A stretch of 27,154 nucleotides of DNA from a virus: positions 1 to 27,154 of the IMG/VR virus record IMGVR_UViG_3300031963_000782. The stretch is one strand, 5' to 3'. The notes beneath the pieces are model-generated. The model searched no databases, had not been told where the DNA came from, and was given only the letters and a program-made list of their open reading frames with translations. Position numbers and translations under genes: made by a program. Positions 1 to 27,154 of this stretch are shown here, one piece after another (within the stretch, counting starts at the first letter, position 1; each line of letters starts with the position of its first letter).

Positions 1-620
1 CGGGCTTGAAACGTAACCTGACGAATACCAGCAGTGTTTGGAGCGGTAATGCTTAAATTATTAAATGTATTAATTGCTTCAAACGAATGAGTCCCAACAG
101 GTGTTGCTGTAAAAGAAACATTATAAAATGTCACGCCTTGTGAAGTTGCGGGACCGCCTGTAAATGTTGCGCCAGTCGATGAACATACTATTGTAGATGT
201 TCCAGCATTAAAAGTTAGGTTTGTATTTGTCCCAAAAGATATAGGGGCGGTACTACTCAACGTCACCGTAGACGATCCAAGATTTATCGTGCGGGTGTTG
301 CTGTTGCTGGAGGATAGTTGAGTTGCGGTGACGGCATTATTGTTGGTAGTGAATGTGCCAGCCGTTAAAGTAATCGCCCCAGAACAGGTTAACGTACCAC
401 CAAGACTCAATGTCGCAGCAGCAGCATTGATCGTTACCGAAATTACCGATGCGTTGTAATTGGTTGTAATAGTCGGAGAGCCGGAGTTTCCGTCAATCGT
501 TACATCATCAGACGCACCCGGAACACTTGCGCCACCGGCCCCGCCAGACGTGGCAGACCAGTTAGTTGTGTTTGTTGTGCTCCAAGTGCCAGAGCCGCCA
601 ACCCAAAAACGTGCGGCCAT
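1..620 (-). CDS. Beta-rich tail/adhesin-like structural protein (3' end outside window)
   Basis: An uninterrupted minus-strand frame runs from an ATG at 620 off the left edge, giving the first 206 residues. It opens MAARFWVGGSGTW and continues as a Gly/Ser/Thr/Asn-rich protein full of short alternating beta-type segments (for example VTIDGNSG, ATLSLGGTLTCSG, TRTINLGSSTVTL). This pattern is typical of beta-solenoid phage tail or adhesin proteins starting with an RFWVGG-type motif. The start lies 2 nt after the stop of the 69-aa gene, with AAAGG about 7 nt upstream. Position at the end of the structural operon fits a virion appendage. No catalytic motif is visible. Function is inferred from composition and place; the C-terminal part is not seen. 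Confidence 0.72.
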   Translation of the reverse strand, partial: MAARFWVGGSGTWSTTNTTNWSATSGGAGGASVPGASDDVTIDGNSGSPTITTNYNASVISVTINAAAATLSLGGTLTCSGAITLTAGTFTTNNNAVTATQLSSSNSNTRTINLGSSTVTLSSTAPISFGTNTNLTFNAGTSTIVCSSTGATFTGGPATSQGVTFYNVSFTATPVGTHSFEAINTFNNLSITAPNTAGIRQVTFQA

Positions 621-622
621 GG

Positions 623-832
623 CTAAGCCTTTACATACTTAACGCCGTCGATCTCAATAAACTCTGGCTCAGGCTCAGGAACAGGAGGCGCAGTCACAAC
701 AGCAATCCAGTTGTCGCGGCGCTGCTCTTTCATGGTTTGAATCTCTGCTTCCGTAAACGTGTGATCGTCCGGAAGGTGCAGAGCGTCAGCAAATTTGCCA
801 TGAGGAGTTTCAAATTCAAAGTCAATCTTCAT
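623..832 (-). CDS. Small conserved-type phage protein, 69 aa
   Basis: The 69-aa acidic product starts MKIDFEFETPHGKF and ends with FIEIDGVKYVKA, with a proline/glutamate stretch (PPVPEPEPEF) before the end. AAGGTG sits about 8 nt before the ATG, a good ribosome-binding site. It lies between the 140-aa probable structural protein and the beta-rich tail protein, so it is translated with the virion genes. I do not recognise a named family. A minor virion component or assembly factor would fit the location, but nothing in the sequence shows it. Confidence 0.7.
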   Translation of the reverse strand: MKIDFEFETPHGKFADALHLPDDHTFTEAEIQTMKEQRRDNWIAVVTAPPVPEPEPEFIEIDGVKYVKA

Positions 833-843
833 GGCAAATCACC

Positions 844-1266
844 TTATGCAATACGAATGATGGCGTTAGACGCATCCGCAGTCGGGAACTGGACAACAAA
901 GTCACCACTGGTCGAGGTCTTGTCAGACCCAAAGTCCAATACAGCGATGGCTCGATTAGACTTGCTGCTGTTGTAAATTAACGCGCCACGCGCAGTAATA
1001 GATGCACTCGACCACGTAGAGTCTGAAAAGTCTACAAACGCAGTCGTACCACTAGAGCTAATCGTGGCCCCCGCGAGCGTGTTTCCACCCGTGGTGTATC
1101 CAGACCCACTGGCGACCTCGTTCGTGCTGCTGTAGGTCGTCGTAGTGGCATCCAGCGTAGCCGATGAAGTGTACAGAGCGATCTTGAGAGTGTCTGTATC
1201 CAGATCGTGAGTGCCACCAAGAAGTTCAGTTTTGAAGCTGGTGCACATTGCTTGGGTGATAGGCAT
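844..1266 (-). CDS. Putative virion structural protein, 140 aa
   Basis: The product begins MPITQAMCTSFKTELLGG and continues with DTLKIALYTSSATL, a serine/threonine/glycine-rich centre and a C-terminus GDFVVQFPTADASNAIIRIA. I recall this architecture (TQAMCTSFK... LKIALYTS... FPTADASNAIIRI) as a recurrent beta-rich protein of phages with SU10-like capsid modules, usually unnamed; this is recall, not a search. It lies 3 nt downstream of the adaptor gene, consistent with a head-tail or tail component. No enzymatic motif is seen. Confidence 0.72.
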   Translation of the reverse strand: MPITQAMCTSFKTELLGGTHDLDTDTLKIALYTSSATLDATTTTYSSTNEVASGSGYTTGGNTLAGATISSSGTTAFVDFSDSTWSSASITARGALIYNSSKSNRAIAVLDFGSDKTSTSGDFVVQFPTADASNAIIRIA

Positions 1267-1269
1267 TTC

Positions 1270-1890
1270 TTACCTCTTTGCGAGAGTCATTACCATAGGA
1301 TTACCGCTGTACTCTCCACCGTCATCCGACTTGGTAAGATCATCCAGCGCCCGAGAATACAACCCAGCCCATACCGCAAGCCTTGCGTCATTCATCAGGT
1401 AAGGCTCGGCTTCCGACAGAGATCCATACAACAGCAGATCAGGGCAGGTTGTCATGAATGCATTCGTACTGGTGCTGTCACTCAAAAATGTTGGCGCAGC
1501 ATAGTACAGCATATAAACCGTGTAATTCGTATCTGGGACCGGAGCCAACTGGATCTCGTCCGACAAAATCGTGTAGTTATTTGGCTTGCCTGATTCCTGA
1601 GTCCTGGCGTTTCTGGTAAACGTAGACGGGGACAGATAGTTCAGCGGCTGCTCTGGATTGGTATCCAGGTAGAGATTACGCATCTCGATGAAGTCAGTCG
1701 GCAACCCAACAGTGCTATCACCACCGGTTGCAGACGTATAGGCTAGTTTCAACATCTGCCGAATACGCAGATTGCGACGAAGCCTAACCTCTGCCAGCCG
1801 GATAAAGTCAGGAATCTGGCTAGTGAGATCGCTTCTTGCGAGATAGCTTGCGATCGTGCTTTTGAGATCGCTGTACGTTGCTAGGGCCAT
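1270..1890 (-). CDS. Head-tail adaptor protein (SU10-adaptor type)
   Basis: This 206-aa protein starts MALATYSDLKSTIASYLARSDLT and contains IPDFIRLAEVRLRRNLRI, followed by LPTDFIEMRNLYLD and a late YYAAPTFLSD segment. These are hallmarks of the small adaptor ring proteins of SU10/phiEco32-like podoviruses, which sit under the portal and join head to tail. The start is fixed by the family-typical MA-TYSDL opening, although it puts the first 71 nt inside the upstream glycosyltransferase gene in another frame; the SD (GGGATG) is weak. Its place downstream of portal and capsid supports the role. Confidence 0.82.
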   Translation of the reverse strand: MALATYSDLKSTIASYLARSDLTSQIPDFIRLAEVRLRRNLRIRQMLKLAYTSATGGDSTVGLPTDFIEMRNLYLDTNPEQPLNYLSPSTFTRNARTQESGKPNNYTILSDEIQLAPVPDTNYTVYMLYYAAPTFLSDSTSTNAFMTTCPDLLLYGSLSEAEPYLMNDARLAVWAGLYSRALDDLTKSDDGGEYSGNPMVMTLAKR

Positions 1891-2521
1891 TTATGTCATC
1901 CCAGCCATAAGTTTTAACCCCGATATGCCCAATGTGCATAGACAAATCGTGGTCAACAAACACAGGAACATCATTCTCAAGACACCTGACGCAGAACGTC
2001 ACATCCTCGCCAATGACATTTCCATGATCCGTCCAGATAATGTCATGCCAAGGTTTCGGTATCTTTTTGAATACTTCCGACCTCACAAGTGTAACACCGA
2101 ACCCCACAGCGGTCACTTGTTCGATCCCAGACTTGCCCCGGCTCTCAATCTTCGTCCAGACCTGTTTAACGGCCCCAGGATCGCTTTTGTCGATCTTTAG
2201 GTTCATTGCCGTTGGCATAATCGGTTCGCGCCTTGTAGTGGCGTTTACGCCGATTAGCGGGACATCCCTTGCAAGCAGTATCTCAACAGTGTCTGCCGGA
2301 AACCGCATATCGCTGTCAATCCATAAGACAGCGTCTGCACCCCATTCCATAGCCTCGTCAGCAAGTTTTTCTCTCTGAGTGAAAATTAGTGTTCCTGGCA
2401 TCTGCAAAAGCTGGATCTCATTCCTTCCACGCTTTGCCTCATACGCACAGAGTCGAGCCAGATCAAAAGCAAACCCCGCCAGCACATTGTCCCGGCAGGG
2501 CACACAGATCGCAATCTTCAT
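1820..2521 (-). CDS. GT-A-fold glycosyltransferase-like protein
   Basis: A 233-aa protein opening MKIAICVPCRDNV, a typical first beta strand of GT-A nucleotide-sugar transferases. A DxD-type metal-binding motif is present in AVLWIDSDMRFP (residues about 64-75, D69/D71), followed by a later GEDVTFCVRC segment matching the 'EDxxF' acceptor/catalytic region of GT2-like enzymes. AGGGGG and GGTAGG lie just before the ATG. It is embedded between a 102-aa gene and the adaptor. Possible roles are glycosylation of virion proteins or of host surface sugars. The C-terminus is basic (KHDRKLSRKKRSH) and overlaps the adaptor gene by 71 nt. Confidence 0.75.
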   Translation of the reverse strand: MKIAICVPCRDNVLAGFAFDLARLCAYEAKRGRNEIQLLQMPGTLIFTQREKLADEAMEWGADAVLWIDSDMRFPADTVEILLARDVPLIGVNATTRREPIMPTAMNLKIDKSDPGAVKQVWTKIESRGKSGIEQVTAVGFGVTLVRSEVFKKIPKPWHDIIWTDHGNVIGEDVTFCVRCLENDVPVFVDHDLSMHIGHIGVKTYGWDDINGPSNVQRSQKHDRKLSRKKRSH

Positions 2522-2530
2522 CCTACCCCC

Positions 2531-2839
2531 TTAGACGCTACCAGGGTACGTTCTCCACACCCTGTTGTCAGGATCATTCAGCCACTGTTTGAACGCTCTT
2601 TCATCCTGTACCGCAAACCCACGCATGATTTTTTTCTTATTCAGATCGTCAATCACCGTAAAAGGTAATCGAGCGACATGAGTCATGACGTTATCGATCT
2701 TTCGGGTTGCGTTGTCAACTTGGATTTTGTTCGCTTCGATAATGTGAGAAACGTCCTGCTTAGTTTCCAGGACGACAACATCATCCAGCTTATGCGCTAT
2801 CGTGTAGCGCCCCTCACCAACCGAAAATAGTTCTGACAT
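2531..2839 (-). CDS. Hypothetical protein next to the capsid gene, 102 aa
   Basis: The product MSELFSVGEGRYTIAHKLDD... is a mixed alpha/beta sequence with a central segment rich in charged and polar residues (EANKIQVDNATRKIDNVM) and a C-terminus QWLNDPDNRVWRTYPGSV. It follows the major capsid gene after about 40 nt that hold a strong hairpin, and no clear Shine-Dalgarno sequence lies in the 8 nt between hairpin and ATG. I do not recognise a named family. Location suggests a head-associated accessory protein, but that is inference only. Confidence 0.7.
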   Translation of the reverse strand: MSELFSVGEGRYTIAHKLDDVVVLETKQDVSHIIEANKIQVDNATRKIDNVMTHVARLPFTVIDDLNKKKIMRGFAVQDERAFKQWLNDPDNRVWRTYPGSV

Positions 2840-2846
2840 ATTAGGG

Positions 2847-2874
2847 GAGGGAGGCAGGTTTCCCCACCTCCCTC
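2847..2874 (-). other. Strong intergenic RNA hairpin after the major capsid gene
   Basis: On the minus strand a 12-bp stem (GAGGGAGGTGGG with CCTGCCTCCCTC, two G-U pairs) encloses a GAAA tetraloop of the stable GNRA class. It lies directly after the capsid stop codon and 7 nt before the next ATG. No U-tract follows, so it is not a standard intrinsic terminator. It could protect the 3' end of a processed capsid mRNA, act as a partial terminator, or block translation of the next gene. Confidence 0.6.
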
Positions 2875-2879
2875 TTTAC

Positions 2880-3824
2880 TTACAGAGCCGGGTTCAGGTC
2901 AGCCACGATTCCATGAGCCGCCTCATTCCGCATTTCCAGCGTGAACTCAGCAATAAGCTGGGTCTTCTCGCTGTCACCGGTACGAGCCAGATCATTCGTC
3001 GCAAACGGACGCAGATACGCAACCGCTGCATACTCAGGATCAAGCAGCAGTGCGTCACGGGTACGCATGAACCTGTCGGGAACCACGCTGAGCGTCGAGA
3101 AATCGCTCATATAGACATCCGCAGCGCCGATAATGGTCGTCGGCTGATCACCAGGAGCCATATAACGCTGAGCAGCAATACCGGCAAACGCCGATACTTT
3201 TTGCTTCAGACCGCTATTGACCACCAGCAGCTTCGGATTTCCACCCGAAACAAACACCTCAGCAACTACATCCTTCAGCAACTGCTCGGTAAAGGTACGG
3301 GTAGCACCATCCGAACGGGTCGAAACACCAATCGTCGTGGGATCAGTGCCAGACGTGCCAGCGGAAGAGTTCGTTTTCAGGTACGACAGGATCGCGCCGA
3401 GTTTCCGAGCGGTCGTGGAGTTACCAGCAGTCTGACCCTGGTTAGCAGTCAGGATGGTTTCCATGTCGCGCTTGAGTTCTTGCGACGCTTTGCTCAACTG
3501 ATACGCCTTCTCAGACTTCCGGCCAGCCTTGTTAACAGCCTCAAGGGTGTTAGAAATCTGGATCGTCTTTTGAACGATCTGGCAGTAGTTACCAAGACGG
3601 GTCGTCGGGCTGATCGTGGTAGCCGTAGCATCGGCACCTTCAACCGCAGCGTTAGCACTCGTCGCAGCAGCCAGCGAGTCAGTCTGCCACTCGTGATAAA
3701 CAGCAGTCGCCTTGGTGCGAGCAAGGGTCGAAAGAATCGGGGTTTCGGTCGGGCTGATGTCATAGATGACATCGATAAGATCCTCGCGCTGACCAATCGC
3801 GCTATGTGCGGTAAAAGTTGACAT
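2880..3824 (-). CDS. Major capsid protein (DUF5309/SU10 major head protein type)
   Basis: The 314-aa protein opens MSTFTAHSAIGQREDLIDVIYDISPTETPILS and contains TKATAVYHEWQTDSLA, GNYCQIVQKTIQISNTLEAV and a C-terminal half with VVPDRFMRTRDALLLDPEYAAVAYLRPF. This order matches the HK97-fold major head proteins of SU10-like phages (DUF5309). It builds the icosahedral shell. The gene follows the scaffold by 11 nt, the usual scaffold-capsid order. The opposite strand is also open for about 300 codons; this is read as a codon-bias shadow. Confidence 0.9.
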   Translation of the reverse strand: MSTFTAHSAIGQREDLIDVIYDISPTETPILSTLARTKATAVYHEWQTDSLAAATSANAAVEGADATATTISPTTRLGNYCQIVQKTIQISNTLEAVNKAGRKSEKAYQLSKASQELKRDMETILTANQGQTAGNSTTARKLGAILSYLKTNSSAGTSGTDPTTIGVSTRSDGATRTFTEQLLKDVVAEVFVSGGNPKLLVVNSGLKQKVSAFAGIAAQRYMAPGDQPTTIIGAADVYMSDFSTLSVVPDRFMRTRDALLLDPEYAAVAYLRPFATNDLARTGDSEKTQLIAEFTLEMRNEAAHGIVADLNPAL

Positions 3825-3835
3825 TTGAGTTAATC

Positions 3836-4750
3836 CTACAAGAATCGTTCAAAAATAGCCGCAGCGTCTTTGGCTTTGCCTGACTGCCGCAGCACCTTTC
3901 GCTGTGTTTGATACTGTTTCTGCTCAGGTGGCGCACTATTAGCAGCACCCGGCCTCAACATTTTCGGTGCCTCTGTAACCTTTTTGGTTACTTCAGGCTT
4001 CCCTTTGACAAGTTTGTCGTATTGGGAAGCCTTCCAAAGCGTCAACACAGCCCTGCTGTCGTATACCTGCGCTAGATCATCATCCGTGAAACCAACTTGT
4101 TTCGCATAGTCCCGGATCTCTGTGCGAACAACATTGCCTTTCTGTGGATCTGCGAATTCTGGAATCGCTTGAGCTAGTTTCTGCTGCTCTTCAGCCACCA
4201 ATTGCTGCAACCTCTGCTGATGCTCGGTTTGTTGCTGTAACGCAAGACGTTGCTTCTCAGCTTGAATCGCATACAACTGTTGCTGACGCTGCTGCTGCTC
4301 AGCGACCTTCACCGCATAACCAATCGGATCAGATTCCTTCAGCGCATTCAAATCTTCCTGCGGTTCCTGTTGTTTCAGCACCTGCTCAATCATCTCTAAG
4401 CGCTGGGCATACTGGTCACGCAGGGTTTTGGCTTGGTCAACAGCAGCTTTTTCAGCTTCAATCGCCTTACGCTGCTCTGCCAAAGCCTGAGTTTTCTGAG
4501 TGTAATCTTTGCCTTGCTGATAACCTTTAATCAGGTCATCGAGAGTAACCTCAACCTCCTCACCAGCCGCTTTTACACGGTAGCGTGGAGTTTCCTCGAC
4601 TTCCTGCTCTACAGCTTCAGTCTGCTCAATCTGTTCTTCCTGGGCTTCAGGAGTCGGCTGTTCGCCTTCCTCACCACCCATTAGTCCCATGATTGCCGCA
4701 GCGCCAGTATTTACATCCAGCGGAACACTTCCATTCGGATTGGTGTCCAT
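3836..4750 (-). CDS. Capsid scaffolding protein
   Basis: A 304-aa, highly charged protein. The N-terminus is acidic (GGEEGEQPTPEAQEEQIEQTE), followed by a short folded-looking piece RYRVKAAGEEVEVTLDDLIKGYQ and then a long Gln/Glu/Ala coiled coil from about residue 75 to 195. The C-terminus is basic and ends AKDAAAIFERFL. Acidic, coiled-coil and located immediately upstream of the major capsid gene is the standard profile of podovirus scaffolds, where the basic C-terminal end binds the capsid protein. No protease motif is visible, so maturation by cleavage is not indicated here. Confidence 0.8.
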   Translation of the reverse strand: MDTNPNGSVPLDVNTGAAAIMGLMGGEEGEQPTPEAQEEQIEQTEAVEQEVEETPRYRVKAAGEEVEVTLDDLIKGYQQGKDYTQKTQALAEQRKAIEAEKAAVDQAKTLRDQYAQRLEMIEQVLKQQEPQEDLNALKESDPIGYAVKVAEQQQRQQQLYAIQAEKQRLALQQQTEHQQRLQQLVAEEQQKLAQAIPEFADPQKGNVVRTEIRDYAKQVGFTDDDLAQVYDSRAVLTLWKASQYDKLVKGKPEVTKKVTEAPKMLRPGAANSAPPEQKQYQTQRKVLRQSGKAKDAAAIFERFL

Positions 4751-4758
4751 TCAAACCC

Positions 4759-4992
4759 CTATAAAATCTTCCATCGTTTAGACCTAATCTCAGTCGTTTC
4801 GGCTATCGCTTGGAAATGACTATAGATTTGATCTATTGCGCGGATCATTTTATAGGCTGCTTCGCGTTTGTCAATTTCGTCATCGTTGGATGACGTAATT
4901 ACATCTAAATGTATCTGCCGGACGTAATTTAATTCATTCCGAAATGAATCATCCAGCAATAGATTCCTTGCCCTCTCTGGCGTCATTCTCAT
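4759..4992 (-). CDS. Small helical protein between portal and scaffold, 77 aa
   Basis: The product MRMTPERARNLLLDDSFRNELNYVRQ... is predicted mostly helical and ends basic (EIRSKRWKIL). The ATG overlaps the portal stop codon (ATGA), so it is translationally coupled to the portal. Its base composition looks more AT-rich than the flanking portal and scaffold genes. Small helical proteins at this place in podovirus operons are common, but I cannot assign a family. A head-assembly helper is a reasonable guess from context only. Confidence 0.7.
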   Translation of the reverse strand: MRMTPERARNLLLDDSFRNELNYVRQIHLDVITSSNDDEIDKREAAYKMIRAIDQIYSHFQAIAETTEIRSKRWKIL

Positions 4993-7010
4993 CCGGGAAT
5001 CTCAACATTTCGAGTAATACCAGCGCCAATCTTGGCAGCTTTCAATTGCGCCTCAACCTCAAACTCCTGCTGTTTCAATTGCAACTCAGCAGCAGCCTTT
5101 TCCCTGGCAAGTTGAATATCAGCCTGAGCCTTTAGTCTTTGAGTTTCAATCGCAGCCATTGCTTTCTGCTGCTCGATTTGAATCTGCGCCTGAGCTTGGG
5201 CCATCATCGCATCCAAAGCCGGATTAGGCTGTGGTTGCTCTGGAGGAGGATTAGAAAGCGCTTGATCCTGTTCTGGTGTGATTTCCTTGAAGAACTCGGT
5301 AGAGTCTTTGAACCCTGCCGCCTCAATAAACCGTCCCAGGGTCAACCGATACTGACCGAGACTTACTAGCGGATTAGCAGGCCCGAGCGTCTGAAGAATC
5401 TGCTCCTGCTTTGCCAGAACCATCTGGAGCATCGCCATCTGTTCTTGCTTCGTACCAGTCCCAAGACCGACGGAGATCGATAGGTCGTACTGATTTGACC
5501 ATTCTCTTGGGTCCATCTCGACGAACTTACCGCGCATCCGAATAATGGTCGGCTTATCCTGATACTTGCAGACCAGTTGCAGAATGCCCTTAAACAGGCT
5601 TCTAAGGCCCGTCTCAGCGAAGATCCTGGCAATGAGTTCCAGCTTGCCCTGCTGTGCGCTAGTGACCGCAGCAACAGCCGCAGCGGTGACGTTAGCTAAG
5701 ACGTTAGGATCTAGCCCCTGTTGCGAATCCGACACCCCAGTTCGCTTCTGCTGAACACCGTCGAAATACTCCAGCATCGGGAATGCTTGACCAGCGACGG
5801 GGGTAACTTGTAGCGGAACAACAGCAGCAGGATTCTTCAGCCTAACCACGCCACCCGGAGTGACGTTAAGCAGGTCGTCCAGATTGACCTGACCTTCTAC
5901 AGCACCGACCCGAGCATTGTTCGTGAGATACAGGTTATCCAGCATCTGACGGACGAGCGTGGACTTGATAAGCTGAATGTCCATCGTCCTATCGGCCAAA
6001 GACTGACCAAAGAACTTGTGCGGGATCGGGATCGGGCAGATAACATGGAACGGACAATAGTCCGTCTGCTCGTTGCTCAGGATCTCGTTATTGCTGTAGA
6101 CGATCCTGCGGAACTCAGCAATCCCGTCCTCATCGAAATCCACATAGATATAGCACTCAAACACCTCGATCTCTTGCATGGCAGGATCAAGGCTGTTCTG
6201 CTCAAAAGGTTCCTCACCAGGGCTGTATCGCGCAACTTTTTCATCAGTAAAGTCCAGACTGTTGTAGACCGGGAGATTGTCTACGATCTGAGGATCGAAC
6301 CCCATCTGCAACAGTTCAGTCCTGGGCACCAGAGTCCGGTGCGCCATAAACGGAGCGTCTTGAACCGTTTTAGCCCGTTTGCTGACGATCAACTCTTCGG
6401 GAGGTACGTTCTCAATGACGATCTTGCCGTGCTTGTTTTGTTTCCGCACGACAACATTGAAGAACTGAGTCGCCATTACCTGACCGTCTGGACCCTGCAT
6501 CTCCTGCTCTACAACTTCTTGAGCGACGATCTGGCGAGATCCATCCGACATCAGCAGGACAAGCTCAGTCTCAGAGAGGTTTTGATAAACCTCCTCGATA
6601 ACGTCAATCTTCTCGTCCCAATAACATTTCACCGTTCCAGTCTTCTGGAGCAGTGCGTCCTTGAACCAGTGATGGAGAATCTGGAATCCAGGGTTTTGCT
6701 TGTAGAAAACCCAGTTTGCGTATTCCGTTGCCTGTTTAGCCCCGTCTTCATCTCCGGGACCGGTTGGCTCAAACCGGACAATATCGTCTGAGGCAGTGAA
6801 TACCCGGATCAACTGAGGCAGCGCACCGTCAATTGCTTCTGCGACCTCACCAGTGACAATCTGGCTGCGCCCCTCTACCTCGTTCCCGTAGGGATTTCGC
6901 AGGTAGTAATCCATTGACAGAGCGCGTTCTTCTGTCGTCTCCGTATCCAGATAACCGATAGCGTCATCGATCTCCGAGGATACTATTGCCTTCAGTCGGC
7001 CTTCGTCCAT
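4989..7010 (-). CDS. Portal protein
   Basis: At 673 aa this has the size and layout of P22/phiEco32-type portals. It has an N-terminal helical part with SMDYYLRNPYG and EGRSQIVTGEVAEAIDGALPQL, a beta-rich wing/stem region (residues about 100-330, including ENVPPEELIVSKRAKTV), a central block with GQSLADRTMDIQLIKSTLVRQ, and a Gln/Ala/Lys-rich coiled C-terminus from about residue 590. The portal forms the dodecameric DNA channel at one capsid vertex and docks the terminase. It lies downstream of terL and a 53-aa gene and upstream of scaffold and capsid, the canonical head-gene order. Confidence 0.9.
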   Translation of the reverse strand: MDEGRLKAIVSSEIDDAIGYLDTETTEERALSMDYYLRNPYGNEVEGRSQIVTGEVAEAIDGALPQLIRVFTASDDIVRFEPTGPGDEDGAKQATEYANWVFYKQNPGFQILHHWFKDALLQKTGTVKCYWDEKIDVIEEVYQNLSETELVLLMSDGSRQIVAQEVVEQEMQGPDGQVMATQFFNVVVRKQNKHGKIVIENVPPEELIVSKRAKTVQDAPFMAHRTLVPRTELLQMGFDPQIVDNLPVYNSLDFTDEKVARYSPGEEPFEQNSLDPAMQEIEVFECYIYVDFDEDGIAEFRRIVYSNNEILSNEQTDYCPFHVICPIPIPHKFFGQSLADRTMDIQLIKSTLVRQMLDNLYLTNNARVGAVEGQVNLDDLLNVTPGGVVRLKNPAAVVPLQVTPVAGQAFPMLEYFDGVQQKRTGVSDSQQGLDPNVLANVTAAAVAAVTSAQQGKLELIARIFAETGLRSLFKGILQLVCKYQDKPTIIRMRGKFVEMDPREWSNQYDLSISVGLGTGTKQEQMAMLQMVLAKQEQILQTLGPANPLVSLGQYRLTLGRFIEAAGFKDSTEFFKEITPEQDQALSNPPPEQPQPNPALDAMMAQAQAQIQIEQQKAMAAIETQRLKAQADIQLAREKAAAELQLKQQEFEVEAQLKAAKIGAGITRNVEIPG

Positions 7011-7153
7011 TTGTCTGACCTCTTTGTATACGGTCGTTTATCAGGCTGCAATTCTCTGACCTGATTTTCCAGTCGCTCTATCCGATCAGTTAACTCCTTG
7101 ACAACCTGATCGAACATTCTGCGATCCACAATGTAACCTTGAGGAATAATCAT
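6992..7153 (-). CDS. Coiled-coil small protein between terL and portal, 53 aa
   Basis: A 53-codon minus-strand gene starts with an ATG overlapping the terL stop (ATGA at 7153-7150) and ends 19 nt inside the portal gene. The product begins MIIPQGYIVDRRMFDQVV and then forms a leucine-zipper-like helix (VKELTDRIERLENQVREL, hydrophobic residues at heptad spacing), ending basic (DKRPYTKRSDKWTKAD). It fills exactly what would otherwise be a 139-nt gap in a gapless operon, which supports it as a gene. A small oligomeric head or packaging factor is possible; no family is recognised. Confidence 0.72.
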   Translation of the reverse strand: MIIPQGYIVDRRMFDQVVKELTDRIERLENQVRELQPDKRPYTKRSDKWTKAD

Positions 7154-8409
7154 ACCACCCACCTCGTGTTATTTTTCAATGGCTTGCCCCAGTCATCATT
7201 CGACATTAAGTCAAGACTCTGGGCTAAATATCTCCACGCATCCGCTGCGTGACTGTGCTCGTCGTGCAATGGCGCCCCTGGCTCATTCGTAATCTGGTTA
7301 ACCGCGCGTCTGTATCGCTTTAAGTGGTTAACCAATTCCATACATTTATCAGCGTCGAAATAAGCCCTCGGGAATACCTGCCGTGCCAGCCTAATCCCTT
7401 CCTCTGGATTACCTCTGGCGAGAACTTCGACATTCCTGCCTAGGCTTTGCATCATCTCCTGAGTAGATTTTCCAGACTTAAAGTCCTTGTGCGCTCCATC
7501 GTGCGGAATGTAATCATTACCCCAATTCCACTTTCTATTGCCCAATTCCATTACATAAGAATCTATTGTCCGGTGGCTGTCCTCGATGTAATCAACCACC
7601 CTGATCTCTGATGCAACCTTCTGCACACAGATGATTGACATAGAGTCGTTCCAGCCCAAGTCCCAGACGGTATGAACCTTCAGCAGCGGATCAACAGGTA
7701 CAGCCCGAATCCTGCCCTCTCTTTGTACCGCTTCCATTTCGTTAGCGTATATCGCACCCTCAACCGCAGGACGACACCGACCTTCCCATGTTGTCAGATA
7801 TCCAGTCGGATCTCTGTCTAGCCAGTCTCTGCGCTCTTTGTCTAGCTCTTCCGGGAACCAAGGATTGTCTGACCAGTTGATCTCACAGACCCAACTCTCA
7901 GCAGGTGGACTAGTCACGAACCTTGTGAAGGTCTCATCCGTATCCAGTTCTGGATTGAAGCTGACCCATATCTCTGATCCTGGCTTGCGGATGGTCGGAA
8001 TGAGAATATCCCAAGACCTTTTACTCACGACCTGGGCCTCTTCCACCCAGCAGATGTCCGTTCCCTCGTAAGACTTCAGATTTGCAACACCTTGTTGACG
8101 GATACCTGCAAAGGTGAACTCTGTGCCGTTCCTGCCGAGGATCTTTGTCTCTTGAACCTCGTAAAACTCACCAAGGCTCAGCAACTCGATCTGATCCTTC
8201 AGCAGCCTATGTACGGACTCCTGAATGCTTTTCTGCGTCTCTCTGGCACACAGTACCCTGATTGGCTTTGTAGCGCCTAACGCCACAAGCGCTCTGGCAA
8301 TGGACCAACTTTTACCCGATCCCCTGCCGCCGTGAAGTATCTTGTACCGCTTTGGCTGGAAGAGAGGTAAGAGCTTACTTGGAATCTCGACTCTCGTTCG
8401 CAATTCCAA
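7150..8409 (-). CDS. terL: Terminase large subunit (packaging ATPase/nuclease)
   Basis: The 419-aa protein has a Walker A motif GGRGSGKS at residues 27-34, an adenine/coupling region CARETQKSIQESV, and a Walker B TDICWVEEAQ around residues 117-126. An RNase-H-like nuclease domain begins with TVWDLGWND (D250, D255) and closes with DEHSHAADAWRYL near residues 383-395. This is the PBSX/Terminase_3-type arrangement. It cuts the concatemer and pumps DNA through the portal. The 5' end overlaps the small-subunit gene by 35 nt, and its stop is coupled to the 53-aa gene. Confidence 0.93.
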   Translation of the reverse strand: MELRTRVEIPSKLLPLFQPKRYKILHGGRGSGKSWSIARALVALGATKPIRVLCARETQKSIQESVHRLLKDQIELLSLGEFYEVQETKILGRNGTEFTFAGIRQQGVANLKSYEGTDICWVEEAQVVSKRSWDILIPTIRKPGSEIWVSFNPELDTDETFTRFVTSPPAESWVCEINWSDNPWFPEELDKERRDWLDRDPTGYLTTWEGRCRPAVEGAIYANEMEAVQREGRIRAVPVDPLLKVHTVWDLGWNDSMSIICVQKVASEIRVVDYIEDSHRTIDSYVMELGNRKWNWGNDYIPHDGAHKDFKSGKSTQEMMQSLGRNVEVLARGNPEEGIRLARQVFPRAYFDADKCMELVNHLKRYRRAVNQITNEPGAPLHDEHSHAADAWRYLAQSLDLMSNDDWGKPLKNNTRWVV

Positions 8410-8674
8410 CGACCTCTAGCACTGTTTGGATTGGACCACCGTTCTGTCCTGTGACCTGAGTCTCAACAGGAATAAGCCTAGCAGCCAGCTTGTAGAACTC
8501 TGTTAGATGCTTTGGATCTTCCTGCGCCCATTGCACCATTCTGTTAGTACCACCCAATTGCTCGAACGCCTCAGCAATAGCCTGCTTCATGCTTGAGGTA
8601 ACTTTGTTTGGACTGCCTTTCGGCCTACCCATCCCAGCGCGAGTCAACTTCTTTTGTTCTATTTTAGATTCCAT
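8375..8674 (-). CDS. terS: Probable terminase small subunit
   Basis: From the ATG at 8674 the product is 99 aa. It has a basic N-terminus with GRPKGSPNKVTSSMKQAIAE, then GGTNRMVQWAQEDPKHLTEFYKLAARLIP, a pattern I associate with small terminase-like DNA-binding proteins placed just before terL. The start is chosen because AAAGGAG sits 5 nt before ATG 8674. A GTG at 8704 overlapping the previous stop (GTGA) would add 10 residues and cannot be excluded. It would recognise phage DNA and deliver TerL. The identification rests on the GRPKGSPNK block and position. Confidence 0.7.
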   Translation of the reverse strand: MESKIEQKKLTRAGMGRPKGSPNKVTSSMKQAIAEAFEQLGGTNRMVQWAQEDPKHLTEFYKLAARLIPVETQVTGQNGGPIQTVLEVVGIANESRDSK

Positions 8675-8700
8675 TCTGACTCCTTTCGGTTGGTCAGTAA

Positions 8701-9378
8701 TCACTTACATCTTTTGTTTATAAGCTCTATAACGCTTTTATCTTTCTCCTGACTCTCAGTCGGAGCGAACAGTGCTCTCGTCCTGTTGTCAGTTAGTCCT
8801 GGTTCGCACAAATAGTAAACAGCAATACTATTTCGTGTTACCCCAGGTGGACATTTTATCGGATTAGGTAGCCCATGCCAACTTCCACGGGTATCGAATA
8901 TCACCGCTCTGTTGAAGACCGGCTCAATGGTTTTAACAAGAGTTCTGCTGTCTTTGTACAGACCCAACCCACCACCCCACCTCGGTTCCCAATCTGGAGT
9001 AAGGTAAACGATAAGGTTAAGACGGCGTTGTAGATGTAGCTTCGGATGGATGTTGTAATCGAGGTGAACATTCAACTTCCCTCCTGGGCCATGCTGATGT
9101 AGCCCACCACCATGTAAACCGATGTCCGGTGTTAGTTCGAAATCTACTAACCGCTCCAGGAATGCCGTGAACTCTGGGCTAAGTAGATGATTAAATGTCT
9201 TGTAGAGGTTGGGACCAAACTTGTGCCAGTCGTTGCACGTCTGCTTGATCTCTAGCGGATTGTTATACCTGATCCAACACGGATCACTTGGATCTGGGAA
9301 CTCTGCTGCGATTTCGTATGGCAGTGCGAAGAAGTCATCTATTACGCAGTGCCAAAAGGGACTGTAGTCTGCTATCAC
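8701..9378 (-). CDS. 2-oxoglutarate/Fe(II)-dependent oxygenase-like protein
   Basis: In this 225-aa protein a double-stranded beta-helix oxygenase signature is complete. It has the iron-binding H-x-D (H105, D107 in KLNVHLDYN), a distal histidine H168 in GSWHGLP, and an arginine 14 residues later (R182, TRNSIAVYYL) placed to bind 2-oxoglutarate. The segment RRLNLIVYLTPDWEPRWGG is typical of prolyl-hydroxylase-like family members. GTG start overlaps the preceding stop (GTGA). Substrate is unknown; hydroxylation of a virion or host protein, or of sugar or nucleic acid, are all possible. It sits just upstream of the terminase genes, an unusual neighbourhood. Confidence 0.82.
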   Translation of the reverse strand: MIADYSPFWHCVIDDFFALPYEIAAEFPDPSDPCWIRYNNPLEIKQTCNDWHKFGPNLYKTFNHLLSPEFTAFLERLVDFELTPDIGLHGGGLHQHGPGGKLNVHLDYNIHPKLHLQRRLNLIVYLTPDWEPRWGGGLGLYKDSRTLVKTIEPVFNRAVIFDTRGSWHGLPNPIKCPPGVTRNSIAVYYLCEPGLTDNRTRALFAPTESQEKDKSVIELINKRCK

Positions 9379-9668
9379 TTCTTGTTTCGTTCGCTGATAG
9401 CCTTTGCTTTGGACTTTGCGTCTGCCTTGCTAGATGCGCCCCAAGCACGAAGCGACAGCAGCAGACGAGTGGGCTTACCGTCCTTGTACTCTGGCCCAGG
9501 CATATTGCCCATCCTCGCCAGAAACGATGCCCTGCGCGGATTGTCACCTGACTTAACAGGAGGCTTCAAGTCTGAGCCAGGGTTTTGCCGCTCATAAGAC
9601 TTGCGGCCAGCCTCATTCAGCCCACCTTTTGGGTTTTTCCCTGCCTTGCGAGTCCAGGCCGCGGTCAT
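9375..9668 (-). CDS. DUF6321-like basic protein, 97 aa
   Basis: The sequence MTAAWTRKAGKNPKGGLNE, GRKSYERQNPGSDLKPP, NPRRASFLARMGNMPGP and TRLLLSLRAWGASSKADA matches what I recall as the DUF6321 family of small basic phage proteins. Function of the family is not known to me. It is rich in Lys, Arg, Gly and Ala and could bind nucleic acid or pack with DNA. Its ATG overlaps the stop of a 26-aa gene (ATGA) and its own stop overlaps the oxygenase start (GTGA), so it is part of a tightly coupled run of small genes. Confidence 0.75.
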   Translation of the reverse strand: MTAAWTRKAGKNPKGGLNEAGRKSYERQNPGSDLKPPVKSGDNPRRASFLARMGNMPGPEYKDGKPTRLLLSLRAWGASSKADAKSKAKAISERNKK

Positions 9669-9745
9669 TTCTTCGGCAACTTAGGAGCGTTGTTCTTAGC
9701 CGGTTTGGGCTTCTTTTTGTAGTTCGGTTGATTGGTCGTACCCAT
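9665..9745 (-). CDS. Lys/Pro/Asn-rich micro-ORF, 26 aa
   Basis: A 26-codon frame starts with ATG one nt after the upstream gene's stop (TGA-G-ATG) and ends in a TGA overlapping the ATG of the DUF6321-like gene. The peptide begins MGTTNQPNYKKKPKP and ends PKLPKK, and is very basic with no hydrophobic core. GAGGATG lies 8-9 nt before the ATG. It exactly occupies the gap between two coupled genes, which is the main argument for translation. It may be a DNA-binding tail-like peptide or may serve only as a coupling leader. Confidence 0.55.
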   Translation of the reverse strand: MGTTNQPNYKKKPKPAKNNAPKLPKK

Positions 9746-9746
9746 C

Positions 9747-10097
9747 TCAATCATCCTCTTCCAAAAGTTTAGCCATCTTCAGCATAATCTTGTGACCCTC
9801 AGTCATGCCTTTGACCGGACCACCAGCCAACCAGCGGTCACAAACATAGTCCTCGGAGCAACGAAAGTCCCAGCGCGCGCAATAGCCAATGTCATCGTCG
9901 TCCACAATCTCCTGCATATCTTCTGGCATACCAGAAATCATGCAATCGATCATCTCCGGCGTCTGAATGAACCTAGAGCAGTTTCCGCAGGAATACTCTT
10001 CGTCACCCGCCTCTGCGTACTGAGCTTTGCTCTCAGCCTCAGCCTTGTTCCGGTCGTTGACCTTTGAGTCTTGCGTAGCGATAGGACATTCCATCAT
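9747..10097 (-). CDS. Cysteine-rich acidic protein, 116 aa
   Basis: The product has a helical, charged N-terminus and then a cysteine cluster: YSCGNCSRFIQTPEMIDC, GYCARWDFRCSEDYVCDRW. This makes six or more closely spaced Cys, with a CxxC start and a C-D-R-W end, followed by GGPVKGMTEGHKI and an acidic tail EEDD. The cluster could hold an Fe-S centre or zinc; it is reminiscent of small high-potential iron-sulfur-like proteins seen in phages, but that is a weak resemblance. AAGGA precedes the two adjacent ATGs (10097 and 10094); the second has the better spacing, and both overlap the upstream stop. Confidence 0.7.
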   Translation of the reverse strand: MMECPIATQDSKVNDRNKAEAESKAQYAEAGDEEYSCGNCSRFIQTPEMIDCMISGMPEDMQEIVDDDDIGYCARWDFRCSEDYVCDRWLAGGPVKGMTEGHKIMLKMAKLLEEDD

Positions 10098-10255
10098 TTC
10101 TTCCTTGCCGCTCTCATATTGTCAACCAAATTAGGATATGGCCTACCGCTGGCCTTAGCCATCGCTTTTGCAGACTTCTTCTCTGCCGGACTCAACTTGT
10201 CCGGTTTGCCCAGAGACTTCGGTCGCGCCTTGTCCCAGATAGGTTTAGATTTCAC
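10094..10255 (-). CDS. Small basic protein with GRPYPNLVDNMRAA motif, 53 aa
   Basis: A GTG start embedded in the ATGTGA end of the upstream gene opens a 53-codon frame. The product is basic: KSKPIWDKARPKSLGKP, then LSPAEKKSAKAMAKASG and GRPYPNLVDNMRAARKK. The stop overlaps the start of the Cys-rich gene in the junction ATGATG. I recall similar KPIW..ARPK..GRPYPNLVDNM small proteins in phages next to DUF6321-like genes, unnamed. It fills a 155-nt stretch that would otherwise be empty in a coupled operon. Nucleic-acid binding is suggested by composition only. Confidence 0.7.
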   Translation of the reverse strand: MKSKPIWDKARPKSLGKPDKLSPAEKKSAKAMAKASGRPYPNLVDNMRAARKK

Positions 10256-10419
10256 ATCTTCGCCTTTTTCTTGGCTGGCATCCGGCTGTATGCCTGCTTG
10301 GGCGTAGCCTCGATCATCTCTTTGGCTACCTTCTGCGGAACACCCGTCTCTTTTGCGACCTTTTTACTACCGGCCACTGCATACATGAGACGCTGTTGCT
10401 GCTTGCTGGTGATAGGCAT
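10252..10419 (-). CDS. DUF3008-like small protein, 55 aa
   Basis: From the ATG at 10419 the product reads MPITSKQQQRLMYAVAGS, then KKVAKETGVPQKVAKEMIEA and TPKQAYSRMPAKKKAKM. The SK-QQRLM opening and VPQKVAKE-I-ATP block fit the small DUF3008-like proteins found in phages and plasmids. The start is set by GAGGA 5 nt upstream; an in-frame ATG at 10461 would extend 14 residues into the previous gene but lacks such a site. One nt separates it from the preceding stop. Role unknown. Confidence 0.72.
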   Translation of the reverse strand: MPITSKQQQRLMYAVAGSKKVAKETGVPQKVAKEMIEATPKQAYSRMPAKKKAKM

Positions 10420-10420
10420 A

Positions 10421-11077
10421 TCAGTCCTCAACAATGTGTTCCGAGTGTCCAATTCTACCAATTACACCAATTCTTTCAACAAATTGGCAATTTTCACGGT
10501 CCAAATGCTTAAACAATCCGTGTTCTATATCGAAGACTTTACCAGATAACCATCGCTGCCAATGCTCGTTTCCAATTTTCTCTAACACAGACTTTAGATA
10601 CTGCGCTTTTCCTGTTGGAAACCCAAACAAACGAGTCATCAACATACCCTCGGTCCCGACCTGATCCATCGAAAACCCAGTTCTCAGCGGATACCTGAAC
10701 GTAAACTTTTCTGGGTCGTGAGACTCTGGGCTGAAGTCTTTCAGTTGATATCTTCCTGATAGCTTGTACGTTCGGTCGTACCAATACTGCTGATCCATCA
10801 TCCGCTGTAAGCACTCGATCTCTATCGCATTCTGGACAAACCCAATCGGCAAGTTTGTCTCGTGCGCCCGATCAATCCATTCTGCTCCCCAAAATCCAAC
10901 CACCTCGACTCTTTTTGGGATATGGCTCAGAAACGCATCAGAAGGCCGTATGCGCGACGTTTCCGACAAGTGAATGGTTGCCAGCGGATACTGCTTCCAA
11001 ACGCTTTCAAACGTGTTTAGCAGCTCCCGCAGCCTCCTTTCGTCCTGGTTTACTGCCGACGTGACCAAAAAATTCAC
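10421..11077 (-). CDS. Putative glycosyltransferase-like protein, 218 aa
   Basis: The protein has no clear DxD motif, but YKLSGRYQLKDFSPE around residue 105 resembles the 'K-SGRY' loop seen in some nucleotide-sugar transferases of polysaccharide clusters. It is directly coupled (GTGA) to a GT32-like gene, which supports a sugar-related role. AAGGGGAAGC lies just upstream of the GTG. The C-terminal third contains HWQRWLSGKVFDIEHGLF and looks globular. It may act with its neighbour on host surface polysaccharide or on a virion protein. Family assignment is tentative. Confidence 0.6.
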   Translation of the reverse strand: MNFLVTSAVNQDERRLRELLNTFESVWKQYPLATIHLSETSRIRPSDAFLSHIPKRVEVVGFWGAEWIDRAHETNLPIGFVQNAIEIECLQRMMDQQYWYDRTYKLSGRYQLKDFSPESHDPEKFTFRYPLRTGFSMDQVGTEGMLMTRLFGFPTGKAQYLKSVLEKIGNEHWQRWLSGKVFDIEHGLFKHLDRENCQFVERIGVIGRIGHSEHIVED

Positions 11078-11676
11078 TTGCTTCCCCTTGTGCTACTCCA
11101 CCCTTGTCGCGCAAAGATCTGACCCTTGCCCTGATAGCTTGCGCCACTAAAGTGATCTGGAAGGAAATAGTGCGACGGATAAACCGTAAGATCATGATAC
11201 TTGTGCTTGTGTATGGTTTCTGTTAACCGTGCCGGGCCCGAGAACTGCCATGCCATTCTATTGTGCGGAGCGTCATTTACTAAGTCTTGGATGATCTGAC
11301 CTATGAGTGGATGCTGTGGTATTGTTCCCACGATTCCGTTGGCGATGAGTCCCGGTCTAGCGATCTCATTTTCCCAACAAGCAAAGGCATCCGGCTCCAA
11401 TAACCAGTCCTCCAGAGGCCGAACGCACTCGGAATCCGCATCCATTGCAATCCCGCCGAACTCGTACAGAATCTCCCACCTCATACAATCCGCAACTCCG
11501 CAGAGTTCCCGTTCCCAGAAGTGCGCCATATGTTCTGCCAGTCGCCATCCGCGCTTGAGACTGTCGTTGCCCCATACCTGAATTTCGTAGTCCGGATTCA
11601 TGCGTGACCATGATTCGATCTCCTGTGGTTGGGGCTTGTCGCCCACCCAGACAATATGGATCAGCTTTGGAACCAT
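11074..11676 (-). CDS. GT32-family glycosyltransferase (Gly_transf_sug type)
   Basis: The N-terminus MVPKLIHIVWVGDKPQP is the classic opening of OCH1/capsular-type GT32 transferases. It is followed by VADCMRWEILYEFGGIAMDADSE, where D63, R66 and the DxD D79-A-D81 bind the nucleotide sugar and metal. Total length 200 aa is the catalytic core only. The only ribosome-binding-like sequence is GGGGGA, which is also the 3' arm of the terminator hairpin that ends 7 nt before the ATG. Coupled to the next glycosyltransferase-like gene. Likely modifies host surface glycans or a phage protein. Confidence 0.83.
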   Translation of the reverse strand: MVPKLIHIVWVGDKPQPQEIESWSRMNPDYEIQVWGNDSLKRGWRLAEHMAHFWERELCGVADCMRWEILYEFGGIAMDADSECVRPLEDWLLEPDAFACWENEIARPGLIANGIVGTIPQHPLIGQIIQDLVNDAPHNRMAWQFSGPARLTETIHKHKYHDLTVYPSHYFLPDHFSGASYQGKGQIFARQGWSSTRGSK

Positions 11677-11703
11677 AAAAAAATCCCCCAGCGATAGGGG
11701 GAT
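11677..11703 (-). terminator. Rho-independent terminator directly before the GT32 gene
   Basis: Minus strand: ATCCCCC, loop TATCGCT, GGGGGAT, then a run of T (7 in all, the first pairing in the stem) leading straight into the ATG at 11676. A GC-rich 7-bp stem plus U-tract is a textbook intrinsic terminator. It closes the operon that runs from 14303 down to 11739. The GGGGGA arm also appears to be the ribosome-binding site of the GT32 gene. Confidence 0.82.
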
Positions 11704-11706
11704 AAC

Positions 11707-11726
11707 GGGGGGGAGGAGAACCCCCC
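11707..11726 (-). other. Second G/C hairpin in tandem with the terminator
   Basis: Minus strand: GGGGGG, loop TTCTCCT, CCCCCCC, only 3 nt upstream of the terminator stem and with the same loop size. Its arms are complementary to the arms of the terminator, so alternative pairing (first G-run with the terminator C-run) is possible. That arrangement resembles an antiterminator/attenuator pair. This is inference from base pairing only. Confidence 0.5.
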
Positions 11727-11738
11727 AATTATCCCTGA

Positions 11739-11921
11739 TCAGTTCGGTTTTGCAAACAGGTAATAGTTCGACTCTACTGCACCAAGTTTCCTCAACCGAG
11801 CAGCATCAAACTCAACCTGCTGCTTCCGTGGATACCCTGGGCTGACCCAGACTCCAGGTCGTGAAAAGTGTGGCACGTACATGATTCCCCGATAAGTCCA
11901 GACTTTCTGCATTGTTTTCAC
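11739..11921 (-). CDS. Small hypothetical protein, 60 aa
   Basis: The product MKTMQKVWTYRGIMYVPHFSRPGVW... is aromatic-rich and slightly basic, ending NYYLFAKPN. GTG start overlaps the MazG-like stop (GTGA) and AAGGATG lies 7 nt upstream; an in-frame ATG three codons later is an alternative. It is the last gene of the replication-side operon before the tandem hairpins. It looks like a small single-domain beta protein. No family is recognised. Confidence 0.62.
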   Translation of the reverse strand: MKTMQKVWTYRGIMYVPHFSRPGVWVSPGYPRKQQVEFDAARLRKLGAVESNYYLFAKPN

Positions 11922-12235
11922 GCTACATCCTTCACAAAAACGCCGTTAGGCATGAGAAACCCCTTACGATCCTTGATCTGGTGATACGCACCTTCCAGAC
12001 ACTCAACAGGGTCCAACCCTGCCAGAGCGCAGAAGTTGATCAGACAGACCATGACATCCCCAACTGCATCAGCAGTCAGCGCTACATCTTTCTTTGCCAG
12101 CGCATCAGCCAGTTCACCCATTTCCGATACAGCTTTTAGGAATTGAGCGGTTGCTGTTGAGTTTGGGATGATCTGCCGATCTCTACTCCATTGGATTACC
12201 AGAATGTGCAGTTCATCGAAAGACATTTTTTGCAT
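11918..12235 (-). CDS. MazG-like nucleotide pyrophosphohydrolase
   Basis: With the ATG at 12235 the protein is 105 aa. It shows the all-alpha NTP-PPase pattern: LKAVSEMGELADALAKKD with E38 and E41, then DAVGDVMVCLINFCALAGLD with D56 and D60 as metal ligands. The C-terminal GAYHQIKDRKGFLMPNGVFVKD matches MazG-like phage proteins, where a K-R-G-x-M-x-NG-x-F-x-K segment follows the helices. It would hydrolyse (d)NTPs or alarmones to tune nucleotide pools. The start is set by AGGA 8 nt upstream; a GTG at 12241 is less well placed. Confidence 0.82.
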   Translation of the reverse strand: MQKMSFDELHILVIQWSRDRQIIPNSTATAQFLKAVSEMGELADALAKKDVALTADAVGDVMVCLINFCALAGLDPVECLEGAYHQIKDRKGFLMPNGVFVKDVA

Positions 12236-12237
12236 GA

Positions 12238-12738
12238 TCACTTTCCTGGATTAGCTTGATCCGATTTAACAGCAATTTTCCTTCCGTCAATATACTTAAA
12301 ATTATTTCCGATGATTTCGTCGCATCTTTCTCCAGAAAAGCCTTCCACAAGTCCCCATTCATCCGATTCAGGGTCAGCCACCCTTCTACCCAGTCGTTGA
12401 TATTGTTCATTCCAGAGTTTTCTGTTGACACGAAATGCTCTCCGTTGTGTTGAGGTTAACTCTCCGATAGTGTTTGCTGTGTCGTCCTCCATGATTTTTA
12501 TGAGATTCGTCCGAAAAAAAAACGGGTCAATGTCCAGCCAATGCAGGTAAGAGTCTAGCGATTCTGTCCACAGGAAGTCGTGAGCCGTTGTAGCATCCCA
12601 CATCATCCTGAGATTTTTACCATCCGTCAGAGGTGGCTTGACTGAATCCCTGACAGCCAGAGCAATGACAGCAGCGATCAACGCCTGCTCTGGGATCTTA
12701 TGGGTTGAAATGTCATCCAGTGTTGCGTCAATGGTCAT
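12238..12738 (-). CDS. Hypothetical protein of the replication operon, 166 aa
   Basis: Starting at ATG 12738 (AAAGGAG 8 nt upstream, ATGA overlap with the gene before), the product contains IPEQALIAAVIALAVRD, a run WTESLDSYLHWLDIDPFF and RTNLIKIMEDDT, and RRAFRVNRKLWNEQYQRLG in the second half. The segment 'SYLHWLDIDPFFFRTNL' recalls a motif of small phage regulators (L-I-P-x-x-x-R-x-x-L), but I cannot name a family. A longer in-frame start at 12879 would run through the neighbouring gene and lacks an SD. Sits between nucleotide-metabolism and zinc-ribbon genes. Confidence 0.68.
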   Translation of the reverse strand: MTIDATLDDISTHKIPEQALIAAVIALAVRDSVKPPLTDGKNLRMMWDATTAHDFLWTESLDSYLHWLDIDPFFFRTNLIKIMEDDTANTIGELTSTQRRAFRVNRKLWNEQYQRLGRRVADPESDEWGLVEGFSGERCDEIIGNNFKYIDGRKIAVKSDQANPGK

Positions 12739-13025
12739 GTGTTCTTCTCCTTTAACTTTGCTTCGATGGAACACGCAAAATTTCCCCAGTGCGTATTTGC
12801 CAAGTGTAGTTCTTGTATTTCGTAAGGAGTTAAGCCAACCCACTCTCGATTGCCGAGCTTGCAGATGCCGCACATACACTCCACAGTTTTCTCTGCCTGC
12901 TCAGCCCGTTCAAGTGCAATTCGAGCAATATGTTCAACCGTTAGACTGTACTCTGTTGCATCATTCCCAATCGGTCTGAAATTTTTTATATTTTCCAGCG
13001 CATGTTTTAACGCTTGAATACTCAT
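12735..13025 (-). CDS. Hypothetical protein, 96 aa, with CMCGIC motif
   Basis: The N-terminal two thirds are helical (ALKHALENIKNF, EHIARIALERAEQAEKTV), then CMCGICKLGNREWVGLTPYEIQELH with a C-x-C-x2-C cluster and the 'WVGLT-EIQEL' phrase that recurs in small phage proteins. GGAGGAAGAACAC precedes the ATG, and the stop overlaps the next start (ATGA). Zinc binding by the cysteines is possible but only three are close together. Function unknown. Confidence 0.65.
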   Translation of the reverse strand: MSIQALKHALENIKNFRPIGNDATEYSLTVEHIARIALERAEQAEKTVECMCGICKLGNREWVGLTPYEIQELHLANTHWGNFACSIEAKLKEKNT

Positions 13026-13255
13026 GTGTTCTTCCTCCGAACTACAGATTCAACAAACCTAGCAAACATCTTGAGATCGACATTGTGCCGATCCCACGAA
13101 TGCGTTAGTCCACGCAAATCAAAATCTGTAAGTTCAAACCACGTTTTTTCTGCCTTCTGCTGCCGCATTAGCTCAACGGTTTCCACAAGCTCATCCCGCT
13201 GCCTAATGACGCACTCTGGCCTCTGGCAGGTGTAGTTGCAAGAATGTATGTTCAT
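13022..13255 (-). CDS. Small Cys-containing phage protein, 77 aa
   Basis: The product opens MNIHSCNYTCQRPECVIRQR, followed by DELVETVELMRQQK and a C-terminal FDLRGLTHSWDRHNVDLKMF. The C-x3-C-x4-C opening with a following helix is a pattern I recall in many small phage proteins of the early region. A GGAG lies very close to the ATG (2 nt gap), and the start overlaps the zinc-ribbon gene's stop, so translation is probably by coupling. Role unknown. Confidence 0.66.
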   Translation of the reverse strand: MNIHSCNYTCQRPECVIRQRDELVETVELMRQQKAEKTWFELTDFDLRGLTHSWDRHNVDLKMFARFVESVVRRKNT

Positions 13256-13440
13256 CGCTCCAATCTCCCGTCTTGGTTAGCCTCGCCATCCACCTGAACG
13301 GTATCGGCTGGCATTTCGTATGTTGCCCACTCGTGACCGCATTCGCACAATCGTCTGCGCCACTTCCAACCGTATCTAGTGTCTTTCCTCGTCTCCAAGG
13401 TTTTTGACTTCCAACTCCCGCATTCCGAACACAGACTCAT
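13252..13440 (-). CDS. NrdR-like stand-alone zinc-ribbon protein, 62 aa
   Basis: The N-terminal region reads MSLCSECGSWKSKTLETRKDT and then WKWRRRLCECGHEWATYE. C4, C7, C32 and C34 (or H36) can coordinate zinc. The spacing and the 'RRR-C..CGH-W-TYE' ending closely resemble the zinc-ribbon half of the ribonucleotide-reductase repressor NrdR, but the ATP-cone domain is absent and the second pair is C-x-C rather than C-x2-C. GGAGGA is 5 nt before the ATG. It may bind DNA as a small regulator. Resemblance is by eye. Confidence 0.68.
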   Translation of the reverse strand: MSLCSECGSWKSKTLETRKDTRYGWKWRRRLCECGHEWATYEMPADTVQVDGEANQDGRLER

Positions 13441-13567
13441 ACTGTTCCTCCAGTTTTTTTATGTGGTAGTCATCGCAAAATCCACACAAGTAGATCAGGC
13501 CGATGATGACTCCAGACTCTTCCTCTCCGCGATCACAAGCAACTGCTTCTTTGCTTCCGGTTGACAA
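13376..13567 (-). CDS. Possible overlapping small gene with TTG start, 63 aa
   Basis: This frame fills the 54-nt gap between the P-like gene and the zinc-ribbon gene but overlaps both by about 65-73 nt. It starts at a TTG with a perfect GGAGGT five nt upstream, an unusually good ribosome site to find inside a coding region. The core LIYLCGFCDDYHIKKLEEQYE has a C-x2-C and a helix. The overlaps and rare start codon count against it. I list it as possible only. Confidence 0.33.
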   Translation of the reverse strand: MSTGSKEAVACDRGEEESGVIIGLIYLCGFCDDYHIKKLEEQYESVFGMRELEVKNLGDEERH

Positions 13568-14037
13568 TTGACACCTCCGTTTGCAATGTGCTCGGCAAGT
13601 ATGTCTGCCAGTCTGCTCTCTGTCCTGGCACCTCTAGCAATCTCCAAGACTGCTTGCGCTGATTTTGGAAACTTTGCCCAGTGCAAGAAATCAAACCCAG
13701 GAGTCCTGATCTGCTCTACCGCACCCTGAATGATTGCCTTTCCTTCCGGTGTGATCTCCTTCGGAGGCGGCAACGCTGCAACTTGGTGTTCCGCAACACG
13801 GAACTGCTTGCACAACTGAATCCACTGGGCAAGGCTTGGGGGCCAATCAGGAGGATCTGTTTGCAGATGGTTCAGAACCTTCTGAATCGTATCAACAGGT
13901 GTAGACCTAAGCTGTGCTTCCCATGCTGCTTTTGCCTGATCTATCTCCTCTGGAGTTTTGCCAAAGTTGGACAGCACTTTCTGCTTGCCCCACAGAAGCC
14001 CAAAGCGGTCGATTAGACGTTCGCAATAGCTCTGCAT
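13495..14037 (-). CDS. Replication protein P-like / helicase-loader-like protein
   Basis: A 180-aa, mostly helical protein starting MQSYCERLIDRFGLLWGKQKV. The segment HLQTDPPDWPPSLAQWIQLCK (W-P-P-S/T-x-x-x-W/F-x-x-L-C) is the characteristic centre of phage lambda-P/DnaC-loader-like and related replisome proteins. It follows the O-like gene, the classic O-P order, with a 25-nt overlap. It would recruit the host helicase to the phage origin. No Walker ATPase motif is visible. The C-terminus KKQLLVIAERKSLESSSA holds the SD and TTG of a possible overlapping small gene. Confidence 0.6.
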   Translation of the reverse strand: MQSYCERLIDRFGLLWGKQKVLSNFGKTPEEIDQAKAAWEAQLRSTPVDTIQKVLNHLQTDPPDWPPSLAQWIQLCKQFRVAEHQVAALPPPKEITPEGKAIIQGAVEQIRTPGFDFLHWAKFPKSAQAVLEIARGARTESRLADILAEHIANGGVNCQPEAKKQLLVIAERKSLESSSA

Positions 14038-14303
14038 TTGGCTTCTTCCATGTCAATCACGTTCTTGCCTGTAAGGTGGCTCCAGAGGTCTTGTTTGACC
14101 TGTTTCTTCTCCACCCAATCAGCCTTGAATCCTCGCCATCCCATTAGCACCATATGGTCTAGTGCCTGCTCCAAAGTCCACCCTACAATCTGTGCTTCCT
14201 CCCTGATTGAGTTGATAACGCGCTGCGTTACTATCGCCCGTTTTGCTTTTCTGTGTGCCAGGAAGTCGTCCCAGCAATCTTGAGGTACATCGACAGGTTT
14301 CAT
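14013..14303 (-). CDS. Replication O-like protein, C-terminal-domain-only form, 96 aa
   Basis: The N-terminal region VPQDCWDDFLAHRKAKRAIVT, then INSIREEAQIVGW and MGWRGFKADWVEKK reproduce the C-terminal domain of phage replisome organizers ('W..WL.HRK.K.APVT ... I..EA...G ... GW.GFKA.W'). The usual N-terminal winged-helix DNA-binding part is absent, so this is a short form. AAAGGAG is 5 nt before the ATG, and the promoter-like 39-nt element lies 35 nt upstream. It is the first gene of the leftward replication operon. Confidence 0.68.
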   Translation of the reverse strand: MKPVDVPQDCWDDFLAHRKAKRAIVTQRVINSIREEAQIVGWTLEQALDHMVLMGWRGFKADWVEKKQVKQDLWSHLTGKNVIDMEEAKCRAIANV

Positions 14304-14337
14304 GCGTTCTCCTTTAGCGTTTGCGAACTCTAAACCT

Positions 14338-14376
14338 GTTTTTGTGTCTTGTGTGGAAATATTTTTTAATAGGTTT
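14338..14376 (-). promoter_or_regulatory. 39-nt promoter/operator-like element, copy 1
   Basis: Read on the minus strand it starts AAACCTATT, continues with an A-run and ATATTTC, then ACACA and ends ACACAAAAAC. It matches copy 2 at 17829-17867 in 35 of 39 positions. It ends 34 nt before the ATG of the O-like gene and is oriented toward it. Arms AAACCT and AGGTTT (14332-14337 with 14371-14376) form an inverted repeat around it. A phage early promoter or repressor operator is likely. Confidence 0.65.
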
Positions 14377-14673
14377 GTCTGTTTCTATAGTTTTCTTTTA
14401 TCCCTGATCTCTTGAGACATAACTTCCCCAGGGTGGAGCACAGGACTGGCTTCCACCTCTCCCGCCTCTACCATCCTGTGATAGGGCCAGAGTACCCGGA
14501 GGCTGCGATTGTTTCGATGCTGGAGTGGTCTACCACCGCTGTCTCCAACATCTACACCAGTCCCTCGCAGACAGGCTGGTCGGCTCGCAATCAGGGTGAG
14601 GATTGGCCGGTGTTTACCGCTGGCACCCATGCAGGTGCACTACTTCGTGAGCGGAACGGCTGGCGTAGAAATG

Positions 14674-14746
14674 AAAAAAGCCGCTTAGTGCTACCCCCGG
14701 TCGAAACCCCATCTTTTGGGACAGGGCGGAGATAGCATTAAGCGGC
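14674..14746 (-). terminator. Long-stem rho-independent terminator after thyX operon
   Basis: Minus strand: arm 14746-14727 (starts GCCGCTTAATGC) pairs over 20 positions with arm 14699-14680 (ends CTAAGCGGC), with one A-C mismatch and two G-U pairs. A run of six T follows (14679-14674). The 27-nt loop contains a further small hairpin (CCC, AAAAGAT, GGG). It ends the leftward operon from the repressor to thyX and insulates it from the replication operon. Confidence 0.82.
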
Positions 14747-14797
14747 CTTACTCTGTCGGTTTCGACGCCAACAAAAGCATTCTATAGGTTTACAAAA

Positions 14798-15451
14798 TTA
14801 AGCGCAACTCAAGCTGTTGTCTGGAAAAAACGCATCCATAGTGATCGGTGCAACAGTACGCAACTGCGCCAAGACCTCACCTGCCAGTTCCCGGTGTTCC
14901 TTCTGTGTGGTTGGATCTAGCCTCTGCTGCAGATAGTGAATCCAAGAGCGCATAGTCCCATTCATATATAAACGAGACGTTGTCAGACCCTCTGGAAGGA
15001 TCGCTCTGGCCTGTTCCTTTGCAATACCCCTGGACAATGCCTCGGAGTACGCCTGATCGCACTGGCGAGCAATCCCAGCCTGTATAGCAGACCACCAGCG
15101 CTCCAGCTCCTGATCAGCAGTTGGAAGACTGTTTTGGCGGTTTTTAACATCCTGCAATCGTGCTTCTCTAGTGACACTTCCGCTCTGCAGGTAGTGGACA
15201 CTGGCATATCGCTGGCTGAATTCCTGGAACGAAAACGATCTGTGCCGAAGAATTTGCCTGCCGATGTCACGAGTGGTATCGATCTGCATGCAGACGTTAG
15301 CCATTTCAAACGGCGATACATGACCGTGTTGCATCAGATAACGCAAAAGGCCAGTCTTGCCAGAAGCTTGATCCTTGGGATTGCTCACCCGAGCGATGTA
15401 TAGGATCTGCTGGTCAATCTCTGGTGTAGCCCATTGGATACGTGCTCTCAT
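14798..15451 (-). CDS. thyX: Flavin-dependent thymidylate synthase
   Basis: The 217-aa product carries the ThyX signature RHRSFSFQEFSQRY at residues 69-82 (canonical RHRxxSxNExSxRY, here Q76 replaces N), preceded by HGHVSPFEMANVCMQI and followed by LPEGLTTSRLYMNGTMRSW, which contributes nucleotide binding. It makes dTMP from dUMP using FAD, NADPH and methylenetetrahydrofolate. ATGA overlap with the HNH gene. Length is within the family range. It supports phage DNA synthesis independently of host ThyA. Confidence 0.93.
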   Translation of the reverse strand: MRARIQWATPEIDQQILYIARVSNPKDQASGKTGLLRYLMQHGHVSPFEMANVCMQIDTTRDIGRQILRHRSFSFQEFSQRYASVHYLQSGSVTREARLQDVKNRQNSLPTADQELERWWSAIQAGIARQCDQAYSEALSRGIAKEQARAILPEGLTTSRLYMNGTMRSWIHYLQQRLDPTTQKEHRELAGEVLAQLRTVAPITMDAFFPDNSLSCA

Positions 15452-15732
15452 TTAGTCACCACCAGTCCGTCCTCGAACAGCACTAGCATAGTCTTGCGCC
15501 ATGCAGCTTCCCAAAGACTTTTACGTTCTTCGTAAGACAATTTGGAACCCTGGTCGATGTTGGCATGACAATGTACACACAATGCCGCTGAGTAAACATC
15601 GTGCGCTTTCATCCCCATGCCTTTTCCGTACTCCGTCCAGTTAGCATGAGCTGCTTGTGTCTCGCCTTCCTTCCCGCACAGTTGACACGGTAGGCTAGCG
15701 ACCGCCCGAAGCAGTGCCTTGTTTCTGTACAT
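15448..15732 (-). CDS. HNH-type nuclease (YbcO/DUF1364-like)
   Basis: In 94 residues there are two Cys pairs: C16-x2-C19 and C52-x2-C55, with AAHANWTEYGKGMGMKAHD between them and the histidines H29 and H56 (CVHCHANIDQG). This is the His-Me finger layout of the YbcO/DUF1364-type and related small phage nucleases, with a structural zinc. GAGGTG is about 7 nt before the ATG. In recombination/replication regions these proteins are thought to act as structure-specific or mismatch nucleases; the exact role is not shown here. Stop is coupled to thyX. Confidence 0.75.
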   Translation of the reverse strand: MYRNKALLRAVASLPCQLCGKEGETQAAHANWTEYGKGMGMKAHDVYSAALCVHCHANIDQGSKLSYEERKSLWEAAWRKTMLVLFEDGLVVTK

Positions 15733-15997
15733 TGTGCCACCTCATGATTTCGCGTTGGAGTTCCTCTTTCCCTGAGATCCCGCGTGATTTTTCTACCCGC
15801 TCTAAATACTCACGCCGCTTTTCTTTGCTTCTTTTGGACAGGACGTACTGCGCTTCGCAATACAATGCAAACGCATTACTTTGCAGTCCGACTATGGTTC
15901 CGTCTGGTAGATACTTGGCAATCGCTGAATCGTGTCTCTTTCCGCACGCATAGCACGCAAGTCGTCCGTCCAGGTCAAGCCCTTCTCCGTCGCCCAT
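15695..15997 (-). CDS. Small Cys-containing phage protein downstream of ninB, 100 aa
   Basis: The product holds RLACYACGKRHDSAIAKYL, then PDGTIVGLQSNAFALYCEAQ, a basic helix KRSKEKRREYLERVEKSRG and a helical C-terminus. One C-x2-C pair is seen near the start. AAGGGTG lies about 7 nt before the ATG. The first 106 nt overlap the 3' end of ninB in another frame and the last 38 nt overlap the HNH gene. The family is not recognised, but composition and the good SD support a real gene. A role beside NinB and HNH in recombination is plausible. Confidence 0.65.
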   Translation of the reverse strand: MGDGEGLDLDGRLACYACGKRHDSAIAKYLPDGTIVGLQSNAFALYCEAQYVLSKRSKEKRREYLERVEKSRGISGKEELQREIMRWHNVQKQGTASGGR

Positions 15998-16323
15998 GCA
16001 ATCACCCTTTCCACGTAGTCCGAGAAGGCAGCAGTTGTCATCCCTGTCGTAGTCGGCTCCTGCTCAACAACCTTGCCATTGGGTAGCTCAATCACCCTGC
16101 CATTCAAGAACAGGGTTTTGAAGTAGCAATGCCAAGTCTCGGCGGAGTATTCCGACCCAGGCTTGATCTGATTTGCGATCTCATGCAGGACAGCCCAATA
16201 AAGCGAGTTTTGAGCCGTTGTTCTGTTGGGTTTGGAGATGGACACCACCCACCCGGGTTTAGCGTCTCTAACAGCCTCTAAAGCCTGTTTCCTGGCATTG
16301 TCGTTAATCAGCGGAATAATCAT
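15892..16323 (-). CDS. ninB: NinB-like recombination protein
   Basis: The 143-aa protein opens IIPLINDNARKQALEAVRDA and contains TTAQNSLYWAVLHEIANQI, ETWHCYFKTLFLN and TTAAFSDYVERVIAWATEKG, the order expected for NinB, a lambda-type recombination mediator (Orf) that helps load RecA-like or annealing activities on SSB-coated DNA. GGAG sits 8 nt before the ATG. The ATG directly abuts the TAA of one upstream frame (TAAATG), while the methyltransferase frame ends 20 nt inside it. The C-terminus seems extended past the usual domain and overlaps the next gene. Confidence 0.82.
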   Translation of the reverse strand: MIIPLINDNARKQALEAVRDAKPGWVVSISKPNRTTAQNSLYWAVLHEIANQIKPGSEYSAETWHCYFKTLFLNGRVIELPNGKVVEQEPTTTGMTTAAFSDYVERVIAWATEKGLTWTDDLRAMRAERDTIQRLPSIYQTEP

Positions 16324-17206
16324 TTAGCAATCTCCATGCTTCTGCTGCACAGAGAGGGACTTGTCCGTTGCCAATGGCTTTAAGTCTGTCCACCCTAGCG
16401 GCCACCCCATCAGCCACTCGACCCACGTTGGGTTCAACTTGCCACCATTCCCGGCTCCCATCAGCCTGGCTTCCTCGGTGCTTGTGTTCTTGTTTAACAG
16501 TTCCCATGAACCAGTGCCGCCACACATCCCAGCCGTTCTCGGTGTGGGACAGTTCTTCACTGCTGTTGCCAGTCCATCCCCGCTGTTTTTGCTGGCTCCT
16601 TTGCGGTTGTAATTCACGCATACTGTCGGTGTGGGCCAGTGAACCTGTGTCCCCAGATTGGGAGACTTCCGATTGCCCTGAGTTGTCCCGCTGTCCTTCC
16701 AATCCCGAGCGTTTGGACTTGCCCACAATCCAGATTCTGTCCCTCTGGTGATTGGCTCCAACGTCTGCTGCTCCCATAACAGTCCATTGCGTGTCATACC
16801 CCAGCGCGGTAAGGTCTGCAATGACTCTGGTTCCTCCCCGAGTAGTAAGCATTGGGGAGTTTTCCACGAACACGAATCGAGGTCGAACTTCGCCAACCAC
16901 GCGCGCCATGTGCGTCCACATTCCTGATCGCTCACCGTCAAGTCCGGCGCCTTTTCCTGCGGCGCTGATGTCTTGGCATGGAAACCCGCCAGATACAACA
17001 TCAACAATTCCTCGCCACGGCTTTCCGTCAAAGGTTTGTATGTCATCCCAAACCGGGAAAGGCGTGAGAAAACCGTCATTTTGTCGGGCGCACAGTACGC
17101 TTGCTGGATATGGTTCCCACTCGACGGCGCAGACTGTTCGCCATCCAAGCAGGTGTCCTCCAAGTATTCCTCCACCAGCGCCTGCGAAAAGAGCCAACTC
17201 ATTCAC
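16304..17206 (-). CDS. DNA (cytosine-5) methyltransferase
   Basis: All main C5-methylase motifs are visible in the 300-aa product: motif I LFAGAGGGILGG (residues 6-17, SAM binding), motif IV GGFPCQDIS with catalytic C77, motif VI FVENSPML (E115-N116; the usual ENV is ENS), motif VIII QRDRIWIVG (154-162) and motif X AIGNGQVPLCAAEAW (277-291). The region between VIII and X, the target recognition part, is hydrophilic. It starts with GTG overlapping the nuclease stop, 4 nt after AGGAGG. It probably protects phage DNA from restriction or alters regulation. The same DNA is open in a second frame. Confidence 0.88.
   Translation of the reverse strand: MNELALFAGAGGGILGGHLLGWRTVCAVEWEPYPASVLCARQNDGFLTPFPVWDDIQTFDGKPWRGIVDVVSGGFPCQDISAAGKGAGLDGERSGMWTHMARVVGEVRPRFVFVENSPMLTTRGGTRVIADLTALGYDTQWTVMGAADVGANHQRDRIWIVGKSKRSGLEGQRDNSGQSEVSQSGDTGSLAHTDSMRELQPQRSQQKQRGWTGNSSEELSHTENGWDVWRHWFMGTVKQEHKHRGSQADGSREWWQVEPNVGRVADGVAARVDRLKAIGNGQVPLCAAEAWRLLNDYSAD
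16324..17202 (-). CDS. Overlapping ORF in second frame of the methyltransferase locus, 292 aa
   Basis: This frame lies entirely inside the methyltransferase gene on the same strand. The ATG at 17202 is 8 nt after AGGAGG and follows the nuclease stop (TGA-ATG); its TAA abuts the ninB ATG. The product begins MSWLFSQALVEEYLEDT, has a middle with SGLWASPNARDWKD and HWPTPTVCVNYNRKG, and ends with LNPTWVEWLMGWP. I recall protein-database entries with the same opening and with LNP-WVEWLMG endings, but many could be the same overlapped frame. It is either a real overprinted gene or a conserved shadow; the junctions favour translation. Confidence 0.45.
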   Translation of the reverse strand: MSWLFSQALVEEYLEDTCLDGEQSAPSSGNHIQQAYCAPDKMTVFSRLSRFGMTYKPLTESRGEELLMLYLAGFHAKTSAPQEKAPDLTVSDQECGRTWRAWLAKFDLDSCSWKTPQCLLLGEEPESLQTLPRWGMTRNGLLWEQQTLEPITRGTESGLWASPNARDWKDSGTTQGNRKSPNLGTQVHWPTPTVCVNYNRKGASKNSGDGLATAVKNCPTPRTAGMCGGTGSWELLNKNTSTEEARLMGAGNGGKLNPTWVEWLMGWPLGWTDLKPLATDKSLSVQQKHGDC

Positions 17207-17511
17207 AATTCCTCCTCTTTGAGTTTCCAGCGGTTGCCCTCCTTGTACCAGCCATGAAGGACAACCCTCCAGCCAGACTTCAACATTTCTGGATACGCTT
17301 CCGCATCCTCGATCTTGTGTTTCCTGGCTGACAGGTTGGACTTGCTGGTGACCTGCACAGCAACCGTTTCATTGTTCCCAATTGCCAGTAGATCGATACA
17401 GCCAAACAGGTCGTGCTTGCGCTTGGTGAAAGCGTTGTAGTGCTCTACCGTCGCAACCAGATACCCAAGATCACTCAGGTGCGCTTTGCTTTTTGCCGTC
17501 AGACTGACCAT
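17203..17511 (-). CDS. PD-(D/E)XK-like nuclease-fold protein
   Basis: The 102-aa protein contains HDLFGCIDLLAIGNNETVAVQVTS, where D41 (or D34) and the QVTS strand stand in for the D...(D/E)xK catalytic core, with Q in place of the second acid. This 'F-G-x-I-D-x-L ... VQ-T' pattern recurs in small phage proteins of the restriction-endonuclease-like fold. GGAG lies 7 nt before the ATG, and the 5' end overlaps the repressor gene by 41 nt. Its location beside a methyltransferase and NinB fits DNA processing. Activity is uncertain because of the Q. Confidence 0.66.
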   Translation of the reverse strand: MVSLTAKSKAHLSDLGYLVATVEHYNAFTKRKHDLFGCIDLLAIGNNETVAVQVTSKSNLSARKHKIEDAEAYPEMLKSGWRVVLHGWYKEGNRWKLKEEEL

Positions 17512-17746
17512 TGAACACTCCAGGACACAGATCAGATGCCTTCACTCGACCGTCTGTCAGACGCTCAATCTCCAGTGCTCGCTTGAGAGGGATTCCAAAG
17601 TCACGCCACTTGTAGATCGCCTGCCGACTCAACTCTAAATGAGCCGCTAGTCTGCTAGTCCCACCGAGATACGCTGCTGCCACCTTCAATGCTGTTTGAC
17701 TGTCGATGTACGCTGCTGCTAACTTCTCTGCTGTTTGACTGTCCAT
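17471..17746 (-). CDS. Cro/YdaS-like helix-turn-helix repressor
   Basis: From ATG 17746 (AGGAGGTGTCAAC directly upstream) the protein is 91 aa. Residues 29-47 (GTSRLAAHLELSRQAIYKW) are a helix-turn-helix and the following IPLKRALEIERLTDGRV and KASDLCP complete the Cro/YdaS-type fold. The gene diverges from the plus-strand early operon across a 164-nt control region, the usual place of a Cro/CI regulator. The N-terminus carries two near-identical 13-residue copies (DSQTAEKLAAAYI, DSQTALKVAAAYL). A longer in-frame start at 17794 has no SD. Confidence 0.8.
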   Translation of the reverse strand: MDSQTAEKLAAAYIDSQTALKVAAAYLGGTSRLAAHLELSRQAIYKWRDFGIPLKRALEIERLTDGRVKASDLCPGVFNGQSDGKKQSAPE

Positions 17747-17747
17747 G
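17670..17747 (-). repeat. Tandem 39-bp duplication at the 5' end of the repressor gene
   Basis: 17670-17708 and 17709-17747 are adjacent copies matching in 34 of 39 positions, both starting TACGCTGCTGC and ending with TTTGACTGTC-ATG on the plus strand. The period equals 13 codons, so the frame is kept. The upstream copy includes the actual start codon of the repressor. It extends the helical N-terminus by one repeat. Confidence 0.82.
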
Positions 17748-17910
17748 TTGACACCTCCTGCCCGGATGGTACACTGACGGTTGATACGTTGCAAACAGAG
17801 CCTATAGTTTTTCGCTAATACAACAACAAAACCTATAAAAAAATATTTCTACACACAACACAAAAACGTAGGCATAATGACAACCATTGCAACACAACAC
17901 GGGGAAGCAA
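17747..17910. promoter_or_regulatory. Divergent control region between repressor and rightward early operon
   Basis: This 164-nt AT-rich region separates the leftward repressor gene from the rightward early genes. It includes TTGCAA with TACCAT at 17-nt spacing on the minus strand as a weak candidate for the repressor promoter, CTATAG at 17802, TATAAA at 17834-17839 as a candidate -10 box for rightward transcription, and the 39-nt shared element. GGGGAAG precedes the first plus-strand ATG. Operators for the Cro-like protein are expected here. Confidence 0.6.
17829..17867 (+). promoter_or_regulatory. 39-nt promoter/operator-like element, copy 2
   Basis: Plus-strand sequence starts AAACCTATA, continues with an A-run and ATATTTC, and ends ACACAAAAAC; it matches copy 1 (14338-14376, minus) at 35 of 39 positions. 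It lies 43 nt before the ATG of the first rightward gene and points toward it, as copy 1 does for the leftward replication operon. CCTA and TAGG (17832-17835, 17869-17872) flank it as dyad arms. Confidence 0.65.
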
Positions 17911-18084
17911 ATGCTGATTCAGACCTTAGAACAGATGTACGAGATGCTTGAGAAGATGGCAAGGTACGACATAGAACATTGCCATCTAAGTAGAGATTAC
18001 TTAAAAGAAGCTGGCATCGATTACTTCAAAGATATCCTTACCATCCAGTCCAACATTCAATTTTTCTTGAGGAGCGACAAATGA
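17911..18084 (+). CDS. First rightward early gene, 57 aa, helical
   Basis: The product MLIQTLEQMYEMLEKMARYD... is a helical, acidic-to-neutral small protein ending NIQFFLRSDK. The ATG is preceded by GGGGAAG 3-4 nt upstream; a TTG 24 nt earlier is a poorer start. The stop is coupled to the next small membrane protein (ATGA). As the first gene of an immediate-early operon it may be a host-interaction or regulatory protein, but nothing else shows this. Confidence 0.66.
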   Translation: MLIQTLEQMYEMLEKMARYDIEHCHLSRDYLKEAGIDYFKDILTIQSNIQFFLRSDK

Positions 18085-18230
18085 GAGAGAACGACGAGAA
18101 CCGCTGGGAAGCTGAGGTGCAACGCTACAAAGAAGAGCAGGAGATGAAAGAGAAGATCATTGAGGGAACGCTGTTCAGCATTGCCGCAACGATGTTCTTC
18201 GTCATCCTGGTCGCAGCGATGGCACTATGA
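18081..18230 (+). CDS. Small single-span membrane protein, 49 aa
   Basis: A 49-codon gene coupled at both ends (ATGA with the 57-aa gene, ATGA with the 66-aa gene). The first 28 residues are charged and helical (WEAEVQRYKEEQEMKEKIIE). Residues 30-49 (TLFSIAATMFFVILVAAMAL) form one membrane helix at the extreme C-terminus, the layout of a tail-anchored protein with its N-terminal part in the cytoplasm. GAGGAG lies 6 nt before the ATG. Function unknown; superinfection exclusion or membrane anchoring of an early complex are possibilities. Confidence 0.72.
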   Translation: MRENDENRWEAEVQRYKEEQEMKEKIIEGTLFSIAATMFFVILVAAMAL

Positions 18231-18427
18231 TCTGTGACCCCAGCTTTGTCTGGGTACCAAGCGCCGCCACAGACGTAACGCAAACATGGCGCAAATTCGG
18301 GTGGAAACCTATTTCGGAGAGAACAGATAATGAAGCACATCGCATCCGCGCTCGTCAAAGCGCAGCAAGCATTCGGGCCAGCATTGAAATCGAGCAGCAA
18401 TCCGCACTTTCGCAGCAAGTACGCTGA
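18227..18427 (+). CDS. Small conserved-type early phage protein, up to 66 aa
   Basis: The frame starts with an ATG overlapping the previous stop (ATGA). Its first half, MICDPSFVWVPSAATDVTQT and then WRKFGWKPISE, fits a recurrent small phage protein type with a 'VPS..TDV..TW...GW.P.SE' line. The usual protein ends about there; here the frame runs on for 98 nt inside the ERF gene, adding an Arg/Ala/Ser-rich tail. So the C-terminal part may be accidental. No function known to me. Confidence 0.6.
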   Translation: MICDPSFVWVPSAATDVTQTWRKFGWKPISERTDNEAHRIRARQSAASIRASIEIEQQSALSQQVR

Positions 18428-18884
18428 TCTATCCGCAGTTGTCGAGGCTGTGATCGATGGACTAAACAAGAACGGTATCGCCATGCTGCAACTGACCCAT
18501 GAGTGCGATAACGGCGTGATCGTTGAAACAATGTTCGTACATGAGTCAGGCGAGACACTCAGCGGAGGCAAGCTGCACGTTCCAGCTACCAAACAAGACG
18601 CACAAGGCTACGGATCAGCCTTGACCTACGCTCGCCGCTACAGCCTGATGGCAGCTACGGGCATCGCTCCAGAGGATGACGACGGTAACGCTGCAAGCAA
18701 GAAGCCCATGAAACCGCTGGATGCCGCAGGAGCCTGTAAAACGCTCTCAGAGGCTGGATCGATGGAAGACCTGAAAGTTATCTATGCCAAGGCGTTCAAG
18801 TCGTTCCAGGGCGATGCTGAGGCGCTGAAGGCTATCGACGCAGCCAAAGACAAGCGAAAAGGTGAGTTGCTGGAGATTGCGTGA
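18330..18884 (+). CDS. erf: ERF-family single-strand annealing protein
   Basis: The 184-aa product has the ERF core: NPHFRSKYADLSAVVEAV at residues 24-41, then CDNGVIVETMFVHESGE and DAQGYGSALTYARRYSLMA followed by GIAPEDDDGNAA. ERF-type proteins anneal complementary single strands, and drive recombination-dependent replication and circularisation. It is followed directly by the YqaJ exonuclease, the usual annealase-exonuclease pair. The SD (GGAGA) is some 11 nt away from the ATG, so initiation may also rely on the overlapping 66-aa frame. C-terminal region is helical. Confidence 0.9.
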   Translation: MKHIASALVKAQQAFGPALKSSSNPHFRSKYADLSAVVEAVIDGLNKNGIAMLQLTHECDNGVIVETMFVHESGETLSGGKLHVPATKQDAQGYGSALTYARRYSLMAATGIAPEDDDGNAASKKPMKPLDAAGACKTLSEAGSMEDLKVIYAKAFKSFQGDAEALKAIDAAKDKRKGELLEIA

Positions 18885-19579
18885 TGGAACAGCGAACCGA
18901 TGAGTGGTTCAAAGAAAGACTTGGACATGTGACCGCGTCAAAAATCAAAGATGTTCTTGCCAAAAAAGGAACTGCAACAAGAGGCAATTATTTGATGCAG
19001 CTTGTTTCTGAGCGGCTTACTGGACAAAGAGAGGAAACTTTTGTTTCTGCTGCAATGAAAAGGGGGATTGAAGTTGAAGACAAGGCAAGAATGGCTTATG
19101 AATCAATATATGGATTTGTTGAAAAAACAGGATTTCATAAGCACAAAAAAATTAAGTGGTTTGGAGCGTCTCCAGACGGTTTAATTGGAGAAGACGGTGT
19201 ACTTGAGATTAAGTGCCCAAATACTGCAACTCATTTGGAATACATAAGGACAGACAAAATACCTATGCAATATATGCTGCAAATGACCGCGCAAATATCA
19301 TGCACAGGTAGAAAGTGGGCACATTTTGTTAGTTTTGATGACAGGCTTCCAGAGGGTTTACAGCTTTTTGTAAAGGAGTACGAGCCATCTTGGACTGATG
19401 TTAATTTTGTCAACAGAAGAGTTATCGAATTTGTAAAAGACGTTGAAAAGGAGCTTGAAGAATGCCAGTCTTATATGAAGTCACCGCAGCAGGTGAAAAA
19501 TACACCACCAAAGACGGAACAGAAAAAACCAAATGGATCAGAATCGGATCTGTCATCCAAACCAAGTCAGGAAAAATGA
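18881..19579 (+). CDS. YqaJ/lambda-exonuclease-family 5'-3' exonuclease
   Basis: The 232-aa protein shows EQRTDEWFKERLGHVTASKI at the start, KRGIEVEDKAR (E64/E66) and the core GASPDGLIGEDGVLEIKCP with D99, E109 and K111 as catalytic residues, then a long helical tail. This is the YqaJ viral recombinase type. It resects duplex ends for the ERF protein. GTG at 18881 overlaps the ERF stop (GTGATGG), and ATG 18884 is the alternative start. The gene is strikingly AT-rich (about 30-43% GC in sampled 60-nt blocks against 62% in ERF). The last 118 nt overlap the next gene. Confidence 0.88.
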   Translation: MMEQRTDEWFKERLGHVTASKIKDVLAKKGTATRGNYLMQLVSERLTGQREETFVSAAMKRGIEVEDKARMAYESIYGFVEKTGFHKHKKIKWFGASPDGLIGEDGVLEIKCPNTATHLEYIRTDKIPMQYMLQMTAQISCTGRKWAHFVSFDDRLPEGLQLFVKEYEPSWTDVNFVNRRVIEFVKDVEKELEECQSYMKSPQQVKNTPPKTEQKKPNGSESDLSSKPSQEK

Positions 19580-19698
19580 GCCTAAAGCTGGAGACGATTC
19601 CGCTTGGATGGGACGGCTGGGCTAGCCTGATGGAGCCACGACAGGATGAGCCGAAAAAGGCTCGCAACCCTGGTGAAGACGATGACCTCCCATTCTGA
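19462..19698 (+). CDS. Small recombination-module protein with SSB-like acidic tail, 78 aa
   Basis: The product MPVLYEVTAAGEKYTTKDGT..., KTKWIRIGSVIQTKSGK and MSLKLETIPLGWDGW is a small beta-type domain, with a terminal tail PGEDDDLPF. Such an acidic D-D-D-[IL]-P-F end is the hallmark of bacterial single-strand DNA-binding proteins, which recruit partners by it. GGAG lies 8 nt before the ATG, which falls within the exonuclease gene. The core is too short for a full OB fold but may be an SSB-like or decoy protein. Context with ERF and YqaJ supports single-strand DNA handling. Confidence 0.7.
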   Translation: MPVLYEVTAAGEKYTTKDGTEKTKWIRIGSVIQTKSGKMSLKLETIPLGWDGWASLMEPRQDEPKKARNPGEDDDLPF

Positions 19699-19909
19699 TC
19701 CGGTCAATCCATCCCACTACAAACAAGGCTCTGTCGAGTGTATAGACGCCTTGGCTGCTGCCACGCATGACTTACAGGGATTAGACGCTGTTTGCACCGC
19801 AAACGCTATCAAGTACCTGTGGCGCTGGAAGCAGAAGAACGGAGTGGAGGATCTAAAAAAGGCTCAGTGGTACATCGACAGGCTTATCACGGATAACGTT
19901 AAACCGTGA
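19682..19909 (+). CDS. DUF3310 family protein, 75 aa
   Basis: The sequence DPVNPSHYKQGSVECIDAL and ANAIKYLWRWKQKNGVEDL, ending KKAQWYIDRLI, is the DUF3310 domain, related to a region of T7 gp1.7 (nucleotide kinase). The H-Y-K-x-G-x-x-E-C start and N-A-I-K-Y-x-W-R centre are complete. The start at ATG 19682 follows GGTGAAG and overlaps the previous gene's end; an in-frame ATG at 19646 is less likely. It converges with the metallophosphoesterase gene and overlaps it by 11 nt, with no obvious terminator between. Confidence 0.85.
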   Translation: MTSHSDPVNPSHYKQGSVECIDALAAATHDLQGLDAVCTANAIKYLWRWKQKNGVEDLKKAQWYIDRLITDNVKP

Positions 19910-20834
19910 TGATTTCACCCTTGTACTCGACCTCACCCTCGGATCGTACTTGTGCGATCTGGGGGTACAACATCTTCCCGTCCTTAAACGACAGACTGAC
20001 AAACCCAGAGCGCCAGTCCACCGGTGAATCCTCCATATAGGCAAACTGTGGCCCATACGGGTCTGCAAGCGTTCCAGTGTCAACCCCGTATCTGACACCG
20101 TTGTAGTCTGAAAACGGAGTCACCTTTAACTGGTGCAGGTGTCCGGTCACGGTTGACCGACCAGCATTCAGCGTATTGTTTCGGGTTGCGTGTATACCAC
20201 CACGAATCCTATGCTTGATTACAACGTCTTGGTTGACAAACACAGACCAGCATGGAGTCCACAGAGGGAAATGATCTTTGAGGTGGAATCCGTCTACGCC
20301 TTCAAATTCAGAGACTTTGTTGGACAGAGCAGTCTCAAACCGTGCGTCGTGATTGCCCAAAGGCCACAGCAGCTTTGCGCCCTTGGCAATCTTTTCTATA
20401 TCTTCAAGACGCTCCTTGACTGCTTTCAGTTCTTCCATGACAGTCGGGGCTTTGCCCCACATCTGCCTTCCAAATCTACTGATCTGGGCACCATCAAACG
20501 CATCGCCATTGCAGACGATGAACGATGGTTTCTCAATCTTAATGACCTTCAGCAACGCTTTGAACGCAGTAGAGACGTATCCAGGCCAAAAGTGCGCGTC
20601 AGAAAAAACAAGGATTTTGCTGTTCTGACACTCAATCTCGACCCGTCCACTGACCCCCATCTTTGCAACCGCAAGATCCAGGTTTTCTGAGTGGTGCGGT
20701 AGACCCTCAACACCCTTTCGCCTCAACCTACCCTGTACTGATCTGACCGTTACGCCGAGTCTTTTAGCCATTGCTGTAGGTCTGGGATCTATAGCATAAG
20801 CTGCCCAGAATTGATCGTCTTCAACTAGCTTCAT
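19899..20834 (-). CDS. HTH-containing metallophosphoesterase (calcineurin-like)
   Basis: From ATG 20834 the protein is 311 aa. Residues 17-40 (RPTAMAKRLGVTVRSVQGRL) form a helix-turn-helix. A calcineurin-like phosphoesterase domain follows, with VFSDAHF (D79, H81), NGDAFDG (D111), PLGNHD (N161, H162) and TGHLHQ (H232, H234). The metal-binding set is complete. It may cleave DNA ends, cyclic nucleotides or phosphodiesters. The HTH at the N-terminus suggests DNA targeting. AAGGTGG lies about 11 nt before the ATG, and a longer frame to 20897 lacks an SD. Last gene of the leftward lysis/tail operon. Confidence 0.84.
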   Translation of the reverse strand: MKLVEDDQFWAAYAIDPRPTAMAKRLGVTVRSVQGRLRRKGVEGLPHHSENLDLAVAKMGVSGRVEIECQNSKILVFSDAHFWPGYVSTAFKALLKVIKIEKPSFIVCNGDAFDGAQISRFGRQMWGKAPTVMEELKAVKERLEDIEKIAKGAKLLWPLGNHDARFETALSNKVSEFEGVDGFHLKDHFPLWTPCWSVFVNQDVVIKHRIRGGIHATRNNTLNAGRSTVTGHLHQLKVTPFSDYNGVRYGVDTGTLADPYGPQFAYMEDSPVDWRSGFVSLSFKDGKMLYPQIAQVRSEGEVEYKGEIITV

Positions 20835-21114
20835 TTGAAAATAACCACCTTCGTATTTTGGGATTGTCCGCGAGGACAGCGAAGACTCCTCTCTCAACTT
20901 CCATGACCTGTTCCTCCGTCAGTGACGGGCAGGCCGCATGGACCATCTCATGAAACAAAGAGTCTTGGAGCTTTCCTTTGCTCCCGCTCTCTAGCATTAT
21001 TTTTCTGGTTTCATGGTCACACAGACCGATGCACTCTTCCGAGTGATCGATCTTATCTAGGACAGTAATTGACCAGTTTCGACCGTTTATTCGAGCAGTT
21101 TTGAATGGAATCAC
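20821..21114 (-). CDS. HExxH zinc metallopeptidase-like protein, 97 aa
   Basis: A DSLFHEMVHAACPSL segment supplies the zinc-binding HExxH motif (H54, E55, H58), and a late glutamate in the helix EVERGVFAV (about residue 72) may be the third ligand. It resembles small ImmA/IrrE- or SprT-like gluzincin proteins found in phages. It lies between endolysin and the metallophosphoesterase, coupled to both. Possible functions are repressor cleavage or protein processing; none is shown. Length is short for an autonomous protease. Confidence 0.7.
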   Translation of the reverse strand: MIPFKTARINGRNWSITVLDKIDHSEECIGLCDHETRKIMLESGSKGKLQDSLFHEMVHAACPSLTEEQVMEVERGVFAVLADNPKIRRWLFSNEAS

Positions 21115-21617
21115 TTTGTCATTTCGACCGCGTTGCGAGACACCTCAGCAACCCTACGCGCCCAGCCTCGTCCAAACGTCTCAAAGTGTCTCAGTTGTTG
21201 CAAAAATACTAGCCTTGCATCACACACATCCTGAACCAATTTAGCCGCATCACGCTCCTTTACCAGCGCGATAGTCTTGGGACCAATGGAACCGTCTTTC
21301 GTCGCTCCAACGCATTCCTGGAGCGTTCTAGCAGCCCTGGCTGGCCCACTGTTTACGGCGTAATCAAAAACAGCATAATCAACACCAGGAGGTAGTTCAT
21401 CACCTTTTATAACATCCCAATATTTCGTTTTGTAGAAACCCTTGACACCCTCCGGTGTAAGTGCTCGCATATCATCCGCTGATACTTCTTTGCCTAGGTA
21501 CTCTTCCCACGCTGCTTTAGTGACTCCCAAGTTAGTAATTCCACCTGGGTCAGATGGGTGGTCAACGTAACCGCCTTCGTGCTTGATAACGTGGTGAAAG
21601 CAAATATCGAACTTCAT
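21111..21617 (-). CDS. Endolysin, GH108-type N-acetylmuramidase
   Basis: The 168-aa protein opens with FHHVIKHEGGYVDHPSDPGG, the GH108 catalytic region with E14 in the EGGY motif, followed by ITNLGVTKAAWEEYLGKEVS. The C-terminal half (DYAVNSGPARAARTLQECVG, then GSIGPKTIALV) is the peptidoglycan-binding domain usually fused to GH108. It cleaves cell-wall glycan at lysis after holin opening. No signal peptide is seen, so release depends on the holin. Stop and start are coupled to neighbours by ATGA. Confidence 0.92.
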   Translation of the reverse strand: MKFDICFHHVIKHEGGYVDHPSDPGGITNLGVTKAAWEEYLGKEVSADDMRALTPEGVKGFYKTKYWDVIKGDELPPGVDYAVFDYAVNSGPARAARTLQECVGATKDGSIGPKTIALVKERDAAKLVQDVCDARLVFLQQLRHFETFGRGWARRVAEVSRNAVEMTK

Positions 21618-22027
21618 TTCTTGTTCCGCATATCAATGATTTTTTCCAATGTCCTGCCGCCAAAGTAAAAGCTCATAATGAGCATTCCCCACTGCCCCAA
21701 CAGTTGCACATAGGACTCATTCGTGTCTTTTCCGAATGCAGACATCATGGCAAAAGTAAAGTAGCCAGCGAGGATAAAGATAAGAGTCATTGGCCGAATG
21801 TTTTTGGACAGCCAGCTATCGCTACCCATGTCAGCCTTCAGCCGTTCTGTGAGGTTGTTTTGCTCTACCTCAAACAGCTTTGTCTCATTAGCCATCTTTG
21901 CCAATTCACCGTCCTGGTGTAACTTGGCAAGCTCGGCCTGAGCCTTGGCTTTTGCCTCCGGGTCAGGGAGAACTTTGTCTAGGATCTTTGATCCGACTTC
22001 AAGCAGTGGGCCTAGAGCTAGCATCAT
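21614..22027 (-). CDS. Holin of the 3-TM GTA-holin family
   Basis: The 137-aa protein starts near a GPLLEVGSKILDKVLPDPEAKA segment followed by a helical linker, SWLSKNIRPMTLIFILAGYF and a second hydrophobic stretch LLGQWGMLIMSFYFGG. The 'K-I-D-x-x-P-D-P-x-A-K-A' and W-L-S-x-N-x-R-P lines are typical of the family. It oligomerises in the inner membrane and lets the endolysin reach the wall. AAGGA precedes two adjacent ATGs (22027, 22024); the second has better spacing. It is followed directly by the endolysin. Confidence 0.88.
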   Translation of the reverse strand: MMLALGPLLEVGSKILDKVLPDPEAKAKAQAELAKLHQDGELAKMANETKLFEVEQNNLTERLKADMGSDSWLSKNIRPMTLIFILAGYFTFAMMSAFGKDTNESYVQLLGQWGMLIMSFYFGGRTLEKIIDMRNKK

Positions 22028-22280
22028 CTTCCTTTTTGATCATGTTGGCTGCGGCATAGGCGCCTTTACGACCAACGATCCCGCCTACAGCGCCAATCGC
22101 CAGTAGCATGATGTCCTTCAGGATAGCGATCAACTGAGTGTCAATCGGGCTGATGCGCTCCATGTCGTGTTCGACAAATAGAACGCCACCGATGATTGAG
22201 ATAACTGACAAAACCAGAATACCCACGAGACTGAGGGCAATAACAGCCCAAACACGTACCTCAATCTCTTCTGTACTCAT
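21999..22280 (-). CDS. Two-helix membrane protein of the lysis block, 93 aa
   Basis: Two hydrophobic segments are visible, VWAVIALSLVGILVLSVISI (residues 10-29) and IMLLAIGAVGGIVGRKGA (57-75), with a short charged loop between. The N-terminus is acidic (MSTEEIEVR). Located just upstream of the holin with a 29-nt overlap and coupled to the preceding gene, it may be a second holin, pinholin or antiholin. I recall similar small phage membrane proteins but no established name. Function remains unproven. Confidence 0.68.
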   Translation of the reverse strand: MSTEEIEVRVWAVIALSLVGILVLSVISIIGGVLFVEHDMERISPIDTQLIAILKDIMLLAIGAVGGIVGRKGAYAAANMIKKEDDASSRPTA

Positions 22281-22789
22281 GACTGCTCAATCACAAACAT
22301 TATGATGTGGTAAAGAATAAGACCGCCAAAGAACAGGATAAACACCAGAAATGCGTAATCAGAAACCATCCGTAGCAGCTTTTTGCGTCTACGGATCTGC
22401 TCATAAACCATCTTCTCGCGCTTTTCCTTGATCGACCGACGCATCATCAGGAATTCGTTATACCCATCTTTTCCAAGCCACCAAAGCTCGCCCAGCGTAA
22501 ACATATGCCGGATCTCTTCCTCCATCTGCGCGATCTTGATCTTGGCAGCGTAGGTGTCAAACGCTTCAGCAGTTGCTGACTTGTTGAATACCAGTTTCTT
22601 AAAGATAGGAGGTGGCTTGTCTGCTAGCTCTTCCTCAGTCTTAATCCATTCCTGGAGATCAGATACAGCGCCAGCCCACTTGCCCAGTTGACCGAAAACG
22701 TCTTCAGCTTCCCGACCGATCTCAACAGCCTTTTTCAGGCCATTGAATACAGCCGTGGCTGTAGCAAGTAGGGTAACTGGATCAAGCAT
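22277..22789 (-). CDS. Membrane-anchored helical protein of the lysis block, 170 aa
   Basis: The protein starts MLDPVTLLATATAVFNGLKK, continues as long helices with lysines and acidic residues (KIKIAQMEEEIRHMFTLGEL), a basic run YEQIRRRKKLL and ends with one membrane helix DYAFLVFILFFGGLILYHII near residues 143-163. A type with this MLDP-T-ATA-FN opening recurs in marine and freshwater phages. A tail-anchored cytoplasmic domain is the likely topology. It may act in lysis timing, but the family's role is unknown to me. Confidence 0.68.
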   Translation of the reverse strand: MLDPVTLLATATAVFNGLKKAVEIGREAEDVFGQLGKWAGAVSDLQEWIKTEEELADKPPPIFKKLVFNKSATAEAFDTYAAKIKIAQMEEEIRHMFTLGELWWLGKDGYNEFLMMRRSIKEKREKMVYEQIRRRKKLLRMVSDYAFLVFILFFGGLILYHIIMFVIEQS

Positions 22790-22983
22790 TACTTAATCCA
22801 ACCGTCCCAAGCAGCCTTTAGCACAAGCAAAGCAGCTCCGATACCTGCCAGCCACTTCATGAAAGCAACTAGCGTCTGGGCAGTTTTCCACGCTTCTGCA
22901 AGGTCTTTGATGCTGTCATTCAAGGCATCTACCTTGTTTTCCAGCTTCTCAACATGAGATCGGAGTTGCTCGACTTCGCTCAT
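22789..22983 (-). CDS. XhlA-like small coiled-coil membrane protein, 64 aa
   Basis: From ATG 22983 the protein has a coiled coil (EVEQLRSHVEKLENKVDAL, NDSIKDLAEAW) and a C-terminal hydrophobic helix WLAGIGAALLVLKAAW. This two-part plan resembles the XhlA/hemolysin-like phage lysis accessory proteins. GGGG lies about 8 nt before the ATG; a TTG two codons upstream is a poorer start. Stop overlaps the next start (TAATG). Likely anchors in the inner membrane and modulates holin action. Confidence 0.66.
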   Translation of the reverse strand: MSEVEQLRSHVEKLENKVDALNDSIKDLAEAWKTAQTLVAFMKWLAGIGAALLVLKAAWDGWIK

Positions 22984-22985
22984 AT

Positions 22986-24029
22986 TCAAACCCCAACAGC
23001 AAACCAGTAATAAGTAACCGTTGCAATATCTTCAAAAGCTGATTTAATTTCAAATCCTGTCGTACTAACAGACTGCACAGAAAACGAGTCTCGTTTATTT
23101 CCTGCTGCTGTAGTCAATGCTTGAGGTGTTGCCGTTACAGAATAAACGGATGAACTAAACGCCGTTGGAAATGTAATAGAAGCGGTTCCGTCATACCCTG
23201 GGTCAACCGTCACTGATCCCCATTGCAAAATTAACCCACCAGGAAGTTTTTGATAACCATTCGAACCAAGTGATTGATTACTTCCGGTGAAGTTTGTAGT
23301 GTAAACCCCATTGGTGACAGTAGCAGCATTACCAGTGATACTGATACCCCAAGTCCCACTTGCACCGCTACCAGTCAATCCTGGGGCATACGATCCAATG
23401 TTAGAGGTGGTAACACCATTGGTTGCTGTTGCAGCATTTCCGGTAATGTTAATCCCCCATGTACCGGACGCACCAGTTCCGGTTTTGGTGGGAGCATCGT
23501 TAGCAATACGCAAGATAGTGTAAGCAGTGGTGGCAGCGTTTGTGCTGTTGTCACTGGTTGATGGAGTTGGCAGAACAGGACTGCTAGAGAACGTCTTAAC
23601 GCCAGCAATCGTCTGATTTCCGGTCGTGTACACCCCGTTAGTCACAGTTCCAGCATTTCCGCTGACATTTCCGGTCACATTACCGGTGACATTCCCAGTG
23701 ACATTACCGGTGACGTTCCCAACAAATCCAGCAGAGGTAAATGTACCGACAGATGACCCGTTGGCAGCAACTCCGATCTGGTTGCCAGCAGCAGAATAAA
23801 AACCTGTATCGGTATCACCGTTGAACGTCCAGCTAGGCGCAGCAGCAGTTCCAGCCGGGGCAATGTACTTGTCCTGGGAGCCGTTCTGCCACTCTTTCAG
23901 ATCAGCCATCAACTGCCGGATGGCATTGTTGATATTCGCAGGGGAGCAACCTTCTGCGATGTTGATCGAATTGATGTCTGTGTTGAGGTCTGGATTAGTG
24001 TCGAACTCTGAGATCTTTGTCTTTGCCAT
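22986..24029 (-). CDS. Tail fibre protein with Gp53-like C-terminal domain
   Basis: The 347-aa protein starts with AKTKISEFDTNPDLNTDI and a helical INNAIRQLMADLKEW, continues with a shaft of GNVT repeats and Gly/Thr/Ala-rich segments (TGASGTWGINITGNAATATN, repeated with small changes), and ends in GYQKLPGGLILQWGS and a beta-rich tip typical of the gp53-like receptor-binding end. It forms trimeric fibres that bind the host surface. It is translated after the internal virion proteins by a TAATG overlap. Repeat content could change fibre length. Confidence 0.86.
   Translation of the reverse strand: MAKTKISEFDTNPDLNTDINSINIAEGCSPANINNAIRQLMADLKEWQNGSQDKYIAPAGTAAAPSWTFNGDTDTGFYSAAGNQIGVAANGSSVGTFTSAGFVGNVTGNVTGNVTGNVTGNVSGNAGTVTNGVYTTGNQTIAGVKTFSSSPVLPTPSTSDNSTNAATTAYTILRIANDAPTKTGTGASGTWGINITGNAATATNGVTTSNIGSYAPGLTGSGASGTWGISITGNAATVTNGVYTTNFTGSNQSLGSNGYQKLPGGLILQWGSVTVDPGYDGTASITFPTAFSSSVYSVTATPQALTTAAGNKRDSFSVQSVSTTGFEIKSAFEDIATVTYYWFAVGV
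23661..23720 (-). repeat. Five 12-bp tandem repeats encoding GNVT units
   Basis: Minus-strand units of the type GG-AA(T/C)GT(C/G)ACC are repeated five times in frame and code for four GNVT and one GNVS in the fibre shaft. Synonymous differences between units show that the peptide repeat is older than the exact DNA copy. Slippage here would add or remove 4-residue blocks without a frameshift. Confidence 0.82.
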
Positions 24030-25621
24030 TATTCCACCTCAACTTGAGGAGTCAGAAGCCCACGCATTGCGGCAGGCACGTTAAAGTATGTCGCAGGCTC
24101 TCTGCCAACTGGCCTACCCATCAGAATCTGCGAGATCAATTCATCAACCTTGCTCTGCATTCTAGCGCCAGCCATCTCTCTAGCAGCAGCACCCATTGCA
24201 GGCACAGCAACAGCGCCAGTAGTACCACCAAGCGCATACCCTGCGCCCGTAGCAATACCACCAGAAATTACGCCAGTCGGTGACAATTTGCCGAAGTAAC
24301 GCAAGACATTGTCAACAGGACCACCACGTGCAACGTCTTTGATCAATTCCTGCTCTTCTTTAGTAAACCTTCTGAGTTTGGTTTGATTGTTAGCAAGCTG
24401 TCTAAATTGCACTCGAATGGAGTTCTCCATTCCAGACTGGCTATATTGCGCCGCACTATTTTGTGCGCGCTCAAGCAAAGTCTCAATTTCTTGACCCTTG
24501 GCTGCCCTGCTGTAAAGCCCACGAGCTTCTTTCAGAGCATCAATTGCCATTTGCCGAGAGGGGCCAGCACCAGCCACAAGATCAGCGTCTTGCAAGTTCT
24601 CAACAAAATCATCCATCTTGTTCAGAATAGCCATGCCCATTTTGCTTTCTGAACGATCACGAGATGCCGCAACATTCCCAGCCGCACGGCGCAATCTCTC
24701 CAGTCTTTCAAGCGTCAACGGAGTTTGTGCTTGCTGTCCGAACTCATCCAAAAATGCGGCTACAGCGGGTTGAGATCGAGGCAAGTACCCAAGGCTATCA
24801 ACAGACTTAAAAATGTCTTGCGCGGCTTTCTGGAGGCTTTGTGGGGCAATGATTGCACCAGCCTGCTCGGACCGTTGATAGGATGCTGCTGCCGCCTGTT
24901 TCATTGCTTCAGGAGTCGGCACGATCTCTCGTTGACCCCTGCCTGCGCCAACAGCACCAGATGCGACAATGGAAGCAATTTGTCCAGCAACATCGCTATC
25001 AGTTACGTCTGCCACTGCCTCACCCGTAGCAGGACCGACAGCACCAGCAACAATCTGCTGACCAGGACGAGCAGCCATCTGTCCAGCCACAGCCCTTCCA
25101 GTCGGGGTAACAGCCGTCTGTGCCATCCTAGCCATCCCGGGGATCGTTCCAATAGCACCAGCAGCACCGCCACCAGCAGCAGTCATCATCTGCTCAGGCA
25201 CAGTCTCAGGCTGAGGCAGACCCATCCGAGTCGCCAATCCACCAATGGCTTGCATTGGCGTTGGAATTTGCATGGATTGAGGTGCAGCAAGGTTATAAAG
25301 CTGCGTAGCAGCCTCAGCAGCAGGAACCGCCAAGGCTCCAGCGGCCATACCAGGAGGACCAAACGGAGCGCCCATCGCAGCGCCTACAGCAACCGGAGCA
25401 GCGCCACGAGCAACAAGCCCTGGAATTCGCGCAGCGCGTTCCTCTATTGGTCTTCCTGCTGTCAGATAATCAAGCGCCTGCGTAGAGGAATAGCCCTCTT
25501 TCATGGCTGTCGTAATGTCGTCAGCGCGGATTCCGCTTTGCACTAGGAACTTGACGATTTCGTCGTCTTTGTAACCTTGGCCTCGCGCCTCGATAATGCG
25601 ATCTGACAGACTCTTTGCCAT
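24029..25621 (-). CDS. Large internal virion / ejection-type protein, 530 aa
   Basis: From ATG 25621 (GGGAAG 5 nt upstream) the protein begins AKSLSDRIIEARGQGYKDDE, then a Gly/Ala/Pro-rich membrane-like region (residues about 70-210, including GAAPVAVGAAMGAPFGPPGM and AAGGGAAGAIGTIPGMA), a long helical part (residues about 230-430) and another glycine-rich hydrophobic stretch near 440-480. Amphipathic and hydrophobic, Ala-rich large proteins in this position are typical podovirus internal virion proteins that are ejected to form a channel. Lies 1 nt after the stop of the partner gene. No lytic motif seen. Confidence 0.68.
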   Translation of the reverse strand: MAKSLSDRIIEARGQGYKDDEIVKFLVQSGIRADDITTAMKEGYSSTQALDYLTAGRPIEERAARIPGLVARGAAPVAVGAAMGAPFGPPGMAAGALAVPAAEAATQLYNLAAPQSMQIPTPMQAIGGLATRMGLPQPETVPEQMMTAAGGGAAGAIGTIPGMARMAQTAVTPTGRAVAGQMAARPGQQIVAGAVGPATGEAVADVTDSDVAGQIASIVASGAVGAGRGQREIVPTPEAMKQAAAASYQRSEQAGAIIAPQSLQKAAQDIFKSVDSLGYLPRSQPAVAAFLDEFGQQAQTPLTLERLERLRRAAGNVAASRDRSESKMGMAILNKMDDFVENLQDADLVAGAGPSRQMAIDALKEARGLYSRAAKGQEIETLLERAQNSAAQYSQSGMENSIRVQFRQLANNQTKLRRFTKEEQELIKDVARGGPVDNVLRYFGKLSPTGVISGGIATGAGYALGGTTGAVAVPAMGAAAREMAGARMQSKVDELISQILMGRPVGREPATYFNVPAAMRGLLTPQVEVE

Positions 25622-25622
25622 G

Positions 25623-27125
25623 TCACTTCCCAAAAATGTCGGTCAAAGACTTACGCTTTGCTCCAGCAGGACTAATTACAGACTTTTTAAGGTCTTCTTC
25701 AATCGTCTTGTTTTTACCGTAATCCAACTGATAGCCCTCATACAAACCAGAGATGGCCTCATTGGTAGCACGGCTCAGAATATCCAATTGCTCCCGAAGT
25801 TGATCGACCGTTTGCGCTTGATCCAGCGCGGCTTTTAGGTTTTCAAACCTTGCGCCCTCTCGCTCAGTCAAAGAACCAACGCCTGAACCAGTCGGGGATT
25901 GCTGACGAAGATTGACGATACCAGCAATAAAGTTGCGATTCTTTAGGTTATCAAGCAGCGCCCTAGCATTTGCCGCCTGAGTCCCAGGGATAGCACTTAG
26001 AGCAGTACCACCGAATCCAGTCGCAGACGCAAGACCGGGATGGCTACGAACTTGCTCGACAGCATCTTTTAAGTCGCGCAGATCTTTGATCGCAGAGCGA
26101 GCGGCAGATACGACTTTTGGTTGTGCAACTTCCAACTCAGTGCGGAACTTAAGCGGAACACTTTGATTTCTAACAGTCGGCACAAAACCTTCCTGCTGCG
26201 GTTGTGCTCCGGTAACAGGTTGAGCAACTTCTGGTTGAGCGGCAACCGGTGCTTGAGGTTGAGCAGCAGGAGCAGCAGCAGCGGCTTGCAATGGTTGACC
26301 ACCAGCAAGCGCAACAATGTTTCTGGTCAGATCAATACCAGTTTCTGCTTTCAACGTTTCGGCTTTAATTTGCAAATCAGCCAATGCAGCAGGAGACGGA
26401 CGCTGTTGGAACTCAAGAACCTGACCAAGCTGTTGAGGGCTTAGGTTTTGTGTCTTGACACCAGGGAATTGAACCGAGGCATACAAAGAACCAAGTTCAG
26501 ACAGCTTCGGAATATCCTCTCTGTTATACACCGCACGAGTGGCGCCTGTTCGTTTATCGATCTGAACAATGTCGCTACCAGAAGATTTATACTCAAAAAC
26601 ATCCTGCGGCTGCATGATCTTGATGCGTTTCTCAAGAGCATTTACAACCTTCTCAAAATCAGCAGGAGGGAGATATGAAGACAGTTGAGACAGTGCTTGT
26701 TGATTGATTGCAGGCTGGTTGAGAGTGCCGCCTTCTGCCGATTGGATTAGAGCGGCCAACGGATCAGCCGCCTGTGCACCAGTAGTGAGTGCTTGCTGAC
26801 GCTCAGTTGTTACCAATTGAGGCATGACCTGTCGCACAAGTTCCTGCTGCTGGCGCAGCCTTTGTGCTTCTTGCATCTTCTGCATAGCACCTGCTTGGCT
26901 GATCTGCTGGTTGACAGCGTTCTGATACATCTGCTGACCAGCCATCAACCCAGAACCCAATGCCTGACCGATATTCGTGCGAGTCCTGCTAGGACCACCC
27001 GCTTGCAACAGACCCGCAGCAAGACCTAAGAGTCCCTGCTGCCTAGCCTGCTGCTGTAAGTTTTCGTCTCCCAACAGCCCAAGAACGGGATTGGCGGGAA
27101 ACAGCCGATCAAGCAATCCATCCAT
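25623..27125 (-). CDS. Internal virion / structural coiled-coil protein, 500 aa
   Basis: The 500-aa protein opens MDGLLDRLFPANPVLGLLGD and has a Gln-rich helical stretch (residues about 60-100), a Gln/Ala/Pro-rich linker near residues 275-310, then a helical domain with LKDAVEQVRSHPGLASATGF and GIVNLRQQSPTGSGVGSLTE. The pair with the following gene is typical of podovirus internal virion proteins. AGGAG lies 7 nt before the ATG. The RQQSPTGSGVGSLTEREGAR segment recalls phage DNA-transfer proteins, but the family is uncertain. Confidence 0.66.
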   Translation of the reverse strand: MDGLLDRLFPANPVLGLLGDENLQQQARQQGLLGLAAGLLQAGGPSRTRTNIGQALGSGLMAGQQMYQNAVNQQISQAGAMQKMQEAQRLRQQQELVRQVMPQLVTTERQQALTTGAQAADPLAALIQSAEGGTLNQPAINQQALSQLSSYLPPADFEKVVNALEKRIKIMQPQDVFEYKSSGSDIVQIDKRTGATRAVYNREDIPKLSELGSLYASVQFPGVKTQNLSPQQLGQVLEFQQRPSPAALADLQIKAETLKAETGIDLTRNIVALAGGQPLQAAAAAPAAQPQAPVAAQPEVAQPVTGAQPQQEGFVPTVRNQSVPLKFRTELEVAQPKVVSAARSAIKDLRDLKDAVEQVRSHPGLASATGFGGTALSAIPGTQAANARALLDNLKNRNFIAGIVNLRQQSPTGSGVGSLTEREGARFENLKAALDQAQTVDQLREQLDILSRATNEAISGLYEGYQLDYGKNKTIEEDLKKSVISPAGAKRKSLTDIFGK

Positions 27126-27154
27126 TACATTCTCCTAGCGGGACGATACTCGCC
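27126..27154. other. 5' leader of the internal virion gene, window edge
   Basis: Only 29 nt remain beyond the ATG at 27125. They hold AGGAGAATGTA, the ribosome-binding site on the minus strand. Nothing else can be read here. Confidence 0.6.

Follow-up and report, generated by a model that had tools for sequence, protein, structure and literature searches.

A shared operator-like dyad and A/T block upstream of two early promoters in a group of uncultivated phages

Two early operons of an uncultivated phage, one carrying replication genes and the other recombination genes, are preceded by copies of the same promoter module, in which an operator-like dyad, an A/T-rich block, a poor -35 hexamer, and a -10 hexamer follow one another at fixed spacing. 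The module was studied in a 27,154-bp uncultivated virus record (IMGVR_UViG_3300031963_000782, positions 1 to 27,154; hereafter the window), and it recurs upstream of the same genes in related phages. The explanation that we favor with moderate confidence is that the copies are the upstream halves of early promoters used by the host sigma-70 polymerase, where alpha contacts and a Cro-like protein at the dyad would subject the operons to control in common. Because dozens of related phages have kept it, the module is probably a means of joint control of replication and recombination genes in these phages.

According to this proposal, the alpha-CTD of RNA polymerase would bind the A/T block and thereby compensate for the poor -35 hexamer, while the phage's own YdaS/Cro-like protein would occupy the adjoining operator in fixed phase. 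The replication (O/P) and recombination (Erf/exonuclease) operons would in this way come under common control, and would more probably be boosted than shut off.

Anatomy of the module

The first-pass annotation had singled out two 39-nt segments, 14338-14376 on the minus strand and 17829-17867 on the plus strand, as agreeing at 35 of 39 positions, and this is accurate. The agreement is also far above chance, as had been asserted: the best pair reached 29 matches in five dinucleotide-preserving shuffles of the window, and no other inverted 39-mer pair in the window has at least 35 matches. When extended, the inverted pair covers 46 nt at 85% identity. The distances given for the two copies were likewise right, with copy 1 located 34 nt from the ATG of the O-like gene (14303) and copy 2 located 43 nt from the ATG at 17911, and the labels "early" and "O-like" are backed by matches to O-like, P-like, Erf, and YqaJ/RecE-like families.

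Other parts of the original description needed revision. Neither copy had been thought to have a clear -35 box, which is partly true, but each nonetheless ends in a weak -35-like hexamer: CACACA lies 17 nt from TAGAGT in copy 1, and TACACA lies 17 nt from CATAAT in copy 2, where a promoter scan flagged the same pair. The 39 nt do belong to a promoter element of the two early operons, but the true unit is longer (Table 1). Similarly, the notion of an activator-dependent promoter or repressor operator was sound insofar as an operator-like dyad is joined to the element, but the marked 39 nt chiefly cover the A/T block together with the -35 region, with the operator standing just upstream.

Table 1. 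Coordinates of the module copies, the genes they precede, and the candidate regulator in the window
Feature	Position	Strand	Remarks
Copy 1 module	14327..14402	-	Upstream of O-like gene; contains the minus-strand 39-nt segment
Copy 1 operator (candidate)	14385..14402	-	Right half CTATAG 14385-14390; degenerate left half GATAA 14398-14402; placed by spacing rule
Copy 1 A/T block	14357..14372	-	CTATTAAAAAATATTT; UP-like, 10/11 to AAAWWTWTTTT
Copy 1 -35-like CACACA	14350..14355	-	
Copy 1 -10-like TAGAGT	14327..14332	-	Predicted start near 14320
Copy 2 module	17803..17878	+	Upstream of rightward early operon; contains the plus-strand 39-nt segment
Copy 2 operator (candidate)	17803..17820	+	TATAG-N7-CTAATA; minus strand reads TTAGCGAAAAACTA
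Copy 2 A/T block	17833..17848	+	CTATAAAAAAATATTT; UP-like
Copy 2 -35-like TACACA	17850..17855	+	
Copy 2 -10 CATAAT	17873..17878	+	Predicted start near 17885
O-like replication gene	14013..14303	-	First behind copy 1; phrog_678, E 8.5e-12
P-like helicase loader gene	13495..14037	-	Weak match, phrog_109, E 9.9e-6
Rightward early operon	17911..19579	+	Small ORFs, then Erf-like and YqaJ/RecE-like
Erf-like annealing protein	18330..18884	+	In rightward early operon
YqaJ/RecE-like exonuclease	18881..19579	+	In rightward early operon
YdaS/P22-Cro-like regulator	17471..17746	-	Candidate operator binder; PF15943, E 1.8e-13; PF14549, E 1.3e-12
Putative promoter of Cro-like gene	17766..17794	-	TTGCAA-17-TACCAT, read by eye

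The conserved unit can be written as [A/T]TA[G/A]-N7-CTA[A/T]-N14-C[G/T]AT-A/T block-poor -35-17 nt-(-10). Its dyad, TTAG-N7-CTA(A/T), stands 18 bp upstream of the C(G/T)AT sequence and the UP-like A/T block, and this step is fixed. In a count anchored on the A/T block alone, CTATAG or CTAA was found at gap 12 upstream of the block 12 times, against an expectation of 0.12; wherever TAG is present, exactly 7 nt separate it from CTA. The dyad can flip while the rest of the module keeps its direction, as illustrated by an Erf copy in locus L019 (CTATAG-N7-CTAAC) versus another copy in that locus (GTTAG-N7-CTATAG). Thus, the dyad is a separate symmetric site.

The downstream half of the unit has the geometry of a sigma-70 promoter. 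Across 24 non-redundant copies, similarity to TTGACA is greatest at +17 and similarity to TATAAT at +40, counted from the anchor, so that hexamers 17±1 nt apart recur at a fixed place, although those of the window's own copies are weak. Within the -10 region, conservation is highest for A at position 2 (83%) and T at position 6 (79%) of the hexamer. Relatives carry near-canonical -35 sequences at the same place (TTGACC in L020, TTGACG in L028, and TTGTCA in L043), which mark this hexamer as a sigma-70 -35. Furthermore, the A/T block fits the UP consensus AAAWWTWTTTT at 10 or more of 11 positions in 58% of copies versus 1% of shuffles of equal composition. If transcription starts seven bases past the -10 hexamer, simple arithmetic puts the A/T block between about -52 and -37, with the dyad center at about -74.

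These features argue against the earlier suggestion of a phage-specific promoter, since the unit includes a -10 hexamer of the sigma-70 type along with a degraded -35 and gives no hint of a phage RNA polymerase or a special sigma factor. A repeated element with a poor -35 in the window is what had spoken for such a promoter. With sigma-70 hexamers at 17-nt spacing that are near-canonical in relatives, and with no phage polymerase seen among the genes examined (without a dedicated search), we regard this reading as highly improbable.

Conservation among relatives and the noncoding stretch beside copy 1

The search for further copies in relatives that the first-pass annotation had recommended revealed that relatives keep the element in front of the same genes. 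A pattern built from the window's two copies matched eight viral contigs, three of which have both copies in the same arrangement. A strict pattern matched 17 viral contigs, and 14 of these also encode the protein of 17203-17511; of the other three, L099 and L101 appear to be the same phages, and a similar site is present in L096. Relatives were collected by way of a neighboring 102-aa protein (78 loci), with the element itself playing no part in the choice. When a matrix derived only from the two copies in the window was applied, 28 sites beyond the close relatives scored more than 18 bits, compared with 0.6 expected in shuffles. Many of the loci, which come from partial contigs, are near copies, and removing copies at least 90% alike left the 24 non-redundant ones analyzed above.

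Copies of the module precede one of three targets: the Erf/exonuclease operon, the O-like gene, or a third operon that begins some 900 nt past O. Nine of 17 non-redundant upstream regions of O-like genes contain the module, whereas the others are apparently continuous with an upstream open frame or belong to distant homologs. In the window, no third copy was found in the stretch behind the P-like gene. For third-operon copies, the -35 and -10 hexamers read by eye appear shifted by about one helical turn (L071, L072), which is a tentative assignment because the profile has several peaks and the core is ambiguous. One might also view the copies as an inverted repeat for DNA inversion or as a replication origin element, given that they are inverted, lie 3.4 kb apart, and adjoin O at one end. 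However, orientation tracks transcription in the relatives, including a third copy that is oriented as the O copy, and these readings were rejected as very unlikely.

The region that separates thyX from copy 1 contains a noncoding stretch that is both conserved and structured. At the beginning of this stretch, over ~105 nt, a covarying RNA (14673-14776, minus strand) comprises two hairpins and a U-run (z -6.05) and is immediately preceded by a promoter-like TTGCGC-17-TAGAAT sequence. The loop of the first hairpin (GUUGG..CCGAC) is complementary to the interior of the following terminator-like hairpin, and a 5-nt piece of the loop has an exact downstream complement in 22 of 23 sequences, which include seven different loop sequences. 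No Rfam match to the structured RNA was found, and cultured phages gave no DNA match to 14304-14797.

The stretch also includes a noncoding module of ~260 nt (14406-14664, minus strand) that is highly conserved, has 1-nt indels, and favors G-U over A-C pairs in its minus-strand fold. This module is apparently mobile, since it is also present in a different setting in contigs of other phages (L109, L110, L111, L114, L118, and L119). There, the RNA module has no promoter element behind it, and some examples lie shortly downstream of a terminase gene. In L071 and L080, a seemingly coding insertion of ~340 nt separates the terminator-like hairpin from the 260-nt module (alignment A1, columns 130-470). 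A diversity-generating template repeat was considered for the ORF at 14412-14735 and was dropped given the 1-nt indels in relatives.

Candidate regulator and sign of control

By its sequence, the dyad is of the RacR/YdaS operator type. The racR-ydaS region of the Rac prophage in E. coli K-12 contains TTAGGCAATCCCTAC, TTAGGCACAGCCTAT, and TTAGGCGTCGCCTAA, for which the ideal form is TTAGGC-N3-GCCTAA with the core TAG-N7-CTA, and relatives of the window carry TTAGGCATTGCCTAT. In the window, the only TTAG-N7-CTA site is that of copy 2, and copy 1 retains one half. This sequence is rare in the records studied and is often confined to the module, as in G009, where all three sites are within it. RacR binds the racR-ydaS region, including a 49-bp piece bearing one repeat (PMC5700373), and in CP-933P both YdaS and PaaR2 bind the ydaS intergenic region, which has palindromes with the half-site GTTTAGTAA (PMC8630535). 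The match provides the strongest tie to a known regulator class because the window's own regulator is YdaS/P22-Cro-like. A second operator lying on the A/T block was also considered and rejected, since there is no conserved left half and the 18-bp step is unlike the 25-26 bp of Rac.

The regulator gene is encoded alongside the operator, adjoining copy 2 and divergent from the rightward operon. The solved structure nearest in sequence to its product is 3bd1, a Cro protein; BLAST gave no alignment with K-12 YdaS, and the link to that protein runs through the Pfam family. A single YdaS/Cro-like gene is present in 14 of 16 records. No integrase (PF00589) was detected in 16 records and no CI-like HTH_3 match above the cut-off in 10, in records that may be incomplete and for a CI that may be divergent, which suggests, without proving it, that these phages are virulent and have no CI. 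A tandem 39-bp duplication (85%; 17665-17742) lies at the start of the Cro-like gene, and most relatives align from the second ATG. Another candidate regulator is a 62-aa protein (13252-13440, minus strand) that matches the NrdR-like zinc ribbon PF22811 and is present in 36 of the loci collected.

Additional evidence on function comes from the Erf promoter, where the module and a good -35 hexamer replace one another. A perfect TTGACA is present in seven of seven cases without the module and in none of nine with it. Counted by lineages, which were grouped by eye without a tree, TTGACA occurs in three of three without the module (L026, the L066/L070/L072/L080 group, and the L030/L032 group) versus none of six with it, or about 1 in 84 by chance. 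L026 retains the leftward Cro promoter sequence despite lacking the module, which indicates that the module serves the Erf side. Strong promoter contacts can offset weak ones (PMC2613000), and offsetting a weak -35 is the behavior of a UP element or of a site for an activator, whereas the trade-off would have no evident reason at a site used purely for repression.

Repression deserves serious consideration as an alternative, since the known YdaS is a repressor that acts on both PL and PRM in CP-933P, where PaaR2 also represses PL (PMC8630535). If the module were a common repressor operator in the manner of lambda OL/OR, the Cro-like protein on the dyad, and perhaps also on the C(G/T)AT half-site, would cover the A/T block and lower both operons. 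The operator type of the dyad and the cro-like gene next to copy 2 are in keeping with this possibility. However, the dyad center near -74 is beyond the usual polymerase footprint, and the Rac operators differ in that they lie within a 123-bp racR-ydaS region and apparently overlap the ydaS promoter hexamers. Repression also leaves unexplained both the strict 18-bp step and the perfect -35 that appears upon module loss. We consider such an operator rather unlikely; activation appears more likely than repression in light of the dyad's placement near -74, its strict phasing, and the -35 trade-off.

Even if the A/T block acts via the alpha-CTD, the dyad might be a relic or the site of an unrelated host factor. 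A host factor as the binder is possible because the recognition helices of the Cro-like proteins vary among lineages while the dyad is constant, and the consensus fit of the A/T block, together with a weak -35 where the block is present and a perfect one where it is absent, would suit promoters with UP elements only. This account is improbable, however, as the dyad spacing is exact and the dyad is largely limited to these promoters. Our preferred explanation, in which the Cro-like protein shares in the control, has its own difficulties, including the degenerate left half-site in copy 1 and a trade-off that rests on three versus six lineages. A more specific scenario, offered tentatively, is that a Cro/YdaS-like protein has turned activator in these apparently virulent phages without CI. 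Bound to a classic prophage operator that has shifted to about -74 and is in phase with a site for the alpha-CTD, this protein would turn on the operons for recombination and replication, the cores of which would be too weak to work unaided.

Comparison with known systems

For a group of uncultivated phages, the module delimits an early regulon that can be put to experimental test, and it shows the re-use of a lambdoid operator upstream of weak promoter cores. Moreover, promoters with the module and a poor -35, and those with a perfect TTGACA and no module, form a natural series for measuring how upstream contacts trade against the -35.

The closest parallels for the dyad are Rac and CP-933P. 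The Rac racR-ydaS region shares both the dyad and a regulator in the same Pfam family, but has three operators 25-26 bp apart between racR and ydaS, whereas here there is one per promoter, at about -74 and 18 bp from the A/T block. CP-933P resembles the present case in that a second promoter, PL, is served by its operators as well (PMC8630535). Both prophages differ from this family, in which no CI-like gene was detected. Lambda OL/OR is similar in that a single type of operator is shared by two early operons, of which one adjoins cro. Lambdoid operators overlap the -35 and -10 hexamers, whereas the operator here is upstream of the -35 with its center near -74 from the inferred start; moreover, the second copy is directly at O/P, and neither CI nor integrase was detected.

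For the promoter side, rrnB P1-type UP elements likewise place an A/T block that fits AAAWWTWTTTT just upstream of the -35, but here the block is tied at constant spacing to an operator dyad. The Mu Pm promoter, too, works with sigma-70, lacks a -35, and joins an activator-type phage dyad to a site for the alpha-CTD (PMC4390567), although in our case activation is only proposed. In Pm, the 16-bp Mor site is at -43.5 and a partial UP subsite lies upstream of it (PMC4390567), so the order of dyad and UP element is the reverse of that in the module described here.

Follow-up and report, generated by a model that had tools for sequence, protein, structure and literature searches.

The window analysed here, i.e. 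the whole stretch of 27,154 nucleotides of viral DNA (IMG/VR record IMGVR_UViG_3300031963_000782), carries on its minus strand a locus at which a C5-cytosine DNA methyltransferase chain, hereafter named MT, and a second protein, hereafter named OV, are read from the same DNA. An earlier note on this sequence had pointed to two long frames on one strand, and their exact coordinates and starts were confirmed (300 aa from a GTG and 292 aa from an ATG, respectively). The two starts are 4 nt apart and the OV frame is offset by +1. The locus comprises the following features:

16304..17206, minus strand: MT frame, C5-cytosine DNA methyltransferase chain of 300 aa with a GTG start (PF00145, HhaI and HaeIII matches)
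16324..17202, minus strand: OV frame, second protein of 292 aa with an ATG start, +1 relative to MT (open frame kept, purifying selection, phrog_1008)
17211..17216, minus strand: AGGAGG, Shine-Dalgarno-like site, 4 nt from the MT GTG and 8 nt from the OV ATG
17200..17206, minus strand: GTGAATG, overlapping starts (MT GTG, OV ATG), enclosing the TGA stop of the upstream ORF
16973..16981, minus strand: motif IV of MT with the catalytic Pro-Cys-Gln (GGFPCQ), identified by consensus and conserved among relatives
16445..16711, minus strand: variable region from motif VIII to motif X, corresponding to MT aa 166-254, OV-constrained and MT-unconstrained
16387..16440, minus strand: OV block LNPTWVEWLMGWPLGWT, aa 255-272, motif IX-like (weak similarity, position as expected)
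16355..16396, minus strand: motif X of MT, RVDRLKAIGNGQVP (consensus, relatives)
15892..16323, minus strand: NinB/Orf-like recombination mediator, the next gene, whose ATG immediately follows the OV stop

Near the locus, the window also encodes a ThyX-type thymidylate synthase (14798-15451), a Cro/YdaS-like regulator (17471-17794) and, on the opposite strand, an Erf-like annealing protein and a RecE-like exonuclease (18330-19579). Together with NinB/Orf, these neighbours resemble a lambdoid-style early region.

Anatomy of the two chains

The MT frame shows the hallmarks of C5-methyltransferases, namely the SAM-binding motif I and the catalytic PCQ and ENV-type motifs, and matched PF00145 in Pfam (E 3.7e-33) and phrog_363 in PHROG. 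These SAM-binding and catalytic motifs are conserved in 80 relatives. Motifs I, IV (GGFPCQ), VI, VIII and X are present; no match to motif IX was found in the MT frame by motif scoring. The Pfam match ends at position 224 of the 324 positions of the profile, and the MT profile aligned to HhaI over 15-181 only (motifs I-VIII). In the AlphaFold model of MT, a folded core is followed by a disordered stretch (residues 182-275, pLDDT ~33) and then by a C-terminal helix, and the best matches of this model in Foldseek were HaeIII and HhaI, over ~170 columns. An ordinary C5-methyltransferase has motif IX and a recognition domain on its one chain, but MT has neither. Its target-recognition segment is disordered in the predicted structure, and it is the OV frame that carries this segment.

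OV matched phrog_1008 in PHROG (E 2.7e-24) and had no match in Pfam, NCBIfam, PADLOC or PDB, nor did its structural model have a fold match in the PDB. When modelled alone, OV reached a mean pLDDT of 55 and a pTM of 0.25 and was confident only around LNPTWVEWLMGWPLGWT. The lack of a confident fold might be as expected of a chain that folds together with a partner, a low-confidence single-chain model neither proving nor excluding one. Near the C-terminal end of OV lies the block LNPxWVEWLMGFPxGW, which weakly resembles motif IX (compare LTPRECARLMGFPDTF in L335). Of 10 OV representatives scanned for motif IX, 7 had their best window at this block (P 0.0015-0.18); OV scored 2-11 bits versus 24-50 for canonical enzymes, and profile-profile comparison of OV with motif IX was not significant; the resemblance is thus only suggestive of motif IX identity. 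None of the ORFs among ~500 loci combined motifs I-VIII, the LMGFP block and motif X.

Short modules of the form [W]x[ST]P occur in the middle of OV, with 0 to 4 copies per homologue (WASP, WPTP and CPTP in the OV of the window). Recent swapping of recognition cassettes between backbones was searched for at the DNA level, and is not claimed, since only one pair reached the threshold.

Conservation and selection of the second frame

Stop codons in the +1 frame were compared with a null model in which the MT protein was kept fixed and its own synonymous codons were permuted. At the window locus, 2 stops were observed versus ~9 expected (reached in 0 of 2000 permutations), one of them just 5' of the OV start and the other being OV's own stop. 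The longest +1-frame run was 293 codons versus ~98 expected, a length reached in 0 of 500 permutations; both values lie well outside chance expectation. A useful internal contrast to OV comes from further long ORFs in alternative frames of the window, which are near the codon-usage expectation (302 aa, P 0.046; 273 aa, P 0.17; 257 aa, P 0.016). The 302-aa ORF (window 2913-3821 (+) versus 2880-3824 (-)) runs opposite to the gene of the major head protein; permutation largely accounts for its length, and it had no PHROG match.

Homologous loci were collected with MT-frame peptides only, so that the collection was unbiased towards OV, and comprised 301 distinct genes from five divergent lineages. 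OV was open across essentially the full gene in 78 of the 79 loci of the first MT-picked set, and the 301 genes contained 26 stops in the middle part of the +1 frame versus ~1,051 predicted by synonymous-codon permutation. By lineage, counted over 30-85% of MT, the observed and expected numbers were 1/234, 1/173, 5/313, 1/42 and 18/289. No depletion was seen in the control, made up of 13 canonical single-chain C5-methyltransferases (251 stops versus 250 expected). The OV frame is open beyond what the MT protein and its codon usage give, as is expected of a dual-coding gene.

Selection was analysed in 69 non-overlapping pairs, isolated changes being scored by their effect in each frame. Changes that are synonymous in MT and nonsynonymous in OV (SN) were depleted compared with SS changes, and the synonymous sites of MT are therefore constrained. 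Over MT aa 1-165, omega was 0.03-0.17 for MT and 0.28-0.49 for OV; over aa 166-254, it was 0.08 (0.05-0.10) for OV and 1.63 (0.87-3.55) for MT; and over aa 255-300, both values were ~0.10-0.16. Both frames are under purifying selection, which is segregated along the gene, MT dominating at the catalytic motifs and OV in the middle. OV is the functional frame precisely where C5-methyltransferases carry their recognition domain.

Start codons were analysed in 139 distinct genes from two lineages. Asn2 of MT, where present, was encoded by AAT in 129 of 129 genes, compared with 542 AAT and 801 AAC codons elsewhere (40% AAT), and since Asn2 is always AAT, the ATG of OV is preserved. The Shine-Dalgarno spacing in relatives peaks at 8 nt (OV ATG) and 4 nt (MT start), and position 1 of MT in the alignment is a non-start codon in 22 of the 139 genes. 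In the clostridial lineage, OV starts ~50 codons into MT, its ATG being supplied by a Tyr codon that is TAT in 43 of 43 genes, versus 37% TAT elsewhere, and a GGAG-type site is found just upstream of the OV start in 33 of the 43.

The earlier note had suspected that the second frame may be conserved, and had weighed an overprinting of two real proteins against a conserved shadow of the methylase gene; it named frequent second-frame stops in homologues, or no constraint at MT-synonymous sites, as signs against the former, and proposed a dN/dS-type check of the second frame. Stops proved to be nearly absent from the MT-picked homologues, the MT-synonymous sites are constrained and omega of OV is 0.08-0.49 along the gene, all of which favours two real proteins. 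OV is almost certainly a genuine gene under selection. Its dominance in mid-gene and its role as the recognition part, which is probable, go beyond what that note saw.

Distribution, annotation and repeat tracts

A tblastn search with OV matched 72 phage records, and the match was the +1 frame of the same methyltransferase gene in all 12 phage regions examined. An OV profile search of bacterial genomes gave 240 relatives, the best 80 of which were examined as loci. MT was found in the same place in 80 of these 80 OV-picked loci, which belong to Proteobacteria, Verrucomicrobia, Planctomycetes, Clostridia, Actinobacteria and others, and no standalone OV gene was found among the best 80 of the 240 relatives. 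An MT stop with an intact OV occurs in L047/L048 (MT codon 255), L109, L125, L130, L133 and L161, the last five of which were picked by OV. L152 and a few OV-picked loci with MT stops look damaged. The reverse case is L068, with one OV stop and an intact MT.

Annotators have mostly named one frame only, which is OV instead of MT in phPA-G and Vibrio phage 1.236.O, and the annotation of Paenibacillus phage Shelly lists a 'g55 internal gene'. In PHROG, phrog_363 (MT) and phrog_1008 (OV) are both labelled 'DNA methyltransferase', and neither entry says that a single gene encodes the two in different frames. OV-encoding stretches are also found on plasmid records of Leptospira interrogans (NZ_CP043879.1, NZ_CP092671.1) and Acinetobacter baumannii (NZ_CP050417.1), where they are annotated solely as DNA cytosine methyltransferase. 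Searches of the open-access literature turned up no previous account of phage C5-methyltransferase genes read in two overlapping frames.

In the clostridial-type set (L173-L252), simple repeats of the (AG)n, (AC)n or poly-G type are present inside the gene in 25 of 80 loci (for instance L188, L189, L217, L232, L233, L246, L228 and L247), in most cases shortly before the motif IX/X region. In ~11 clostridial-type loci, the two frames change places at the repeat tract. The repeat tracts suggest phase variation of the dual-coding gene in this lineage. A fused arrangement was also seen in L498/L502, where a 319-aa ORF (762-1718) runs from MT motifs I-VIII directly into an OV-type recognition region with a motif IX-like end, motif X being located in an overlapping frame.

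Proposed function and comparison with known systems

Both frames are under selection, the OV start is conserved, constraint is split along the gene and MT has no recognition domain. The locus probably encodes a two-chain C5-methyltransferase like M.EcoHK31I, in which OV, as the nested beta subunit, would contribute motif IX and the recognition region. The role of recognition subunit is suggested by the position of OV, the segregated constraint, the obligate co-occurrence with MT and the precedent, and we infer that OV is translated in cells, binds MT and contains motif IX. One mRNA with a single Shine-Dalgarno site and two starts 4 nt apart would then be read in two frames. The MT frame would give the large chain, with the SAM-binding and catalytic core (motifs I-VIII), the motif X helix and an unconstrained linker between them, and the OV frame would give the second chain, whose middle and end are placed where other C5-methyltransferases have motif IX and the target-recognition domain. 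MT and OV would come together as one active, sequence-specific enzyme, as in M.EcoHK31I, which would methylate the phage DNA and probably protect it from host restriction.

Several observations count against OV being a beta subunit. The motif IX match is weak, and OV is without the database or fold match that would identify it. Its first 160 residues are constrained (omega 0.28-0.49) and are not obviously needed for recognition. For M.EcoHK31I, moreover, the predicted recognition domain is assigned to the large chain and not to the small one (PMC3404938).

It is possible, but unlikely, that OV, although a genuine product of overprinting, merely rides on the methyltransferase gene and serves some unrelated purpose, e.g. 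anti-restriction or regulation. Such a protein could account for the purifying selection over the full length of OV, first 160 residues included, for the weak motif IX similarity and for the absence of a known fold. However, an independently useful protein should sometimes occur outside the MT gene, and OV never did in the best 80 of the 240 relatives. In addition, MT is without a recognition domain and is unconstrained exactly where OV constraint peaks, so that MT seems to need something from OV.

Very improbable, in our view, is that ribosomes enter the OV frame by a programmed frameshift in MT and not at a start of its own, so that one fused product would run from motifs I-VIII into the recognition region and motif IX. 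Fused MT-N/OV-C frames do exist at the repeat tracts of the clostridial lineage and in L498/L502. Against this reading, two lineages in which OV starts at different positions both show a conserved ATG for OV with a suitably placed Shine-Dalgarno site, the N-terminal half of OV remains open and under constraint, the fused chain would be without motif X, and no shift site was identified. Finally, although composition does yield long alternative-frame ORFs, such as the antisense ORFs of the window, the idea that OV is a shadow without coding function, cast by codon bias, base composition or methylase motifs, is refuted as the explanation of the whole pattern. Synonymous permutation, with the MT protein and its codon usage left unchanged, gives ~1,051 expected stops versus 26 observed, the canonical C5-methyltransferases show no depletion, omega is 0.08 in the middle of OV, and AAT is invariant at Asn2.

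As an extension of the two-subunit reading, on which we are evenly divided, one ancient dual-coding gene in phages and prophages of many phyla would encode both methyltransferase subunits. OV would hold a modular, exchangeable recognition part, so that specificity would evolve there and the catalytic core of MT would stay constant, and repeats would switch both frames in one lineage. If OV is the recognition subunit, the overlap may have been kept because both halves of the enzyme stay linked, co-expressed and co-transferred.

Hundreds of phages and prophages share the MT/OV arrangement. In genomes of double-stranded DNA, few long overlaps on one strand are known, and they are disputed. The present case offers ~290 codons in two frames, homologues in the hundreds, a negative control with a clean outcome, and a switch along the gene in which frame is constrained. 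Because databases usually annotate one frame, hundreds of phage and prophage records lack a probable enzyme subunit, and any prediction of methylation specificity that uses just the annotated chain would consult the wrong frame.

Among known enzymes, the monomeric M.HhaI and M.HaeIII have the catalytic core with motifs I-VIII in common with MT, but, unlike MT, each also has motif IX and a recognition domain on its single chain. The multispecific phage C5-methyltransferases of the SPbeta/phi3T group carry tandem recognition modules, of which the [W]x[ST]P modules of OV are reminiscent, but these are single-chain enzymes, in contrast to the two frames found here. M.EcoHK31I was reportedly described by Lee, Kam and Shaw in 1995, and its small chain is encoded in another frame inside the gene of the large chain. 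According to PMC3404938, M.EcoHK31I (YGGCCR) is a two-polypeptide C5-methyltransferase with motifs I-VIII and X on the large chain and motif IX on the small chain. By this description, MT would correspond to the large chain, with I-VIII and X and without IX, and OV, like the small chain, lies in another frame within the gene. Here, however, the overlap covers 292 of 300 codons and the starts are only 4 nt apart, it is the second chain that appears to hold the recognition region, and the arrangement spans many phage and prophage lineages. M.AquI (CYCGRG) is also a C5-methyltransferase in two polypeptides (PMC3404938), naturally so, as is proposed for MT and OV, but it is split within the variable region with motifs IX and X in the small chain, whereas motif X stays with the large chain here. 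Compared with these systems, the new features of the MT/OV gene are its breadth across phages and prophages, the starts 4 nt apart, the inverted constraint and, in one lineage, the repeat tracts that suggest phase variation.
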